This document shows positions 1 to 64,000 of a stretch of 64,000 bases of DNA, in pieces; position 1 is the first letter of the stretch, and each line of letters begins with the position of its first letter. The stretch lies in NCBI RefSeq assembly GCF_000473165.1, contig NZ_KI421504.1, positions 2,278,009 through 2,342,008 on the forward strand. The letters are read 5' to 3'. The notes under the pieces were generated by a model. That model searched no databases. It was not told the origin of the DNA and saw nothing but the letters and a program-made list of their open reading frames with translations. The stretch is from Leisingera aquimarina DSM 24565 (GTDB taxonomy: Bacteria > Pseudomonadota > Alphaproteobacteria > Rhodobacterales > Rhodobacteraceae). A program made the translations under genes and the position numbers.

Positions 1-447
1 CGAGCGTTCAGGACATTGAATATTCTGGACGAACACAGTCGGGAATGTTTGGCGACCCGGGTGAGGCGGCAGCTGAACTCGACCGAGGTCATTGATGTTC
101 TGACCGACCTGTTCATTCTTCGGGGCGTGCCTGCTTACATCAGGTCTGACAACGGCCCCGAATTCATAGCTGAGGCCGTCAGAGGCTGGATCAAAGCAGT
201 TGGGGCTAAGACCGCATTCATCGAACCCGGGTCACCGTGGGAGAACGGATATTGCGAAAGCTTCAACGGGCGCATGCGCGACGAGCTGCTGAACGGTGAG
301 GTCTTTTACTCGCTGCGGGAAGCCCAGATCATCATCGAAAGTTGGAGAAAACACTACAACACCAGACGACCACACAGTGCTCTGGGCTACCGCCCACCGG
401 CTCCAGAGGCCATTGTTCCGGTAGACCAAAGGCCAACCATGCACTAA
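1..447 (+). CDS. IS3-family transposase OrfB, C-terminal part (5' end off the window)
   Basis: This is the integrase-like (rve) catalytic core of an IS3-family DDE transposase, which cuts and joins the element ends. The frame is open from base 1, so the gene is cut by the window edge; the TTG at 16 is an internal codon, not a real start. Visible motifs are the second catalytic Asp in SDNGPEF and the catalytic Glu in [17 protein letters not shown]. The C-terminal [18 protein letters not shown] block is typical of OrfB proteins. It ends normally at TAA 445-447. Nothing suggests a disrupted host gene on the right, because the next gene (an amidase) is full length. Confidence 0.93.
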
Positions 448-481
448 CTTTCAACTTGGACCACTCAAGCGGGGCCGCTCA
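1..481 (+). mobile_element. IS3-family insertion sequence, right end only
   Basis: The window opens inside an IS3-type element: the 3' part of its transposase gene ends at 447, followed by a short non-coding tail. A plausible right terminus is the CA at 480-481, because the complement of 455-481 starts TGAGCGGCCCC, a GC-rich end of the type IS3 elements carry. The left half and left inverted repeat are outside the window, so the exact boundary is not proven. Confidence 0.5.
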
Positions 482-623
482 TTTGGTCGAAGAAGATGAA
501 AGGTCCGACCATTTGACGCTTGGGCGAAGGCAAGGCGCGGCTGACCTCGAAACCGCCGAGGTCGCGGGCACGCGGAACAATCAACGTTTCCAGCGCATCG
601 CAGCCAGTTCTAGGGCATTCGGC

Positions 624-1982
624 TCAGGCCCCGGCGGCACGTTCGATGCTGCGGGCGAATTGCAGCAGCCGCGCATCCGAGCCTTTCGGGCCGGTGATAT
701 GCAGTCCGGTAGGCATTCCGTCCGAAGAGGTGCCAAAAGGGATCGAGACCGAAGGCAGCTCCAGCGGCGGGGTAAGCGTCACGGTGCGCCAGTCCTCGGT
801 CAGCTCGCTGTCGCGCAGACCGGCAGAGAAGGGCATCCCTGTGGCCGTGGGCCAGAGGGCAAAGTCATAGCGCTCGAAGAAGCTGCTGACATCCGCCCAA
901 ACCGCAGCGCGGGTTTTCTGATAGGCGGCCAGCTCCGCCAGGCTGCGTCCTTCGGCCTGGGCGCAGGCAGTGCGGAAGCTTTCGCCTGCCAGCGCTATTT
1001 GCGGCTGCAGCTGCGTTTGGATCTGCAGTGCGCATTGGCCGCGGATGATGCCGCCATGCGCCAAAAGCGGAGCCAGGTCGGGGGCGTCCGCCGCCACCTG
1101 CCAGCCGAGGCTCCGGCACAGCGCCTCTGCCGGGGCAATCGCTGCCTGCACCGAAGCGTCAACGCAGGCTCCGAAAGGGGACAGCGACAAGGCAACCCTG
1201 CCTGCGCTGCGGGGCGGCGCCTCTTCCAGGCTGGCAAGCCGCGGCATGTCCTGCCAGAAGCCCAGCGGCTGGCGGGGGGTGTTGCCCTGCATGGCTTCCA
1301 GCATCAGCACCAGATCGCGCACGGTCCGGGCCATCGGACCGGGCACTGACAGCCCGTCAAACGGCGCCGGGTTCGGGTCATAGGGGATAAGGCCCGGGGT
1401 CGGCCGGAAGCCCACGACACCGCACCAGGCTGCGGGCGTGCGGGTGCTGCCGCCCAGATCCGAGCCATCCGCAAGCGCCACCATGTGCGCCGCCAGCGCG
1501 GCCGCCGCGCCGCCCGAGCTGCCGGCCACTGTTTTTTCCGGGTTCAGCGGGTTGCGGGTGGTGCCGGACACAAGATTGCTGGTCTGGCCGGAGAAGGTGA
1601 ACTCAGGCGTGTTGCTTTTGCCGGTGATCATTGCACCTGCGGCGCGCAGACGGGCCACATGCAGGGCGTCAAAATCCGGGACATGGGATGCAAAGCTCCT
1701 GGATCCCCAGGTGGTGCGCAAGCCCTTGGTTTCAAAGCAATCTTTTATGGCAATAGGCAGGCCGTGCAGCGGTCCGGCAAATGCGCCCGAGGCCGCCGTC
1801 GTATCCAGCTCCGCGGCCCGCGCCTCTGCTGCATCCCAGTCCAGGGTGACAAAGGCATTTACGGTGCTTTCCCGCGCTTCGGTCTGCGTCTTATGCGCCG
1901 CCAGAACGTCGCGGGCACTCAGTTCACGCGCCCGCAGCTTGGCGGCCATATCCTCGGCGGAGAGGGCGGTGATGTCTGTCAT
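624..1982 (-). CDS. amidase signature family protein
   Basis: A 452-residue hydrolase of the amidase signature family, which cleaves carboxamides. The Ser-cisSer-Lys triad is visible as K80 (in GLPIAIKD), S155 (in GSSGG) and S179 (in GSDLGGSTRTPAA). The spacings of 75 and 24 residues match those of characterised members such as FAAH. The length is normal and no signal peptide is seen, so it is probably cytoplasmic. It lies 130 bases downstream of thiD on the same strand and could be read from the thiamine operon, but nothing ties it to thiamine. GatA is less likely because no gatB or gatC is near. The substrate cannot be told from sequence. Confidence 0.88.
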   Translation of the reverse strand: MTDITALSAEDMAAKLRARELSARDVLAAHKTQTEARESTVNAFVTLDWDAAEARAAELDTTAASGAFAGPLHGLPIAIKDCFETKGLRTTWGSRSFASHVPDFDALHVARLRAAGAMITGKSNTPEFTFSGQTSNLVSGTTRNPLNPEKTVAGSSGGAAAALAAHMVALADGSDLGGSTRTPAAWCGVVGFRPTPGLIPYDPNPAPFDGLSVPGPMARTVRDLVLMLEAMQGNTPRQPLGFWQDMPRLASLEEAPPRSAGRVALSLSPFGACVDASVQAAIAPAEALCRSLGWQVAADAPDLAPLLAHGGIIRGQCALQIQTQLQPQIALAGESFRTACAQAEGRSLAELAAYQKTRAAVWADVSSFFERYDFALWPTATGMPFSAGLRDSELTEDWRTVTLTPPLELPSVSIPFGTSSDGMPTGLHITGPKGSDARLLQFARSIERAAGA

Positions 1983-2112
1983 GCGGCAGGTCTTCCGGTG
2001 CTGGTTGAAAGGGGTGCTGCCGTCAGACTAAGAACCGGTGCCGGGCGGGACCCTTCTGAAACCGGCCTCAAAAGCGTCTGCCAGCGACTTGGCGGGCTTC
2101 TGCGGGCAGGCC

Positions 2113-2817
2113 TCAGCGGGCAAGCCAGCCGTGGACTGCATCCTTGCCCAGGCGGCAGGCCTCCGCCAGGCTTTCTCCATTGGCCAGGTGGCAGGTGATC
2201 GCGGTGGCCAGGCTGCACCCTGTTCCGCGTTTGGAGCCCGGCAGCCGTTGTGCAGCAAAGCGGAGGACGGCGCCGCCGCCAGTGCAGAGCACATCAATGC
2301 TCTGCGGGCCTGTGCCATGGCCGCCTTTGACCAGCACTGCTTGACATCCCTGCGCCAAAAGGACTGCCGCCTGCGCCTCAATACTGCCGGTTGAGCCGGA
2401 AAGCACTTCCAGCTCCGCCAGGTTCGGTGTGACTAAGACCGCCCGCTTCAGCAATGCGCCAAAGCCGTCTGCCGCCATCAGCCTGCCGCCGGAGGTTGCT
2501 TTAAGAACCGGATCCAACACGATAGGCATCTCTCTAGGAAGGGCCGCGTCAACTGCGCTGGCCACTGCGGCAGACCCCAGCATTCCGATCTTGGCTGCGG
2601 CGGGTGCAGGCACCGCGGTCAAAGCAGCCTGCGTCTGGTCTGCAACGGCCTGCGGCGTGCTGGGGTGAATGGCCAGGACTGCGGCATCGGTCTGTACAGT
2701 CACAGCTGTCACCACCGGGCGCACTACCGCGCCAAGCCCGGCTGCCATGGCCGTATCGCGGGTGAGGCCGGCACCGCCGCTGCTGTCGGTGCCGCCTATT
2801 GCCAGGATCGCGGTCAC
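2113..2817 (-). CDS. thiD: hydroxymethylpyrimidine/phosphomethylpyrimidine kinase ThiD
   Basis: ThiD phosphorylates HMP to HMP-P and then HMP-PP, the pyrimidine half of thiamine. The ribokinase-fold protein of 234 residues begins TAILAIGGTDSSGGAG after the start and keeps the C-terminal GTGCSLATAI anion-hole motif. I choose the GTG at 2817, not an upstream ATG, because it overlaps the thiF stop as GTGA, matching the overlaps throughout this operon, and because the family N-terminus starts exactly there. It is the last gene of the thi operon. No ThiE fusion is present; thiE is separate. Confidence 0.94.
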   Translation of the reverse strand: MTAILAIGGTDSSGGAGLTRDTAMAAGLGAVVRPVVTAVTVQTDAAVLAIHPSTPQAVADQTQAALTAVPAPAAAKIGMLGSAAVASAVDAALPREMPIVLDPVLKATSGGRLMAADGFGALLKRAVLVTPNLAELEVLSGSTGSIEAQAAVLLAQGCQAVLVKGGHGTGPQSIDVLCTGGGAVLRFAAQRLPGSKRGTGCSLATAITCHLANGESLAEACRLGKDAVHGWLAR

Positions 2818-3782
2818 GCGCTGTCTCCGGCGGCCAGCAGGGCGAGGTTGCCATAGCCCGCAGCCTTCAGATCCGAAGCCGCGCCCCAGGCGCGCAGGCC
2901 GGTCCGGCAGCACAGCACAATCCGCCCCTTGCGCGGCAGTTCCGCCGCCAGCAGATCGGCGCGGGCAATCCGGCGGGCCTGGGACGCGGGCAATCCGGGC
3001 GCCTCAGCGGCATCGCGCAGTTCGATCACCGTATCTTCTGCGGTGATATGCGCGGTGGCGACAAAGGGCAGAGCGTCCTCCGGTTCCGCTGCCTCATCAA
3101 AGCGGAAGCTGCTGATCTGCAGGTCCGCTAGCCGAAGAACAAACAACTGTCCCCGCGGGGACGGCTGGTGATTCAGCAGGGACTTCAGCGCGAGCTGTGC
3201 CTGCAAGGCGCCGACCATGCCCACGGCAGGCCCCATAACACCGGCGGTTGCGCAGGTCGCCGCCTGTGCGGGCAAATCCGGGAACACGGCCCTTAAGGAC
3301 GGCCCGCCGCCGCAAAAGCCCCCGGCATAGCCCGATTGCCCCAGCGCCGAGGCCGAGATGAGCATCTTGCCCTGCCGCTGGCATTCATCCGAGAGGATGT
3401 AAGACACCGCAAAACTGTCCGCCGCATCCACAACCAGATCAGCTGCTGCCACCATCCCCACAGCATTGGCCGCATCCAGAGGCGCAACCCGCGCTGTCAC
3501 CTGCAGCGCCGGGTTGGACGCCAGCAGGTGCCGCCGGGCGGCGTCTGCCTTAGGCTGGCCAAGGTCCCCCATAGTATAAAGCACCTGCCGGTGCAGGTTG
3601 CTCTCCTCCACTGCGTCGCCATCCATCAGGGTGATGCACCCCACGCCTGCGCCGCCGAGATACTGCAGCACCGGACAGCCGAGACCCCCGGCGCCCACCA
3701 CCAGAACATGCGCCCGGGCGAGCCGTTCCTGGCCCTCGGCACCAACCTCCGGCAGGATCATCTGGCGGGCATAGCGGCTCAT
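2814..3782 (-). CDS. thiF: ThiF/MoeB-type adenylyltransferase with C-terminal rhodanese-like domain
   Basis: ThiF adenylates the C-terminal Gly-Gly of ThiS so that sulfur can be loaded. The first ~230 of 322 residues form the E1-like fold: VVGAGGLGCPV nucleotide loop near residue 30, DAADSFAVSYILSDECQ in the middle, and the CATAGVMGP segment that holds the conserved cysteine. The last ~90 residues look like a rhodanese domain, ending in VLCCRTGLRAWGAA, where CRTGLRA fits the active-site cysteine loop. The start at 3782 overlaps the thiE stop as ATGA. The fusion suggests adenylation and sulfur transfer in one chain. MoeB is an alternative, but the location inside the thi operon favours ThiF. 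Confidence 0.9.
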   Translation of the reverse strand: MSRYARQMILPEVGAEGQERLARAHVLVVGAGGLGCPVLQYLGGAGVGCITLMDGDAVEESNLHRQVLYTMGDLGQPKADAARRHLLASNPALQVTARVAPLDAANAVGMVAAADLVVDAADSFAVSYILSDECQRQGKMLISASALGQSGYAGGFCGGGPSLRAVFPDLPAQAATCATAGVMGPAVGMVGALQAQLALKSLLNHQPSPRGQLFVLRLADLQISSFRFDEAAEPEDALPFVATAHITAEDTVIELRDAAEAPGLPASQARRIARADLLAAELPRKGRIVLCCRTGLRAWGAASDLKAAGYGNLALLAAGDSA

Positions 3783-4384
3783 GCGGCCTCCTTGACCCGG
3801 CAGGCCTCCGCCCATTCGCGGGTGCGCGCCTCGGGGTCTTCTGCCAGCTGGATGTCGGTCACCACTGCGGCGCTGTCCGCACCCGCAGCAAACACCCCGG
3901 GCAACCGTTCCGGCGTCAGCCCGCCGATCGCAACCAGAGGAGTCTCACCGGCCATCTGCTTCCAGCGCGTCACCCGCTCCAGCCCCTGCGGGTCCCATTT
4001 CATCTTTTTCAACAATGTCGGATATACGGGCCCCAAGGCCACATAGGCAGGCCCGAACGACAGGGCGCGCTCCAGTTCGCTCTCGTCATGGGTGGACAGG
4101 CCAAAGCGCACGCCTTTGCGGCCCAGCGCGGCAAAATCGGCCCTGTCCATGTCCTCTTGGCCGAGATGGACAAAGTTGCAGTTCAGATCCAGCGCGGCCT
4201 GCCAATAGTCATTTACCACCAGCTGCGCGTCGTGAACTGCGCAGAAATCCCGCGCCCGGGCGATCTGGCGCCGCACCTCAGTCTCAGGCTCGTCCTTGAT
4301 GCGCAGCTGCACCAGTTTGGCCCCCTGGGGCACCAGCAGCTCCAGCCGGCCGACGTGGCCCGTGATCAGATAGAAACGTTCCAT
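3779..4384 (-). CDS. thiE: thiamine-phosphate synthase ThiE
   Basis: ThiE joins HMP-PP and the thiazole phosphate to give thiamine phosphate. The 201-residue TIM barrel shows LVQLRIKDE near residue 27 (pyrophosphate/Mg site), the FGLSTHDESEL strand, ALGPVYPTLLKK (a P-T phosphate-binding turn) and the closing VAIGGLTPERL. Its length matches the family. Its ATG shares one base with the thiG stop (TAATG) and its stop overlaps thiF, so translation is probably coupled both ways. Confidence 0.93.
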   Translation of the reverse strand: MERFYLITGHVGRLELLVPQGAKLVQLRIKDEPETEVRRQIARARDFCAVHDAQLVVNDYWQAALDLNCNFVHLGQEDMDRADFAALGRKGVRFGLSTHDESELERALSFGPAYVALGPVYPTLLKKMKWDPQGLERVTRWKQMAGETPLVAIGGLTPERLPGVFAAGADSAAVVTDIQLAEDPEARTREWAEACRVKEAA

Positions 4385-5151
4385 TATGCAAACTCCGCCA
4401 GTCCCAGAACGGGGGTTGAAGGTACTGCCATGTCGCGCCGCTCCATCGGGTCGGCGGCAAAGCCCGCGCGTCCGGCGTCTATTGCCTGCGCCATGGCTGC
4501 GGCCATTCGGGCAGGGTCGCCGGCCTTGGCGACAGCCGTGTTCAGCAGAACCGCATCCATACCCAGCTCCATCGCCATCGCCGCATCCGAGGGCCGCCCG
4601 ATGCCCGCGTCCACAATCAGCGGCACACCGGGAAAATGCGCCCGCATCGCCCGCAGGGCATCCGGGTTGCGCAATCCCTGGCCGGAGCCGATCGGCGCGC
4701 CCCAGGGCATCAGCACTTCGCAGCCCGCCTCCAGCAACCGCTCGCCGACCACCAGATCGTCGGTGGTGTAGGGAAAGACCTGAAAACCCTCATCGCTTAG
4801 GATCCGGGCCGCCTCAACCAGCCCGAACACATCCGGCTGCAGGGTGTCGGAATGGCCGATCACCTCCAGCTTGATCCAGGGCGTATCAAACAGCTCCCGT
4901 GCCATATGGGCGGTGGTCACCGCTTCCTGCACCGAGTGGCAGCCGGCAGTATTGGGCAGGATCCGGCAACCGGTTTCGCGCAAAGTCTCCCAAAAGCCGG
5001 CCCCGGAGCCGTCAGCGGTTTCGCGGCGCAAGCTGACGGTGATGGTCCCGGTGCCGCTGGATTTCACCGCCTCCGCCAGAACCGCGGGCGAGGGGTATTG
5101 CGCAGTGCCCAGCAGCAGCCGCGAGGGGATCTCTGTTCCGTAAAACTGCAT
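4384..5151 (-). CDS. thiG: thiazole synthase ThiG
   Basis: ThiG builds thiazole phosphate from deoxyxylulose phosphate, ThiS thiocarboxylate and the glycine imine made by ThiO. The 255-residue barrel begins [21 protein letters not shown]. It has the Schiff-base lysine in IKLEVIG, where the residue after G is H rather than the usual D. The C-terminal part carries [13 protein letters not shown], the Gly-rich phosphate site [18 protein letters not shown], and [13 protein letters not shown]. The start at 5151 follows the thiS stop by one base; an upstream in-frame ATG would run into thiS. Confidence 0.95.
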
Positions 5152-5318
5152 CTCAACCTCCCTGCATCGGGGCAAGCACTTCCAGGTGGTCGCCCTCAGA
5201 GAGTTGCACCTGTTCCCGGTTGCTGCGGGCCACAAATGTGCCGTTCAGCGCGGTCGCGACAGAGGAGCAGGCAAAGCCCAGCTCATTCAGGGCAGTTTTC
5301 AGGTCGGTTGCCGATAGG

Positions 5319-8350
<3,032 letters not shown>

Positions 8351-8401
8351 GCGTGGCTTTAGGGGTAGGGGAGACGCAGGGTTCGCGTCAACCGAAAACT
8401 T

Positions 8402-8430
8402 TGTAGATTATTTTTGATTATTATTATCAA
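8402..8430 (-). promoter_or_regulatory. predicted promoter of the thi operon
   Basis: On the minus strand, TTGATA (8430-8425), a 17-base AT-rich spacer and TCTACA (8407-8402) form a sigma70-type promoter about 50 bases before the riboswitch aptamer. The surrounding AT-rich block stands out from the GC-rich flanks. An alternative pair closer to the aptamer (TTGACG with a C-rich -10) is weaker. Confidence 0.5.
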
Positions 8431-8490
8431 TTGATTATCTGAGTATTCAAAGCGCGTGCGGGGCAAATCGCTGCAGCGCAGCTTTGGTGC

Positions 8491-8520
8491 TTGATCGCAG
8501 GTGGAGAAATTATCTATAAA
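8491..8520 (+). promoter_or_regulatory. predicted bio operon promoter with BioR operator
   Basis: TTGATC at 8491-8496 and TATAAA at 8515-8520 (18-base spacer) form a plausible promoter. The perfect palindrome TTATCTATAA at 8510-8519 overlaps the -10 and matches the known alphaproteobacterial BioR box TTATMTATAA. A bound GntR-type BioR repressor would block RNA polymerase here. bioR itself is not in the window. The distance to the bioB start is 55 bases. Confidence 0.75.
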
Positions 8521-8574
8521 ATCCCGAACCGCCATCCGCGCATGGCCAACTGGTATACGAGAACAGGAGACAGC

Positions 8575-9552
8575 ATGCTGGACGCTGCACCCATCCGCAC
8601 CGACTGGACCCGCGAAGAAGCGGAAGCGATTTACAACAAGCCTTTCATGGACTTGCTGTTTCAGGCGCACACAGTGCACCGGCAGTATTTCGACCCCAAC
8701 CAGGTGCAGAAATCCAAACTGCTGAGCATCAAGACCGGCGGCTGCGCCGAGGATTGCGCCTATTGCTCGCAGTCGGCGCGCAACGGTGCGCAGCTGTCGG
8801 CCTCCAAGCTGATCGAGGTGCAGCGGGTGATTGCCGAAGCGAAGAAGGCCAAGGAAGGCGGCGCGACGCGCTATTGCATGGGCGCGGCCTGGCGCTCGCC
8901 CAAGGACCGCGACATGGCCGCACTCGAAGCCATGGTGCAGGGCGTCAAGGACCTGGGCATGGAAACCTGCATGACCCTGGGCATGCTGGACGAGGAACAG
9001 GTGTTCCGCCTGCGTGATGCCGGCCTTGATTACTACAACCACAACATCGACACGTCCGAGCGGTATTACTCCGAGATCATCACCACCCGCACATTCGCTG
9101 ACCGGATCGATACCCTGAACCGGGTGCGCGAGGCGGGTATCAAGGTCTGCTCCGGCGGCATCGTCGGTATGGGAGAAAAACAGCTGGACCGCATCGACAT
9201 GATGCTGGCGCTGGCGACGCTGGAGGTGCATCCCGACTCGGTGCCGGTCAACATGCTGATCCCGATTGCCGACACGCCGCTGGCCGATGTGGAAAAGCTG
9301 GACCCGATCGAATTTGTCCGCTCGGTGGCGCTGGCCCGGATCCTGATGCCAAAATCGCACGTGCGCCTGTCCGCAGGCCGCACCGATATGTCGGACGAGA
9401 TGCAGGCGATGTGCTTCTTTGCCGGCGCCAACTCGATCTTTGTGGGTGACACGCTGCTGACCGCGGACAATCCTGAAGAAGACAAGGATCAGCAGCTGTT
9501 CGACCGTCTGGGCATCACCGCAATGGCGGTGGGATGTGACGGCAGCCGCTGA
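8575..9552 (+). CDS. bioB: biotin synthase BioB
   Basis: BioB inserts sulfur into dethiobiotin. The radical-SAM cysteines are C57, C61 and C64 in [14 protein letters not shown], and the 2Fe-2S cluster residues lie further along ([20 protein letters not shown]). The 325-residue length fits. I start at the ATG at 8575 because AGGAGA lies 7-12 bases before it and the family N-terminus begins there. An ATG-like start at 8491 would put the promoter inside the gene. The stop overlaps bioF as TGATG. First gene of bioBFDAGC. Confidence 0.96.
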
Positions 9553-10691
9553 TGGCGGGCGCCTTTCCAAGACATGAGAAATCGCTGGAAGCGCTGCGCA
9601 ACCGCGGGCGCTACCGGCAGCTGATGCCGCGGGACGGGCATGACTTTGCCTCCAACGACTACCTTGGGCTCGCGGGCAGCGATGTGCTGCGCGCCGCCGC
9701 AGCCGATGCGCTGGCGCGCGGCGTGCCGGTCGGGGCAGGCGGCGCGCGCCTGCTGCGCGGCAACGATGCGGAACATCAGTTGCTGGAGGCCGAAGCTGCG
9801 GAGTTTTTCGGCACCGAAGCGACTTTGTTCATGGGCGGCGGCTTCAATGCCAACCAGGCGATTTTTTCGGCCCTGCCGCAGCAGGGCGATTTGGTGCTCT
9901 TTGACGCGCTGATCCACGCCAGCACCCATGACGGCATGCGGCTGGGCCGGGCCGAATCCCGCAGCTTTGCCCACAGCGATGCGGAAGACGCGGCGCGCGT
10001 TCTGAAAGATTGGCGCGCTGAAGACGGCGAAGGCCAGGTCTGGATCGCGGTTGAGGCAGTCTATTCGATGGACGGCGACCTGGCGCCTTTGGACGAACTA
10101 ATGGCGCTGGCCGATGCCGCGGGTGCCGTGCTGGTGGTCGATGAGGCGCACTCAACCGGCGTGTTCGGCGATCAGGGCCGCGGGCTGGCGCATAATATCT
10201 CACACCGCCCGAATGTTCTCTCCCTGCACACCTGCGGCAAGGCGCTTGGGACCTCGGGTGCCCTGATCTGCGGCCAGAAGGTGCTGGTCGAGACGCTGAT
10301 CAACAAGGCCCGCAGTTTCATCTATGCCACCGCGCCGTCACCGCTGAATGCCGCGCTGGTGCGCGCAGCCCTGCAAGAGCTGCGGGAGAACCCGGCACGC
10401 CGCGAAGAGGCTTGGGAGGGGATCTCCCATGCCCAAGACGAAGCCAAGCGCCTGTGCGGGCTGGGCGGCTATCACAGCCAGATCCTGCCGGTGGTGATCG
10501 GCGATGACAAGCACACCATGGCGCTGGCCGCGCACATGCAGGCCTGCGGTTATGACATCCGCGGCATCCGCCCGCCCACGGTGCCCCGCGGCACCGCGCG
10601 GCTGCGGCTGTCGATTACATTGAATACTGGCCCGGAGGTGATCACGGCGATGTTCACCGATCTGGCCCGGGAAATGGAGGCCGCCGCATGA
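9552..10691 (+). CDS. bioF: 8-amino-7-oxononanoate synthase BioF
   Basis: A PLP enzyme that condenses pimeloyl-ACP (or CoA) with alanine to give KAPA. The 379-residue protein has ASNDYLGLA at the N-terminus, [11 protein letters not shown] (PLP-binding Asp/His) and the Schiff-base lysine in [13 protein letters not shown]. The start shares a base with the bioB stop, and the end overlaps bioD by four bases. The family member 5-aminolevulinate synthase is excluded by context and sequence. Confidence 0.94.
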
Positions 10692-11314
10692 GCGCGCTGA
10701 TCGTGACCGGCACCGATACCGGCATTGGCAAGACCATCTTCTCGGCAGGCCTGGTACAGGCGCTGGGCGCCACCTATTGGAAGCCGGTGCAATCCGGGCT
10801 GGAGGAGGAAACCGACAGCCAGGTTGTGGCGCGGCTCTCCGGCCGGCCCGTGCTGCCCGAAGGCTACCTGCTGCAGCTCCCTGCCTCGCCGCATCTGTCT
10901 GCCGAGGCCGAAGGAGTGGAGATCGACCCCGACGCGCTGCCCTTGCCTGAGGTTGATGGTGTGCTGGTCGCCGAAGGGGCAGGCGGGCTGATGGTTCCGT
11001 TGAACCGCAAGGTTCTGTATCTGGACCTCTTTGTCCGCTGGCGCGCGCCGGTGATCCTCTGCGCCCGGACACAGCTGGGGACCATCAATCATACGCTTCT
11101 GTCGCTGAAAGCCCTGCGTGATGCAGGCTGCCCTGTGGTAGGCGTCGCCTTTATCGGCGATCCGGAACCTGCGGTCGAGGAAACCATTTGCCAGTTCGGC
11201 CAGGTGGCGCACTTGGGCCGCCTGCCGGTTCTGGGCGAGCTGACCTCTGACGCCTTGGCCGTGGCCTTTCAGGCCAGCATCCGGGTGGACCTGATCAAGG
11301 AGAGCTTGACATGA
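10688..11314 (+). CDS. bioD: dethiobiotin synthetase BioD
   Basis: BioD carboxylates DAPA with ATP to form the ureido ring of dethiobiotin. The 208-residue P-loop protein shows [11 protein letters not shown] at residues 6-16, KPVQSGL near residue 38 and [12 protein letters not shown] near residue 97. Length and motifs match the family. It overlaps bioF (ATGA) and bioA by four bases each, as expected for translationally coupled steps of one pathway. Confidence 0.95.
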
Positions 11315-12609
11315 GCGCCGTAGATCTCACCCAGCTCGAATTCGACCAGCAGCATCTTTGGCACCCCTATACCAATGTGGCCAAGCCCGGCCCGACCTTT
11401 GTGGTCAAGGAAAGCGAAGGCGTCCACATCACGCTCGACGATGGCACCCGGCTGATCGACGCTATGTCCTCGTGGTGGTGTATGATGCACGGCCACAGGA
11501 ACCCGGCGATCACCAAAGCGATCCACAACCAGCTCGACACCCTGCCGCATGTGATGTTCGGCGGGCTGACCCATGATCCGGCCATCGACCTGGGCCGCAA
11601 GCTGCTGGAGATCACGCCCGACAGCCTGACGCGCATTTTCTACTGCGATTCCGGCTCGGTCTCGGTCGAGGTGGCGATGAAGATGGCGGTGCAGTACCAG
11701 CACGCCATCGGCCAGCCGGACCGGAAGGAATTTGCCACCATCCGCTCCGGCTATCACGGCGATACCTGGAAGGCGATGAGCGTTTGCGACCCTGACACCG
11801 GCATGCACCACCTGTTCCAGGGCGCGCTGAGCGTGCAGCATTTCGTCTCTCGCCCGCCCATCCGTATCCATGAGGATTGGGTGGACGATCCGGCGCGGAA
11901 CGGGCTGGGCGAACTGCGCGCGGTGTTTGAAACGAATGCACAAAAGATCGCCGCCTTCATTCTGGAACCCGTGGTGCAGGGCACTGGCGGCATGTATTTC
12001 TATCACCCCGAATACCTGAACCAGGCACGCGCCTTGTGCGATGAACTGGGCATCCTGTTGATCTTTGACGAGATCGCCACCGGTTTCGGCCGCACCGGCG
12101 AGCTGTTTGCCACCGATTTCTGTACAGTCGAGCCGGATATCATTTGCCTCGGCAAAGGGCTGACCGGCGGCCATATTTCCTTTGCCTGCACTGTGACCAA
12201 TGACCGGGTGGCCGAGGGTGTCGGCGGCGGCAATCCCGGCATCTTCATGCACGGGCCGACCTATATGGCCAACCCGCTGGCCTGTGCCGCGGCCAAGGCC
12301 TCGCTGGATTTGCTGACCGGCCAGGACTGGCGCGGCACAGTTTCGGCAATTGCAGAGCAGATGCAGGCCGAGCTGGCCCCGGCGCGCGATCTGCCCAATG
12401 TGGCGGACGTGCGGGTGCTGGGCGCGATTGGCGTCATCGAGATGAAACACGCGGTGTCTGCGGATGAGGCCCATGCCCGGGCGCACGGCATGGGCGTGTT
12501 TCTGCGTCCCTTCGGCAAGAATATCTATACCATGCCGCCGTTCATCACCACGCCGGATCAGCTCAGCGAAATCACCGCAGGCATGCTGCGGCTGGCGCGG
12601 GAGCTCTGA
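11311..12609 (+). CDS. bioA: adenosylmethionine-8-amino-7-oxononanoate aminotransferase BioA
   Basis: A class III PLP aminotransferase that uses SAM as amino donor to turn KAPA into DAPA. Motifs over 432 residues: HLWHPYTN near the N-terminus, [14 protein letters not shown] (substrate pocket), [29 protein letters not shown] with the PLP-ring Asp, and the Schiff-base lysine in CLGKGLTGG. The double Trp and the HPYT motif distinguish BioA from other class III enzymes. bioG follows three bases after the stop. Confidence 0.95.
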
Positions 12610-12612
12610 GCC

Positions 12613-13227
12613 ATGGAGTTCCGCTGGCTAAAACAGAACAATGCAGCCGAGGCCATCGTGGTCTTCGGCGGCTGGGCTGTGGGGCCGGAAGTGTTCTGGC
12701 ACTTGGACGGTGCGCAGGACATCCTGTTTGCCAGCGATTACACCGATCTGAACACTGAGCTGCCGGATCTGTCCGGCTATGACCGGGTCAGCCTCTTGGC
12801 CTGGTCTTTTGGTGTGGCCGCTTATGCCCACTGGCAGCAGGGGCGGCCTGACCCGTTCCAGCGCAAGACGGCGGTGAACGGCAGCCTGCAGCCAGTGAAC
12901 CGCGGTGCGGGCATTCCGCCTGCGGTCTTCCGCAGGACAATGGAGATGCTGAGCCTGGAAAGTTACCAAAGCTTTCTGACCCGCGTGTTCGGCGTTGCGC
13001 AAGCGGCAGAAGCGCTGGATGTGCCGACCCGCCGGGCTGAGCTGCTGGCCGTGGAGCAGCGCGGAGACGCGCCGCAGACGCGCTTTGACAAGGTCTGGAT
13101 CAGCTCCGGCGACAAGATCTTTCCGCCCGCCAATCTGCTGCGGGCCTGGGCCGGGCGCAATGTTGCGGACCTGGACGCGCCGCATGCGCCGTTTGACCGA
13201 TTTGCACAGTGGGAGGAGCTGTTCTGA
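12613..13227 (+). CDS. bioG: pimeloyl-ACP methyl ester esterase BioG
   Basis: A 204-residue alpha/beta hydrolase of the BioG (DUF452) type. It would remove the methyl group from pimeloyl-ACP methyl ester and so end the BioC-initiated chain, the role BioH plays in E. coli. The nucleophile elbow is LLAWSFGVAA (S65), and FGGWAVGPE near residue 18 gives the oxyanion region. The C-terminal DAPHAPFDRFAQWEELF carries the likely catalytic His. Its position between bioA and bioC supports the assignment. The stop overlaps bioC as TGATG. Confidence 0.88.
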   Translation: MEFRWLKQNNAAEAIVVFGGWAVGPEVFWHLDGAQDILFASDYTDLNTELPDLSGYDRVSLLAWSFGVAAYAHWQQGRPDPFQRKTAVNGSLQPVNRGAGIPPAVFRRTMEMLSLESYQSFLTRVFGVAQAAEALDVPTRRAELLAVEQRGDAPQTRFDKVWISSGDKIFPPANLLRAWAGRNVADLDAPHAPFDRFAQWEELF

Positions 13228-14018
13228 TGAAGGACATGCAGCCCCCGCAACTGGATCAGACCCGTGTGCGCCAAAGCTTCCGCCGCGGGCTGGACAGCTA
13301 TCACCGCGCGGCAGCTGTTCAGGAAGATATCGCCCGGCGGCTGGCGGAGCTGCTGCAGGCGCAGGGTGCACCGCGGCGGTTCCGGACCGCGATGGAGTTC
13401 GGCTGCGGCACCGGCCATCTGACCCGGCAGCTGCTGCAGCGGTTCGGTATCGGCAGCCTGCTGCTGAATGATCTGGTGCCCGAGGCCGCAGGGGTGCTGC
13501 AGGCGCTTGGCGATGCTGCTCCGGAGCAGGCGCGCTTTGAGGCAGGCCCTGTCGAGACCCTGCCGCTGCCGGATGAGCTTGACCTGATCGCCTCAGCCTC
13601 GACCGTGCAGTGGATCCCTGATCTGTCTGCGCTGGCAGCGCGGCTGTCGGTGCGGCTGAGGCCGGGCGGCTGGCTGGCGCTGTCCGGCTTTGGCCGGAGC
13701 CAGTTCCGCGAGCTGGCGGCGCTCGGCTCGGCCGCGGCGGCGCCCAGCTATTTGGATGCCGGGGAATGGCCGTCCGTGCTGCCGCAAGGCCTGGAGATTC
13801 TGGCCATCGAGCAGCGCCCTGCCGTGCTGGAATTCGATACCGCGCTAGGTCTGCTGAAACATCTGCGCCGGACCGGCGTCAACGGCCACGCCCAGCAAAG
13901 CTGGAGCCGCAGGCGGCTGCAGGAATTTGAAGCCGCCTACCGGCAGCGTTTCGGCTGTGGCGGCAAGCTGCCGCTGACCTATGATCCGGTACTTCTGGTG
14001 GCGCGCAGGGCCGCCTAG
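13227..14018 (+). CDS. bioC: malonyl-ACP O-methyltransferase BioC
   Basis: BioC methylates malonyl-ACP so that fatty acid synthase builds a disguised pimelate chain. The 263-residue class I SAM methyltransferase has MEFGCGTGHLTRQLL (SAM motif I), LLNDLVPEA, and SASTVQWIPDLSAL (motif IV). I use the ATG at 13227, which shares a base with the bioG stop and has GGAGGAG ~10 bases upstream; an ATG at 13209 would lie deeper inside bioG. Last gene of the operon. I see no obvious T-tract terminator in the 183 bases that follow. Confidence 0.9.
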   Translation: MKDMQPPQLDQTRVRQSFRRGLDSYHRAAAVQEDIARRLAELLQAQGAPRRFRTAMEFGCGTGHLTRQLLQRFGIGSLLLNDLVPEAAGVLQALGDAAPEQARFEAGPVETLPLPDELDLIASASTVQWIPDLSALAARLSVRLRPGGWLALSGFGRSQFRELAALGSAAAAPSYLDAGEWPSVLPQGLEILAIEQRPAVLEFDTALGLLKHLRRTGVNGHAQQSWSRRRLQEFEAAYRQRFGCGGKLPLTYDPVLLVARRAA

Positions 14019-14201
14019 CCGGCCATGGCTCTTGGTGCGCGCATTCCGCGCTTGAGGCAAGTTTTAGGTTTTTTCCCCGCTCTAAGGCCGCGGCTTCCAG
14101 CAGTGCGTTAATCTTTGTCAATTCCCGCCTGCTATGCCGGAACCAGAGCCGTGCCCGGGGGTGCGGAACGTGGAAATACTGGCAGTACGGGAGTGACGCC
14201 A

Positions 14202-15170
14202 ATGAAATTCAAAGCGTTTACCGCCGCTTTGACGGCGCTGGCGGTTTCGGGGGCCGCCGAAGCCGCCGACATGGGGGAGACCGGAGCATCGATCCGGCTG
14301 TCCCTGAACAATTGGACCGGTCAGCACCTGTCGACCTATATCGCCGGCGGCATGCTGGAGGAAGCAGGCTATACCGTCGAATACGTCGAAGCCGATCAGG
14401 GCGCCATGTATGACGACATCGCCAGCGGCGAAGTGCATGCAATGGTGGAAATCTGGACCAGCAGCACCCCGGCGGATTACTTTGCGGCCCGCGATGAAGG
14501 TCGTGTGGAAGAGCTGGGCGACTTGGGCCTGGATGCCCGCAACGGTGTGGTGTTCCCGCCCTATGTGGCGCAGATGTGCCCGGGCCTGCCCAACTGGGAT
14601 GCACTGCGCGATTGTGCTGGCATCTTTTCGGAAAACGGCAAGGGCAAGCGCGGCATTTATTTGGCCTATCCGGACTCCTGGGGCTCGCCCGGGGCGGACC
14701 GGATCCGGGCGCTGGATTTGCCGTTTGATGTGGTCGCTGCGGAGTCTGAGGCCGCGATGATTGAGGCCTTCCAGCAGGCCTACCGGGAAAAACGCCCGGT
14801 GATCTCAACCTTCTGGGCGCCGCATTGGGCAATGTCGTCATATGCACTGCAATTTGTGCGCCTGCCGAAGCCGGAACCGGCCTGTTACACCGATCCCTCC
14901 TGGGGGCCGAACCCCAAGGCCACCGGCGATTGCGATTTTGCCCGCGGCGGGGTGATGAAGGCGAGCTGGCCTGGCCTTAAGGACCGCTGGCCGGCTGCCT
15001 ATGAGATCCTGAAGAACTATCAGCTGAGCATTTGGGACCAGCAGCCGCTGATCGGGCTTGTGGATGTCCGGGGCGAGACCCCGCAGGGCGCCGCCCGCGG
15101 CTGGCTGGCGGTGAACCGGGCCAAATGGATGCCCGTTGTCGAGGAAGCCACCGGCAAGGGCCGGTCCTGA
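14202..15170 (+). CDS. glycine betaine/choline-type ABC transporter substrate-binding protein (copy 1)
   Basis: An OpuAC/ProX-like periplasmic binding protein of 322 residues. A signal peptide runs from MKFKAFTAALTALAVSGAAEAAD. The domain follows: IRLSLNNWTGQHLSTYIAGGMLEEAGY, EIWTSSTPADY, YPDSWGSPGADRI, FWAPHWAMSSYALQF. Tryptophans suited to an aromatic box for quaternary ammonium ligands are abundant. The start at 14202 has GGGAG ~8 bases upstream. It is paralogous to the next gene but set off by a terminator, so it can be expressed on its own. Betaine, choline, carnitine and DMSP are possible ligands and cannot be separated here. Confidence 0.88.
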   Translation: MKFKAFTAALTALAVSGAAEAADMGETGASIRLSLNNWTGQHLSTYIAGGMLEEAGYTVEYVEADQGAMYDDIASGEVHAMVEIWTSSTPADYFAARDEGRVEELGDLGLDARNGVVFPPYVAQMCPGLPNWDALRDCAGIFSENGKGKRGIYLAYPDSWGSPGADRIRALDLPFDVVAAESEAAMIEAFQQAYREKRPVISTFWAPHWAMSSYALQFVRLPKPEPACYTDPSWGPNPKATGDCDFARGGVMKASWPGLKDRWPAAYEILKNYQLSIWDQQPLIGLVDVRGETPQGAARGWLAVNRAKWMPVVEEATGKGRS

Positions 15171-15194
15171 CCCGCAAGATCCGGGTTTAGATTT

Positions 15195-15230
15195 CAGCGC
15201 TCCTGCCCGAGGCAGGGGCGCTGTCTTTGT
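15195..15230 (+). terminator. rho-independent terminator after binding protein 1
   Basis: CAGCGC..CTGCC (15195-15207) pairs with GGCAG..GCGCTG (15211-15223) around a CGA loop and is followed by TCTTTGT. The U-tract is modest but the stem is strong. Confidence 0.7.
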
Positions 15231-15566
15231 GTGCGGGGCGGGCCTTGAGGCCGGATCCCCGGCCGCGGCATGCTGGTTGCGGGCGTTTGCCACGCGGGCG
15301 CAAGGTGATTCCGGAACTTGTCCGCTTGCACAGAAACTTGAACCGTCAATCAAAATATTTCGCAGTTTATGCCGCAATCACTCGACAAACTGTCGTAATA
15401 TGTTCCAATACTTGCATTATCCCCGGCCACACTTGGACAATGGGTGCCTGCTGACAAGAATTAAGACCAGCCGCAAGGCCAGGCAGACGCCATGAACCGC
15501 CGGGTTCCAAAAGACGCGCCAAGCCGGACAATCGGCGGCGCAAGACCAATGACAGGGAGTAGAACA
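15231..15566. other. intergenic region before second binding-protein gene
   Basis: About 340 bases without a convincing ORF. The last 200 bases are AT-richer than the surroundings (for example AATCAAAATATTTCG near 15350) and hold a small inverted repeat CGACA-AAC-TGTCG near 15393. This is where a promoter and a substrate- or osmotically responsive operator for the transporter would be expected. I do not see a -35/-10 pair clear enough to call. Confidence 0.5.
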
Positions 15567-16532
15567 ATGAACTTCAAAGGATATGCGCTGGCGCTGGGCG
15601 CCGCATCGATGACGGTTGCTGCGGGCTTGGCTTCGGCAGCGGAACTTGGTGATACCAGCAAGCCGATCAAGCTGGCTGTGAACGAATGGACCGGCCAGCA
15701 TGTGACCACCCATATCGCCGCAGAGATGCTGAAGGCCGCGGGCTATGAGGTGGAATTTGTCTCGGCCGGCATGATGAACCAATTCCAGGCGATTGCCGAT
15801 GGCGACATTCACGCGACGCTGGAAATCTGGTCGTCGAACGTCTCGGATGAATACGCCAAGAAGATCGAAGAAGGCACCGTCGTTGAGCTTGGCGATCTGG
15901 AGTTGAACGCGCGCGAAGGCATCGCCTATCCGGCCCATGTGGCTGAGCTTTGCCCTGGCCTGCCGGCGTGGGAGGCGCTGAAGGACTGCGCGATGCAATT
16001 CGCCACCGCGGAAACCCTGCCCAACGGCCGCCTGGTCGATTACCCCGCCGACTGGGGCACGCCGGGCGCCGACCGCATGACCGGGCTGGACCTGCCGTTC
16101 AAGGCGGTGCCTGCAGGCTCCGAAGCCGCCTTGATCGTCGAACTGCGCGCCGCAACCGAGCGCAAGACGCCGCTGCTGGTCACCTTCTGGCAGCCGCATT
16201 GGGCAATGTCGGCCTATGACGTGAAATTCGTCGATCTGCCGCCGGGCGAGGAGGCCTGTTTCTCTGATCCGGCCTGGGGCCCGAACCCGAATGCGGTGAA
16301 CGATTGCGATTTCTCGCCCTCACGCATCTTCAAGGCGGCCTGGTCCGGGGCTGAGGAAACCTGGCCTGCAGCCTATGAAATCCTGTCGAACTACACCCTG
16401 GCCGTGGAAGACCAGCAGCCGATGATGGGCGCGATCGACGTGGATGGCGGCAAGGTCGAAGAGGTGGTTGCCGCCTGGATGGCCGATAATGAGGGCAAAT
16501 GGCGCCCGGTTGTCGACGCCGCCATTAAGTGA
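15567..16532 (+). CDS. glycine betaine/choline-type ABC transporter substrate-binding protein (copy 2)
   Basis: A second OpuAC-type binding protein (321 residues) with a signal peptide ending near VAAGLASAAE. It keeps the same block order as copy 1: LAVNEWTGQHVTTHIAAEMLKAAGY, EIWSSNVSDEY, DYPADWGTPGADRM, FWQPHWAMSAYDVKF. The ATG at 15567 follows AGGGAGT by ~7 bases; two upstream ATGs lack both an SD and a signal peptide. It is 10 bases before the ATPase gene, so it is the binding protein co-transcribed with the transporter. Confidence 0.9.
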   Translation: MNFKGYALALGAASMTVAAGLASAAELGDTSKPIKLAVNEWTGQHVTTHIAAEMLKAAGYEVEFVSAGMMNQFQAIADGDIHATLEIWSSNVSDEYAKKIEEGTVVELGDLELNAREGIAYPAHVAELCPGLPAWEALKDCAMQFATAETLPNGRLVDYPADWGTPGADRMTGLDLPFKAVPAGSEAALIVELRAATERKTPLLVTFWQPHWAMSAYDVKFVDLPPGEEACFSDPAWGPNPNAVNDCDFSPSRIFKAAWSGAEETWPAAYEILSNYTLAVEDQQPMMGAIDVDGGKVEEVVAAWMADNEGKWRPVVDAAIK

Positions 16533-16542
16533 GCCGCGCCCA

Positions 16543-17595
16543 GTGAGTGGCTCTGAAACGCCTGCCATCACCTGCCAGAATGTCTGGCAGGTGTTTGGCA
16601 ATGACGCAGACAGCGCCTTGAAAGAGGTGCTGGCGAACCATCCCTCGCCGGATGACGCCGCCGGAGAGCTGCGCAGCAAGGGGCTGATCCCGGCGGTGCA
16701 GAACGCGTCCTTCCAAGTGCAGGAGGGGGAGCTGTTTGTGATCATGGGGCTGTCAGGGTCGGGCAAGTCCACCCTGATCCGCTGCATCTCGCACCTGCTG
16801 CACGCCACCGGCGGCGAAATCCGCATCGACGGCGAAAACATCGTCGAGGCCAGCGCCAAACGGCTGATCGAGCTGCGCCGCAAGAAGCTGGGCATGGTGT
16901 TCCAGCACTTCGGCCTGTTCCCGCATATGACGGTGGCCGAAAACGTCGCCTATCCCCTGCGGGTGCAGGGAGTGAAGAAAAAGCAACGGCAGGCCAAGGC
17001 GGAAGAGGTGATCAATCTGGTCGGCCTGCGCGGCCGCGAAAACCACTATCCGCGGGAGCTGTCCGGTGGCCAGCGCCAGCGCGTCGGTATCGCCCGCTCA
17101 CTGGTGGCGGATTGTTCGGTCTGGTTCCTGGATGAGCCGTTCTCGGCGCTCGACCCGCTGATCCGGCGCCAGCTGCAGGATGAGTTCCTGGAGATCCAGG
17201 CCAAGCTGAAAACCACCATCGTCTTCATCACCCATGACATCAACGAGGCGCTGAAGCTGGCCGACCGCATCGCCATCATGCGCGATGGCAGGATCGTGCA
17301 GATCGGCACCCCTGCCGACATCGTGCTGCGCCCGGTGGATGACTACGTGCGCGAGTTTTCCAAGGATGTGGCCAAGGGCCGGCACGCCCGGGTGGCCTCG
17401 GTGATGGAGACCGGCGCGGGGCTGGCGTATGGCGCCGATGACCCCGGCCTGCGCCAGGACATGACGCTGGATGCCGCCCTGGCACGCTGCATGGAGCTGT
17501 ACGAGCCGGTGCCGGTACGCTCGCCCGAGGGCAACGTGGTGGGAGTCGTGAACCCGGCAGACCTGGCAGCGGCGCTGCAGGTGGAGCAGGGGTAA
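16543..17595 (+). CDS. ProV/OpuAA-type ABC transporter ATP-binding protein
   Basis: A 350-residue ATPase energising the betaine-type transporter. Motifs: Walker A GLSGSGKST, Q-loop MVFQHFGLFPH, signature LSGGQRQRVG, Walker B VWFLDEP, switch His in FITHDINEA. An N-terminal extension of ~45 residues and a C-terminal tail (CBS-like region, ~residues 270-350) are typical of ProV. I choose the GTG at 16543, giving VSGSETPAITCQNVWQVFG, since the ATG at 16444 lies in the preceding gene; the SD is weak. The stop overlaps the permease start as TAATG. Confidence 0.92.
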   Translation: MSGSETPAITCQNVWQVFGNDADSALKEVLANHPSPDDAAGELRSKGLIPAVQNASFQVQEGELFVIMGLSGSGKSTLIRCISHLLHATGGEIRIDGENIVEASAKRLIELRRKKLGMVFQHFGLFPHMTVAENVAYPLRVQGVKKKQRQAKAEEVINLVGLRGRENHYPRELSGGQRQRVGIARSLVADCSVWFLDEPFSALDPLIRRQLQDEFLEIQAKLKTTIVFITHDINEALKLADRIAIMRDGRIVQIGTPADIVLRPVDDYVREFSKDVAKGRHARVASVMETGAGLAYGADDPGLRQDMTLDAALARCMELYEPVPVRSPEGNVVGVVNPADLAAALQVEQG

Positions 17596-19631
17596 TGGCG
17601 TTTCTGACAAAAGGATCCGTGGCGGCGCTGATCGCGGCGGCGGCCGGGGCGCTGTGCCTGCTGCTGGAAAGCAGCCTGCCGTGGCTGGTCAAATTCCCTG
17701 CCGCCTGGGTGCTGCCCGCAACCGATTGGGCAGGCGCGGCGATGGAGTGGCTGCTGGCGCTGATCAAACCCACTGCGCGCGGCTTTTCGGCGCTGATGTT
17801 TTACCCGATGGAGGCCGCCAATTATGTGCTGAGCAACACGCCCTGGCCGCTGGTCATCTGCGCCACTGCGGCGCTGGCCTGGATCCTGGGCGGCGTGCGG
17901 ATGGCGCTGATGGCCCTTGTCGGCCTCGGGTTTGTGCTGGCATCGGGTTACTGGCCCGAAAGCATGAACACGCTGGCGCTGGTCGCTGTCTCGGTGCCGC
18001 TGGCGCTGATCATCGGCGGCGGCATCGGTATCCTGGCCAATGAATACCCGCGCGTCCGAAAACCGGTGCAGGCATTGCTGGACATCATGCAAACGGTGCC
18101 GACTTTTGCCTATCTTACCCCTCTGCTGGTACTGTTCGGCTTTGGCCCGGTTGTTGGCCTCATTGCCTCCGCCATCTATGCCGCGCCGCCAATGGCCCGC
18201 AATGTGCTGCTGGGGCTGGAGCGGGTGGAGCCGGAGATCAAGGAAGCCGCCATCATGGCCGGCGGCACCCGGCTGCAGCAGCTGTTCCAGTGCGAGATCC
18301 CCTCGGCCGGGCAGCAGATCATGGTGGGCGTCAATCAATGCCTGATGGCGGCGCTGTCGATGGTGATTATCGCAGCCGTTATCGGCGGTTTCGATGACAT
18401 CGGCTGGGAAGTTCTGCTGACCATGCGCAAGGCGCAGTTCGGGCAAAGCCTGCTGGCCGGTCTGGTGATCGTGATCTTTGCCATCCTGATCGACCGGATG
18501 AGCGGCACCTTGACCCAGGACCGGCGCGAAAAACACGATCCGCGCATCGCCTGGGGCATCCTGGCCGTGGGCGCCGCAGCCAGCGCCGTGTTTTGGGGCC
18601 ACATTCAGCAGCCCGGCGCTTATGCCCTGTTCAACCCAGTGGCGGATAGCGTGGACAGGGGGCTGTCGGCCTTTACCACTGCCAATGCAGACGTGCTGAC
18701 TGCATTCAAGAACAACGTGCTGTTCTATGTGCTGCTGCCGCTGCGGATCGGGCTGGATCAGGCAGTGCTGCCCTTCACCTGGGGGTTTTCCTGGACTCCG
18801 ATGATGAGCCTGGGACTGTTTGCAACGGGTGCCGCTGCCGGCGCGGTCTTTGCGTTACGCGGCCAGCTGGCGCTGGGCGTGATGCTGCTGATTGCCGCCG
18901 GCATGCTGGAGACAGGTATCTCGCAACTGCCCTGGCCCTTTGTGCTGATCGGCGCGGGCGCGCTGGCCTGGGTTGCCGGCGGGCGTGGTCTGGCGATTAT
19001 GACGGTTGCACTGCTGGCCACTATTTTGGTCTCCGGCCTGTGGGAGCGGGCGCTGCTGTCGCTGTATCTGTCGGGCGCTGCTGTGTTTGCCTGCACGGTG
19101 ATGGGTGGGGCGATCGGCCTTGTCTCTGCCGTGTCGCCGGCTGTGTGGCGCGTGGTGCATCCGATCTGCGACATGCTGCAGACAATCCCGCTGTTTGTCT
19201 TCCTGATCCCGGTGCTGATGGTGTTTCAGATCGGTGAGTTCTCGGCTTTTCTGGCGATCATCGCCTATGCCATCGTGCCGATGATCCGCTACACCCGGCA
19301 CGGGCTGGTCTCGACGCCGGAGGAGATGATCGAAGCCGCAACAGCCTCCGGTGCCACCAAATGGCAGATGCTCAAGGATATCCGCGCACCTTATGCGGCG
19401 CCCTCGATCCTGCTGGGGCTCAATCAGACCATCCTCTATGCCTTTGCGATGCTGGTCATTGCAGCGCTGATCGGCACCACCGGCCTTGGCCAGTCGATCT
19501 ATCTGGCGCTGGGGCAGGCGGATGTGGGGCTGGGTATCTCTGCCGGTGCGGCAATGGCGATTCTTGCCTTGATCGCCGACCGCATGGTGCAGGGCTTTGC
19601 CGAGGAACGGCGCAAAGCACTGGGGCTTTAA
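17595..19631 (+). CDS. double-length ProW-type ABC permease (two fused permease domains)
   Basis: At 678 residues this is twice the usual ProW length and contains two complete BPD_transp_1 domains. The two ABC-contacting EAA loops are EIKEAAIMAGGTRLQQLF near residue 215 and EMIEAATASGATKWQMLK near residue 578, each followed by a PxxxxxILxGxNQ-like segment. More than a dozen hydrophobic helices are visible. The linker near residues 305-330 is charged (TQDRREKHDPR). A transporter with this gene needs only one permease polypeptide instead of a homodimer. The gene is intact, and a strong terminator follows. Confidence 0.9.
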   Translation: MAFLTKGSVAALIAAAAGALCLLLESSLPWLVKFPAAWVLPATDWAGAAMEWLLALIKPTARGFSALMFYPMEAANYVLSNTPWPLVICATAALAWILGGVRMALMALVGLGFVLASGYWPESMNTLALVAVSVPLALIIGGGIGILANEYPRVRKPVQALLDIMQTVPTFAYLTPLLVLFGFGPVVGLIASAIYAAPPMARNVLLGLERVEPEIKEAAIMAGGTRLQQLFQCEIPSAGQQIMVGVNQCLMAALSMVIIAAVIGGFDDIGWEVLLTMRKAQFGQSLLAGLVIVIFAILIDRMSGTLTQDRREKHDPRIAWGILAVGAAASAVFWGHIQQPGAYALFNPVADSVDRGLSAFTTANADVLTAFKNNVLFYVLLPLRIGLDQAVLPFTWGFSWTPMMSLGLFATGAAAGAVFALRGQLALGVMLLIAAGMLETGISQLPWPFVLIGAGALAWVAGGRGLAIMTVALLATILVSGLWERALLSLYLSGAAVFACTVMGGAIGLVSAVSPAVWRVVHPICDMLQTIPLFVFLIPVLMVFQIGEFSAFLAIIAYAIVPMIRYTRHGLVSTPEEMIEAATASGATKWQMLKDIRAPYAAPSILLGLNQTILYAFAMLVIAALIGTTGLGQSIYLALGQADVGLGISAGAAMAILALIADRMVQGFAEERRKALGL

Positions 19632-19652
19632 GCCCCGCTGCAGCGAAGTGAG

Positions 19653-19679
19653 AAGGGCGCCCCAGCGGCGCCCTTTTTT
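19653..19679 (+). terminator. rho-independent terminator of the ABC transporter operon
   Basis: AAGGGCGCC (19653-19661) pairs with GGCGCCCTT (19667-19675) around CCAGC and runs into TTTTTT. Confidence 0.92.
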
Positions 19680-19755
19680 GATCTGGGGCAACGTCTTATA
19701 CTGTTCGCCCGCTTATAGCTGCACAACAGACTGATCTAAGGCAGGAGAGACCCCG

Positions 19756-20418
19756 ATGGGCTGGCTTGAATTCATCGCGGCGCTGGCGTTGTTTCTGCTG
19801 AGCCATGCGATACCAGTGCGCCCGCCGGTGCGGCCCTGGCTGGTGAGCCGCCTCGGCCTGCGCGGCTATATCATCGCCTACAGCCTTCTGTCGCTGGCGA
19901 TTCTGGCCTGGCTGGTCATGGCGGCGGCACGGGCGCCTTATGTCGGCGTGCTGCCCTATTGGGACATCTTCCGATGGGCGCCGCTTTTGCTGATGCCGCT
20001 GGCCTGCCTGCTGGCGGTGGCGGGAATGATGCGGCAGAACCCGTTCAGCTTTGGCGGCCTGGGGCTGCGGGCCTTTGACCCGGCAAAACCCGGCATTCTG
20101 GCGGTCAGCCGCCATCCGCTGCTTGCGGCCATGGCGCTGTGGGGCGGGGCGCATCTGCTGGCCAATGGCGATCTGGCGCATGTGATCCTGTTCGGATTGT
20201 TTGCGGGGTTTGCTTGGACCGGAATGGCATTGATCGACCGGCGCACTCAGCGGCGGATGGGGCAGGGCGAATGGACCCGTCTCAGCCGCAATACAGCACG
20301 GCTGAATCTGGCCCGCCTGCGCCCGTCTGCGGCTGAGGTGGCGCTGGCGGCGGCGGTGTTCCTGGTCCTGCTGATCCTGCACGCCCCGGTCATCGGCTAC
20401 AGCCCGTTGCCGTGGTAG
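19756..20418 (+). CDS. NnrU family membrane protein
   Basis: A 220-residue polytopic protein with about six hydrophobic segments, starting GWLEFIAALALFLLSHAIPV. The NnrU family signature is in FLLSHAIPVRPPVRP and in the loop GILAVSRHPLLAAMALWGGAHLLANGD. The protein sits in the inner membrane. NnrU is known from denitrification and nitric-oxide gene sets and is related to carotenoid isomerase-like membrane proteins, but its biochemical role is unclear. No denitrification genes are in this window. It ends 62 bases before the DUF2478 gene and is probably co-transcribed with it. Confidence 0.85.
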   Translation: MGWLEFIAALALFLLSHAIPVRPPVRPWLVSRLGLRGYIIAYSLLSLAILAWLVMAAARAPYVGVLPYWDIFRWAPLLLMPLACLLAVAGMMRQNPFSFGGLGLRAFDPAKPGILAVSRHPLLAAMALWGGAHLLANGDLAHVILFGLFAGFAWTGMALIDRRTQRRMGQGEWTRLSRNTARLNLARLRPSAAEVALAAAVFLVLLILHAPVIGYSPLPW

Positions 20419-20480
20419 GGGTTGACCCCGCCCGCCGCATGACCACCTATGAACTGAGACGAGACTGGAGAGAACGACCG

Positions 20481-20999
20481 ATGCACCTGGCCTATGTGAT
20501 GACCCAAGAACGCGGTGCCACCGACCGCCTGCTGAGTGAGCTGGCTGAGAAATTGCAGGCCAAGGGCATCCGCCTGGCAGGCATCGCGCAGACCAATGTC
20601 GAATGCTACGACAAGGAGCTGTGCGACATGGATGTCCGGGTGCTGCCTGACGGCGAAACCATCCGGATTTCGCAATCCCTGGGCGCAGGCGCGCGCGGTT
20701 GCCGCCTCAACCCGGAAGCGCTGGAACAGGCTGTCGGCCAGGTCTCTGCCACGCTGCAATCGGACCCGGCACCGCAACTGATGATCGTCAACAAATTCGG
20801 CAAGCACGAGGCCGACGGGCGCGGTATGCGGCCGGTCATCGGCGAGGCGCTGGCCCTTGGCATTCCGGTGATTTCCGGCGTCAATAAGATGAATGTGGAG
20901 CCGTTCCAGGCCTTTGCCGACGGCATGGCCGTGGAGGCAGGACCGGATCTTGAGGTCCTGGTCGCCTGGGCAGAACAGGCCGTGGCCGAAACCGCCTGA
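20481..20999 (+). CDS. DUF2478 domain protein (P-loop-like, possible NTPase)
   Basis: A 172-residue protein of the DUF2478 family, found near molybdenum/ModE genes and nitrogen-oxide genes in other bacteria. Visible blocks are MHLAYVMTQERGATDRLL, VLPDGETIRISQSLG, LMIVNKFGKHEADGRG and ISGVNKMNVEPF. The NKFGKxE segment resembles a nucleotide-binding strand, but no classical Walker A is present. I start at 20481, which has GGAG ~10 bases upstream; a start at 20412 would overlap nnrU. The function is not known. Confidence 0.75.
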   Translation: MHLAYVMTQERGATDRLLSELAEKLQAKGIRLAGIAQTNVECYDKELCDMDVRVLPDGETIRISQSLGAGARGCRLNPEALEQAVGQVSATLQSDPAPQLMIVNKFGKHEADGRGMRPVIGEALALGIPVISGVNKMNVEPFQAFADGMAVEAGPDLEVLVAWAEQAVAETA

Positions 21000-21030
21000 C
21001 TCGCGCATTCCCATTTCAAATCAAACGGAA

Positions 21031-21057
21031 AGCCCGCGAACTTCACGCGGGCTTTTT
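21031..21057 (+). terminator. rho-independent terminator after DUF2478 gene
   Basis: AGCCCGCG (21031-21038) pairs with CGCGGGCT (21046-21053), followed by a T run. Confidence 0.9.
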
Positions 21058-21131
21058 GCTGCGCCGGGCAGCGCGCGGGCGCGCGCGCCTGCAGCTGAAC
21101 CACCATCGTCCGGTCTGAAAAAGAGAGAAGA

Positions 21132-21215
21132 TGGTGGGCGACCCTGGAATCGAACCAGGCGTGCGTCTCCGCGAGGGAGTTACAGTCCCCTGCCACACCT
21201 TGCGGCCTGTCGCCC
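21132..21215 (-). tRNA. tRNA-Tyr (GTA)
   Basis: Read on the minus strand, the 84-base sequence folds with acceptor GGGCGAC/GTCGCCC, anticodon arm GGGGA-CTGTAAC-TCCCT (anticodon GTA), a long class II variable arm, and T-arm CCTGG-TTCGATT-CCAGG. The discriminator is A and CCA is encoded (complement of 21132-21134). Class II architecture plus GTA identifies tyrosine. Confidence 0.96.
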
Positions 21216-21335
21216 ACTGTCAGTTGCATGTTGCACCTGATGTGGAGGCGTGATTACAAGCAGGCCAAAGGGGCGTCAACCGGAAAAACGCAAGTTTTCA
21301 GCACGCCTTGAAAATTCTTTCTGCCGGAGAGCAAA

Positions 21336-22112
21336 ATGACCAAGAAGCCCAAATGGGTCGTCGCAAAAGAACAGTCCAAAAAAGCCGCCTCGGCAGAAAC
21401 CGTGTGGCTGTTCGGGCTGCATGCGGTGCGCGATGCGCTGATGAATCCCCAACGCGAAAAACTGCGCCTGATGGTGACCATGAACGCCGAAGTGAAACTG
21501 TCCGATGCCATCGCAGCCTCGGGCGTCGAAGCCGAGGTGATCGACCCGCGCAAGTTCAACCCTCCGATTGACGCGCAGTCGGTGCATCAGGGCGCCGCAC
21601 TGGAAGTGAAGCCCTTGAACTGGGGCGGGCTGGCCGACAACTGCATTGGGCGGGAGGCGCCGCGGGTGCTGCTGCTGGATCGCGTCACCGATCCCCATAA
21701 CGTCGGCGCCATCCTGCGCTCGGCAGAGGTGCTGGGCGCCAGCGCCGTCATTGGCACCCGCCACCATTCGGCGCCGGAAACCGGGGCGCTGGCCAAGACC
21801 GCCAGCGGCGCGCTGGAACGGCAGCCCTATTTGCGGATGCGCAACCTGGCCGACACTATCACCGAGCTGCAGAACATGGGTTTCATCGTGCTGGGTCTGG
21901 ACGGCGAAGCGGAGGACACCATCGAGACCGCGCTGGACAGCAAAAAGCACCTGCCGGTGGCGCTGGTACTGGGCGCTGAAGGCCCGGGGTTGCGCCAGAA
22001 GACCAAAGAAACCGTCGACGGGCTGGTCAAAATTGACGCCGCGGGCGGTTTTGGCTCGCTCAATGTCTCCAATGCGGCGGCTATCGCGCTATATGCCTCT
22101 ATCGCCCGGTAG
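21336..22112 (+). CDS. rlmB: 23S rRNA (guanosine-2'-O-)-methyltransferase, TrmH/RlmB family
   Basis: A 258-residue SPOUT methyltransferase. An N-terminal substrate-binding domain (VWLFGLHAVRDALMNP) precedes the knotted domain with motif 1 VLLLDRVTDPHNVGAILRSAE, motif 2 LVLGAEGPGLRQKT and motif 3 GSLNVSNAAAIALY. The pattern matches RlmB, which methylates G2251 of 23S rRNA; a tRNA Gm18 (TrmH) role cannot be fully excluded. It is transcribed away from tRNA-Tyr, 120 bases from its 5' end, so the two could share a bidirectional promoter region. Confidence 0.85.
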   Translation: MTKKPKWVVAKEQSKKAASAETVWLFGLHAVRDALMNPQREKLRLMVTMNAEVKLSDAIAASGVEAEVIDPRKFNPPIDAQSVHQGAALEVKPLNWGGLADNCIGREAPRVLLLDRVTDPHNVGAILRSAEVLGASAVIGTRHHSAPETGALAKTASGALERQPYLRMRNLADTITELQNMGFIVLGLDGEAEDTIETALDSKKHLPVALVLGAEGPGLRQKTKETVDGLVKIDAAGGFGSLNVSNAAAIALYASIAR

Positions 22113-22212
22113 GGCCGCGGCACTGGCCATCACGGGCTGATCACATCTGCGTATGCTGTCTTTGCAGGGGCAGTGCGGTGCGGCAGAGTCGGAAGTCTGT
22201 TGCAAGAATTGA

Positions 22213-22674
22213 ATGGGGTGCAATGTGGCCTTGCGTCTGGCCCTGATGGCTGTTGCGGTGATCTTTCTGTCCCTGCCGGGTGTGGCGCGGGCGAATGCTT
22301 CTGTGTTTTCAGCGCGCGCGGGGGTCGCCATCGGAGGTTATGACGCCGTCGCGTTTTTCGAAACTGGCACGGCCAAACCCGGACGGCGCGGCCATGCGGT
22401 GATGTGGAAGGGCGTTGTCTGGCGGTTTGCATCGGCCCGCAATCAGGCGCAGTTCGAGGCCAACCCGCGGGCCTATGCGCCGGCCTTTGGCGGCTACTGC
22501 GCCTATGCGATGTCGCAGGGGCGGCTTCATGATGGAAACCCGCAGATTTGGGCCATCGTTGACGGTGAACTGTTTCTTCTGAACAACCGCACTGTCCAAC
22601 ATCTGTGGCAGGAGGACACCGTGCAGATGATTGCGGATGGCCGCGCGCATTGGCCTGCGGTTTTGAGGAAATAG
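22213..22674 (+). CDS. YHS domain protein with signal peptide
   Basis: A 153-residue exported protein: hydrophobic N-terminus LRLALMAVAVIFLSLPGVARANA, then a YHS-type domain with GGYDAVAFFETGTA, WRFASARNQAQFEANPRAYAPAFGGYCAYAMSQG. YHS domains are often metal-associated; here the C in GGYCAYA is kept. A GTG at 22225 is an alternative start that would shorten the N-terminus by four residues. Three terminator-like hairpins follow. The role is unknown. Confidence 0.8.
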   Translation: MGCNVALRLALMAVAVIFLSLPGVARANASVFSARAGVAIGGYDAVAFFETGTAKPGRRGHAVMWKGVVWRFASARNQAQFEANPRAYAPAFGGYCAYAMSQGRLHDGNPQIWAIVDGELFLLNNRTVQHLWQEDTVQMIADGRAHWPAVLRK

Positions 22675-22679
22675 CCTGT

Positions 22680-22715
22680 CACCTCACGATTGCGAGAGGT
22701 GCTCTTTTATTTTTC
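22680..22715 (+). terminator. terminator of the YHS gene
   Basis: CACCTC (22680-22685) pairs with GAGGTG (22696-22701), then CTCTTTTATTTTT. It lies six bases after the stop codon. Confidence 0.75.
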
Positions 22716-22741
22716 AGACTGTGACCCATATTCAATAGGGA

Positions 22742-22770
22742 CTGCGGAGTGGAACCACCGCAGATCTTTT
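22742..22770 (+). terminator. second hairpin with T run, possible end of a small RNA
   Basis: CTGCGG-A-GTGG pairs with CCAC-CGCAG around AA (22742-22763) and runs into ATCTTTTT. Together with 22794-22821 it makes three stacked terminator-like structures within 142 bases. Confidence 0.6.
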
Positions 22771-22793
22771 TCACTGTCCCTCGTTCCATACCT

Positions 22794-22821
22794 AGCGCCC
22801 GGTTCGTCCGGGCGCTTTTTT
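22794..22821 (+). terminator. third stacked rho-independent terminator
   Basis: AGCGCCCGG (22794-22802) pairs with CCGGGCGCT (22808-22816), followed by TTTTTT. It lies 58 bases before the CoA-binding gene, so it must end a transcript that began before or between the earlier hairpins. Confidence 0.85.
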
Positions 22822-22879
22822 GTTTGCGGGCGGCGAATCCGGCTTTGCGCAGGCGGGCGGCAAAGCTAGGGTGCGCGGC

Positions 22880-23350
22880 ATGACAGAATACAGTGATAAG
22901 CATCTGAAAGCGGTCCTGGAGCAGGCCAAGACGGTGGCGGTTGTCGGCGTGTCGATGAACCCGGTGCGCCCCAGCTATTACGTGGCGCGCTATCTGGGCC
23001 TTAAGGGGTACCGGGTGATTCCGGTGAACCCCGGCCATGCTGGCAAGATGTTGTTTGGAGAGACGGTGCGGGCCAGTCTTTCTGATATCGATGCCACGGT
23101 GGATATGGTCGACATCTTCCGCCGCTCCGAAGCGGTGCCGCCGATTGTGGACGAGGCGCTGGAAATGTTTCCTGACTTGCAGACCATCTGGATGCAGATC
23201 GGGGTGCAACATGCTGAGGCTGCTGCCAAGGCCGAGGCGCGCGGTGTGACGGTGATCCAGAACCGCTGTCCCAAGATCGAATATCAGCGTTTGTTCGGAG
23301 AGTTGCGGTTCGGCGGTTTCGCCACCGGAATCATATCCTCGAAACTTTGA
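22880..23350 (+). CDS. CoA-binding domain protein (YccU-like)
   Basis: A 156-residue Rossmann-fold protein of the CoA-binding (succinyl-CoA-ligase alpha-like) family. The glycine-poor nucleotide loop is VAVVGVSMNPVRPSYYVARYL, followed by YRVIPVNPGHAGKMLFGE, DMVDIFRRSEAVPPIVDEAL and TVIQNRCPKIEYQRL. It is a single small domain, as in YccU, with no ligase partner nearby. The start at 22880 (MTEYSD) lies downstream of the terminator; the longer frame from 22820 would start inside it. The function is not established. Confidence 0.82.
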   Translation: MTEYSDKHLKAVLEQAKTVAVVGVSMNPVRPSYYVARYLGLKGYRVIPVNPGHAGKMLFGETVRASLSDIDATVDMVDIFRRSEAVPPIVDEALEMFPDLQTIWMQIGVQHAEAAAKAEARGVTVIQNRCPKIEYQRLFGELRFGGFATGIISSKL

Positions 23351-23636
23351 GGGGGCGCGGGGCGGAGGTGCTCCCGCCCATTCCTGCACCCTTCGGGGCG
23401 GCCTCCACGGTTGGGCCGGGCTCCGCTGCGCGGCGCAAGAAGAAGGTTTTGCTGTGAGACCCTTGAGAGGGTGAGGGCCGTCTAGGAATTGATTCGGGAG
23501 ATCAAATCAGGCCCGAACGGGCGGAGCCCTGCCCTCAAGGGCCTTTCTGATTGTGTTTTCCGAATGCGCGTCAAGGGCAAGCCGCGCTGGCGCGCGGAGG
23601 TTGCGCCTGCCTTGATCCGCGGCCGCAGGAGGGGGG

Positions 23637-23954
23637 TCAGCTCTTGCGGCGGCTGGCCTTCTCGGTGACGCCGCTCAGGCCCTGGCGTTCCGCCAGCACC
23701 TGCAGCACATCGTCCAGCGCCACATTGCGGGCGGCCAGCATCACCAGGAAATGATAAAGCACATCGGCCCCTTCTGAGGCGAGCCCCGCCTTGTCATCCT
23801 TCACCGCTTCGATGATGGCCTCGATGGCTTCCTCACCGAATTTCTCGGCGCATTTCTCCGGTCCCTTGGCCAGCAGCCTGGCGGTCCAGCTGGTGTCCGG
23901 ATCAGCGCCCTTGCGCGAGAGGATGGTGGTTTCGAGATCGTGCAGCAGGCTCAT
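23637..23954 (-). CDS. hisE: phosphoribosyl-ATP pyrophosphatase HisE
   Basis: HisE removes pyrophosphate from phosphoribosyl-ATP, the second step of histidine synthesis. The 105-residue MazG-like protein has ILSRKGADPDTSWTARLL and the metal-binding EKFGEEAIEAIIEA, with EGADVLYHFLVML following. It is a single-function HisE, not a HisIE fusion. It starts 11 bases after hisF and is the distal gene of the hisFE pair. Confidence 0.94.
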   Translation of the reverse strand: MSLLHDLETTILSRKGADPDTSWTARLLAKGPEKCAEKFGEEAIEAIIEAVKDDKAGLASEGADVLYHFLVMLAARNVALDDVLQVLAERQGLSGVTEKASRRKS

Positions 23955-23965
23955 TACATGCCCCT

Positions 23966-24727
23966 TCAGTTCAACCGCATCGGAATGCCGGCGGCGGCCA
24001 TGTGGTTCTTGGCTTCCTGAATGGTGTATTCGCCGAAATGGAAGATTGAGGCCGCCAGTACAGCACTTGCGCCGCCCTTGGTCACACCCTCCACCAGGTG
24101 ATCCAGGTTGCCGACGCCGCCTGAGGCGATCACCGGCACGTCCACCGCATCGGAAATCGCCCGCGTCAGCGGCAGGTTGAAGCCCGCTTTGGTGCCGTCG
24201 CGGTCCATCGAGGTCAGCAGGATTTCCCCGGCCCCCTTGGCCACCACGGTACGGGCAAATTCCACTGCGTCGATGCCGGTGGGCTTGCGGCCGCCGTGGG
24301 TGAAAATCTCCCAGCGGCCCGGCTGCACCGTCTTGGCGTCGATGGCGCAGACGATGCACTGGCTGCCGAACTGATCCGCCGCGTCGGCGATCACATCCGG
24401 GTTGGCCACGGCGGCGGAATTGAACGAGACCTTGTCAGCCCCCGCCAGCAGCAGTGCGCGCACGTCGTCCTTGGTCCGCACCCCGCCGCCCACGGTCAGC
24501 GGCACAAAGCACTGCTCGGCGGTGCGGCGCACCACGTCGAACATGGTGCCGCGGTTTTCATGGGTGGCGTGAATATCGAGAAAGCAGATCTCATCCGCGC
24601 CGGCCGCATCATAAGCCTTGGCCGATTCCACCGGGTCGCCCGCGTCGCGCAGGCCGACAAAGTTGACGCCCTTGACCACGCGCCCGTCGGCGACGTCGAG
24701 ACAGGGGATGATACGGGTCTTCAGCAT
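23966..24727 (-). CDS. hisF: imidazole glycerol phosphate synthase subunit HisF
   Basis: The cyclase barrel that uses ammonia from HisH to make imidazole glycerol phosphate and AICAR. The 253 residues are the family norm, with catalytic Asp in [16 protein letters not shown] and in [10 protein letters not shown], and phosphate loops VGGGVRT and ASGGVGN. Start at 24727, where the family N-terminus begins; the longer open frame has no homology. HisH is encoded ~4.8 kb upstream with hisA between, so the synthase subunits are not adjacent. Confidence 0.96.
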
Positions 24728-24955
24728 GATGATCTGCCTTTCAAGCTGCTTGCGCCGTGGGTACGCAAACACCGCTGAAAGCGCAACAGGTATGGCCGCC
24801 CGTGCGCGTTTTGGTCCGGGCGGGCTGCTGTGGTATTCTGCCGCGCAGAGCTTCTGGAGGGCAGCAAGGTTCTGCCCATGCCGGAAACGTGAATTGCCAG
24901 CCGGGACCGCTTGCCTTGTTTTCATCCTATCACCGCACATTTCGGAGCAGTTGTT

Positions 24956-25402
24956 ATGACAAAACCCCTTATCCTTGCCGGAGCCATCGCCCTCATGTCC
25001 GCATTGCCCGCCGCCGCCGAGCTGATGAAAGTGCCAAGCCAGAAACCCGTGGCCGAAACCATGGACGCGCTGCAGGCCGCCGTTGAAGGCGCCGGGGCCA
25101 CCGTCTTTGCCCGGGTGGACCATGCTGCGGGCGGGCAGCAGGCAGAGCTGGAACTGGCGGCCTCGCAGCTGCTGATCTTCGGCAACCCCAAGCTGGGCAC
25201 CCCGGCGATGCAGGCCGACATGCGGGCGGGGCTTTATCTGCCGCTCAAGGTACTGGCGTATGAGGATGCTGAGGGCCAGGTCTGGCTGACCTATGAAGAT
25301 CCGGCGGAGATGCTCTCCGGTCTCGATATTCCTGCCGATGCCGGTTTCATCGCCAAGATGCAGGGCGCACTGGGCAAGCTGACGGAGGCAGCGGCGCAAT
25401 AA
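24956..25402 (+). CDS. DUF302 domain protein, secreted
   Basis: A 148-residue protein with a signal peptide ([22 protein letters not shown]) and a DUF302 domain. The domain is visible in [42 protein letters not shown] and [25 protein letters not shown]302 proteins are small periplasmic or cytosolic proteins of unclear role, sometimes linked to metals. It lies between hisF and hisA in opposite orientation and overlaps the end of the convergent membrane-protein frame by 56 bases as that frame now reads. Confidence 0.82.
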
Positions 25403-25724
25403 GCCGCGGGAGCTGTTGCCGGCCTTGCTGTGCCTTAGCGGTGCGGGCGGGAACGGTGGCGGTCGATCGCCACAGCAATCGCCCATAACCCCCCCCCCCA
25501 AGAGAGACGGGACCAAAGATCAGCGGCCCCCAGGCGGCAAAGACACCCATGGTATAGGCGGTCTCCGCCAGATCGCGGCCCAGCACCACACATGGATTGG
25601 CAAAGCCCTCGTGGATTTCACAGCCAAAGCCGAACCCCAGCAGCATCACAAAGGCAATGCACAGCAGCCACAGGACGATGGGCCCTAAGGCCAGAATGGC
25701 AAGGATGCGGCGGATCCAGCGCAT
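25347..25724 (-). CDS. small membrane protein, probably frameshifted at an 11-base homopolymer
   Basis: The frame opens [28 protein letters not shown], a clear membrane helix, and continues to a second helix near [20 protein letters not shown]. It then crosses 11 consecutive G (C at 25489-25499 on plus). As written, 125 residues are read with a Pro/Arg-rich tail that overlaps the DUF302 gene. With 9 or 12 G it would instead read [17 protein letters not shown] and stop at 25435-25437, a more natural membrane-protein end. A frameshift, sequencing error or slippage switch is likely. Upstream of it, hisA ends 26 bases before its start. No family recognised. Confidence 0.55.
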
Positions 25725-25749
25725 GCGGCCTCCCGGTTCCGGTAAAGCG

Positions 25750-26472
25750 TCAGGCCTTCAGAACAGCCAGCGCCTCTTTCAGATCTATCGCCCCGTCATA
25801 CAACGCCCGGCCTGAAATGGCACCGTTCAGCGGTGCGGCGCAGGATTTCAGCGCCCGCAGATCGTCCAGCGAGGACACGCCACCGGAGGCAATCACCGGA
25901 ATGCTGACGGCATTGGCCAGATCGGCGGTGGCCTCGACATTTGGGCCTTTCATGGCGCCGTCGCGCAGAATGTCGGTGTAGATGATGGCGGCAACACCGG
26001 CGTCCTCGAAAGATTTGGCCAAATCTGTGACCATCACGTCGGTCTCCTCAGCCCAGCCCTTGGTGGCGACCTTGCCGTTGCGGGCGTCGATGCCGACGGC
26101 GACCTTGCCGGGGAATTCGCGTGCCGCTTCGCGCACCAGATCCGGGTTTTCCACCGCCACGGTGCCCAGGATCACGCGCGCCAGGCCTTTGCCGATCCAG
26201 CGTTCGATGGTGGCCATATCGCGGATGCCGCCGCCCAGCTGCGCGGGCACTTTGGTCTGCTTCAGGATCTCCTCGACCGGCGCGGCATTCACCGGCTCAC
26301 CGGCAAAGGCGCCGTTGAGGTCCACCAGATGCAGCCATTCGCAGCCCGCCGCGACAAATTCCAGCGCCTGGGCGGCGGGGTTGTCGTTGAACACGGTGGT
26401 CTTGTCCATCTCGCCATGCAGCAGGCGCACGGCCTGGCCGTCTTTGAGGTCAATCGCGGGGTAGAGGATCAT
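25750..26472 (-). CDS. hisA: ProFAR isomerase HisA
   Basis: HisA isomerises ProFAR to PRFAR, the HisF substrate. The 240-residue barrel has the catalytic Asp in [12 protein letters not shown], the second acidic residue in [16 protein letters not shown], and phosphate loops LGGGIRD and ASGGVSS. Start at 26472 gives the family N-terminus. The gene is separated from hisF by the membrane-protein and DUF302 genes. Confidence 0.95.
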
Positions 26473-26607
26473 CCGGGCGGTCCTTCGTGAAATCAAGCTG
26501 GCGGTGTTTTGCACAAGCGCGGCCTGAATTGCAACGCGACCCGAAGTCAACCTTGCCAGAAGCGGCCCATCAGGGACAGGCTGCCTGAAAAACAGGGAGG
26601 AAATGGA

Positions 26608-26994
26608 ATGAAGCATCTACTGGCAGGTATGGCCGTGGCCCTTGGGCTGGCGGGCGCCGCGGCGGCGGATCCGGTGCTCGGCATCTGGAAAACGCAACCC
26701 GATGACGGCTCTTATGCCCATATCCAGATGGCCGAATGCGGTGCCGCGGTCTGCGGCAAGATCGCCCGTACCTTCAATAGCGATGGCGAGTATCAGTCCC
26801 CCAACATCGGCAAAACGCTGGTGATCGATATGGTGCCCAACGGCGACGGCTCTTACGAGGGCAAGGTCTGGAGGCCGTCCAACGATAAAGTCTACATCGG
26901 CAAGATGGACATGGCCGGAAATAGCCTTGCCCTGCGAGGCTGTGTGGCGGGCGGGCTGATCTGCTCAAAGCAGACCTGGATGCGGATCAAGTAA
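26608..26994 (+). CDS. DUF2147 protein, secreted
   Basis: A 128-residue exported protein. The signal peptide runs [21 protein letters not shown], and the DUF2147 core is [28 protein letters not shown] through [42 protein letters not shown]. Four cysteines suggest two disulfides. It starts at 26608 after AGGGAGG; the longer frame lacks a signal peptide at its start. DUF2147 proteins have no firm function. It sits divergent from hisA. Confidence 0.85.
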
Positions 26995-27007
26995 ACTCGG
27001 CGGGGGC

Positions 27008-27301
27008 CTACAGCAGCCCCAGCTGCACCGGGATCGGCGCATAGCCGCGTTTCATCTGCCGGTCCCGGAAGCGTTCAAAAATCGCCATCGCCTCTGCTTG
27101 GGCGGCAAAATACGTCCGCTTCTGAACCCCGCCTGGCGCATTCAGCGGTCCCGACACACGCTCAACACACCAGTCGCCGAACAGCGTCGGCGTCAGGCTC
27201 AGCTGGCAATAGCGGTGCTTGCCTTCACTATGGTCGTATTTCTCGAAGCGGATGTGCAATGGGGGACCCGGGGCGCGTAAAAAGGTCCGCACCGTATGCA
27301 T
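27008..27301 (-). CDS. WGR domain protein
   Basis: A 97-residue stand-alone WGR domain. The pattern is YCQLSLTPTLFGDWCVERVSG...VQKRTYFAAQAEAMAIFERF...KRGYAPIP, with the strands and the KRGY end typical of the family. The Trp-Gly-Arg triad itself is degenerate here (ERVSGP). WGR domains occur in PARP-like and DNA-repair proteins and bind nucleic acid or proteins. I start at 27301 (MHTVRTF) with AAGG upstream; 27322 would add seven residues. It is convergent with the DUF2147 gene, 13 bases apart. Confidence 0.72.
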   Translation of the reverse strand: MHTVRTFLRAPGPPLHIRFEKYDHSEGKHRYCQLSLTPTLFGDWCVERVSGPLNAPGGVQKRTYFAAQAEAMAIFERFRDRQMKRGYAPIPVQLGLL

Positions 27302-27359
27302 CGAAGCGGACCTTTTGTCCATTACCGTACACAGCCGATTTTAGAGGCTGGCGCCGGAG

Positions 27360-27896
27360 CTACACATCGCCGGTGTATTCGCCGCGCGCCGGGTAGTTGT
27401 TGGGGATCGCAAAATCCAGCGCCGCCACCAGTTCCGCGAAATGCGGGCGCACAAACGGCATGGTCTGCACCGCGCCGTAATACAGCGTCTGCTCCGGTGT
27501 CACCAGAAACAGGCCGGGTTCCGAGAACAGCGCGGGTTCTTCGATCCCGATCGAGGTCTTGCCGCGCGAGGTAGAGATATAGAGGCCCCAGTCCTTGGCC
27601 GCCGAGAGCGGCAGGTCATAGCCAAATCGCAGTTCCTTGGCTTCGATCTTGTCGGCCATCGCGCGGGTGCGCTCCTGGCCGTCCGAGCTGATAGCGATGC
27701 AATCAACACCGCGCTCAGCGAAGGCCGCGACCTTCTTCTCGAACTCCTTCAGATAAGTGGCGCAGATCGGACAATGCAGGCCGCGGTAGAAACAGATCAC
27801 AGTGCCGCGCTCAGCAGTTTCCGCGGACAGGTCGAACGGACCGTGGTCCAGCGTCGGCAGGGTCAGCTCTGGGGTTTTCTGGCGGGGGATCAGCAT
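27360..27896 (-). CDS. peroxiredoxin-like protein (AhpC/TSA, thioredoxin fold)
   Basis: A 178-residue thioredoxin-fold protein of the peroxiredoxin-like family. The N-terminal helix-start motif is FYRGLHCPICATYLKEFE, with a CPIC pair in place of the PxxxTxxC of classical AhpC. FAERGVDCIAISSDGQERTRAMADK follows. It probably reduces peroxides or disulfides. Start at 27896 has AGGAG ~10 bases upstream; the frame extends further up through tandem repeats that are better read as regulatory DNA. It is divergent from an AraC regulator, which probably controls it. Confidence 0.85.
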   Translation of the reverse strand: MLIPRQKTPELTLPTLDHGPFDLSAETAERGTVICFYRGLHCPICATYLKEFEKKVAAFAERGVDCIAISSDGQERTRAMADKIEAKELRFGYDLPLSAAKDWGLYISTSRGKTSIGIEEPALFSEPGLFLVTPEQTLYYGAVQTMPFVRPHFAELVAALDFAIPNNYPARGEYTGDV

Positions 27897-27921
27897 GGGG
27901 ATGCTCCTTGTAAGTCGTGGT

Positions 27922-27945
27922 GTGAGTGGTGGCGTGAGTGGTGGT
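27922..27945 (+). repeat. tandem 12-base repeat, candidate AraC operator
   Basis: GTGAGTGGTGGC (27922-27933) is followed directly by GTGAGTGGTGGT (27934-27945). A short inverted repeat AGTGGT-TGA-ACCACT overlaps the second copy. The pair sits between the divergent peroxiredoxin and AraC genes. AraC proteins bind tandem direct half-sites, so this is a reasonable operator candidate. Confidence 0.45.
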
Positions 27946-28011
27946 TGAACCACTGTATTGCGCAGCTTAATGTCTTATAAATCCGAAAAACATGACGGGA
28001 ACCTCGAAATC

Positions 28012-28740
28012 ATGGACCGCCTCACTACTTTGATGGACCGCTTTCAGCTCGCCGTGCAGGCCGCCGGGCCTGGAGAGGCCAATCTGATTGCGCTGGCAGA
28101 TGAGGCGGGGCAGCCGGTGCGGATCCTCTATCGCGCTAAGGGCACGCTGGCGGATCCCGACCCCGGCACGGTCATGTGGGCCGCGCGGGTGGAATGGTCG
28201 GGCAACAGCAATCCGTTCCTGGCGGCCCTGCCGCCGGTTGTGGACTACGGCATCGGCAGCAATGCCGAGGCGCAGGGGCTGGTTCGCTTGATGCGGGACG
28301 AGGCCGAGGGGCAGCATTGCGGCGCGCAATCTGTGATCAACAGGCTGGGCGAGGTGCTTATGGTGCGCCTGTTGCGCAATCAGATCCAAAAGGGGGCCAC
28401 TGAACCGGGGCTGCTGGCAGGCCTTGCAGACCCGCGCCTCAGCCGGGCCATTGTGGCAATGCACGACCATCCCGGCAGGCTTTGGACCAATGCAGATCTG
28501 GCGCAGGAAGCGGGGCTGTCGCTGTCGCGCTTTTCTGAACTTTTTGCGTCGGAGGTCGGGGAAACCCCAATAGGGTATTTGCGCCGCTGGCGCCTGATCC
28601 TCGCGCATCAGGATCTTGCCCGCGGCGACAGGGTTGAGGCGGTGGCACGCCGCTATGCCTATGGTTCGCCCGAAGGATTCACTCGCGCCTTCCGCAAAGT
28701 TTACGGTGTCGCGCCGGTTTCGTTGCGTCGTGCGGCTTAG
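28012..28740 (+). CDS. AraC family transcriptional regulator (cupin_6 + HTH)
   Basis: A 242-residue regulator: N-terminal cupin-type domain (RFQLAVQAAGPGE to LGEVLMVRLLRNQI) and C-terminal double HTH with HDHPGRLWTNADLAQEAGLSLSRFSELFASEVGETPIGYL and AVARRYAYGSPEGFTRAFRKVYGVAP. The ligand is unknown. The start at 28012 is uncertain; ATGs at 27970 and 27958 are in frame. Divergent placement 115 bases from the peroxiredoxin gene suggests it controls that gene and itself. Confidence 0.88.
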   Translation: MDRLTTLMDRFQLAVQAAGPGEANLIALADEAGQPVRILYRAKGTLADPDPGTVMWAARVEWSGNSNPFLAALPPVVDYGIGSNAEAQGLVRLMRDEAEGQHCGAQSVINRLGEVLMVRLLRNQIQKGATEPGLLAGLADPRLSRAIVAMHDHPGRLWTNADLAQEAGLSLSRFSELFASEVGETPIGYLRRWRLILAHQDLARGDRVEAVARRYAYGSPEGFTRAFRKVYGVAPVSLRRAA

Positions 28741-28866
28741 GATGCTCGCTGTCTAGGAAAGTTGTTTCAGGCTGGCAGTGCGGCGTAAATGAGTATTTAT
28801 AAAAAGGTGAAAGAGCAGGCAGCGCATTTCATCTTTTCTCAAATACTCCCTTTCCCCTGCCCGGCA

Positions 28867-28881
28867 GGCGGCTTTGCCGCC
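28867..28881. repeat. GC palindrome with TTT loop
   Basis: GGCGGC-TTT-GCCGCC lies in the 176-base gap between the convergent araC-type gene and hisH. The same design (GC stem, C-TTT-G loop) occurs at 45592-45636 and 56362-56378. A second hairpin, AACGGCGC-GCCA-GCGCCGTT, follows near 28893-28912. Confidence 0.6.
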
Positions 28882-28916
28882 GAGAGGGGAGGCAACGGCG
28901 CGCCAGCGCCGTTCCA

Positions 28917-29555
28917 TTATGGTTTCCAGGTCAGGAAATTCCCGATCATCCGCAGGCCCGTGGCCTGGCTTTTCTCAGGATGGAATTGCATGCCCAGCAT
29001 GGTGTCCCGCCCGACCACCGCGGTCACGTCGCCGGCATAATCCACATGTGCCAGCCGTTCTGCCGGGGTGGACACGCGGAAATGGTAGGAGTGCACGAAA
29101 TACACGTGATCGCCGGAAGCAATACCGTCAAATACCGGGTGTGCTGTCTCGATCACCAGATCGTTCCAGCCCATATGCGGCACCTTCAGGGATGCATCTG
29201 CCGGCGTGATCTTCACCACATCGCCGCCAACCCAGCCTAGGCCCGGGGTCTCCTCGTATTCATGCCCGGTGGTCGCCATCAGCTGCATGCCGACGCAGAT
29301 GCCCAGGAACGGGCGGCCCTTCTGCTCCACCGCCTCGACCATGGCGTCATAGATGCCCTTGTGGCCGCGCAGCTCTGCCGCGCAGGCGGGAAAGGCGCCG
29401 TCGCCGGGCAGAACCAGCCGGTCGGCCCGGGCAACCACATCGGCGTCGGAGGTCACAACGACCTCGCCCGCATCCACTTCCCGCGCCATGCGCTGAAAGG
29501 CCTTCTCGGCGGAGTGCAGGTTGCCGGATTCGTAATCGATAATCGCGGTCAGCAT
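28917..29555 (-). CDS. hisH: imidazole glycerol phosphate synthase glutaminase subunit HisH
   Basis: A class I glutamine amidotransferase (212 residues) that feeds ammonia to HisF. The nucleophile is the Cys in LGICVGMQLM, and the His/Glu pair is in MQFHPEKSQ. The N-terminus MLTAIIDYESGNLHS and VLPGDGAFP are family signatures. The start at 29555 is fixed by homology. It lies between the GFA gene and an unrelated block that separates it from hisA and hisF. Confidence 0.95.
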   Translation of the reverse strand: MLTAIIDYESGNLHSAEKAFQRMAREVDAGEVVVTSDADVVARADRLVLPGDGAFPACAAELRGHKGIYDAMVEAVEQKGRPFLGICVGMQLMATTGHEYEETPGLGWVGGDVVKITPADASLKVPHMGWNDLVIETAHPVFDGIASGDHVYFVHSYHFRVSTPAERLAHVDYAGDVTAVVGRDTMLGMQFHPEKSQATGLRMIGNFLTWKP

Positions 29556-29622
29556 AACGGGCTCTCCAGGCGGTAAGAAACTCGCATGCTGCCTAGCGCA
29601 ACAGCCGGGCGCTGCCAAGCCT

Positions 29623-30105
29623 TCAGCGGATGTGCAGCACCTCCTCCAGAACTTCAGGGGCCAGCGGTGTGCCATCCGCGGTGGCGGCGTGCTGCTGGAA
29701 CACCTTGAAGCCCGGCGGAACCGTGGCGCCGCGCACTGCGTCGTCCAGAAAGATGAACTTGCTGTTGTCCGGTGTGAATTCGAACCAGCCGGGGTCATCG
29801 AAAGTGCCCGCATAGACCCCCAGCCGGTCCGGCCAGCGTTCGAATGTCAGATGGGTCTTTGTGCCGCAGTTTGCGCAGAAATGCACGTTCACCTCCTTGC
29901 CGCTGCCGCCGGAGAGGTGAGCGTAGCGGGCTGGAGACCCTTCGGTGATCTGAAAACGGGTGATGTCGAAAATCGGTTCCACCATTCCCAGCGCACCCGT
30001 GGCCCGCTGGCAGAACCGGCAAAAGCAGGCAGTGACCCACAAGGGGTCGCTGGTTACCTGGTAACGCAAGGCGCCGCACAGGCAGCCGCCGTCGTGAATG
30101 GTCAT
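29623..30105 (-). CDS. GFA family (glutathione-dependent formaldehyde-activating-like) protein
   Basis: A 160-residue zinc protein. The GFA pattern is complete: GGCLCGALRYQV, ACFCRFCQRATGA, and HFCANCGTKTHL supply the cysteines for two zinc sites. Members are named after Gfa, but most have no proven formaldehyde role. Start at 30105 with a G-rich SD upstream. It sits between hisB and hisH on the same strand and may ride on the his transcript. Confidence 0.88.
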   Translation of the reverse strand: MTIHDGGCLCGALRYQVTSDPLWVTACFCRFCQRATGALGMVEPIFDITRFQITEGSPARYAHLSGGSGKEVNVHFCANCGTKTHLTFERWPDRLGVYAGTFDDPGWFEFTPDNSKFIFLDDAVRGATVPPGFKVFQQHAATADGTPLAPEVLEEVLHIR

Positions 30106-30156
30106 TGAATAGCCCCCCTGCAAAACAACTGCAGGGAGCATATCACGGATCGGCTG

Positions 30157-30744
30157 TTACAGCGCACCCTTGGTGGAGGGAATCGCATCGGCTTTGCGCG
30201 GGTCGGTTTCCACCGCCAGCCGCAGCGCGCGGGCCACGGCTTTGAAGGCCGCCTCCGCAATGTGGTGGCTGTTGAACCCGTGCAGCTGGTCGATGTGCAG
30301 GGTGATGCCGCCATGGGTGCTGAGCGCTTGGAAAAACTCGCGCACCAGCTCGGTGTCAAACGCGCCGATCTTCTGGGTCGGAAGTTCCACGTTCCAGATC
30401 AGGAAGGGGCGCGCCGAGAGGTCCAGCGCGCAGCGCACCTGCGCGTCATCCATCGGCAGGTGGCACTCGCCATAGCGGCGGATACCTTTTTTGTCCCCCA
30501 GCGCCTGCACCAGCGCCTGACCCAGCGCAATGCCGGTGTCCTCCACTGTGTGGTGGTCGTCGATGTGATAATCGCCCTTGGCGCGGATGGTCATGTCGAT
30601 CAGCGAATGGCGCGCCAACTGATCCAGCATGTGGTCGAAAAAGCCAACCCCGGTCCGGTTGTCATAAACCCCGGTGCCGTCGAGGTTGATCTCGACCGAG
30701 ATATCGGTTTCCGCGGTCTGGCGGGTCACTGTGGCGGTACGCAT
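30157..30744 (-). CDS. hisB: imidazoleglycerol-phosphate dehydratase HisB
   Basis: HisB dehydrates IGP to imidazole acetol phosphate. The 195-residue protein is the stand-alone dehydratase with no histidinol-phosphatase domain. It carries both duplicated metal motifs, [13 protein letters not shown] ... DDHHTVED and HGGITLHID ... [12 protein letters not shown]. The start at 30744 ([17 protein letters not shown]) is set by homology. First of the his genes in this stretch. Confidence 0.96.
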
Positions 30745-30919
30745 CTGCGGGCTGTCCTTCGTCAAGCTGCAGGGGCGCTTATAGGGCGGGCAGGGGGCGT
30801 GGCTCAAGTGCGGCATTGTGCATGGGGGCCAATCTGTTGCAGCAATCCCGGTCTCTTGCGCCAGCACCGCCGCCGTGCGAGCTTGGGCGCAAATTCCTGA
30901 CCTTCCAAAAGGGGCACCC

Positions 30920-31159
30920 ATGTCCACCTGCGTTTTTGTCCAAATCCGCTGCAAGCCCGGCACCACCTACAAGGTGGCCGAGGAAATCGCGCTGCGCGAA
31001 ATCCACTCCGAACTCTACTCCACCAGCGGCAATTTCGACCTCATGATGAAGCTCTACATCCCCACCGGAGAGGATGTGGGCAAATACATCAATGACCAGC
31101 TGCTGCAGATCGAAGGGATCGAGCGGTCGCTGACGACAATGACCTACAAGGTGTTCTGA
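30920..31159 (+). CDS. stand-alone Lrp/AsnC ligand-binding (RAM) domain protein
   Basis: A 79-residue protein consisting only of the AsnC ligand-binding domain: [41 protein letters not shown] ... [16 protein letters not shown]. There is no DNA-binding HTH. Such SraA/stand-alone RAM proteins oligomerise and may bind amino acids or modulate full-length Lrp proteins. It starts at 30920; the longer frame upstream overlaps the hisB promoter region. It ends at a strong shared terminator with the convergent aminotransferase gene. Confidence 0.85.
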
Positions 31160-31166
31160 AACAGAA

Positions 31167-31193
31167 AACGCCCCGCAAACCGGGGCGTTCTTT
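31167..31193. terminator. bidirectional terminator
   Basis: AACGCCCCG (31167-31175) pairs with CGGGGCGTT (31181-31189). T-rich ends follow on both strands (TTCTTTG on plus, TTTTC on minus), so it can serve both convergent genes. Confidence 0.88.
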
Positions 31194-31210
31194 GATTGGT
31201 TCAGGGCGGA

Positions 31211-32563
31211 TCAGGCCGCAAGCAGCCCTTTGTCCTTCAGCTCCTCAAAGGCGCTGTCGATGGCAACTTTCATCCGCGCCAGCATGTCATCAACCTCATC
31301 CTTGGTAATGATGATCGGCGGGCACAGCGCCACCGCATTGCCTGCCACCGCCCGCAAGATCAGCCCGTTTGCCTCGCAGGCCCTCTGCGCCGCCGCCCCT
31401 GCGGCGCCCTTGTCAAAGCTAGCGCCGGTGGTCTTGTTCGACACCAGCTCCAGCGCCGCAATCAGCCCCTTGCCGCGCACTTCGCCAACCAGCGGATGAT
31501 CGGTGAAGATCCCGCGCAGCTGCGCCTGCATATAGGCCCCGACATCCGCAGCGTGCTCAAACAGGTTGTCGCGCTCATAGATCTCCAGCGTTTTCAGTGC
31601 TGCCGCACAGGCCGCCGGGTGGCCAGAGTAGGTGTAGCCGTGGCCGAACACGCCGACCTCGTTAGTCTGGTCGATCATTGCCTCATACATCCAGCCGGGA
31701 ATCACCGAGGCTGAAATCGGGAAATAGGCCGAGCTCAGCTGCTTGGCAAAGGTCATCAGGTCCGGTTTGATACCCATCGTAGTGCAGCCGAAATCCGCAC
31801 CAGTGCGCCCGAAGCCCGTGATGACCTCATCCGCCCAGACCAGAATGCCATGTTTGCGTAGCAGCGCCTGCAGCTTCTCGTAGTATCCTTCCGGGGGCAC
31901 GATCACGCCCGACGCGCCGGTGATTGGCTCCACGATCATCGCCGCGATGGTGTCGGGGTCTTCCGCCAGGATCTGCTGCTCCAGGTTGCCGATGATGCGG
32001 TCGACGAACTGCGCCTCGGTCTCGTTGCCCTGACGGCCGGTGTAGTAATGCGGCGCGTCCGAGCGCAGGATCGACAGCGCCTCCAGCGGCGCGTCGAAAT
32101 GCGCCAGATTCGCGGGCAGGGAGGTCAGCGACCCCGCCGCCACAGTCACGCCGTGGTAGCCGCGTTCGCGGGTGATGATCTTGCGCTTTTCCGGCTTGCC
32201 GATAGCGTTGAAGTAATACCGCAGCATCTTCACGTGGGTGTCATTGGCGTCCGAACCGGAGTTGCCAAAGAAGATATAGGCATCCTCCACCGGGACCATC
32301 GCCTTCAGCTTTTCCGCCAATTCCATAATCGGCGCGTGGGTCTTGCCGCCGAAGGTGTGCGAGAACGGCAGCTTGTGCAGCTGCTCGGTGATCGCATCCA
32401 TCACTTCGGTGTTGCTGTAACCCAGCGAGGTGCACCACAGGCCCGCCAGCCCTTCGATATATTTGTTGCCGTCCGAGTCGTAGACATAAATACCTTCGCC
32501 GCGGTCCAGGCACAGCTGCTCGGTCGCGGTGAAATTGGTGGTGGGATAGATGACAGGGGCCAT
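31211..32563 (-). CDS. class III (omega) aminotransferase
   Basis: A 450-residue PLP enzyme of the class III group: FFGNSGSDANDTHVKMLRYY, RERGYHGVTVAAGSLTS, the PLP-ring Asp in VWADEVITGFGRTG, and the Schiff-base lysine in LMTFAKQLSSAYFPIS. The sequence resembles omega-amino acid:pyruvate or putrescine/taurine-type transaminases rather than ornithine or GABA enzymes, but the donor cannot be told. Start at 32563 with AAGGAG upstream. No transporter or dehydrogenase partner is adjacent. Confidence 0.88.
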   Translation of the reverse strand: MAPVIYPTTNFTATEQLCLDRGEGIYVYDSDGNKYIEGLAGLWCTSLGYSNTEVMDAITEQLHKLPFSHTFGGKTHAPIMELAEKLKAMVPVEDAYIFFGNSGSDANDTHVKMLRYYFNAIGKPEKRKIITRERGYHGVTVAAGSLTSLPANLAHFDAPLEALSILRSDAPHYYTGRQGNETEAQFVDRIIGNLEQQILAEDPDTIAAMIVEPITGASGVIVPPEGYYEKLQALLRKHGILVWADEVITGFGRTGADFGCTTMGIKPDLMTFAKQLSSAYFPISASVIPGWMYEAMIDQTNEVGVFGHGYTYSGHPAACAAALKTLEIYERDNLFEHAADVGAYMQAQLRGIFTDHPLVGEVRGKGLIAALELVSNKTTGASFDKGAAGAAAQRACEANGLILRAVAGNAVALCPPIIITKDEVDDMLARMKVAIDSAFEELKDKGLLAA

Positions 32564-32688
32564 GGCCAAACTCCTTGCGCGAAACACCCATGAACGTCCC
32601 ATGGGGCCTATTGCCGATAGAATTGGCGCGTTTCACGAGTCGCGTCAAAGGAATTTGATCAAATTAAAGCCGCAATTGGCAGAAAAGC

Positions 32689-32717
32689 GAAAGGCCGCCC
32701 CGAGGGACGGCCTTTTC
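32689..32717 (-). terminator. terminator of tRNA-Gly copy 1
   Basis: AAGGCCG (complement of 32708-32714) pairs with CGGCCTT (complement of 32691-32697) and is followed by TCGC on the minus strand. The same hairpin follows copies 2 and 3. Confidence 0.75.
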
Positions 32718-32727
32718 GGTTTTCGAA

Positions 32728-32802
32728 TGGAGCGGGCGAGGCGATTCGAACGCCCGACCCTAACCTTGGCAAGGTTATGCTCTACCCCTGAGCTACGCCC
32801 GC
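32728..32802 (-). tRNA. tRNA-Gly (GCC), copy 1
   Basis: 75 bases on the minus strand. Acceptor GCGGGCG/CGCCCGC, D-arm with CTCAGGGGTAGAG, anticodon loop TTGCCAA (GCC), T-arm with GTTCGAATC, encoded CCA (complement of 32728-32730). Identical in the body to copies 2 and 3. Confidence 0.97.
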
Positions 32803-32822
32803 GCTGCCATTCGGTGAAGCGG

Positions 32823-32851
32823 TATTTAGGGTTTTCCGAATTGACCCGCAA
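32823..32851 (-). promoter_or_regulatory. promoter of tRNA-Gly copy 1
   Basis: TTGCGG (complement of 32846-32851), 17-base spacer, TAAATA (complement of 32823-32828), ~20 bases before the tRNA. The preceding CTC and the GCAAGAGGAAA context are conserved at the other two copies. Confidence 0.75.
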
Positions 32852-32908
32852 GAGGAAAATGACCGGGGAGGGAAGAAAGTACGCCGCATTCGGTTGGGGC
32901 AGAAACGC

Positions 32909-32937
32909 GAAAGGCCGCCCCGAGGGACGGCCTTTTC
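32909..32937 (-). terminator. terminator of tRNA-Gly copy 2
   Basis: Same AAGGCCG/CGGCCTT hairpin as copy 1, directly after the second tRNA on the minus strand. Confidence 0.75.
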
Positions 32938-32947
32938 GGCTTTCGAA

Positions 32948-33022
32948 TGGAGCGGGCGAGGCGATTCGAACGCCCGACCCTAACCTTGGCAAGGTTATGC
33001 TCTACCCCTGAGCTACGCCCGC
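32948..33022 (-). tRNA. tRNA-Gly (GCC), copy 2
   Basis: 75 bases on the minus strand, anticodon GCC in TTGCCAA, encoded CCA. It lies 145 bases upstream of copy 1 and forms the left border of the vsr-NaeI-methyltransferase block. Confidence 0.97.
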
Positions 33023-33042
33023 GCTGCCATTCGGTGAGGCGG

Positions 33043-33071
33043 TGTTTAGGGCTTTCCCAAAAGGGCCGCAA
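33043..33071 (-). promoter_or_regulatory. promoter of tRNA-Gly copy 2
   Basis: TTGCGG (complement of 33066-33071), 17-base spacer, TAAACA (complement of 33043-33048). Same layout as copy 1. Confidence 0.75.
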
Positions 33072-33112
33072 GAGGAAATTTTGAAAACCGCGCAAGTCTC
33101 TGTGGATAAGCG

Positions 33113-33526
33113 CTAATCTTCGCTTTCCAGGAAGCTTCGCAGGCGGATCTGCAAGGCTTCGCCGTCCTGGATCTCGCATTCCCAGACGGTCAGCACCTGC
33201 CAGCCGGCCGTTTGCAGCGCGGCCAGATGTTCGGCATCGCGCTGCTTGTTGCGCATCAGTTTGGGTTCCCAATAGTCGCGGCGCGTTCCGGGGATGCGCC
33301 CATCCCGGCAACTGTGCAAATGCCAGAAACAGCCATGCACAAAGATCACCTTGCGGCGCGGGCCGAACACCAGATCGGGTTTGCCGGGCAGGTCCTTGCG
33401 GTGCAGGCGGTAGCGAAAGCCAAGCCCGTGCACCATCCGGCGCACCAGCATCTCCGGCTTGGTATGCTTGGCGCGGATCTTCGCCATATTGGCGCTGCGT
33501 TTTTCCGGTGTCAGGCTGTCGGCCAT
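33113..33526 (-). CDS. vsr: very short patch repair endonuclease Vsr
   Basis: Vsr nicks next to T:G mismatches created when 5-methylcytosine deaminates, so repair restores C:G. The 137-residue protein keeps the E. coli numbering of key residues: E25, catalytic D51 in GKPDLVF, and H64/H69 in VHGCFWH. Its partner is the C5 methyltransferase encoded upstream in the same direction. Its start overlaps the end of the restriction gene by 16 bases, showing one transcription unit. It ends just before the tRNA-Gly copy 2 promoter. Confidence 0.95.
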   Translation of the reverse strand: MADSLTPEKRSANMAKIRAKHTKPEMLVRRMVHGLGFRYRLHRKDLPGKPDLVFGPRRKVIFVHGCFWHLHSCRDGRIPGTRRDYWEPKLMRNKQRDAEHLAALQTAGWQVLTVWECEIQDGEALQIRLRSFLESED

Positions 33527-34413
33527 TCCACGTGATGCCTGGATTGTTCCACCATGCGGGCATGGTAGCTGCTTTCAATCCGGCAGGAAACAAAAGCACT
33601 GGCCGGGCAGGGCGGCAGCTCCAGCGCCTTGATCAGCTGGGCATCCTTCTGGCCTTCCAGCAGCACGATCTGCTCGCGGGCTAGAATATCGCGGGTCCCG
33701 GTTCCGCCATCCGCCCGGATCCGCCGCATGAAGTCCTTCTGCTGCGCCACCGCCTCAACCACGTCGCGGGGGATGGGGCGGCCCCGGATCTGCCGGAACA
33801 GCTGCGCCATCCGCTCATTTCCCGTTCTGCCGGCAAAGATCCTGTCCACCGCGGTCTCCTCTGCAGTGCGCCAGAAGTTGGCCGGGTAGGGCTGGTCCTT
33901 CAGCAGCCACAGGATATGGCGGAACCCCTCGGCAGAAATACTGCGCTTGGCGTCCTTGTTCTGGCCGGCTGTCAGGTAGTCACGCCGGGCAATGACCAGC
34001 CCCAGATAGCAGCGCGCCCGCACCTCATCCGCCGCCACCAGCAGGCAGGCGCAGTCCAGCGCCTCGGTGGGGATCATCCAGTTCGTGCCCATGGTGTGCT
34101 TGATGTCCACGTCCCGGCCCAGGATCTCGGTATCCAGCCGCCCCTTGCGCAAGCGCAGCAGCGCCCGCAGCTCAATCTCGACCCGCGTTCCGATATAGGT
34201 CTTTTCGGTCTTCTCCAGCTCTTCATAGGCGCGCCGCCCGGTCTTGGGCGTCATGATCACGTCGTCGATGCATTGCCGCAGCATCTGCGGCACGTCGTGT
34301 TCCAACGCCAAGGCGCCGCCTGCACGCGTCGTGATCTCCTCCGCCAGTTCGCAAAGGACTGTGAAATCCGGGTGGCCGGGCAGAATAAGACTGTTGGGAA
34401 GTTTCTGTTTCAT
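33511..34413 (-). CDS. type II restriction endonuclease, NaeI family
   Basis: A 300-residue protein with the NaeI-type endonuclease core: GTRVEIELRALL, then GRLDTEILGRDVDIKHTMGTNWMIP. D94, D103 and K105 have the 9- and 2-residue spacing of the NaeI active site (D86/D95/K97 by my recollection). The C-terminal half (GRPIPRDVVEAVAQQKDFMRRIRAD) fits the NaeI CAP-like effector DNA domain. NaeI cuts GCC/GGC and needs two sites. Recognition of GCCGGC is inferred, not shown. It lies 45 bases after the methyltransferase and overlaps vsr. Confidence 0.87.
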   Translation of the reverse strand: MKQKLPNSLILPGHPDFTVLCELAEEITTRAGGALALEHDVPQMLRQCIDDVIMTPKTGRRAYEELEKTEKTYIGTRVEIELRALLRLRKGRLDTEILGRDVDIKHTMGTNWMIPTEALDCACLLVAADEVRARCYLGLVIARRDYLTAGQNKDAKRSISAEGFRHILWLLKDQPYPANFWRTAEETAVDRIFAGRTGNERMAQLFRQIRGRPIPRDVVEAVAQQKDFMRRIRADGGTGTRDILAREQIVLLEGQKDAQLIKALELPPCPASAFVSCRIESSYHARMVEQSRHHVEWPTA

Positions 34414-34458
34414 ACAGCGTTCCGCGCACGACCGGACATGGCCCCTAACGTGCTGTCG

Positions 34459-35418
34459 CTACGCTCGCACTGCATGCAGTTTCGGCTTGGCAATTGCTGC
34501 TCTCAGCTCCCGCGCCACGGCCTCGGCCACCGGCGGCGGAAAGGCATTGCCGACCTGGCGGTAGGCGTTGGTCTTGGCGCCGGTGAAATGCCACGCGTCG
34601 GGGAAGCCCTGGATGCGCGCCACCATCCGCACCGTGAGGCGCGGCATGTCGTTGTGGAACGGATCTGGCGCCTCATAGGCGATGGTGCGTCCCTCAACCC
34701 CCAAGGCTGCCCAGGCCCGACGGGCGCGGGTCGGCCCCAGATCCGGCCCCCCGTGTTTCTTGGAACCGCCGACGATGGTGGGGGCAATTTCATCCGCCTT
34801 GGCGGCCCAGTCGTCCGCCCCGCGCCAGCCGCGTTCCTTCATCAGGTCGATCAGGGTTTCGCCAACTGTGCGCGGATTGTGCGGCAGCGGCTCGGGCCAG
34901 TTGAATTGGCCTGCGAATTCCTTGCGCAGGGCGACAATCGCCACCCGCGGACGCAACTGCGGCACGCCATAATCCGACGCATTCAGCAGCCGCCAGTCGG
35001 TCACATACCCCAGCTTGGACAGCTGTTTCTTCAGCTTTTCGCGGTAGTCATGAAACACCGCGTCCAGAAAGCCGCGCACGTTTTCGATCATCACCGCGCG
35101 CGGGCGGGTGGCGTCCACGATCTCGATCGCGTCATCAAACAGGTTGCGCTCGTCTTTTTCACCCAGTTGCTTGCCGGCCACGGAAAACGGCGGGCAGGGC
35201 AATCCGCCCGCCAACAGGTCGATACCTTTGTAATCGCCCGCCACGTCCTTGAATTTGCGCACGTCCTCTTCCAGCACGTTCCAAGCGGGGCGGTTGTGGC
35301 GCAGAGTGGCGCAGCAATGCTTGTCGATCTCAACCAGCGCCGTGTGGTCAAAGCCCGCCGCCTCCAGCCCCAAGGCCTGGCCGCCCGCGCCTGCGCATAG
35401 TTCTACCGATGTCAGCAT
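34459..35418 (-). CDS. DNA (cytosine-5-)-methyltransferase of the NaeI-type system
   Basis: A 319-residue C5 methyltransferase that protects host sites. Motif I is ELCAGAGGQALGLEAAGF, catalytic C75 is in GLPCPPFS, motif VI is MIENVRGF (E112), motif VIII PQLRPRVAIVAL, and motif X QVGNAFPPPVAEAVA near the end. The target recognition region lies around APTIVGGSKKHGGPDLGPTRARRAW. I start at 35418 (MLTSVELC), where the fold begins; the longer frame runs back through tRNA-Gly copy 3. First gene of the methyltransferase-NaeI-vsr unit. Confidence 0.93.
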   Translation of the reverse strand: MLTSVELCAGAGGQALGLEAAGFDHTALVEIDKHCCATLRHNRPAWNVLEEDVRKFKDVAGDYKGIDLLAGGLPCPPFSVAGKQLGEKDERNLFDDAIEIVDATRPRAVMIENVRGFLDAVFHDYREKLKKQLSKLGYVTDWRLLNASDYGVPQLRPRVAIVALRKEFAGQFNWPEPLPHNPRTVGETLIDLMKERGWRGADDWAAKADEIAPTIVGGSKKHGGPDLGPTRARRAWAALGVEGRTIAYEAPDPFHNDMPRLTVRMVARIQGFPDAWHFTGAKTNAYRQVGNAFPPPVAEAVARELRAAIAKPKLHAVRA

Positions 35419-35456
35419 TCTGCTCTGCCCGTGTGTTTGTGTTCTTGCTCTGTTCC

Positions 35457-35512
35457 TATGCGCAATGGTGATTCCGCACAAGGTTTTCCGCACCGGGGTA
35501 GAGTATGCGCAA
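35457..35512. repeat. nested direct repeats before the methyltransferase gene
   Basis: TATGCGCAA occurs at 35457-35465 and 35504-35512. Between them TTCCGCAC occurs at 35472-35479 and 35486-35493, 14 bases apart. The block lies 39-94 bases upstream of the methyltransferase start. The arrangement looks like a regulator or self-binding site, though no C protein gene is present. Confidence 0.5.
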
Positions 35513-35523
35513 ATCCCCAAAAG

Positions 35524-35553
35524 CGAAAGGCCGCCCCGAGGGACGGCCTGTTC
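35524..35553 (-). terminator. terminator of tRNA-Gly copy 3
   Basis: The same GGCCGTCCC...GGCGGCC-type hairpin as behind copies 1 and 2, followed by TTTCGC on the minus strand. Confidence 0.65.
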
Positions 35554-35562
35554 GTTTCCCGA

Positions 35563-35637
35563 TGGAGCGGGCGAGGCGATTCGAACGCCCGACCCTAACC
35601 TTGGCAAGGTTATGCTCTACCCCTGAGCTACGCCCGC
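35563..35637 (-). tRNA. tRNA-Gly (GCC), copy 3
   Basis: 75 bases on the minus strand with the same acceptor, anticodon GCC and encoded CCA as copies 1 and 2. It forms the right border of the restriction-modification block. Confidence 0.97.
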
Positions 35638-35657
35638 GCTGCCATCCGGTGAGCCGT

Positions 35658-35686
35658 GAGATAGGGTGTGGCTGTACGCGCTGCAA
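35658..35686 (-). promoter_or_regulatory. promoter of tRNA-Gly copy 3
   Basis: TTGCAG (complement of 35681-35686), 17-base spacer, TATCTC (complement of 35658-35663). The -10 has diverged from the TAAATA/TAAACA of copies 1 and 2. Confidence 0.65.
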
Positions 35687-35793
35687 GAGGAAAATCGGCG
35701 GCAGAAGAAAAAATCTGCGCCCACAGCGACGGAAGAGGCCGGGGCGTGCGTTTCATTTGCAAACAAGCGGATTTTCGAAGGGAGATACAGGCC

Positions 35794-35979
35794 ATGCTTT
35801 GGAAAGACTATCTGCGGATCGGCAGCTTGAGCGCAGCAATTGTCCTGGGAGTGGTTCTGCAGGGGGCACAGCATTCCAGAGCGCCTGAGGCGGAAGGCTG
35901 GGCCGGTCAGATCGAAGAGATCAAGCCGGCGCCGGTTGACACTGTGACGCTGCCGCCAACCGCAAAGTTCCGCACCTGA
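35794..35979 (+). CDS. small hypothetical membrane-anchored protein
   Basis: A 61-residue product beginning MLWKDYLRIGSLSAAIVLGVVLQGAQ: one hydrophobic helix followed by a short polar, proline-rich tail (EIKPAPVDTVTLPPTAKF). It has a good Shine-Dalgarno (GGGAG, ~10 bases upstream), which supports it as a real gene. No family recognised. It stands alone between tRNA-Gly copy 3 and a set of overlapping hairpins before the convergent pyc gene. Confidence 0.6.
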   Translation: MLWKDYLRIGSLSAAIVLGVVLQGAQHSRAPEAEGWAGQIEEIKPAPVDTVTLPPTAKFRT

Positions 35980-35994
35980 TCAGGAGGCATGGCG

Positions 35995-36061
35995 TTTTCC
36001 GGCGCGGAAAACGGCCCGGAAAACACGTATTTTCCGCGCCGGAATTCTTGCAGAATTCCGG
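35995..36061. repeat. overlapping, mutually exclusive inverted repeats
   Basis: Three hairpins compete. TTTTCC (35995-36000) pairs with GGAAAA (36006-36011). The 13-base arm CCGGCGCGGAAAA (35999-36011) pairs perfectly with 36030-36042. CCGGAATTC (36039-36047) pairs with GAATTCCGG (36053-36061). Neighbouring helices share bases, so only some can form together. No T-tract follows. Confidence 0.6.
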
Positions 36062-36086
36062 TTCCGCCAGCCAATGAAAGACACTG

Positions 36087-36119
36087 AAAAGGGCGCCTCG
36101 CCGGCTGACGGGGCGCCCC
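36087..36119 (-). terminator. pyc terminator
   Basis: On the minus strand GGGCGCC (complement of 36112-36118) pairs with GGCGCCC (complement of 36091-36097) and is followed by TTTTC, 26 bases after the pyc stop. Confidence 0.85.
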
Positions 36120-36144
36120 TTCTGAATTTGACGGAATCTGCGGC

Positions 36145-39100
36145 TTATTCCAGCTCGATCAAAAGGTCCTTGGCATCGATCTGGGTGCCGGCCTGGACGT
36201 GGACGGCCTTGACCACCGCGTCGCGCTCTGCGTGGATGCCGGTTTCCATCTTCATCGCCTCGATGGTCAGCAGCATGTCGCCTTCGTGGAGCTGCTGGCC
36301 CGGCTGCACCGCAACGCTTGCCACCACACCCGGCATCGGCGCGCCGACGTGGTTTGCATTGCCGGCTTCCGCTTTGGCGCGCTGTTCGGTCGAGGCCTTG
36401 ACCAGACGGTTCGGCACCCGGATCACCCGCGGCTGGCCGTTCAGTTCAAAGAAGACCTTCACTTCGCCCTTGACGTCGGTCTCGGAAATCGCCTGCAAGC
36501 GGATCTCCAGGGTCTTGCCCGGATCGATCTCGGCGGTGATTTCCTCGCCCGGCTCCATGCCGTAGAAGAAGGTGCGGGTCGGCAGGCTGCGGACCGGGCC
36601 GTACTGGCGGTGGCGGCCCATGTAATCCAGGAACACCTTGGGGTACATCAGGTAGCCGTTCAGATCCTCGTCATCGACCTTGAAGCCTTCCAGCTCCTTG
36701 CTGAGCTCGGCGCGGACCGCTTCCAGATCGACCGGCTCAAGATGTGCGCCGGGGCGTTCGACATTCGGCGCTTCGCCTTTCAACACCTTGGAAACGATGC
36801 CTTCCGGGAAGCCGCCCGGAGGCTGGCCCAGGTTGCCGCGCATCATGTCGACCACCGAGTCGGGGAAGGCCACGTCTGTTTCCGGGTTCTCGACCTCGTC
36901 GCGGGTCAGGCCCTGGCTCACCATCATCAGCGCCATGTCGCCAACCACCTTGGACGACGGTGTCACCTTGACGATATCGCCGAACATCTGGTTCACGTCG
37001 GCATAGGTCTGCGCCACATCCGACCACTTCTCTTCGAGGCCCAGCGAGCGCGCCTGCGCCTTCAGGTTGGTGAACTGGCCCCCCGGCATTTCGTGCAGGT
37101 AGACCTCAGAGGCCGGCGCGGCGAGACCCGATTCAAAGGCCGCGTACTGTGCCCGAACCTGCTCCCAGTAGCCCGAGATTTCGCGGATCTTGGCGATATC
37201 CAGCCCGGTGTCGCGGTCGGTGTTGCGCAGGCCTTCGACAATCGATCCCAGGCAGGGCTGCGAGGTGCCGCCACTGAACGCATCCATTGCCGCATCCACA
37301 GCGTCGACGCCCGCATCTGCGGCGGCCAGAATGGTGGCGCCGGCAATGCCCGAGGTGTCATGGGTGTGGAAGTGAACCGGCAGGCCGACCTCCTCCTTCA
37401 GCGCCTTGACCAACTGGCGGGCGGCGGCGGGTTTCAGCAGGCCCGCCATGTCCTTGAGACCCAAAACATGGGCGCCTGCGGCCTCCAGTTCCTTGGCCAT
37501 GCCGACATAATACTTCAGGTCGTATTTGGCGCGGTTCGGGTCCAAGATATCGCCGGTATAGCAGATGGTGCCTTCGCAGACCTTGCCGCTTTCCACCACA
37601 GCGTCCATGGCGACGCGCATGTTCTCGACCCAGTTAAGCGAGTCAAAAACGCGGAACACATCGACGCCGGTGGTTGCCGCCTGGCGCACAAACTCCTGCA
37701 CCACATTGTCCGGATAGTTGGTGTAGCCGACGCCATTGGAGGCCCGCAGCAGCATCTGGGTCATCACATTCGGCATCCGCTCGCGCAGATCGCGCAGTCG
37801 CTGCCAGGGGCATTCCTGCAGGAACCGGTAGGCCACGTCGAACGTCGCACCGCCCCAGCATTCAACCGAGAACAGCTGGCTGAGGTTCTGCGCATAGGCC
37901 GGCGCCACCTTGATCATGTCGATCGAGCGCATCCGCGTCGCCAGCAAGGATTGGTGCCCGTCGCGCATGGTGGTGTCGGTCAGCAGCAGCTGGCGCTGCG
38001 CCTTCATCCAGTCGGCCACCGCCTGCGCGCCCTTCTGCTCCAAGAGGTTGCGGGTGCCATAGGGCAGGTTGCCCGGTTCCGCATGCGGCGCGCGCGGCTG
38101 TTTTAGGTCGGCAGCGGGGGCTGCGCGGCCTTCGGTCTCGGGATGGCCGTTCACCGAAATGTCGGCGATATAGGTCAGCACCTTGGTGCCGCGGTCGCGG
38201 CGGCGCTTGAACTGGAACAGGTCGGGCGTTTCGTCGATGAATTTGGTGGTGTATTCATTCGACAGGAAAGTCGGGTGCTTCAGCAGGTTCTCGACAAAGG
38301 CAATGTTGGTGCTGACACCGCGGACCCGGAATTCGCGCAGCGCGCGGTCCATGCGGGCAATCGCCTTTTCCGGGGTCTGGGCCGAGGCGGTGACCTTGGT
38401 AAGCAGCGAGTCATAATAACGGGTGATCACGCCGCCCGCATATGCGGTGCCGCCATCGAGGCGGATGCCCATGCCGGTCGCGGACCGGTAAGCGGTGATG
38501 CGGCCGTAATCCGGGATGAAGTTGTTCAGCGGATCCTCGGTGGTCACACGGGTCTGCAGCGCGTGGCCGTTCAGGCGGATGTCATCCTGGCTGCCTTTGC
38601 CGGTGGCTTCAGCCAGGGTTTTGCCTTCGGCGATCAGGATCTGCGCCTGCACAATGTCGATGCCGGTGACCTCTTCGGTCACGGTGTGTTCCACCTGCAC
38701 CCGCGGGTTCACTTCGATGAAGTAGAACTTGCCGTCGTTCATATCCATCAGGAATTCGACGGTGCCGGCGCATTCATAGTTCACATGCTGGCAGATCTTG
38801 CGGCCTAGATCGCAGATCTCGGCGCGCTGTTCGTCGGACAGATACGGGGCAGGGGCGCGCTCGACCACTTTCTGGTTGCGGCGCTGAACCGAGCAGTCGC
38901 GTTCGAACAGGTGATAGATCTCGCCGTGTTTGTCGCCCAGGATCTGCACCTCGACGTGGCGGGCGCGGGTGATCATCTTTTCCAGATAACCCTCGCCGTT
39001 GCCAAAGGCGGCTTCCGCTTCGCGGCGGCCTTCCAGGACTTTCTCTTCCAGCTCCGCTTCGCCCAGGATCGGACGCATGCCGCGGCCGCCGCCGCCCCAG

Positions 39101-39588
39101 GAGGCTTTCAGCATCAGCGGGTAGCCGACCTCGGCCGCTTCCTTGCGGATCGCGTCCATGTCGTCGCCCAGCACCTCGGTTGCCGGGATTACCGGCACAC
39201 CGGCCTCAATCGCGACCCGGCGGGCGCTGGCCTTGTCACCCAGCGCGCGCATGGTTTCGGCCTTGGGGCCGATAAAGGTGATGCCGTTGCGCGCACAGGC
39301 ATCGACGAAATCCGGGTTTTCCGACAGCAGGCCGTATCCAGGGTGGATCGCATCGGCGCCGCATTCCTTGGCAACGCGGATGATCTCGTCGATCGACAGA
39401 TAGGCCGCAACCGGCCCCATGCCTTCGCCGATCCGGTAGGCTTCGTCCGCCTTGAACCGGTGCAGGCCGAGCTTGTCTTCCTCGGCATAGACAGCGACGG
39501 TGCGTTTGCCCATTTCGTTGGCGGCGCGCATCACGCGGATGGCGATCTCACCACGGTTGGCAATCAGGATCTTTTTGAAGTCGGTCAT
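36145..39588 (-). CDS. pyc: pyruvate carboxylase
   Basis: Carboxylates pyruvate to oxaloacetate for anaplerosis. The 1147 residues contain all domains of the single-chain enzyme in order. Biotin carboxylase spans ~1-455 (KILIANRGEIAIRVM, GGGGRGMRP ATP loop, FIEVNPRVQVEHTVTE). Carboxyltransferase spans ~530-830 (LLTDTTMRDGHQSLLATRMR, HFHTHDTSGIAGATIL). A C-terminal biotinyl domain has the biotin lysine K1113 in IEAMKMETG. Length matches alphaproteobacterial Pyc. The biotin it needs is made by the operon at 8.6-14 kb. A monocistronic unit with its own terminator. Confidence 0.97.
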   Translation of the reverse strand: MTDFKKILIANRGEIAIRVMRAANEMGKRTVAVYAEEDKLGLHRFKADEAYRIGEGMGPVAAYLSIDEIIRVAKECGADAIHPGYGLLSENPDFVDACARNGITFIGPKAETMRALGDKASARRVAIEAGVPVIPATEVLGDDMDAIRKEAAEVGYPLMLKASWGGGGRGMRPILGEAELEEKVLEGRREAEAAFGNGEGYLEKMITRARHVEVQILGDKHGEIYHLFERDCSVQRRNQKVVERAPAPYLSDEQRAEICDLGRKICQHVNYECAGTVEFLMDMNDGKFYFIEVNPRVQVEHTVTEEVTGIDIVQAQILIAEGKTLAEATGKGSQDDIRLNGHALQTRVTTEDPLNNFIPDYGRITAYRSATGMGIRLDGGTAYAGGVITRYYDSLLTKVTASAQTPEKAIARMDRALREFRVRGVSTNIAFVENLLKHPTFLSNEYTTKFIDETPDLFQFKRRRDRGTKVLTYIADISVNGHPETEGRAAPAADLKQPRAPHAEPGNLPYGTRNLLEQKGAQAVADWMKAQRQLLLTDTTMRDGHQSLLATRMRSIDMIKVAPAYAQNLSQLFSVECWGGATFDVAYRFLQECPWQRLRDLRERMPNVMTQMLLRASNGVGYTNYPDNVVQEFVRQAATTGVDVFRVFDSLNWVENMRVAMDAVVESGKVCEGTICYTGDILDPNRAKYDLKYYVGMAKELEAAGAHVLGLKDMAGLLKPAAARQLVKALKEEVGLPVHFHTHDTSGIAGATILAAADAGVDAVDAAMDAFSGGTSQPCLGSIVEGLRNTDRDTGLDIAKIREISGYWEQVRAQYAAFESGLAAPASEVYLHEMPGGQFTNLKAQARSLGLEEKWSDVAQTYADVNQMFGDIVKVTPSSKVVGDMALMMVSQGLTRDEVENPETDVAFPDSVVDMMRGNLGQPPGGFPEGIVSKVLKGEAPNVERPGAHLEPVDLEAVRAELSKELEGFKVDDEDLNGYLMYPKVFLDYMGRHRQYGPVRSLPTRTFFYGMEPGEEITAEIDPGKTLEIRLQAISETDVKGEVKVFFELNGQPRVIRVPNRLVKASTEQRAKAEAGNANHVGAPMPGVVASVAVQPGQQLHEGDMLLTIEAMKMETGIHAERDAVVKAVHVQAGTQIDAKDLLIELE

Positions 39589-39911
39589 TTCACCCTCGGG
39601 GTCCGTGCAAGTTGGTGCAGTGTTAGGCGGATACTATCGAACCGCACAACAGTAGTTCTGGGTATTTCCGGCATGATTGCGCTCTCAAGCGGCCTGTTTT
39701 CTCTTTCGTCATCTGCTGTTTGCCCGCCGGCCGGTCCAATCGGGGACTTGGGGGCATGGCGCTAACAGGTGCAGATTCTGCCGAAATTCTGCACTTGCAG
39801 CATGATTTTGTAACTATTTTTCTGCAACGCAGCGGGCAAATGATGCGGCTGCTGCGTCATTTTGGCGCAATTCCCCGGATTTTGTCCGAATTGCGCCAAA
39901 TCTGCGTGTAA
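39589..39911. other. intergenic region between pyc and lldD, with long inverted repeat
   Basis: 323 bases with no credible gene. The pyc promoter should lie near 39600-39670. Downstream of lldD, TTTGGCGCAATTC (39861-39873) pairs perfectly over 13 bases with GAATTGCGCCAAA (39888-39900). A second inverted repeat ACGCAGC/GCTGCGT lies just left of it. There is no clear T run on the minus strand after the stem, so a simple terminator for lldD is not certain. Confidence 0.6.
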
Positions 39912-41072
39912 TCAGTCCAGTTCACGCTGCTGCAGGTTGCGGACGTCATCAAGGCCGGGCAGGCCAAGCTGGCTCATGTTGGCTTGCATGTCCTTGGCCA
40001 GCATATCGATCAGGTGGGCTGGGCCTGCAGGGCCAAGCGCGGCCAGCGCATAGTGGAAGGCGCGGCCCAGCATGACAAAATCCGCCCCCAGCGCCAGCGC
40101 CCGGAGAATGTCCAGCCCGCCTTCGATACCGCTGTCAAAGATCAGCGGGACATCCACCGCGGCGCGGATTTCCGGCAATAGGTCAATTGCCGCAGGGCAG
40201 CCGTCGAACTGGCGGCCGCCGTGGTTGGATACCCAGAGTGCGTCGGCGCCGGCCTGCTGCAGCCGCGCAGCATTTTCGGCGCGCAGGACGCCCTTGATGA
40301 CAAGGGGCCCGTCCCAGTTGCGGCGCAGCCAATGCACATACTCCCAATCCGGAGAGGTGCGCAGCAAGTAGCCGATATGCGCCGTTGGCGGCAAATTCGC
40401 CTGCGGCGCCGAGATGTATTTGTCCAGCGTGCGCATCCGCGGCATGCCCCGCCCTTCAAGACGCCTGCGCGCCATCCCCAGCGCCCAGGCCGGGCGCTGC
40501 GCAATCTGCGCCAGCAGCCGCGGGGTCAGCCGCGGCGGCTGGGTCAGGCCGGAGCGGGTCTGCCGCTCGCGGCGCGACGCCGCCGGCACATCTACCGTCA
40601 GCACCAAGGTCTCGAACCCGGCATCCCGCGCCCGCGCCAGCAGGTCGCTGCGGATGGCCTCGTCCTTGGGCGGGTAGAGTTGAAACCAGGCATCCCCGCC
40701 CAGATGCGGCGCCAAGTCCTCGGGCGATTGGCTGGCAACTGTTGAGAGGCAAAAGGGGATGCCGGCCGCGGCGGCGCTGCGGGCAAGGACACCCTCGGCA
40801 TCCGGCCAGATCAGGCCGGACATGCCCACGGGCGCAATGCCAAAGGGCAGGGCGCGGCGACTGCCAAGAAACAGGACAGACAGGTCCGGGTCCATCGGTC
40901 CATGCAGCACCGACGGAAGAAACCCCGCCCGGTCCAGGCCCGTCCGGTTCCGCGCCCGCGCGGCCTCGGATCCGGTGCCGCTGTCCAGATAGTCCCAGAC
41001 AAACCGGGGCAGCCGCCGCTCGGCGCGGCGCTTCAGGTCATCAAGGCCGGGGTATCGCTGATGCAAGTCCAT
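39912..41072 (-). CDS. lldD: FMN-dependent L-lactate dehydrogenase / alpha-hydroxy acid dehydrogenase
   Basis: Oxidises L-lactate (or a similar alpha-hydroxy acid) to the keto acid, passing electrons to the respiratory chain. The 386-residue FMN barrel has RLPRFVWDYLDSGTGSE at the N-terminus, LTVDVPAASRRERQTRSG, the catalytic His in LWVSNHGGRQFDG, and the phosphate loop FDSGIEGGLDILRALALGADFVMLGR. Start at 41072 (MDLHQRY) fits the family. Mandelate or glycolate as substrate cannot be excluded. No lactate permease or lldR gene is adjacent. Confidence 0.88.
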   Translation of the reverse strand: MDLHQRYPGLDDLKRRAERRLPRFVWDYLDSGTGSEAARARNRTGLDRAGFLPSVLHGPMDPDLSVLFLGSRRALPFGIAPVGMSGLIWPDAEGVLARSAAAAGIPFCLSTVASQSPEDLAPHLGGDAWFQLYPPKDEAIRSDLLARARDAGFETLVLTVDVPAASRRERQTRSGLTQPPRLTPRLLAQIAQRPAWALGMARRRLEGRGMPRMRTLDKYISAPQANLPPTAHIGYLLRTSPDWEYVHWLRRNWDGPLVIKGVLRAENAARLQQAGADALWVSNHGGRQFDGCPAAIDLLPEIRAAVDVPLIFDSGIEGGLDILRALALGADFVMLGRAFHYALAALGPAGPAHLIDMLAKDMQANMSQLGLPGLDDVRNLQQRELD

Positions 41073-41146
41073 GCGGGCATTGGTACGTTCCCCTGCGGAT
41101 TCCGCAAGAAAAAGCGCCGCAGCCCCCGGCGCCACCGGGGCAGGCC

Positions 41147-42940
41147 CTATGCGGCTGCATCTTTGCCGTCGTCCCGCGCGCCGCCGCTATCAATACGGGC
41201 AGACGGATTGCGCGGGGCAGAGGCCGCGCTCTCGGCAACGCAGACCTGGTTGCGGCCCTTCGCCTTGGCGTCATACAGGGCTTCGTCCGAAGCCCGCAGC
41301 AGATCCTGCGGCATGGTGCCATGGGCCGGATAATGTGCAACACCCAGCGAAATGGTTATCCGCGGCAGCGCCTTTTCCCCATAGCGCACCACCACGTCCT
41401 CCACGCCTTGGCGCAGCAGCTCGGCCTTGGTCATCACATCCTCCTGGCTGAGACCGGGCAGGATCAGGGTGAATTCCTCGCCGCCGGGACGGCAGGCCAC
41501 CTCGTCGCCGTCGCAGGCCTGCTCCAGCACCGACCCCACCGCGCGCAGCACCATGTCGCCGGCGTCATGGCCATGGTTGTCGTTGAACTTCTTGAAGTGA
41601 TCCACGTCGATCGACACGATGCTCAGCCGCTGGCCGCTGCTCTGGCTGGCATTGATGCTTTTACGCAAAGTCTCAGTCATATGGCGGCGGTTGAACAGTC
41701 CGGTAAGCGGGTCGCGTACCGACTGGTCATGCAGCTGGTCGCGCATCCGCACATTGGCGATTGCCATCGAGATCTGCTCGGCGCACATCTGGGCCAGCTT
41801 CTTGCTGCTGATAAACTCCGGGCAGTCGTCCTTGATCGCCTGCAAATGCATCAGGCCGACGGTCTCGCCATGGGCAAGGATCGGAAAGCAGTAATAGCGC
41901 CTGCCATCATGCGGCTCGGCGTGCTCGCAGACAAATTCAATCTCCGACGACCCGAATTCATAGGTCCGGCCCCGGCGCAGGCCCCAGCATTCCTCCGGGT
42001 GGATGTGGTCCTTGTGGCTGCCGCCGTTCCAGCTGGCACAGCCGTCCAGCACATCGCGCGAATTGGAATAGACGTAGACGCTGCCCTCAGCCGTCGGCAG
42101 GATATGAGTCATGAAGCGGGCGACCATATCAAACAGCTCATCCAATGAGCGGCTGGACTGCAGCCATTCGTTCAGCTCCCCCAGCAATTGCACCTCGCGC
42201 GCCAGCCGCAGCTGCTCATCCAGAATGCCGCGCTCGGTTTCATTGCGCTGGCGCAGCTGGTTCATGCTGAACCGGTTGGTTCGGAACACCACATACACCG
42301 CCACTGCCATCGTTATCAGCGCGATGGAGGTCAGCACAATCAGCGACAGCCGGACGCGTCGGATGAACGTATCCCGCAGGTCGGTGATGTCTGTGTAGAA
42401 ATCAATGGCACCGTCAAAATGCCCGTTGTGAACCAGCGGCACATAAAGTTGTGCAACCTCCCGGCTGATGCTGCTGTCAAACCCGTTGGTCTGCAGCGGA
42501 AACCCGTCGACCTCAAACGCTGGCAGCGGCTCGTGCATGTAATAGACCTCTCCGCGGGCCACTTGAGTGCTGAAAAAGGCGTTGGTCTCATATTCGCCAA
42601 TCTCATCACTGCGGGTGGACCAGAAAATCTCCCCCTCGCTGGTCAGCAGCCGAAACCGGAACACATCAGTCTCATCGGGCAGCAGCAGAAGATCCCGGGC
42701 ATCTTCGGGTTGAATCAGCCCGTCTTCAAAGGCTTCCTCGACATTGGCCATATGCAGTACAACTCTGCGCTGCCAATGCTCCGACTGTTTTCGGAGATCG
42801 TTTTCAATCATCCTGTCCACGGTCGGTTCCGGCACTGCAAACACGGCCCAGGCCGAAGCCGCTGCCGCCGCGATCAGGACAAGGATCAGCGACATGCTGC
42901 GGATCTTTTCAGCAAGGCTGGATCTCAATTTATTTTTCAT
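41147..42940 (-). CDS. membrane diguanylate cyclase with GAF and GGDEF domains
   Basis: A 597-residue signalling protein likely to make cyclic di-GMP. Helix 1 is near residues 15-37 (SLILVLIAAAAASAWAVFAV), followed by a periplasmic sensor region, helix 2 near residues 195-217 (LSLIVLTSIALITMAVAVYVVF), a short coiled coil, a GAF domain (~260-400), and GGDEF (~420-570) with DPLTGLFNRRHM and active-site GGEEF in RPGGEEFTLIL. The RxxD inhibitory site five residues before GGEEF is absent, so feedback inhibition is unlikely. Start at 42940 (MKNKLRSS). The signal is unknown. Confidence 0.92.
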   Translation of the reverse strand: MKNKLRSSLAEKIRSMSLILVLIAAAAASAWAVFAVPEPTVDRMIENDLRKQSEHWQRRVVLHMANVEEAFEDGLIQPEDARDLLLLPDETDVFRFRLLTSEGEIFWSTRSDEIGEYETNAFFSTQVARGEVYYMHEPLPAFEVDGFPLQTNGFDSSISREVAQLYVPLVHNGHFDGAIDFYTDITDLRDTFIRRVRLSLIVLTSIALITMAVAVYVVFRTNRFSMNQLRQRNETERGILDEQLRLAREVQLLGELNEWLQSSRSLDELFDMVARFMTHILPTAEGSVYVYSNSRDVLDGCASWNGGSHKDHIHPEECWGLRRGRTYEFGSSEIEFVCEHAEPHDGRRYYCFPILAHGETVGLMHLQAIKDDCPEFISSKKLAQMCAEQISMAIANVRMRDQLHDQSVRDPLTGLFNRRHMTETLRKSINASQSSGQRLSIVSIDVDHFKKFNDNHGHDAGDMVLRAVGSVLEQACDGDEVACRPGGEEFTLILPGLSQEDVMTKAELLRQGVEDVVVRYGEKALPRITISLGVAHYPAHGTMPQDLLRASDEALYDAKAKGRNQVCVAESAASAPRNPSARIDSGGARDDGKDAAA

Positions 42941-43165
42941 ATTCCGGCGCCAAAGGTAGTTTATGTTAATGCGGCTGTGCGCCCCTGCAAGCGTAGGCCG
43001 GATTAATTTCGGTACCGTTAATCTGCCATAAGAGTTAAAGAATTTTTCTGCGGCAGCATCTTTGGGAGGGTTTGAAAACGGGTCTGGATTGGACAGCAAT
43101 GGGCCCGTGAACAGAGTGTGAACGTCCTCTTTCCGCCGCGGCTGAATCAGGTTAGGATCACCCGC

Positions 43166-45535
43166 ATGAGCAGTTTTGACGAAATGGACGCCTTTGAGGG
43201 CGCATCATTATCGGCCCGTGCCATGCAGGCGCGGCCGATGCCCTATCTGGACAGCCTTAACCCGGCGCAGCGCGAGGCGGTGGAGTGCCTGGATGGTCCC
43301 GTGCTGATGCTGGCCGGCGCCGGCACCGGCAAGACCAAGGCGCTGACCACCCGGATCGTGCATCTCCTCAGCACCGGCCGGGTGCGCCCGAACGAGATTC
43401 TGTCGGTGACCTTCACCAACAAGGCCGCCCGCGAGATGAAGGAGCGGGTGGGCGGCATGCTCGGGCAGGCGATTGAAGGCATGCCATGGCTCGGCACTTT
43501 TCATTCGGTTTGCGTGAAACTGTTGCGCCGCCACGCCGAGCTGGCCGGGCTGAAGTCAAATTTCACCATTCTTGACACCGACGACCAGATCCGGCTCTTG
43601 AAGCAGCTGATCAAGGCCGAGGGCATCGATGACAAGCGCTGGCCCGCGCGGATGCTGGCAAACATCATTGACGACTGGAAAAACCGGGCGCTGACGCCGG
43701 ACAAGGTGCCGGCCGGCGACGCCAGCGCCTATAACAACCGCGGCACCGAGTTTTATGCCCAATACCAGACCCGCCTGCGCGAACTGAACGCCGTCGATTT
43801 CGGCGACCTCCTGCTGCACATGGTAACGATCTTCCAGAATCACCTGGACGTGCTGGAGCAGTATCAGCGCTGGTTCCGCTACATCATGGTGGACGAATAT
43901 CAGGATACCAACGTCGCCCAGTACCTGTGGCTGCGGCTTCTGGCCGGCGCGCATAAGAACGTCTGCTGCGTCGGCGACGACGACCAGTCGATCTATGGCT
44001 GGCGCGGTGCCGAGGTCGGCAATATCCTGCGGTTTGAAAAGGATTTCCCCGGCGCCATGGTGGTGCGGCTGGAACAGAACTACCGCTCTACCGGGCATAT
44101 TCTGGCCGCCGCCTCGAACGTCATCCGCGGCAACCAGGGCCGTCTGGGCAAGGAGCTGTGGACTGCGGCCGGCGACGGTGAAAAGCTCCGCCTGATCGGC
44201 CATTGGGACGGCGAGGAAGAGGCCCGCTGGATCGGCGAAGAGATCGAGGCGATGCAGCGCGGCACCCGCGGCCAGGCACCCATCGGCCTCAACAGCATGG
44301 CCATCCTCGTGCGGGCCTCGCACCAGATGCGTGCGTTTGAGGACCGGTTTCTGACCATCGGCCTGCCGTACCGGGTGATCGGCGGCCCGCGGTTCTATGA
44401 GCGGCTCGAAATCCGTGATGCCATGGCCTATTTTCGCGTTGTGGTCTCCCCGGATGACGATCTGGCGTTTGAACGCATTGTCAACACGCCGAAACGCGGC
44501 CTTGGCGACAAGGCGCAGCAGACCATTCAGGGCATTGCCCGCGAAAACGGCGTCTCGCTGGTCGAAGGCGCCCGGTTGGCCGTTGAGGCTGGCCAGATCA
44601 AGGGTAAGGGCGGCGGCGCCCTGCGCCAGCTTGTCGAGGGCATTGCCCGCTGGGGTCATATGGCCGGCGACGCGGACATCACCCATATGGAGCTGGCCGA
44701 GATCATCCTGGATGAAAGCGGCTACACCGCCATGTGGCAGAACGACAAGAACCCGGATTCGCCCGGCCGCCTGGAAAATCTCAAGGAACTGGTGAAGGCG
44801 CTGGAGTCTTTCGAGAACCTGCAGGGTTTCCTGGAGCACGTCAGCTTGGTGATGGACAACGACAAGCAGGACGCGGACGAGAAGGTTTCGATCATGACCC
44901 TGCACGCGGCCAAGGGCCTGGAGTTCCCCGCGGTCTTCCTGCCGGGCTGGGAGGACGGGTTGTTCCCCTCGCAGCGCTCGATGGATGAAAGCGGCCAGAA
45001 AGGCCTCGAGGAAGAACGCCGCCTGGCTTATGTCGGCATCACCCGCGCCGAGCAGATCTGCACCATTTCCTTTGCCGGCAACCGCCGGGTGTTCGGCCAA
45101 TGGCAGTCGCAATTGCCGTCCCGCTTCATTGATGAGCTGCCGGAGGAGCATGTCGAGGTGCTGACCCCTCCGGGCCTTTACGGCGGCGGCTACGGCGCGG
45201 CAGCACCGGGCGGCACTATGGGCGGCGGTCAGGTCCGCTCCGCCATCGAAGAGAAAATGGCTCAGGCTGATGGCTACAACTCCCCCGGCTGGAAGCGGAT
45301 GCAAGCGCGGGCAGGCGAGCGCGGGATGTCGCAGCCCAAGGAAAGCAAGCATCAGGTGATCGACCTAACTGCGACGTCCAGCTTCACCCTGGGCGAACGC
45401 GTGTTCCATCAAAAGTTCGGTTACGGCGCCATTACAGGCATCGAGGGCGACAAGCTGGAAGTGGATTTCGAGAAGGCCGGCACCAAGAAAGTGGTCGCCC
45501 GTTTCGTCTCTGCCACCGACGACGTGCCATTCTGA
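43166..45535 (+). CDS. uvrD: ATP-dependent DNA helicase UvrD/PcrA
   Basis: A superfamily 1A 3'-5' helicase (789 residues) acting in excision and mismatch repair and in clearing RecA or stalled forks. Motifs: Walker A LAGAGTGKT at residues 49-57, motif Ia SVTFTNKAAREMKER, motif II MVDEYQDTN, motif III GDDDQSIYGWRGA, motif IV VRLEQNYRST, motif V LHAAKGLEFPAVFL and motif VI YVGITRAE. A C-terminal Tudor-like tail (GERVFHQKFGYGAITGIEGD) as in PcrA is present. Start at 43166 is preferred to the ATG-like codon at 43118, which lacks homology. Confidence 0.95.
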   Translation: MSSFDEMDAFEGASLSARAMQARPMPYLDSLNPAQREAVECLDGPVLMLAGAGTGKTKALTTRIVHLLSTGRVRPNEILSVTFTNKAAREMKERVGGMLGQAIEGMPWLGTFHSVCVKLLRRHAELAGLKSNFTILDTDDQIRLLKQLIKAEGIDDKRWPARMLANIIDDWKNRALTPDKVPAGDASAYNNRGTEFYAQYQTRLRELNAVDFGDLLLHMVTIFQNHLDVLEQYQRWFRYIMVDEYQDTNVAQYLWLRLLAGAHKNVCCVGDDDQSIYGWRGAEVGNILRFEKDFPGAMVVRLEQNYRSTGHILAAASNVIRGNQGRLGKELWTAAGDGEKLRLIGHWDGEEEARWIGEEIEAMQRGTRGQAPIGLNSMAILVRASHQMRAFEDRFLTIGLPYRVIGGPRFYERLEIRDAMAYFRVVVSPDDDLAFERIVNTPKRGLGDKAQQTIQGIARENGVSLVEGARLAVEAGQIKGKGGGALRQLVEGIARWGHMAGDADITHMELAEIILDESGYTAMWQNDKNPDSPGRLENLKELVKALESFENLQGFLEHVSLVMDNDKQDADEKVSIMTLHAAKGLEFPAVFLPGWEDGLFPSQRSMDESGQKGLEEERRLAYVGITRAEQICTISFAGNRRVFGQWQSQLPSRFIDELPEEHVEVLTPPGLYGGGYGAAAPGGTMGGGQVRSAIEEKMAQADGYNSPGWKRMQARAGERGMSQPKESKHQVIDLTATSSFTLGERVFHQKFGYGAITGIEGDKLEVDFEKAGTKKVVARFVSATDDVPF

Positions 45536-45562
45536 TGACCCCCTTTACGCCGGTTTGACCGG

Positions 45563-45591
45563 CGGATCGGATCGCGCAGCGATCCGATCCG
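45563..45591. repeat. perfect hairpin, 13-base stem
   Basis: CGGATCGGATCGC (45563-45575) pairs with GCGATCCGATCCG (45579-45591) around a GCA loop, 28 bases after uvrD. There is no T run after it. It abuts the next palindrome directly. Confidence 0.8.
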
Positions 45592-45636
45592 GGCGCAGGC
45601 GCGGCGGGCAGCTTTGCTGCCCGCCGCGCCTGCGCC
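45592..45636. repeat. perfect 20-base palindrome with CTTTG loop
   Basis: Arms 45592-45611 and 45617-45636 are perfectly complementary over 20 bases with loop CTTTG. It is the longest of three C-TTT-G palindromes in the window (also 28867 and 56362). It could act as a transcription stop for uvrD or as an extragenic palindrome. Confidence 0.85.
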
Positions 45637-45734
45637 GCCCCTTCCTTCGAGGTTTACGCGACACGGCCATGCAAGTGCTTGGCTGCAGCCGTCTGTCTTC
45701 AGGGGGGGCGGTTTTGCTGTGCGGAAAACAAGAA

Positions 45735-45770
45735 ACGGCGGCACCCAGGGAGGAGGAGGGGTGCCGCCGT
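45735..45770 (-). ncRNA. CcsR/cuckoo-type sRNA stem-loop 4
   Basis: A perfect 12-base stem (45735-45746 with 45759-45770) presents a loop that reads CTCCTCCTCCCT on the minus strand. TTTCTTGTTTTCC follows, so this last stem-loop probably also terminates the transcript. Conserved CCUCCUCCC loops are the hallmark of the CcsR (cuckoo) sRNAs of Rhodobacter. Confidence 0.82.
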
Positions 45771-45779
45771 TCTGTCAAA

Positions 45780-45811
45780 CACCGGAATTCAGGGAGGAGG
45801 AGATCCCGGTG
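45780..45811 (-). ncRNA. CcsR/cuckoo-type sRNA stem-loop 3
   Basis: On the minus strand CACCGGGAT pairs with ATTCCGGTG (nine pairs including one G:U), closing a CTCCTCCTCCCTGA loop. Confidence 0.78.
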
Positions 45812-45842
45812 ATTCAAGCCCGGCTGTAAACCGGTGTAAGGT

Positions 45843-45876
45843 GCGGCGGCATCAGGGAGGAGGAGGATGCCACCGC
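45843..45876 (-). ncRNA. CcsR/cuckoo-type sRNA stem-loop 2
   Basis: On the minus strand GCGGTGGCATC pairs with GATGCCGCCGC (11 pairs including one G:U) around the 12-base loop CTCCTCCTCCCT at 45865-45854. Confidence 0.8.
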
Positions 45877-45882
45877 GTAGGA

Positions 45883-45915
45883 CAGGCCCTTCAAGGGAGG
45901 AGGAGAAAAGGCCTG
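45883..45915 (-). ncRNA. CcsR/cuckoo-type sRNA stem-loop 1
   Basis: On the minus strand CAGGCCTTTT pairs with GAAGGGCCTG (ten pairs including two G:U) around CTCCTCCTCCCTT. It starts eight bases after the DUF1127 stop codon, consistent with processing from the same transcript. Confidence 0.78.
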
Positions 45916-45922
45916 ATCTCTA

Positions 45923-46132
45923 TTAGTTGTTCTCGTAAGCGGCCTGATAGGCGACGCGCTGAATTTCGGAGCGGTTCAGACCCAGATCTGCCAGATCGCG
46001 GGCCGACAATGCCGACAGTTCGCTGACGGTCTTGCGGTACAGGCGATAGCGAACGAATTTCACCATCAGCGCATCCAGGAAGCCAACCGGGGATGCAATG
46101 CTCACCGCGGAGATCTGTTGTGCTGCTGCCAT
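45923..46132 (-). CDS. ccaF1: DUF1127 small protein, CcaF1-like
   Basis: A 69-residue DUF1127 protein: an N-terminal region (MAAAQQISAVSIASPVGFLDAL) then the arginine-rich domain VRYRLYRKTVSELSALSARDLADLGLNRSEIQRVAYQAAYE. In Rhodobacter sphaeroides the same arrangement, CcaF1 followed by four CcsR sRNAs, is known: the protein binds RNA and the sRNAs are processed from the shared stress-induced transcript. The start at 46132 follows AAGGAAC. The longer frame upstream runs into the promoter. Confidence 0.88.
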   Translation of the reverse strand: MAAAQQISAVSIASPVGFLDALMVKFVRYRLYRKTVSELSALSARDLADLGLNRSEIQRVAYQAAYENN

Positions 46133-46200
46133 TGTTCTGTTCCTTCGTCTGACCGTATCGTCGTATCCGTCTGGCACCATCCCGGCGCCGCTTGAGGGGT

Positions 46201-46228
46201 AATTTAGGGATCTTCCGAAAAGTCGCAA
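46201..46228 (-). promoter_or_regulatory. predicted promoter of the ccaF1-CcsR transcript
   Basis: On the minus strand TTGCGA (complement of 46223-46228), 16-base spacer, TAAATT (complement of 46201-46206). The TTG and short spacer are compatible with RpoH-type promoters that drive this locus in Rhodobacter, but a housekeeping promoter cannot be ruled out. It lies ~70 bases before the start codon. Confidence 0.5.
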
Positions 46229-46495
46229 TCCCGTGCGTCGTCAATGCTGCTATGCAGCATTTGCATGGGTGACCCAGGGTATGCCATTGTAAAGGGGCGC
46301 TAATTTCAGCACGCACGTTGCGCAGCTGTATAAATTCCGGGCGCGGGGCTGCAATCCGCGCATGGCTGGCGGCACAGGCTGTTGACGGATCCGATCCTTG
46401 GCCTTGCGGACGGAGCCGCGGTAATCACGCAACACGGGTTCCAAGGCGTATGGCGGACACATATATAGGGCCGGACAACACGCAGGAGAGCAGTC
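46229..46495. other. intergenic region between ccaF1 promoter and mrp
   Basis: The 363-base gap between the divergent ccaF1 and mrp genes has no credible ORF. TATAAA near 46331 and ATATATAG near 46462 are candidate -10 regions for mrp, but no convincing -35 pairs with either. Confidence 0.4.
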
Positions 46496-47560
46496 ATGGC
46501 GGTCACTCAGGATCAGGTTCGCGAAATACTGGAGCGGCTGGCCTTGCCGGACGGCGGCACGCTGGTGTCGCGTGACATGCTGCGCGCCCTGCGTATCGAT
46601 GGCAGCAAGGTGAGCTTTGTGATCGAGGCGCCCAGCCCCGAGATCGCCAAACTGATGGAGCCTTTGCGCAAAGCCGCCGAGGCCGCGGTGCTGTCTCTGG
46701 ACGGCGTCGAAACTGTCTCTGCCGCGCTCACCGCCCATGCCGCTCAGAAGCCCGCGCCCAGCCTCAAGGTCGGCGGCCATCCGAAGCCGCAGGCCGGGCC
46801 GTTGAAACCCGCAGGCGTCAAACGCATCCTGGCGATTGCCTCCGGCAAGGGCGGGGTGGGGAAATCCACCGTCTCCTCGAACCTCGCCGTGGCGCTGGCC
46901 AGGCAGGGGCGCAAGGTCGGGTTGCTGGACGCGGATATCTACGGCCCCTCCCAGCCCCGCATGATGGGGGCCACCGGCCGCCCCGCCAGTCCTGACGGCA
47001 AGATCATCGAACCGCTGCACGCCCATGGCGTCACTCTTATGTCGATCGGCTTTATGCTGGAAGAGGGTAAGGCTGTGGTCTGGCGCGGCCCAATGTTGAT
47101 GGGGGCGCTGCAGCAGATGCTGGGGCAGGTGAACTGGGGCGAGCTGGACGTGCTGATTGTCGACCTGCCGCCCGGCACCGGCGATGTGCAGCTGACGCTT
47201 TGCACCAAGGCGGAACTGACCGGCGCCATCGTGGTCTCCACCCCGCAGGACGTGGCGCTGCTGGATGCGCGCAAGGCGATGGACATGTTCAAGACGCTGA
47301 AAACCCCGGTGCTGGGGTTGATCGAAAACATGTCCTTCTTCACCTGCCCAGATTGCGGCGGTGAGCATCACATCTTTGGCCGTGGCGGTGTCGCGGCAGA
47401 GGCCGAGACGCTGGGCCTGCCGCTGTTGGGCGCGCTGCCGATTGATCTGGAAACCCGGTTGGCCGGCGACAGCGGCACGCCCATCGCGGTGGGCGAGGGG
47501 CCAATGGCGCAGGCCTATGCCCGGATTGCCGAAGGTCTGATCGGCGGCGGCATGGCCTAA
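46496..47560 (+). CDS. mrp: Mrp/ApbC family iron-sulfur cluster carrier ATPase
   Basis: A 354-residue P-loop ATPase that carries and delivers Fe-S clusters to apoproteins. An N-terminal MIP18-like (DUF59) domain spans ~1-80. The deviant Walker A IASGKGGVGKST spans residues 115-125, and VDLPPGTGDVQLTL gives Walker B. The dimer-interface CxxC that holds the cluster is FFTCPDCGG. It would serve Fe-S enzymes such as ThiC and BioB encoded in this window. A terminator follows at 47602. Confidence 0.94.
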   Translation: MAVTQDQVREILERLALPDGGTLVSRDMLRALRIDGSKVSFVIEAPSPEIAKLMEPLRKAAEAAVLSLDGVETVSAALTAHAAQKPAPSLKVGGHPKPQAGPLKPAGVKRILAIASGKGGVGKSTVSSNLAVALARQGRKVGLLDADIYGPSQPRMMGATGRPASPDGKIIEPLHAHGVTLMSIGFMLEEGKAVVWRGPMLMGALQQMLGQVNWGELDVLIVDLPPGTGDVQLTLCTKAELTGAIVVSTPQDVALLDARKAMDMFKTLKTPVLGLIENMSFFTCPDCGGEHHIFGRGGVAAEAETLGLPLLGALPIDLETRLAGDSGTPIAVGEGPMAQAYARIAEGLIGGGMA

Positions 47561-47601
47561 CTCCGCAGGGCTCAGCTCTCTCTATATTTAGTGTCCCGGG
47601 T

Positions 47602-47630
47602 GGCCCGCCTCATTGGCGGGCCATTTGCTG
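47602..47630 (+). terminator. mrp terminator
   Basis: GGCCCGCC (47602-47609) pairs with GGCGGGCC (47615-47622), followed by ATTTGCTG. The U run is weak but the stem is strong. Confidence 0.7.
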
Positions 47631-47645
47631 TTTGCTCCCTTTGAT

Positions 47646-47794
47646 TGGGCACAGATGGGATTTCCCGCCCGGTTTGGGAACCTGCGAGACCGCGGCCCCC
47701 GCATGGGGCGGCATGGGACCGGCGCGATTGAATGGGATAGCTGGGAATTCACGGCACTGGCGGGAATTCACGGGCACCATGGGAAATTATGGCC
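47646..47794. promoter_or_regulatory. phased array of YGGGN boxes, candidate large MraZ operator
   Basis: TGGGN or CGGGN pentamers start at 47646, 47656, 47675, 47704, 47714, 47733, 47742, 47761, 47771 and 47780, with TGGCC at 47790. The gaps are 10, 19, 29, 10, 19, 9, 19, 10, 9 and 10 bases, i.e. multiples of about one helical turn. The block GGGAATTCACGG is repeated at 47743 and 47762. In E. coli MraZ binds TGGGN repeats spaced by five bases upstream of mraZ, so this looks like an expanded version. No credible ORF in this stretch. Confidence 0.55.
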
Positions 47795-47936
47795 CGGTTT
47801 GCCCCGCTTTCCGCTTGAAGGCCCGAATCACTCGGTGTTGAACCGCTGATACCGGGGTTTCCCGGCGGTTCTGTTGCGGGGGAATGCGAACGTAAGGGGA
47901 ATATCCAAAGCTGCTGCGCGCTTTCTTGTGGAATCG

Positions 47937-47983
47937 CGGGAAACTATGGGAAAAAAATTGCAGGCGCAACTCGTCTCTATATT
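47937..47983 (+). promoter_or_regulatory. two MraZ-type boxes next to a -10-like element
   Basis: CGGGA (47937-47941), five bases, TGGGA (47947-47951) have exactly the MraZ box spacing. TATATT at 47978-47983 is a good -10; TTGCAG at 47958 is too close (14 bases) to be an ideal -35. CTCTATATTTRGTG also occurs near 47578, just before the mrp terminator. This is my best candidate for the dcw promoter, leaving a leader of about 400 bases. Confidence 0.4.
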
Positions 47984-48304
47984 TGGTGTTGATGGTGGAG
48001 TTGCGCACAAGAACTTCGATTTTAGGCCTAAATCTTGCCGCGAATCTCTTTTGAAACTCAGTTGTTCTGTCAAGCCTTCAGCGCTTTGCTACAGAAAACA
48101 GTTGCAGGGCCATCAATTCCCATAGTATCCCTAATGTATCGAATGAGACGAGGGACGGGGCACCAAACGACCCCAAGCCAAACTAAAAGAGCAGGTTTCA
48201 TACAGGCCTTCGCTTTCATCGAACAAAGAGATCCGGCGCGCGAGCGAGCAGACATCCCCCCAGGTGGCGCGCGCAGTCGGACATCCCGCAAAGCGGGCCA
48301 AGGC
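47984..48304. other. long untranslated region before mraZ
   Basis: No credible gene on either strand. GATTTTAGGCCTAAATC at 48018-48034 is a near-palindrome. From 48234 the sequence becomes structured: GGCGCGC...GCGCGC arms around 48235 and 48266, and a CCCGC-AAA-GCGGG hairpin at 48284-48296. It leads directly into the terminator at 48305. Confidence 0.5.
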
Positions 48305-48346
48305 GGCGGGTTGATCAGTGGCAGCAGATCAACCCGCCCCTTTTCA
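48305..48346 (+). terminator. strong rho-independent terminator or attenuator before mraZ
   Basis: GGCGGGTTGATC (48305-48316) pairs perfectly over 12 bases with GATCAACCCGCC (48327-48338), followed by CCTTTTCATT. It lies 49 bases before the mraZ start codon, so it either ends an upstream non-coding RNA or attenuates the dcw operon. Confidence 0.85.
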
Positions 48347-48394
48347 TTCTGGGGAACGGATTAACGCGAGGGACGCGCGAAAAGGATCGGTAAG

Positions 48395-48898
48395 TTGGGC
48401 CGCAGGTTCAGAGGCGAAAGCCACCACAAGGTGGACAGCAAGGGGCGGGTGTCAATCCCGGCCTCTTTCCGCCGTGTGCTGGAGGCCGCCGATCCGAACT
48501 GGAAATCCGGCGACAGCCCCGAACTGGTGATTGTCTACGGCGACCACCGCCGCCCGTTCCTGGAATGCTATACTATGGAAGCCATCGACGAGGTGGACGC
48601 CAAGATCGCGGCCCTGCCGCGCGGCTCCAAACCGCGCAAGATCCTGGAGCGCATGTTCAACGGCCAATCCTTGCCGACCAATGTGGATGACACCGGCCGC
48701 CTTGTGCTGCCGGCCAAGCTGCGGCAGAAGATCGGCCTGGAGGGCGAAGCCTTCTTTATAGCCTCCGGCGACACCTTCCAGATCTGGAAGCCCGAGACTT
48801 ATGAGGAGGTTGAGATGGCCGAAGCCGAGAAACTGATGGAAGACCTGCCGGAGGATTTCGATCCCCTGGAATTCCTAGATGGCGCCGGAGGCGTTTGA
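48395..48898 (+). CDS. mraZ: MraZ transcriptional regulator
   Basis: MraZ is the ring-forming AbrB/SpoVT-type regulator that represses the dcw cluster. The 167-residue protein has both repeats: GESHHKVDSKGRVSIPASFRRVL near the N-terminus and NVDDTGRLVLPAKLRQKIGL near residue 96, each with the DxKGR/DxxGR DNA-binding motif. The start is TTG at 48395, with AAGGAT about ten bases upstream; no ATG or GTG gives the family N-terminus. rsmH follows three bases after the stop. Confidence 0.94.
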   Translation: MGRRFRGESHHKVDSKGRVSIPASFRRVLEAADPNWKSGDSPELVIVYGDHRRPFLECYTMEAIDEVDAKIAALPRGSKPRKILERMFNGQSLPTNVDDTGRLVLPAKLRQKIGLEGEAFFIASGDTFQIWKPETYEEVEMAEAEKLMEDLPEDFDPLEFLDGAGGV

Positions 48899-48901
48899 CC
48901 C

Positions 48902-49894
48902 ATGACCCAGGACCAAAAAGCTGCCAATGGTCCCCACATTCCCGTCCTTCTGCGCCCGCTCTTGCAGGCGGTGGCCCCGGTCACGGGCCGCTGGCTGGAC
49001 GGCACATTCGGTGCAGGCGGTTACACCCGAGGGCTGCTTGAGGCCGGCGCTGACGAAGTTACCGGCGTTGACCGCGACCCGCTGGCGTTTGAGATGGCCA
49101 AGCCCTGGGCAGGGGAGTACGGCAATCGCCTGATCTTGCAGCAGGGTGTGTTCTCCCGCATGGATGAATATGCCCAAGGCCTCGATGGCGTGGTGCTGGA
49201 CCTTGGCGTCTCCTCGATGCAGCTGGATCTGGCCGAACGCGGCTTCTCCTTCATGCGGGACGGCCCGCTGGACATGCGGATGTCGCAGTCGGGGCCTTCT
49301 GCCGCCGATCTGGTCGCAGAGCTGGAAGAGGCCCAGATCGCCGATATTCTGTTCCACTACGGCGAAGAACGCGCCAGCCGCCGCATTGCCAAGGCGATTG
49401 TGCGGGAACGCACGATTGAACCGATCACCTCCACCCTGCGCCTTGCGAAGATCATTGAATCCTGCCTGCCGCGCCCCAAGCCCAACCAGTCGCACCCGGC
49501 GACCCGCAGCTTCCAGGGGCTGCGCATCGCAGTGAACGCCGAATATGACGAACTGTTCGAGGGGCTGCTGGCCGCTGAACGGGCGCTGAAACCGGGCGGA
49601 TTGCTGGCCGTTGTCACCTTTCATTCGGTCGAGGACCGTATGGTCAAACGCTTCTTCCAGCACCGTGCAGGCAAAACCGGCCGCGCCAACCGCTATGCGC
49701 CGGAACAGCAGGAAACCCCTTCCCAGTTCGAACTGGTCACCCGCAAGGCGGTCGGCCCGGACGATCAGGAACTGGCGGAAAACCCGCGCTCCCGCTCTGC
49801 CCGTCTGCGGGTCGGACGCCGGACTGATGCCGAACCTGGGCCGATCTCGGCCAAAGACCTTGGAATGCCGCAGCTGAAAGAGGCGCGCAAATGA
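48902..49894 (+). CDS. rsmH: 16S rRNA (cytosine(1402)-N(4))-methyltransferase RsmH (MraW)
   Basis: Methylates N4 of C1402 in 16S rRNA, tuning decoding. The 330-residue protein has the N-terminal [16 protein letters not shown] motif [36 protein letters not shown], and C-terminal [14 protein letters not shown]. Start at 48902 and length fit. It overlaps ftsL by four bases. Second gene of the dcw cluster, its usual place. Confidence 0.96.
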
Positions 49895-50241
49895 AGACCC
49901 TGCTGTATGCCGCAACCTGCCTGGCCGTCTTTGGCCTGGCCTTCTGGGCTTACCGCGAAAACTACGCCACCCAGCAGGTGCTGAAGGAAACCCGCGCGCT
50001 GCAAAGCCAGATCGGTGCGGCGCAGGTGCGGCTTAGCGTTTTGCGCGCCGAATGGGCCTATCTCAACCGCCCGCAGCGGCTGCGCGAGCTGGCGGATATC
50101 AATTTCGACAGCCTTGGCCTGTTGCCGCTGCGCCCCGACCAGTTCGGCCGGGTGGATGAGGTGTCATACCCCGAACCCGAAGAGCTGGTGATCACCGATG
50201 GCGTCGAAGTGTCGGGCCTGAATGCGGGAGGCCAGCCATGA
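49891..50241 (+). CDS. ftsL: cell division protein FtsL
   Basis: A 116-residue bitopic divisome protein. One N-terminal membrane helix ([21 protein letters not shown]) is followed by a periplasmic leucine-zipper-like coiled coil ([33 protein letters not shown]) and [11 protein letters not shown]. FtsL recruits and activates FtsW-FtsI with FtsB. Identity rests on topology and position between rsmH and ftsI. It overlaps both neighbours by four bases. Confidence 0.9.
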
Positions 50242-52022
50242 TCCGCACTCCGCTGCGCCCGCTGGCCCGGATCCTGCATGCCCGCGCTACCGGCGAAAAC
50301 CCGGATGTGATCGAAGAGGAAAACATCAGCCTGCGCCATCAGGAGATGCAGGTGCAGTCCCGCCAGCGCGCCGAGGGGCGGCTCTTGGTGCTGGGTCTGT
50401 TCTTTGTCTGTGCCTTTGGTGCGATCATTGCCCGCATGGGCATGACCGCGGTGTCAGAGCCGGCCGAACCCGTGGCCAGCGTGCCGGGCAGCGTGATTGC
50501 CGCGCAGCGCGCCGATATCGTCGACCGCAACGGCAGCCTGCTGGCCACCAACTTTGAAACCCACTCGCTGTATGCCCAGCCGCCGCAGATGATCGATCCC
50601 GTCGGTGCTGCAGAAAAACTGGTGCAGATCTTCCCGGATCTGGAGCTGGAACGGCTGGTCAAGGATTTCACCGGCAAGCGCAAGTTCCTGTGGGTGAAGA
50701 AGAAAATCAGCCCTGAGCAATTACAGGCGGTGCATGACATCGGTGATCCCGGCCTGATGTTCGGCCCGCGCGAGATGCGGCTGTACCCGAACGGCAGCCT
50801 GGCCGCCCATGTGCTGGGCGGCGCCGGTTTCGGCAAGGAGGGCGTCAACGCCGCCGAGGTGATTGGCGTGGCAGGTGTGGAACGCCAGTTCGACACCTAC
50901 CTGCGCGACCCGGCCAATGCGGGCAAGCCGTTGCAACTGTCGCTGGACCTCACCGTGCAAGCTGCGGCTGAGCAGGTGCTTTATGGCGGCATGAAGCTGA
51001 TGAATGCCAAGGGCGCCACATCAATCCTGATGGATGCCCGCACCGGCGAGGTGATCTCGGTTGTGTCCTTCCCGGACTTCGATCCCAATGACCGCCCGCG
51101 CCCGCCGGCCTCGGGCTTTGACCCCTCGGTCAGCCCGCTGTTCAACCGCGCGGTGCAGGGGGTGTATGAGCTTGGCTCCACCTTCAAAATCTTCACCGCA
51201 GCGCAGGCGATGGAGCTGGGTCTGGTTGGCGCCGACACCGTGATCGACACCCGCGGGCCGTTGCGCTGGGGCCGCTTTGCCATCCGCGATTTCCGCAACT
51301 ACGGCAACGAGATGTCGGTGACCAAGATCATCGTCAAATCCAGTAACATCGGCACCGCGCGGCTGGCACAGCAGATCGGGGTGGAGCGGCAGAAAAGCTT
51401 CCTTGATACGCTGGGCATGCTGGATCCGACTCCGTTTGAAATTTCCGAAGCCGCGGGCGGTAAGCCGCTGCTGCCCGCCAACTGGTCCGAACTGTCGGCG
51501 ATGACGATTTCCTACGGTCACGGTATTTCCACCACGCCGATGCATCTGGCGGCGGGCTATGCGGCGATTGCCAATGGCGGGCGTTATGTGGCGCCGACGA
51601 TTCTAAAGCAGACCGCGCCGCAGCTGGGCGAACGGGTGCTGAGCGAGAGCACCGCCGCCTCGGCGCGCAAGATGTTGCGCAAAGTGGTCAGCGAAGGCAC
51701 CGCCTCCTTTGCCGAGGTTGAGGGCTATCAGGTGGGCGGCAAGACCGGCACCGCCGACAAGCCCAAGCCCCGCGGCGGCTATTATGATGACAAGGTTATT
51801 GCCACTTTTGCCTCTATTTTCCCGGCACATGACCCGAAATACGTGCTGATCGTGACGCTGGACGAACCCTCTATCATTGCGCACGGTGAGGAACGCCGCA
51901 CCGCAGGCTGGACCGCCACCCCGGTGGCCGCTGAAATGATCGGACGGGTGGCGCCGCTTCTGGGGCTGCGTCCGCAAGTTGAACCCGCAGAGGTGACTGG
52001 TATAACCCTCACCTCGAACTGA
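50238..52022 (+). CDS. ftsI: septal peptidoglycan transpeptidase FtsI (PBP3)
   Basis: Cross-links septal peptidoglycan. 594 residues: short cytoplasmic N-terminus (EEENISLRHQEMQ), membrane helix ~49-70, dimerisation domain beginning AQRADIVDRNGSLLA, and the transpeptidase. The active-site Ser is in LGSTFKIFTAAQ near residue 314, SxN in KSSNIGTARLA, and KTG in QVGGKTGTADKPK near residue 504. A monofunctional class B PBP. It overlaps ftsL; murE begins 17 bases after it. Confidence 0.96.
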   Translation: MIRTPLRPLARILHARATGENPDVIEEENISLRHQEMQVQSRQRAEGRLLVLGLFFVCAFGAIIARMGMTAVSEPAEPVASVPGSVIAAQRADIVDRNGSLLATNFETHSLYAQPPQMIDPVGAAEKLVQIFPDLELERLVKDFTGKRKFLWVKKKISPEQLQAVHDIGDPGLMFGPREMRLYPNGSLAAHVLGGAGFGKEGVNAAEVIGVAGVERQFDTYLRDPANAGKPLQLSLDLTVQAAAEQVLYGGMKLMNAKGATSILMDARTGEVISVVSFPDFDPNDRPRPPASGFDPSVSPLFNRAVQGVYELGSTFKIFTAAQAMELGLVGADTVIDTRGPLRWGRFAIRDFRNYGNEMSVTKIIVKSSNIGTARLAQQIGVERQKSFLDTLGMLDPTPFEISEAAGGKPLLPANWSELSAMTISYGHGISTTPMHLAAGYAAIANGGRYVAPTILKQTAPQLGERVLSESTAASARKMLRKVVSEGTASFAEVEGYQVGGKTGTADKPKPRGGYYDDKVIATFASIFPAHDPKYVLIVTLDEPSIIAHGEERRTAGWTATPVAAEMIGRVAPLLGLRPQVEPAEVTGITLTSN

Positions 52023-52039
52023 ACCAGGTAAGGGCCGCC

Positions 52040-53527
52040 ATGAGCAGCAGCAGACCAGACCAGCCCCTGAGCCAATTGGGGCTGACCGCCCGCGGCGGCG
52101 CTGACCCGCAGATCCGCGGCCTGGCGGTGGACAGCCGCGAGGTGCGGCAGGGGTATCTTTTTGCGGCCCTTCCGGGCCGCCAGGTGCATGGCGCCAAATT
52201 CATCCCCGCGGCGCTGGAACTGGGCGCGACCGCAATTCTGACCGATGCCGCAGGGGCCGGCATCGCGGCCAAGCTGCTGGACGAAAGCCACGCAGCACTT
52301 GTGGTGGTCGAGGACCCGCGCCAGACGCTGGCCTATGCCGCTGCCCTGTGGTTCGGCGGCCAGCCGCAGACCGTGGTGGCGGTCACCGGCACCAATGGCA
52401 AAACCTCTGTGGCAAGTTTCGTGCGCCAGATCTGGATGGAGCTGGGCCACGAGGCCGTCAACATGGGCACCACCGGCATCGAGGGCGCCTGGAGCTATCC
52501 GCTGGCGCATACCACGCCGGAGCCGATCACCCTGCACCGCGCGCTGGCTGAGGCCGCCGCAGCAGGTGTCACACACGCCGCGATGGAGGCGTCTTCCCAC
52601 GGGCTGGACCAGCGGCGTCTGGACGGGGTGCAACTGGCGGCAGCGGGTTTTACCAATTTCACTCAGGACCACCTAGATTACCACGAGACATTCGAGGCCT
52701 ATTTCAACGCCAAGGCGGGCCTGTTCCGCCGGGTGCTGCCGGAGGAGGGCGTCGCCGTCATCAACATGAACGACCCGCGCGGGGCCGAGATGCGCGCGGT
52801 GGCCGCTGCCCGCGGGCAGGAGGTGATCAGCGTGGGCCGCGGGCTCGGCGATTTGAACCTGATGGGGCTGCGCTATGACGGCACCGGGCAGGATGTGCGG
52901 TTTTCCTGGCACGACAAACCCCATCAGCTGCGCCTCAACCTCATTGGCGGCTTTCAGGCGGAAAACGTGCTCTTGGCCTGCGGGCTGGTGATTGCCGGCG
53001 GCGAGGACCCGGAGCGGGTGTTTGAAACCCTGCCGCATCTGACCACCGTTCGGGGGCGGATGCAGCTGGCGGCGTCGCGCGACAATGGTTCTGCCGTGTT
53101 TGTTGACTACGCTCATACGCCGGATGCTGTGGCCAGCGCCATCAAGGCGCTGCGCCCGCATGTGCTGGGGCGGCTGATTGCCATCGTGGGTGCCGGCGGC
53201 GACCGTGACACCAGCAAGCGGCCGCTGATGGGGCAGGCGGCGCATCAGAATGCTGATGTGGTGATCGTGACGGACGACAATCCGCGCAGCGAAGATCCGG
53301 CTGTGATCCGCGCCGCGGTCAAGGGCGGCGCGCCCGATTGCATCGAGATCGGCGACCGCGCCGAGGCGATTCTGCGCGGTGCCGACATGCTGGGGCCGGG
53401 CGATGCGCTTATCATCTGCGGCAAGGGGCATGAAACCGGCCAGACCGTGGGCGACACCGTGCTGCCGTTTGACGACGCGGAGCAGGCCAGCATTGCTGCG
53501 GCCGCACTCGACGGGAGGCTCGCATGA
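52040..53527 (+). CDS. murE: UDP-MurNAc-L-Ala-D-Glu:meso-DAP ligase MurE
   Basis: Adds meso-diaminopimelate to the peptidoglycan precursor. The 495-residue Mur ligase has DSREVRQGYLFAALPG, the P-loop VTGTNGKTSVASF, the carbamylated-Lys region further along, and TDDNPRSEDP, the DNPR motif diagnostic of meso-DAP specificity. DYAHTPDAV and AGGDRDTSKRPLMG complete the ATP site. Overlaps murF by four bases. Confidence 0.97.
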   Translation: MSSSRPDQPLSQLGLTARGGADPQIRGLAVDSREVRQGYLFAALPGRQVHGAKFIPAALELGATAILTDAAGAGIAAKLLDESHAALVVVEDPRQTLAYAAALWFGGQPQTVVAVTGTNGKTSVASFVRQIWMELGHEAVNMGTTGIEGAWSYPLAHTTPEPITLHRALAEAAAAGVTHAAMEASSHGLDQRRLDGVQLAAAGFTNFTQDHLDYHETFEAYFNAKAGLFRRVLPEEGVAVINMNDPRGAEMRAVAAARGQEVISVGRGLGDLNLMGLRYDGTGQDVRFSWHDKPHQLRLNLIGGFQAENVLLACGLVIAGGEDPERVFETLPHLTTVRGRMQLAASRDNGSAVFVDYAHTPDAVASAIKALRPHVLGRLIAIVGAGGDRDTSKRPLMGQAAHQNADVVIVTDDNPRSEDPAVIRAAVKGGAPDCIEIGDRAEAILRGADMLGPGDALIICGKGHETGQTVGDTVLPFDDAEQASIAAAALDGRLA

Positions 53528-54924
53528 TGCTTTGGACTGCAGCTGAGGCCGCCGCAGCCACCGGCGGGCAGGCGCAGGGGGACTGGGCTGTCTCCGGCCT
53601 GTCGATCGACACCCGCACCATTGAGGCGGGCGATATGTTCGTGGCGTTGAAGGCTGCGCGTGACGGCCATGACTTCGTGGCCCAGGCGCTGGAAAAAGGT
53701 GCTGGCGCGGCGCTGGTTTCTCGTGTCCCCGAAGGTGTTTCTTCTGACGCGCCGCTGCTGATTGTCGACGACGTGCAGATGGGGCTGGAGGCTTTGGGCC
53801 GGGCGTCGCGCGCGCGGACCGGTGCGAAGGTTGTTGCCGTAACCGGCTCGGTCGGCAAGACCTCGACCAAGGAAATGCTGGCGCGGATGCTGTCCGATCA
53901 GGGCCGCACCCATGCCGCTGTGGCCAGCTACAACAACCATTGGGGGGTGCCGCTGACACTGGCGCGGATGCCGCGCGATACCGAGTTTGCCGTCATCGAG
54001 ATCGGCATGAATCATCCCGGCGAGATCGCGCCGCTGGCGAAACAGGCCCGCCCGCATGTGGCGATGGTGACGACAGTCGCCGCGGTGCATCTGGAAGCGT
54101 TCGAGAGTGTCGAAGGCATTGCCTTTGAGAAGGCCGCGATCATGCAGGGGCTGGAGCCGGGCGGCGTAGCCGTGCTGAATGCCGATATCGCCGAGGCCCA
54201 TGTGCTGCGCGGCGTTGCGGCTGATCTGGGCGTCCCGGCCTGCTGGTTCGGCGAAAGCGCCGAAGATTGCAAACTATTGTCAGCTGACAATAGAGGCGAG
54301 GGAACAGTTGCCCGCGCCACAGTGAATGGCCGGGATATCGAGCTGCACATTCAATCGCTTGGCGCGCATTTCGCGATGAACGCCCTGGGCGCAATTGCTT
54401 GTGTCGAGGCCTTGGGGGCGGATCCCGCGAAGGCGGTGGAGAGCCTTGCCCTGTGGTCGCCGGTCAAGGGCCGCGGTGTGCGCGAGGTGATCCGGCTTGA
54501 CGGCGGCGAGGTCACTTTGCTGGATGACAGCTATAACGCCAACCCGACGTCAATGGCGGCAGCGCTGGCGGTGCTGGCGGCGACACCTGGCGCGGGCCGG
54601 CGGATTGCCTATCTTGGCGACATGGGCGAGCTGGGTCCGCAGGAAATTGAGCTTCACGCCGGCCTTGCCTTGCTGCAGGCTGTTGCGGGCATTGAGAAAA
54701 TCCACTGCGTCGGCCCTTTGATGAAAGCGCTGCATGCGGCGCTGCCGGAGGCGAAACGCGGCGGCTGGTATGAAACCAGCGCCGATGCCCTGCCGGGTTT
54801 GAAGGCTGGTATCAAGGGCGGCGATATCGTGCTGGCAAAAGGGTCCAACAGCATGGGGCTGGCCAAGATCGTTGACGGCATCCGCGAAATGGGTCAATCC
54901 GGCCCCAAATCAGAAAACGCGTAA
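53524..54924 (+). CDS. murF: UDP-MurNAc-tripeptide:D-Ala-D-Ala ligase MurF
   Basis: Adds D-Ala-D-Ala to complete the pentapeptide. 466 residues with SIDTRTIEAGDMFVAL, P-loop VTGSVGKTSTKEML, YNNHWGVPLTLARMP, EIGMNHPGEIAPL and LLDDSYNANPTSMAAAL, all MurF signatures. It overlaps murE by four bases and is followed by mraY after 21 bases. Confidence 0.97.
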   Translation: MMLWTAAEAAAATGGQAQGDWAVSGLSIDTRTIEAGDMFVALKAARDGHDFVAQALEKGAGAALVSRVPEGVSSDAPLLIVDDVQMGLEALGRASRARTGAKVVAVTGSVGKTSTKEMLARMLSDQGRTHAAVASYNNHWGVPLTLARMPRDTEFAVIEIGMNHPGEIAPLAKQARPHVAMVTTVAAVHLEAFESVEGIAFEKAAIMQGLEPGGVAVLNADIAEAHVLRGVAADLGVPACWFGESAEDCKLLSADNRGEGTVARATVNGRDIELHIQSLGAHFAMNALGAIACVEALGADPAKAVESLALWSPVKGRGVREVIRLDGGEVTLLDDSYNANPTSMAAALAVLAATPGAGRRIAYLGDMGELGPQEIELHAGLALLQAVAGIEKIHCVGPLMKALHAALPEAKRGGWYETSADALPGLKAGIKGGDIVLAKGSNSMGLAKIVDGIREMGQSGPKSENA

Positions 54925-54945
54925 AAGAACGAGGGAAGGGCCCAG

Positions 54946-56028
54946 ATGCTCTATTGGCTGACCGCTTTGTCGGACGGGGGGGATTTTTTCAACCTCTTCC
55001 GCTATATCACTTTTCGCGCAGGCGGCGCCTTTATGACCGCACTGATCTTTGGCTTTTTGTTCGGCAAACCGCTGATCAACGTGCTGCGCCGCAAACAAGG
55101 CAAGGGCCAGCCGATCCGCGATGACGGGCCGGAGGGGCATTTTTCCAAGGCCGGCACCCCGACCATGGGCGGGCTGCTGATCGTCGGCGCGCTGCTGTCG
55201 TCGACCCTGCTGTGGGCGCGGCTGGATAATCCCTTTGTCTGGATGGTGCTGCTGGTGACGCTGGCCTTTGCGCTGATCGGCTTTGCGGATGATTATGCCA
55301 AGGTGTCTAAGCAGACTACGGCAGGCGTTTCGGGCAAGCTGCGGCTGGCTTTGGGGATTGCGATTGCGGCCCTGTGTGCAGTGATTGCAGCGCGGTTTCA
55401 CCCGGAGGCGCTGCAGAACCAGCTGGCGCTGCCGGTGTTCAAGGATACGCTGATCAATCTTGGCCTGTTCTATGTGCCGTTCTCGATCTGCGTCATTGTG
55501 GGCGCTGCCAATGCGGTGAATCTGACCGATGGTCTGGATGGTCTCGCGATCATGCCGGTGATGATTGCGGCGGGAACGCTGGGGGTTATCGCCTATGCGG
55601 TGGGGCGTGTCGATTTCACCGAGTATCTGGACGTGCACTATGTGCCCGGCACCGGTGAGATCCTGATCTTCAGCGCCGCGCTGTTCGGTGCAGGGCTTGG
55701 GTTCCTGTGGTACAACGCGCCGCCTGCTGCGGTGTTCATGGGAGACACCGGCTCGCTGGCCCTGGGCGGGGCGCTGGGGGCCATTGCGGTGGCCACCAAG
55801 CATGAACTGGTGCTGGCCATCGTTGGCGGGCTGTTTGTGGTTGAGGCGCTGTCGGTGATCATTCAGGTCCTCTACTTCAAGCGCACCGGGCGCCGGGTCT
55901 TCCTGATGGCGCCGATCCACCACCATTATGAAAAGAAGGGCTGGGCCGAGCCGCAGATCGTGATCCGCTTCTGGATCATCTCGCTGATCCTGGCGATGAT
56001 CGGTCTGGCGACGCTGAAAGTGCGCTGA
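54946..56028 (+). CDS. mraY: phospho-MurNAc-pentapeptide transferase MraY
   Basis: Makes lipid I on the inner face of the membrane. The 360-residue polytopic protein (about ten helices) carries the catalytic Asp pair [28 protein letters not shown] and the HHHYEKKGW cytoplasmic loop. Length is normal. A terminator and a 464-base palindrome-rich gap separate it from murD, unusual in a normally tight cluster. Confidence 0.97.
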
Positions 56029-56092
56029 GGCACGCCGAACAGCCGCCGCGCCAGGACTTCCGGCGGGTGGTGAAGCTGTCTTTCTCTTTGTG

Positions 56093-56127
56093 AACCGCGC
56101 GGGGCTTCAGGCTTGGCGCGGTTTTTC
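56093..56127 (+). terminator. rho-independent terminator after mraY
   Basis: AACCGCGC (56093-56100) pairs with GCGCGGTT (56116-56123), then TTTTTCC. It lies 65 bases after the mraY stop. Confidence 0.82.
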
Positions 56128-56361
56128 CTTATGAAGAAGGCGGCGCCGCCGGAGGGGCGGAGCATCGGATGGCCCTTGTCAGGGGCCATGTCCGTCTAGC
56201 GGCCTGTTCGGACCCGCCCTGCACCCGATGAAGAAGTGATCTGAGGGGGGCCGGTCTCCTGGTCTTTGTGTTGCAACGGGAGGAGCGTAATCTGCGCCGG
56301 TGAACATCCCATGAGGGCAGCGTACGCCGGGGGGGCAACTGCTGGCGCTCCCGCCAATTTC

Positions 56362-56421
56362 GGCAGGCTTTGCCTGCCTGCTTATTGTTGGGCCCGGCAC
56401 GGGCCTGAGGCCCGTGCCGGG
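56362..56421. repeat. two strong palindromes before murD
   Basis: GGCAGGC-TTT-GCCTGCC (56362-56378) shares the C-TTT-G loop with the elements at 28867 and 45592. The second (arms 56393-56405 and 56409-56421, loop TGA) is a perfect 13-base stem. Neither has a T run. Confidence 0.75.
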
Positions 56422-56492
56422 GAGCGCTTGAAGCCCGGCTTGCACCTGTGCAATGTGCCGCAGAAGTAATTACATCAAGATGAGGGCAGGCG

Positions 56493-57890
56493 ATGATCCC
56501 GGTCAAAGGATATGAAGGCGCTAAGGTTGCCGTGCTGGGGCTGGGGCGCTCGGGTCTGGCGACGGCGCGTGCCTTGCGGACAGGCGGGGCGGAGGCGGTC
56601 TGCTGGGACGACAACCCGGCTGCGCGGGAGGCGGCGGAGGCGGAAGGCTTTGCCTGCCGTGATCTGCACAAGGCCGGCGCCTTTGACGATGTGGCGGCGC
56701 TGATCACTTCGCCCGGCATTCCGCATCTTTACCCCAAGCCCAATCCGGTGATCCGCACCGCTATGGATGCAGGCGTTCCGGTGGACAATGATATCGGCCT
56801 GTTCTTCCGCTCCTTTGCCGATGCCGAATGGCAGATGCATGACCAGCCGCCGCGGGTGGTGGCGGTGACGGGATCGAACGGCAAATCAACCACGGTGGCG
56901 CTGCTGCATCACATCCTGCAGGCAGCGGGGCGCGAAAGCCAGTTGGCGGGCAATATCGGCCGTGGGGTGCTGGACATTGATCCGCCGGGCAATGGCGGCG
57001 TGGTGGTGCTGGAGCTGTCGAGCTATCAGACCGAGCTGGCTCGTGCGCTGACGCCGGATGTCGCGGTGTTTACCAACCTCAGCCCGGACCATCTGGACCG
57101 GCATGGCGGCATGGGCGGCTATTTTGCCGCCAAGCGCCGCCTGTTTGCCGAGGGCGGGCCGGACCGTGCGGTGATTGGCATTGACGAGGATGAGGGGTTG
57201 TTTCTGGCCGGGCAATTGTCCGAAGGGCAAAGCGATGACCGGGTGATCAGGGTATCCGCTGCGCGCAAGCTGACCGGGCCGGGCTGGCAGGTCTTTGCCC
57301 GCAAGGGGTTCCTGAGCGAGTACCGCAAGGGACGGCAGGCGGCTTCGATCGATTTGCGGGAGATGACGGGCCTGCCCGGCGCGCATAACCACCAGAACGC
57401 CTGCGCGGCCTATGCGGCGGCGCGCACCTTGGGGCTGGCACCGCGGCTGATCGGCGATGCGATGGCCACCTTCCCGGGACTGCCGCACCGCAGCCAGACC
57501 ATCGCTGAGGCTGGCGGCGTGCGCTATGTGAATGACAGCAAGGCCACCAACACCGACAGCGCGGTGAAGGCGCTGAGCGCGTTCAAAAACATTCGTTGGA
57601 TCTGCGGCGGGCTGCAGAAGGACGGCGGGCTGGAGGCGCTGCAGGGGCGGACTGGCAATGTGGTGAAGGCCTATGTGATCGGGCGTGAGGCGGCGGGATT
57701 TTCCCTGCAGCTGGATGTGCAGGCAGAAGTCTGCACCACCATGGCCGCTGCGGTGGAGCTGGCCATTGCGGACTCGCAAGAGGGCGACACCGTGCTGCTG
57801 GCGCCGGCCGCGGCGAGCTTTGACCAGTATGACAATTTTGAGCAGCGCGGCGAGGATTTCATCGCCGAAGTGAAGACGCGGCTGGGTTGA
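56493..57890 (+). CDS. murD: UDP-MurNAc-L-Ala:D-Glu ligase MurD
   Basis: Adds D-glutamate to UDP-MurNAc-L-Ala. 465 residues with [18 protein letters not shown] at the N-terminus, P-loop [54 protein letters not shown] and [20 protein letters not shown]. Start at 56493 follows GAGGG. The next gene (thiamine-binding protein) starts 27 bases after the stop. Confidence 0.97.
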
Positions 57891-57917
57891 AGCCGCCGGC
57901 AGGAAGGAACAGGACCC

Positions 57918-58259
57918 ATGGCTAAGGCCGCAGAGGCGAAGAATACCGTGATGCTGGCCTTTCAGGTCATTCCACGGCTGCGCGAAGGTAACAACTTCGA
58001 GGCGGTCGATCAGGCCATTTCGGTGGTGAAAGCGTCGGGCGTGCCGTTCCAGGTGGGGGCGATGGAAACCACCATGAGGGGCGAGCTGGATCAGCTGCTG
58101 GAGATTGTGAAACAGGCGGAGAAGGCCTGCCTGGAGTTCGGCGCGGTGGAGGTGATCACCAATATTAAGATCCACACCACCACGCCGGAGGCGCATGACA
58201 CGTTCTGCACCTATACCCGCGGGGTGACGCCGAGCAACAGCGTGTTCGTTGAAGACTAG
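57918..58259 (+). CDS. MTH1187/YqgV-type thiamine-binding protein (DUF77)
   Basis: A 113-residue protein of the MTH1187 family: LAFQVIPRLREGNNFEAVDQAISVVKASGVPFQVGAMETTMRGELDQLLEIVKQAEKACLEFGAVEVITNIKIH. The ferredoxin-like fold and length fit. Some members bind thiamine, and a few occur with thiamine-related genes. Here it sits 27 bases after murD on the same strand, so it may share the cell-wall transcript. The ligand is inferred from family naming only. Confidence 0.82.
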   Translation: MAKAAEAKNTVMLAFQVIPRLREGNNFEAVDQAISVVKASGVPFQVGAMETTMRGELDQLLEIVKQAEKACLEFGAVEVITNIKIHTTTPEAHDTFCTYTRGVTPSNSVFVED

Positions 58260-58302
58260 GGGGAGGGGCTTCAGGCTCACCTAAGCGGAAAATCTTCAAG
58301 GG

Positions 58303-58752
58303 TCAGCCCGCGGTGGCGGACGGCTGGGTCATCTCCCCTGATAGGAGTTTGAAATAGCCGGGAAGCGTGTCCTGCAGCCGCTGGAGGCCATCAGCTGTCA
58401 GCGCGGCTTCTTTGGAACGCCCGTCGGAGGGGCTGGCCGAGAGGGTTATCAGCCCGTCTTTCTGCAGCGATTGCAGGGTGCGGGTCATCACCGGTTTCGA
58501 CACGTCGATACGCTGGGCAATCTCATTCGGGGTCAGCGAGGCGCGCTCCGGTTCGCGGTCGATCACGATCAGCACCAGGAACCGCAGCTGCGACAGACCG
58601 TGGACGGCAAAAAAGGCGTCGAGGCTGCGGATCAGCAGGCTGGCGCGGCGCATCATCAGGAGCGCGCTGGTGATATGGTCCGGGTCGGCGCCGTATGCCT
58701 GGGCATAGGTGCCGACCATCTGCTGCGATGGCAGGTCCTTGAGGAAGAACAT
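58303..58752 (-). CDS. MarR family transcriptional regulator
   Basis: A 149-residue winged-helix regulator. The domain runs SALLMMRRASLLIRSLDAFFAVHGLSQLRFLVL, then HTH ASLTPNEIAQRIDVSKPVMTRTLQSLQKDGLITL and wing SASPSDGRSKEAALT. Start at 58752, five bases after the monooxygenase stop, so the two form an operon. The palindrome at 59069-59082 upstream of that operon is the likely operator, implying autoregulation. The ligand is unknown. Confidence 0.88.
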   Translation of the reverse strand: MFFLKDLPSQQMVGTYAQAYGADPDHITSALLMMRRASLLIRSLDAFFAVHGLSQLRFLVLIVIDREPERASLTPNEIAQRIDVSKPVMTRTLQSLQKDGLITLSASPSDGRSKEAALTADGLQRLQDTLPGYFKLLSGEMTQPSATAG

Positions 58753-58757
58753 CGGCG

Positions 58758-59051
58758 TCAGGCCAGCGGGGTCATTTTGTGGATTTCCACCGGTGCGGCA
58801 AGCCAGGCCTCGTATTTGGCGAAAACCGGCGTGATGTAATCCGCCGCGTAATGCGCTGCCAGGGCGTCCTCGCCGGCCCATTCTTCATCCAGGTAGAAGC
58901 AATCGCCATCGCGGCCTTCGGCCAGCAGGAACTTCAGGCAGCCGGGTTCGGCCCGGGTCGGCTCCAGAATGTCCAGCAGGCTTTGGCGCACATCTTGGAT
59001 GTGTTCCGGTTTCGGAGTGATCTTGGCGACCAGTTGGAAGGGGGCGGTCAT
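58758..59051 (-). CDS. antibiotic biosynthesis monooxygenase (ABM) domain protein
   Basis: A 97-residue ABM-type ferredoxin-fold protein: FQLVAKITPKPEHIQDVRQSLLDILEPTRAEPGCLKFLLAEGRDGDCFYLDEEWAGEDALAAHYA. Members act on quinones or other small aromatic molecules, and a MarR/ABM pair often responds to quinones or phenolics. Start at 59051 follows GGAG-type sequence. It is the first gene of the two-gene operon with marR. Confidence 0.85.
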   Translation of the reverse strand: MTAPFQLVAKITPKPEHIQDVRQSLLDILEPTRAEPGCLKFLLAEGRDGDCFYLDEEWAGEDALAAHYAADYITPVFAKYEAWLAAPVEIHKMTPLA

Positions 59052-59068
59052 GGTGTTTCTCCATTTAT

Positions 59069-59090
59069 GTTATCATGATAACTATCATGA
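59069..59090. promoter_or_regulatory. palindromic operator for the MarR/ABM operon
   Basis: GTTATCATGATAAC (59069-59082) is a perfect 14-base palindrome. TATCATGA recurs at 59083-59090. It lies 18 bases upstream of the first start codon, where a MarR dimer would block transcription. The AT-rich block stands out against the surroundings. Confidence 0.7.
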
Positions 59091-59119
59091 ATGCCGCCGC
59101 GCGCGGTGTCAAGCCGGCC

Positions 59120-60301
59120 TTAGCGGCTGTCGGCGATGGCGGTGCCGGCTGCATGGCCCGATGACCAGGCCCATTGGAAGTTGTAGCCGCCGAGCCAGCC
59201 GGTGACATCCACCGCCTCGCCAATGGCGTAGAGGCCGGGCGCCGCTTTGGCCTCCATGGTTTTGGAGGAGAGGCCATCGGTGCAGATGCCGCCCAGGGTG
59301 ACTTCGGCGGTGCGGTAGCCCTCAGTGCCTGCGGGCAGCAATTGCCAGTATTGCAGCGCCTCGCAGAGGGCTGTGAGCGCGGCGTCGGATTGGTCTGCCA
59401 GGCGGCCCTTGAGGCCCAGTTGCGGGGCTAGGAAATCCACCAGCTTGCCGGGCAGGTGACGCGCCAGTTCAGTTGTCAGGTCGCGGCGGCCCTCAACCTG
59501 GCGCTGGTCGCGCAACAGGTCGTAGAGCGGCGTTTCCGGGATCAGGTTCACCGTGATTTCCTCCCCTTCGCGCCAATAGGAGGAGAGCTGCAGCACCGAG
59601 GGGCCGGAGAGGCCGCGGTGAGTGAACAGCAGCGCCTCGTCGAAACTGGTGCGCACGTTGCTGAGACGCGTGGTCAAGGCGGTGCCGGCGAGCGGCTGGA
59701 AGCGCCCGTCAGGGAAGGTGAAGGGCACCAGCGCCGGGCGGGTCTCTGTGATTTCCAGCCCGAACTGGCGAGCCAGATCATAGGCAAGCCCGGTGGCGCC
59801 CATTTTGGGGATCGACTTGCCGCCGGTGGCCAGCACAAGATTGCGGCAGGTGACGGTCTGCGGCTTACCCTCGCGCAGCAGCTGGACGCGGAAGCCGTCT
59901 GCAGTCTGTTCCACTGCTTCGACGGAGGTTTGCAGCCAGAGGTCCGCACCGGCCTGTGCCATCTCCTGCGTCAGCATGGCAATGATCTGTTTGGCGGAGC
60001 CGTCGCAGAACAGCTGGCCCAGGGTCTTCTCGTGCCAGGCGATGCCGTGGCGGTCCACCAGGCCGATGAAATCCCACTGGGTGTAGCGGGCCAGTGCCGA
60101 TTTGCAGAAGTGCGGGTTGGCAGAGAGGTAGTTCTTCGCTTCCGCATACATGTTGGTGAAATTGCAGCGGCCGCCGCCGGAGATGCGGATCTTGTCGCCC
60201 GGCGCCTTGGCGTGGTCGATCACCAGTGTGCTGCCGCCGGAATGGCGCGCGCACATCATGCCGGCTGCGCCGGCGCCGAGAATCAGAGTGTTTGTCCGCA
60301 T
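59120..60301 (-). CDS. HI0933/YhiN family flavoprotein
   Basis: A 393-residue NAD(P)/FAD-dependent oxidoreductase of the HI0933 family. N-terminal FAD fold NTLILGAGAAGMMCARHS, then KIRISGGGRCNFTNM, LVLATGGKSIPKMGATG and the C-terminal VTLGGICTDGLSSKTMEA ... GLYAIGEAVDVTGWLGGYNFQWAWSSGHAAG. These are family signatures. The reaction is unknown. Start at 60301 is preferred, with 60310 as alternative; the longer frame has no homology. It is divergent from ftsW. Confidence 0.87.
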   Translation of the reverse strand: MRTNTLILGAGAAGMMCARHSGGSTLVIDHAKAPGDKIRISGGGRCNFTNMYAEAKNYLSANPHFCKSALARYTQWDFIGLVDRHGIAWHEKTLGQLFCDGSAKQIIAMLTQEMAQAGADLWLQTSVEAVEQTADGFRVQLLREGKPQTVTCRNLVLATGGKSIPKMGATGLAYDLARQFGLEITETRPALVPFTFPDGRFQPLAGTALTTRLSNVRTSFDEALLFTHRGLSGPSVLQLSSYWREGEEITVNLIPETPLYDLLRDQRQVEGRRDLTTELARHLPGKLVDFLAPQLGLKGRLADQSDAALTALCEALQYWQLLPAGTEGYRTAEVTLGGICTDGLSSKTMEAKAAPGLYAIGEAVDVTGWLGGYNFQWAWSSGHAAGTAIADSR

Positions 60302-60536
60302 GGCGCGCATCGACCACGGAACTGGCGCTGGCGCAAGGGGGAGGCCGGCAGGAGCTGTCTGGCGGATTGGCGCCGGCGATCTGGCAGCTTCCTGCCTGTC
60401 AAGATGGCCGGCCGCGCGGACGGTGGTTTTCCGCCGAACTGTGTTCTTTTTCTGGCGCCGCGGCTCACGTTTCGTTACAGTTTCTGTGAGACCCCGAAAA
60501 ATGGGGCGGAACGAGGCATATAGTGGCGGTATTCCC

Positions 60537-61703
60537 ATGACTGAGATGGTCTATGGCGCGGTTCCCGTGCAGGCAGGTGAGCCTATTCTTCCCAAGTGGT
60601 GGCGGACGCTGGATAAATGGACAATGTCCTGCATCCTGATGCTGTTCGTGATCGGGCTGCTCTTGGGGCTCGCCGCCTCGGTGCCGCTGGCGGAGCGGAA
60701 CGGGTTCGGCAATTTCCACTATGTGCAGCGGCAGGCGGTTTTCGGCCTGACGGCGCTGATAGCGATGCTGGTGACATCCGTGATGTCGCCCACGCTGGTG
60801 CGGCGGCTGGCGGTGCTGGGCTTTGCGCTGGCCTTTGTGGCGCTTGCCTTCCTGCCCATCTTCGGCACCGATTTCGGCAAAGGCGCGGTGCGCTGGTATT
60901 CGCTGGGGTTTGCCTCGCTGCAGCCGTCGGAGTTCCTGAAGCCCGGTTTCATCGTGGTGGCGGCCTGGATGATTGCAGCCAGCCAGCAGATCAACGGGCC
61001 GCCGGGCACGCTGATGTCCTTCGCCCTGTGCATGATGGTGGTGATGATGCTGGTTCTGCAGCCGGATTTCGGCCAGGCCAGCCTGATCCTGTTCGGCTGG
61101 GGGGTGATGTATTTCGTCGCTGGCGCGCCGATGCTGCTGCTTGTGTGCATGGCTGCTGTGGTCGTGCTGGGGGGTGTCTTTGCCTATAACAGCTCAGAAC
61201 ACTTTGCCCGCCGCATCGACGGCTTCCTGAACCCGGATGTCGATCCCACCACTCAGCTGGGCTATGCCACCAATGCGATCCGCGAGGGCGGGCTGTTCGG
61301 TGTCGGTGTCGGCGAGGGCCAGGTGAAATGGTCGCTGCCGGATGCCCATACCGATTTCATCGTTGCGGTCGCAGCTGAAGAATACGGGCTGGTGCTGGTG
61401 GCGGTTCTGATCGCGCTTTATGCCTCGATCGTGGTGCGATCGCTGTTCAGGCTGATGCGCGAGCGCGATACCTTCATCCGCCTGGCGGGCACCGGTCTGG
61501 TCTGCATGTTCGGCGTGCAGGCGATGATCAACATGGGGGTTGCGGTGCGGCTGCTGCCCGCCAAAGGCATGACCTTGCCGTTTGTCAGCTATGGCGGATC
61601 CTCGCTGATTGCCACCGGGATTGCGGTGGGTATGCTCCTGGCCTTTACCCGGACGCGCCCGCAGGGCGGAATTGCCGATTACCTGAACGGCCGCGGCCGC
61701 TGA
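60537..61703 (+). CDS. ftsW: septal peptidoglycan polymerase FtsW
   Basis: SEDS-family glycosyltransferase that polymerises septal peptidoglycan with FtsI. The 388-residue protein has about ten helices (MLFVIGLLLGLAASVPLAERNG, FGLTALIAMLVTSVMSP and more), the large loop with DFGKGAVRWYSLGFASLQPSEFLKP, and C-terminal KGMTLPFVSYGGSSLIATG. Start at 60537 (MTEMVYG); an in-frame ATG at 60501 is possible. murG starts 25 bases after it. Confidence 0.93.
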   Translation: MTEMVYGAVPVQAGEPILPKWWRTLDKWTMSCILMLFVIGLLLGLAASVPLAERNGFGNFHYVQRQAVFGLTALIAMLVTSVMSPTLVRRLAVLGFALAFVALAFLPIFGTDFGKGAVRWYSLGFASLQPSEFLKPGFIVVAAWMIAASQQINGPPGTLMSFALCMMVVMMLVLQPDFGQASLILFGWGVMYFVAGAPMLLLVCMAAVVVLGGVFAYNSSEHFARRIDGFLNPDVDPTTQLGYATNAIREGGLFGVGVGEGQVKWSLPDAHTDFIVAVAAEEYGLVLVAVLIALYASIVVRSLFRLMRERDTFIRLAGTGLVCMFGVQAMINMGVAVRLLPAKGMTLPFVSYGGSSLIATGIAVGMLLAFTRTRPQGGIADYLNGRGR

Positions 61704-61728
61704 CGAGATGTGAAAGAGACCCCTTGGG

Positions 61729-62820
61729 ATGGCACAGAAACTGCTTTTGATGGCCGCTGGCGGAACCGGCGGCCATATGTTTCCGGCGCAGGCGCTGGCC
61801 GAAGCCATGCTGGCGAGCGGCTGGCGGGTGAAGCTGTCGACCGACGCACGGGGCGCGCGCTATACCGCGTCCTTTCCAAGCGCGGTGGAAATCTCGCAGG
61901 TGTCCTCGGCCACCTTTGCCCGTGGCGGGCTGCTCGCCAAGGCACTGGTGGCGCCGAAGATCGCAGGCGGCGTGCTGTCGATGGCAATGCAGATGCGGCG
62001 CGAGCGGCCCGATGCCGTCATTGGCTTTGGCGGCTACCCGTCAATCCCGGCGCTTGGGGCGGCGACGCTTTTGAAGCTGCCGCGGATGATCCATGAACAG
62101 AACGGCGTGCTGGGCCGGGTGAACCAGATCTTTGCCAAACGGGTAGCCGGGGTGGCCTGCGGCACCTGGCCGACCGCGTTGCCCGAAGGTGTCGCGCATG
62201 AGCACGTGGGCAACCCGGTGCGCAGCGCGGTGATGGAGCGGGCGGGTGCGGCGTATATTCCGCCGGGCGATTACCCGATGTCCCTGCTGGTGATGGGCGG
62301 CAGCCAGGGCGCGCGGATCCTCTCTGACGTGGTGCCGGCGGCGGTTGCCGCGCTGCCCGATGGCATCCGCCGGTATCTGCGGGTGTCGCATCAGGCACGC
62401 GAAGAAGACTTGGGCCGGGTCAATGCGTTTTACGCCGACCACGGCGTTAATGCCGATGTGCAGACGTTCTTTGCCGACGTGCCCGCGCGGATGTCGGAGG
62501 CGCAGCTGGTGATCTCGCGTTCGGGGGCGTCGTCGGTGGCGGACATCTCGGTCATCGGACGGCCCTCGATCCTGATCCCCTTTGCCGCAGCCGCCGGTGA
62601 CCATCAAAGCGCCAACGCCCGTGGGCTGGTTGACGCCAATGCCGCCGTGATGATCCCGGAAAGCGCCCTTGATATCCCGGTGCTGGCAGAGCATATGGGC
62701 GCAATTCTGAGTAACCCGCAGGCTGCGGTGAAAATGTCGGCAGCCGCACTGAGCGCCGGGATTCCCGATGCCACCGAGCGATTGGCGGCACTGGTCGAGC
62801 AACTGGCCGAGGAAGGATAA
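61729..62820 (+). CDS. murG: lipid II-forming GlcNAc transferase MurG
   Basis: Transfers GlcNAc to lipid I, giving lipid II. 363 residues with GT-B fold: [20 protein letters not shown] at the N-terminus, [49 protein letters not shown], and [31 protein letters not shown], which carries the UDP-GlcNAc site. Length is normal. murC follows after five bases. Confidence 0.97.
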
Positions 62821-62825
62821 CTGTC

Positions 62826-64000
62826 ATGAACCCTGCAACCAAACTGCCCGGAGACGTCGGCCCGATCCATTTTGTGGGCATCGGCGGCATCGGCATGTCG
62901 GGCATCGCCGAGGTGCTCTTGAACCTTGGCTATATGGTGCAGGGCTCGGATCTGAAATCCTCGAAAATCACCGCACGGCTGGAAGAGCTGGGCGCGCGGA
63001 TTTTTGTCGGCCAGAAGGCTGAAAACCTGGAGGAGGCCGCGGTTGTGGTGATCTCCTCGGCGATCAAACCGGGCAACCCGGAACTGGACGAGGCCCGCCT
63101 GCGCGGGCTGCCGGTGGTGCGCCGGGCCGACATGCTGGCGGAACTCATGCGGCTGAAATCCAACGTCGCCATTGCCGGCACCCACGGCAAGACCACCACC
63201 ACCACCATGATGGCCGAGCTGATGGTGGCCGGCGGCTTTGACCCCACCATCATCAACGGCGGCATCATTCACGCCTATGGTTCCAACGCGCGGATGGGGC
63301 AGGGCGAATGGATGGTGGTCGAGGCGGATGAAAGCGACGGCTCCTTCAACCGGCTGCCTGCGACCATTGCGGTGGTGACCAATATCGACCCCGAGCATAT
63401 GGAGCATTGGGGCGATTTCGACACCTTGCGCGACGGGTTCCTGGAGTTTGTCTCCAACATCCCATTCTACGGTGTCGCGGTCTGCTGCACCGACCATCCC
63501 GAAGTGCAGGCGCTGATCGGGCGGATTTCCGACCGCCGGGTGGTGACTTATGGCTTCAATGCGCAGGCCGATGTGCGGGCTGTGAACCTGACCTACAAGG
63601 GCGGCGTGGCCCATTTCGACGTGCACCTGCAGGCCGAGGACCGGGTGATCGAGGGCTGCACCCTGCCGATGCCGGGGGACCACAACGTCTCCAACGCCTT
63701 GTCCGCGGTTGCCGTGGCGCGGCATCTGGGCATGAACAGCACTGAAATCCGCGAGGCGCTGGCGGCGTTCGGCGGGGTGAACCGCCGCTTCACCAAGGTG
63801 GGTGAAGTGGATGGCGTCACCATTATCGACGACTATGGCCATCACCCGGTGGAGATCGCCGCGGTGCTGAAGGCGGCGCGCCAGGCCAGCGAAGGCCGGG
63901 TGATCGCAGTGCATCAGCCGCACCGCTATTCGCGCCTGTCGAACCTGTTCGACGATTTCTGCGCCTGTTTCAACGAGGCCGATGTGGTCGCCATTGCCGA
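62826..64000 (+). CDS. murC: UDP-MurNAc:L-alanine ligase MurC (3' end off the window)
   Basis: Adds L-alanine to UDP-MurNAc. About 391 codons are visible of a protein usually ~470 residues. It begins [31 protein letters not shown], has the P-loop [44 protein letters not shown], and [19 protein letters not shown]. The frame is open to base 64000, so the gene is cut by the window edge. ftsQ, ddl, murB, ftsA and ftsZ would be expected to follow. Confidence 0.96.

Follow-up and report, generated by a model that had tools for sequence, protein, structure and literature searches.

A long row of TGGG-like boxes in Leisingera aquimarina DSM 24565 raised a question: could an array that lies ~600 bp before mraZ be an operator for MraZ, and how would such an operator act at that distance? 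The division regulator MraZ is widely conserved, and Eraso et al., whose work PMC5089854 and PMC7761207 cite, are said to have described, in 2014, the E. coli MraZ operator in front of mraZ. To our knowledge, how MraZ rings meet DNA and why rings are needed is unclear. The original prediction, made from the letters of the DNA, held that the array could be a giant MraZ operator. We examined this proposal computationally in the window (the whole 64-kb stretch of DNA that was analysed), in the 5.34-Mb genome and in the mraZ regions of other bacteria.

The entire array is contained in the 834-bp intergenic region between mrp and mraZ. Its upstream neighbour, an open reading frame at 46496..47560 (+ strand), is a putative mrp-type P-loop ATPase gene, so named from the character of the sequence and by the earlier reader; 3' of it, a consensus scan found a terminator-like hairpin with a 13-pair stem (47597..47627, +). 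The mraZ gene (48395..48898, +) has a TTG start and encodes 167 amino acids, and its product resembles the solved MraZ chains 1n0e, 9qlr, 9qlg and 9sx6 by sequence similarity; a MraZ structure predicted by AlphaFold with 20 close relatives was of poor quality (pLDDT 49.8) and was left unused. From a reading of the sequence and the analogy with UpsM of R. sphaeroides (PMC5089854), we infer a mraZ leader with an UpsM-like sRNA at 48138..48394 (+), whose start would fall at 48138. The leader's terminator hairpin (48305-48344, +) was identified by eye; the consensus scan, which allowed loops of 8 at most, missed it. A promoter scan of 47400-48500 found none, and Rfam returned no family between mrp and mraZ, either at E values of 1 or less or at the gathering score.

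Several other features of the window were recorded. Four CTCCTCCC-loop hairpins, seen by eye, stand in tandem at 45730-45924 (− strand), after a small ORF (45923-46228). We take this row to resemble the CcsR sRNA cluster of Rhodobacter; the Rfam CcsR1 family scored 41.8 and 39.6 bits there, under its gathering score of 65.3. A TPP riboswitch at 8232-8360 (−) scored above the Rfam gathering score. The mraZ of the window is closer to that of Phaeobacter sp. HF9A (89.6%) than to that of L. aquaemixtae (85.9%), and the adjoining rsmH shows the reverse (77.3% vs. 87.3%, respectively), a contrast hinting at gene conversion restricted to mraZ.

The array, hereafter operator A, occupies 47646..47794 on the + strand and consists of seven YGGGA-N5-YGGGN-like pairs, i.e., 14 boxes in 149 bp (47646/47656, 47675/47685, 47704/47714, 47723/47733, 47742/47752, 47761/47771 and 47780/47790). 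All ten YGGG boxes listed in the original prediction, together with TGGCC at 47790, were confirmed at their positions. The regular lattice that it described also stood, with an amendment: the steps alternate between 10 and 9 bp, and the count rises to 14 when four boxes with one mismatch (47685, 47723, 47752 and 47790) are added to the ten exact ones. The window's copy is thus slightly decayed (4 of 14 boxes mismatched), with five of its seven pairs exact. Steps of 10 bp fall within pairs and steps of 9 bp between them, mostly across 4-bp linkers; that is, the 5-bp spacer of the E. coli operators is present inside each pair and absent between pairs. The five proximal pairs are spaced by 19 bp, and the two distal steps measure 29 bp. 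Given a mean step of ~9.5 bp against the 10.5 bp of B-DNA, successive 19-bp pairs rotate by ~70 degrees round the helix.

With its 10 exact boxes, operator A is the densest 149-bp YGGG stretch on either strand of the window, where the mean is 1.85 per 149 bp on the + strand and the maximum on the − strand is 7. When the 834 bp between mrp and mraZ were shuffled 5000 times with dinucleotides preserved, 13 shuffles matched its box density, one its count of 9/10-bp neighbours and none its 9/10-bp lattice chain. In the whole genome, two places match a four-box piece of this lattice, operator A being one of them. The three-box piece (steps of 9 then 10) was at chance level genome-wide, with 17 matches vs. 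20 for the reversed pattern, and only the long array is therefore special. Exact YGGGAAWTCAYGG is found only twice in the genome, both times inside operator A. With one mismatch allowed, the genome held 62 matches to YGGGAAWTCAYGG vs. 7 for the reversed pattern; this excess could stem from composition or from additional MraZ sites, and no regulon was drawn from it because the reversed pattern differs in composition.

Conservation of box phase with variable spacers among relatives was the test that the original prediction had set for itself, and it came out in its favour: across 20 aligned Leisingera, the phase of the boxes is conserved while the linkers vary. Aligned on the last pair, the pairs lie at −144, −115, −86, −67, −48, −29 and −10, counted from the terminal TGG box, and, from distal to proximal, are exact (YGGG then YGG) in 16, 14, 13, 18, 20, 20 and 20 of the 20. 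One of these genomes (L048) has an array that lacks exactly one 19-bp unit and whose other boxes stay in register. Spacings between boxes in the 20 sequences include 74 of 9 bp, 114 of 10 bp and 145 of 19 bp, vs. one of 11 bp and three of 12 bp (~13 expected of each). In the core block of 19 of the 20 rows, pairwise identity is 0.92–0.96 for the G's of the boxes, 0.72 for the leading Y, 0.78 for the fifth base, 0.49–0.78 for the spacers and 0.37–0.69 for the linkers. The distance from the end of the array to mraZ is 605–611 bp in 19 of 20 Leisingera, and that from the mrp stop to the array's end varies from 203 to 297 bp, also in 19 of 20. The longest chain of boxes numbers 7–14 in the 20 Leisingera vs. 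1–6 in 108 other genera. The 10/9-bp alternation recurs in longer arrays elsewhere: a Phaeobacter MAG (L178) has ten boxes in uninterrupted alternation, and Roseobacter SK209-2-6 (L145) and Marinovum algicola (L198) also display it. A record titled Nocardioides marinus DP1N28-1 (L142) carries a Leisingera-type mraZ region; its title is apparently mislabelled.

These alignments also bear on whether the array is a neutral minisatellite, a G-quadruplex or an RNA element. GGG tracts do recur, TRF reports a 19-bp repeat at 47742-47785, and a G-quadruplex has been reported at the mraZ promoter of S. aureus (available portion of PMC11796246). Yet boxes that are conserved while their linkers vary speak against this group of readings, as does the presence of the motif on the opposite strand in operator C (see below). 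The letters flanking GGG point to a protein site rather than a quadruplex, and the array folds as RNA no better than 200 shuffles of it (z −0.13). We consider this group of explanations extremely improbable.

Does operator A stand alone? Two partners, which the original prediction missed while being largely right in its operator idea, lie between it and mraZ. Operator B (47937..47951, +) reads CGGGA-AACTA-TGGGA, and operator C (48108..48132, −) reads AGGGA-TACTA-TGGGA-ATTGA-TGGCC and sits where the UpsM/mraZ promoter is expected, within the intergenic region that also holds A. We counted strict pairs in 108 of 110 loci, one per genus and including the window's genome (two loci were too short). 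Operator A was found on the + strand beyond −540 of mraZ in 81 of the 108 genera, B on the + strand at −520 to −400 in 82, and C on the − strand at −330 to −230 in 88. Strict pairs concentrate in these three clusters, with few matches elsewhere; a strict match to A was missing in 27 of the 108 and one to B in 26. A second set of 40 loci (33 representing one each of new genera, three further species of first-set genera and four further species of the new genera) held A in 33, B in 23 and C in 32. Since at least 14 of 80 named loci duplicate an unnamed one, pooled counts (n = 135 and 141) served only to view the pattern. Over 169 loci, the median position of C is about −291 relative to mraZ.

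The original prediction called the array unusually far from mraZ, a judgement that did not survive: the leader is long in this family, and a distal + strand operator lies more than 540 bp before mraZ in those 81 genera. In R. sphaeroides, the UpsM leader is 268 nt, with no promoter nearer mraZ according to the available portion of PMC5089854. A leader of that length would make C overlap the promoter, and the long leader without a nearer promoter would explain why the operators lie so far from mraZ.

MraZ as the ligand of these sites was assessed through their motif. A weight matrix was built from 91 mraZ-promoter (C) sites of genera other than Leisingera and scanned over both strands of the window (~128,000 positions). 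Its top five hits (47742+, 47780+, 48108−, 47937+ and 47761+, with B thus ranking fourth) all fall in the mrp-mraZ region; the sixth (60062−), outside it, scored barely below the fifth (14.8 vs. 14.9). The mraZ operator of E. coli MG1655 is of the same kind (+ strand, TGGGA-aattg-TGGGG-caaag-TGGGA, at −43, −33 and −23). In other alphaproteobacterial families, sampled by a class-level search (an order-level search returned only Rhodobacteraceae), a − strand pair with a 10-bp step precedes mraZ in 38 of 40 loci, and chains of 3–5 boxes precede it in 35 of 40. Pairs on the + strand between −250 and −800 of the MraZ match occur in only 4 of these 40; hence, A and B look like additions of the Rhodobacteraceae, with C being older. 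In the A sites of other genera, GGG tends to be preceded by Y and followed by A, and the spacer tends to be rich in A/T; these preferences are weaker than in C.

The motif that A and B share with the C sites of other genera and with the E. coli operator thus points to binding by MraZ. Recognition of A and B by another regulator with a TGGGA motif is conceivable, in that MraZ is assigned to them by motif; that same motif, however, precedes mraZ in the 38 other alphaproteobacterial loci and forms the E. coli operator, and we regard a different regulator as very unlikely. MraZ is, in our estimation, very probably the ligand, and its operator motif, as named in the original prediction, held up. 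The reading of the array as a giant MraZ operator is supported insofar as motif can support it, and A, B and C would be operators for one oligomeric protein, the identity and oligomeric state of MraZ being taken from the motif and the literature.

If one protein does bind all three operators, their spacing may say how. Distances were compared using one genome per genus and strict matches only (A-B in 68, B-C in 75 and A-C in 74 of 109 loci); the genera are not independent in these phase statistics. The A-B distances cluster at 114.0, 124.2, 135.2, 145.6, 156.3 and 167.7 bp and the B-C distances mainly at 151.0, 162.7 and 172.9 bp. By circular statistics, A-B gave R = 0.67 (n = 68), with a best period of 10.8 bp, and B-C gave R = 0.71 (n = 75); A-C was more weakly phased than these neighbours (R = 0.51, n = 74). 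For none of the three were values this high seen in 2000 jittered or in 2000 randomly paired sets, and R was 0.14–0.16 for the control distances, which were measured from each operator to the start of mraZ or to a conserved element of the leader. The period of B-C is loosely fixed (R 0.65–0.71 from 10.0 to 12.0 bp) because a single class near 173 bp holds 46 of the 75 distances. For the most distal A pair of loci with several pairs, R drops to ~0.5 (n = 25).

For A-B, 55 of 68 distances fell within 2 bp of the turn centres (~31 expected), which were fitted on the same data. With the centres preset, the strict matches of the second set (21 loci for A-B and 23 for B-C, of 40) placed 18 of 21 A-B distances (9.7 expected) and 21 of 23 B-C distances (10.8 expected) within 2 bp; its control distances to mraZ had R of 0.19, 0.26 and 0.30 at 10.8 bp, above those of the first set. 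The mrp stop was located in 73 of 129 loci, and loci with mrp found supplied a 54-taxon tree. On it, the A-B turn class changes at least 20 times (38 taxa scored) and the B-C class at least 10 times (36 taxa scored); the phasing pattern is therefore not one inherited length. Within Leisingera, A-B and B-C are nearly constant (157–159 and 173–174 bp in all 20; about 157 and 173 bp in the window) and so carry no information on phasing. Thus, across genera, A and B, and likewise B and C, stand a whole number of helical turns (~10.7 bp each) apart, and that a same-face constraint is real seems to us almost certain. The description “helically phased”, applied originally to the array, fits the whole-turn distances between operators and not the array itself, with its ~9.5-bp mean step against 10.5 bp.

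Other sequences in the region share this phasing. The core consensus of the NrdR box is CWATATATWG. A similar palindrome, CTATATTTGG (47977..47986), which we call element E, lies between B and C, with a weak second copy at 48008-48017. Scanned as CWAYATRTWG, the core matched at 9 or 10 of 10 positions in 84 of 109 genera, vs. 0 of 109 and 9 of 108 in control stretches. Among 104 offsets for a second copy, +31 bp scored highest, with a mean of 5.05 of 10 against 4.73 for the runner-up and 3.69 overall, although the copy is weak; NrdR sites comprise two boxes ~31–32 bp apart (available portion of PMC2892513). Upstream of a ribonucleotide reductase gene in the same genome stands CTTTATATTG, followed 31 bp on by CAAGGTCTTG, the latter recognised by eye; at a threshold of 8, no tandem NrdR boxes were flagged before that gene, and a second nrd-type locus (L273) had no tandem. 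The motif and the one nrd promoter suggest that element E is an NrdR site, and its position before mraZ suggests a link of dNTP supply to the division cluster. A second CTCTATATTTAGTGT-like stretch, at 47579-47594 directly 3' of mrp, resembles element E; its conservation in Leisingera sequences was not obvious by eye.

Sites of the CcrM type (GANTC) also crowd the region. The window has two between A and B (47825..47829 and 47931-47935). Their density per kb is 15.3 in A-B, 3.05 in B-C, 0.39 from C to mraZ and 0.82 in mrp coding DNA, which makes A-B (47795-47936 in the window) ~19-fold denser than mrp coding DNA. At least one site occurs between A and B in 64 of 68 genera, and 123 of 130 A-B sites are GAATC or GATTC. 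This crowding, nearly all of it GAATC or GATTC, makes a role for CcrM, GcrA or another GAATC-binding protein possible.

Could a mixed complex, then, with NrdR at E and possibly GcrA on methylated GANTC, be the main organiser, with MraZ as one partner? The phasing of element E (R 0.79 with B, n = 66; R 0.83 with C, n = 71) is tighter than that between A and B or between B and C; in the second set, with preset centres, 20 of 20 B-E distances (9.4 expected) and 24 of 26 E-C distances (12.2 expected) fell within 2 bp, and the density of GANTC in A-B points the same way. Yet no more than those 84 of the 109 genera have an E that scores at least 9, the second box is a weak match, its identity as an NrdR site comes from the motif and one nrd promoter, and it is less phased with A (R 0.52; with mraZ, 0.15). 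We judge a mixed complex of this kind improbable.

The whole-turn spacing of A-B and B-C, which distances to mraZ do not share, favours DNA looping by MraZ. In the mechanism that we propose, MraZ would bind proximal operator C, on the − strand at the promoter of UpsM-mraZ and the division (dcw) cluster, and, in most of the sampled genera, B and A upstream on the + strand. With the three on the same helix face, bound oligomeric MraZ rings could touch or share subunits and close loops over the promoter, mostly of ~110–180 bp (A-B) and 150–185 bp (B-C). Such looping would most likely make the repression of UpsM, of mraZ and of the division genes stronger, the sign of the regulation being presumed. 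In Leisingera, A would have grown by 19-bp units of two boxes each to ~14 boxes, a size at which it would hold several rings, or a large part of a single ring, and render the loop more stable or cooperative. Provided that MraZ is the ligand and that the same-face constraint holds, we think true DNA loops likely; the fuller proposal, in which A is an enlarged distal MraZ operator and phased A, B and C let MraZ rings close promoter loops, we hold to be somewhat favoured.

Whole-turn spacing might also arise without MraZ loops, from direct contacts among several proteins, such as NrdR at E and RNA polymerase. MraZ could likewise occupy A, B and C with no loops, either by wrapping the DNA continuously on its rings or by titration or a raised local concentration of MraZ, with the phase set by direct same-face contacts. 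The regular 149-bp lattice of Leisingera and the 10-9-10-9 arrays of L178, L145 and others would suit wrapping or a filament; a 9.5-bp mean step, unlike 10.5 bp per turn, would accommodate a left-handed wrap or filament round the DNA. A wrap of fixed size would nevertheless fix the length, and A-B differs by ~5–6 whole turns, and B-C mostly by 2–3, with phase kept. Binding without loops therefore strikes us as unlikely.

A more elaborate scheme can be drawn from the same elements. It envisages a dcw hub in which looped MraZ rings at A, B and C would be joined by NrdR bound to E and by sites in A-B that CcrM methylates; in addition, the 149-bp Leisingera array, with 16 lattice positions of which 14 are filled, would be wrapped by one MraZ octamer in a nucleosome-like, sequence-seeded manner, two boxes per subunit (8 × 19 bp). 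The division of 16 positions into eight subunits of two boxes is a guess, and the scheme as a whole is improbable.

If the looping mechanism applies, the helical register of three operators across many genera would mean that MraZ may fold DNA and thereby regulate from afar. The Leisingera array offers a natural substrate for structural work on the number of boxes per subunit and on the wrapping of DNA by a ring. Should E and GANTC act as their motifs suggest, the region would tie the onset of transcription of the division genes to both dNTP supply and methylation coupled to replication.

How does this arrangement compare with known systems? The looping repressors Lac, Gal and AraC act from operators placed whole turns apart, with an in vivo repeat near 11 bp. 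The whole-turn spacing is the same here; unlike those systems, this one would employ a ring-shaped AbrB-like protein on tandem boxes, and its phasing is known as an evolutionary pattern. The E. coli MraZ operator shares with A its TGGGN direct repeats and, within the pairs of A, its 10-bp step, yet it is a single three-box operator near mraZ, whereas three operators are found here, the distal one with ~14 boxes in alternating 10/9-bp steps. The MraZ operators of B. cenocepacia and Mollicutes are likewise short direct repeats at the mraZ promoter, and the Burkholderia authors suggest that an octameric ring recognises the operator; B. cenocepacia has four repeats and Mollicutes have AAAGTG[T/G] repeats, at one site each, with no distal arrays described in the available portions of these reports (PMC7761207, PMC8475190). 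R. sphaeroides UpsM also has a long mraZ leader, with a terminator before mraZ and no nearer promoter; the available main text of PMC5089854 contains no TGGG and does not name MraZ operators. Element E resembles the tandem NrdR boxes of PMC2892513 (available portion) in its palindrome and weak copy at +31 bp; it precedes a division gene cluster, whereas those boxes precede nrd operons. The literature surveyed, which covered the accessible parts of papers outside subscription and is thus weak evidence of absence, yielded no multi-operator or looping control by MraZ. The broader outcome is a conserved, helically registered layout of three operators, of MraZ type as judged by their motif, in the Rhodobacteraceae.
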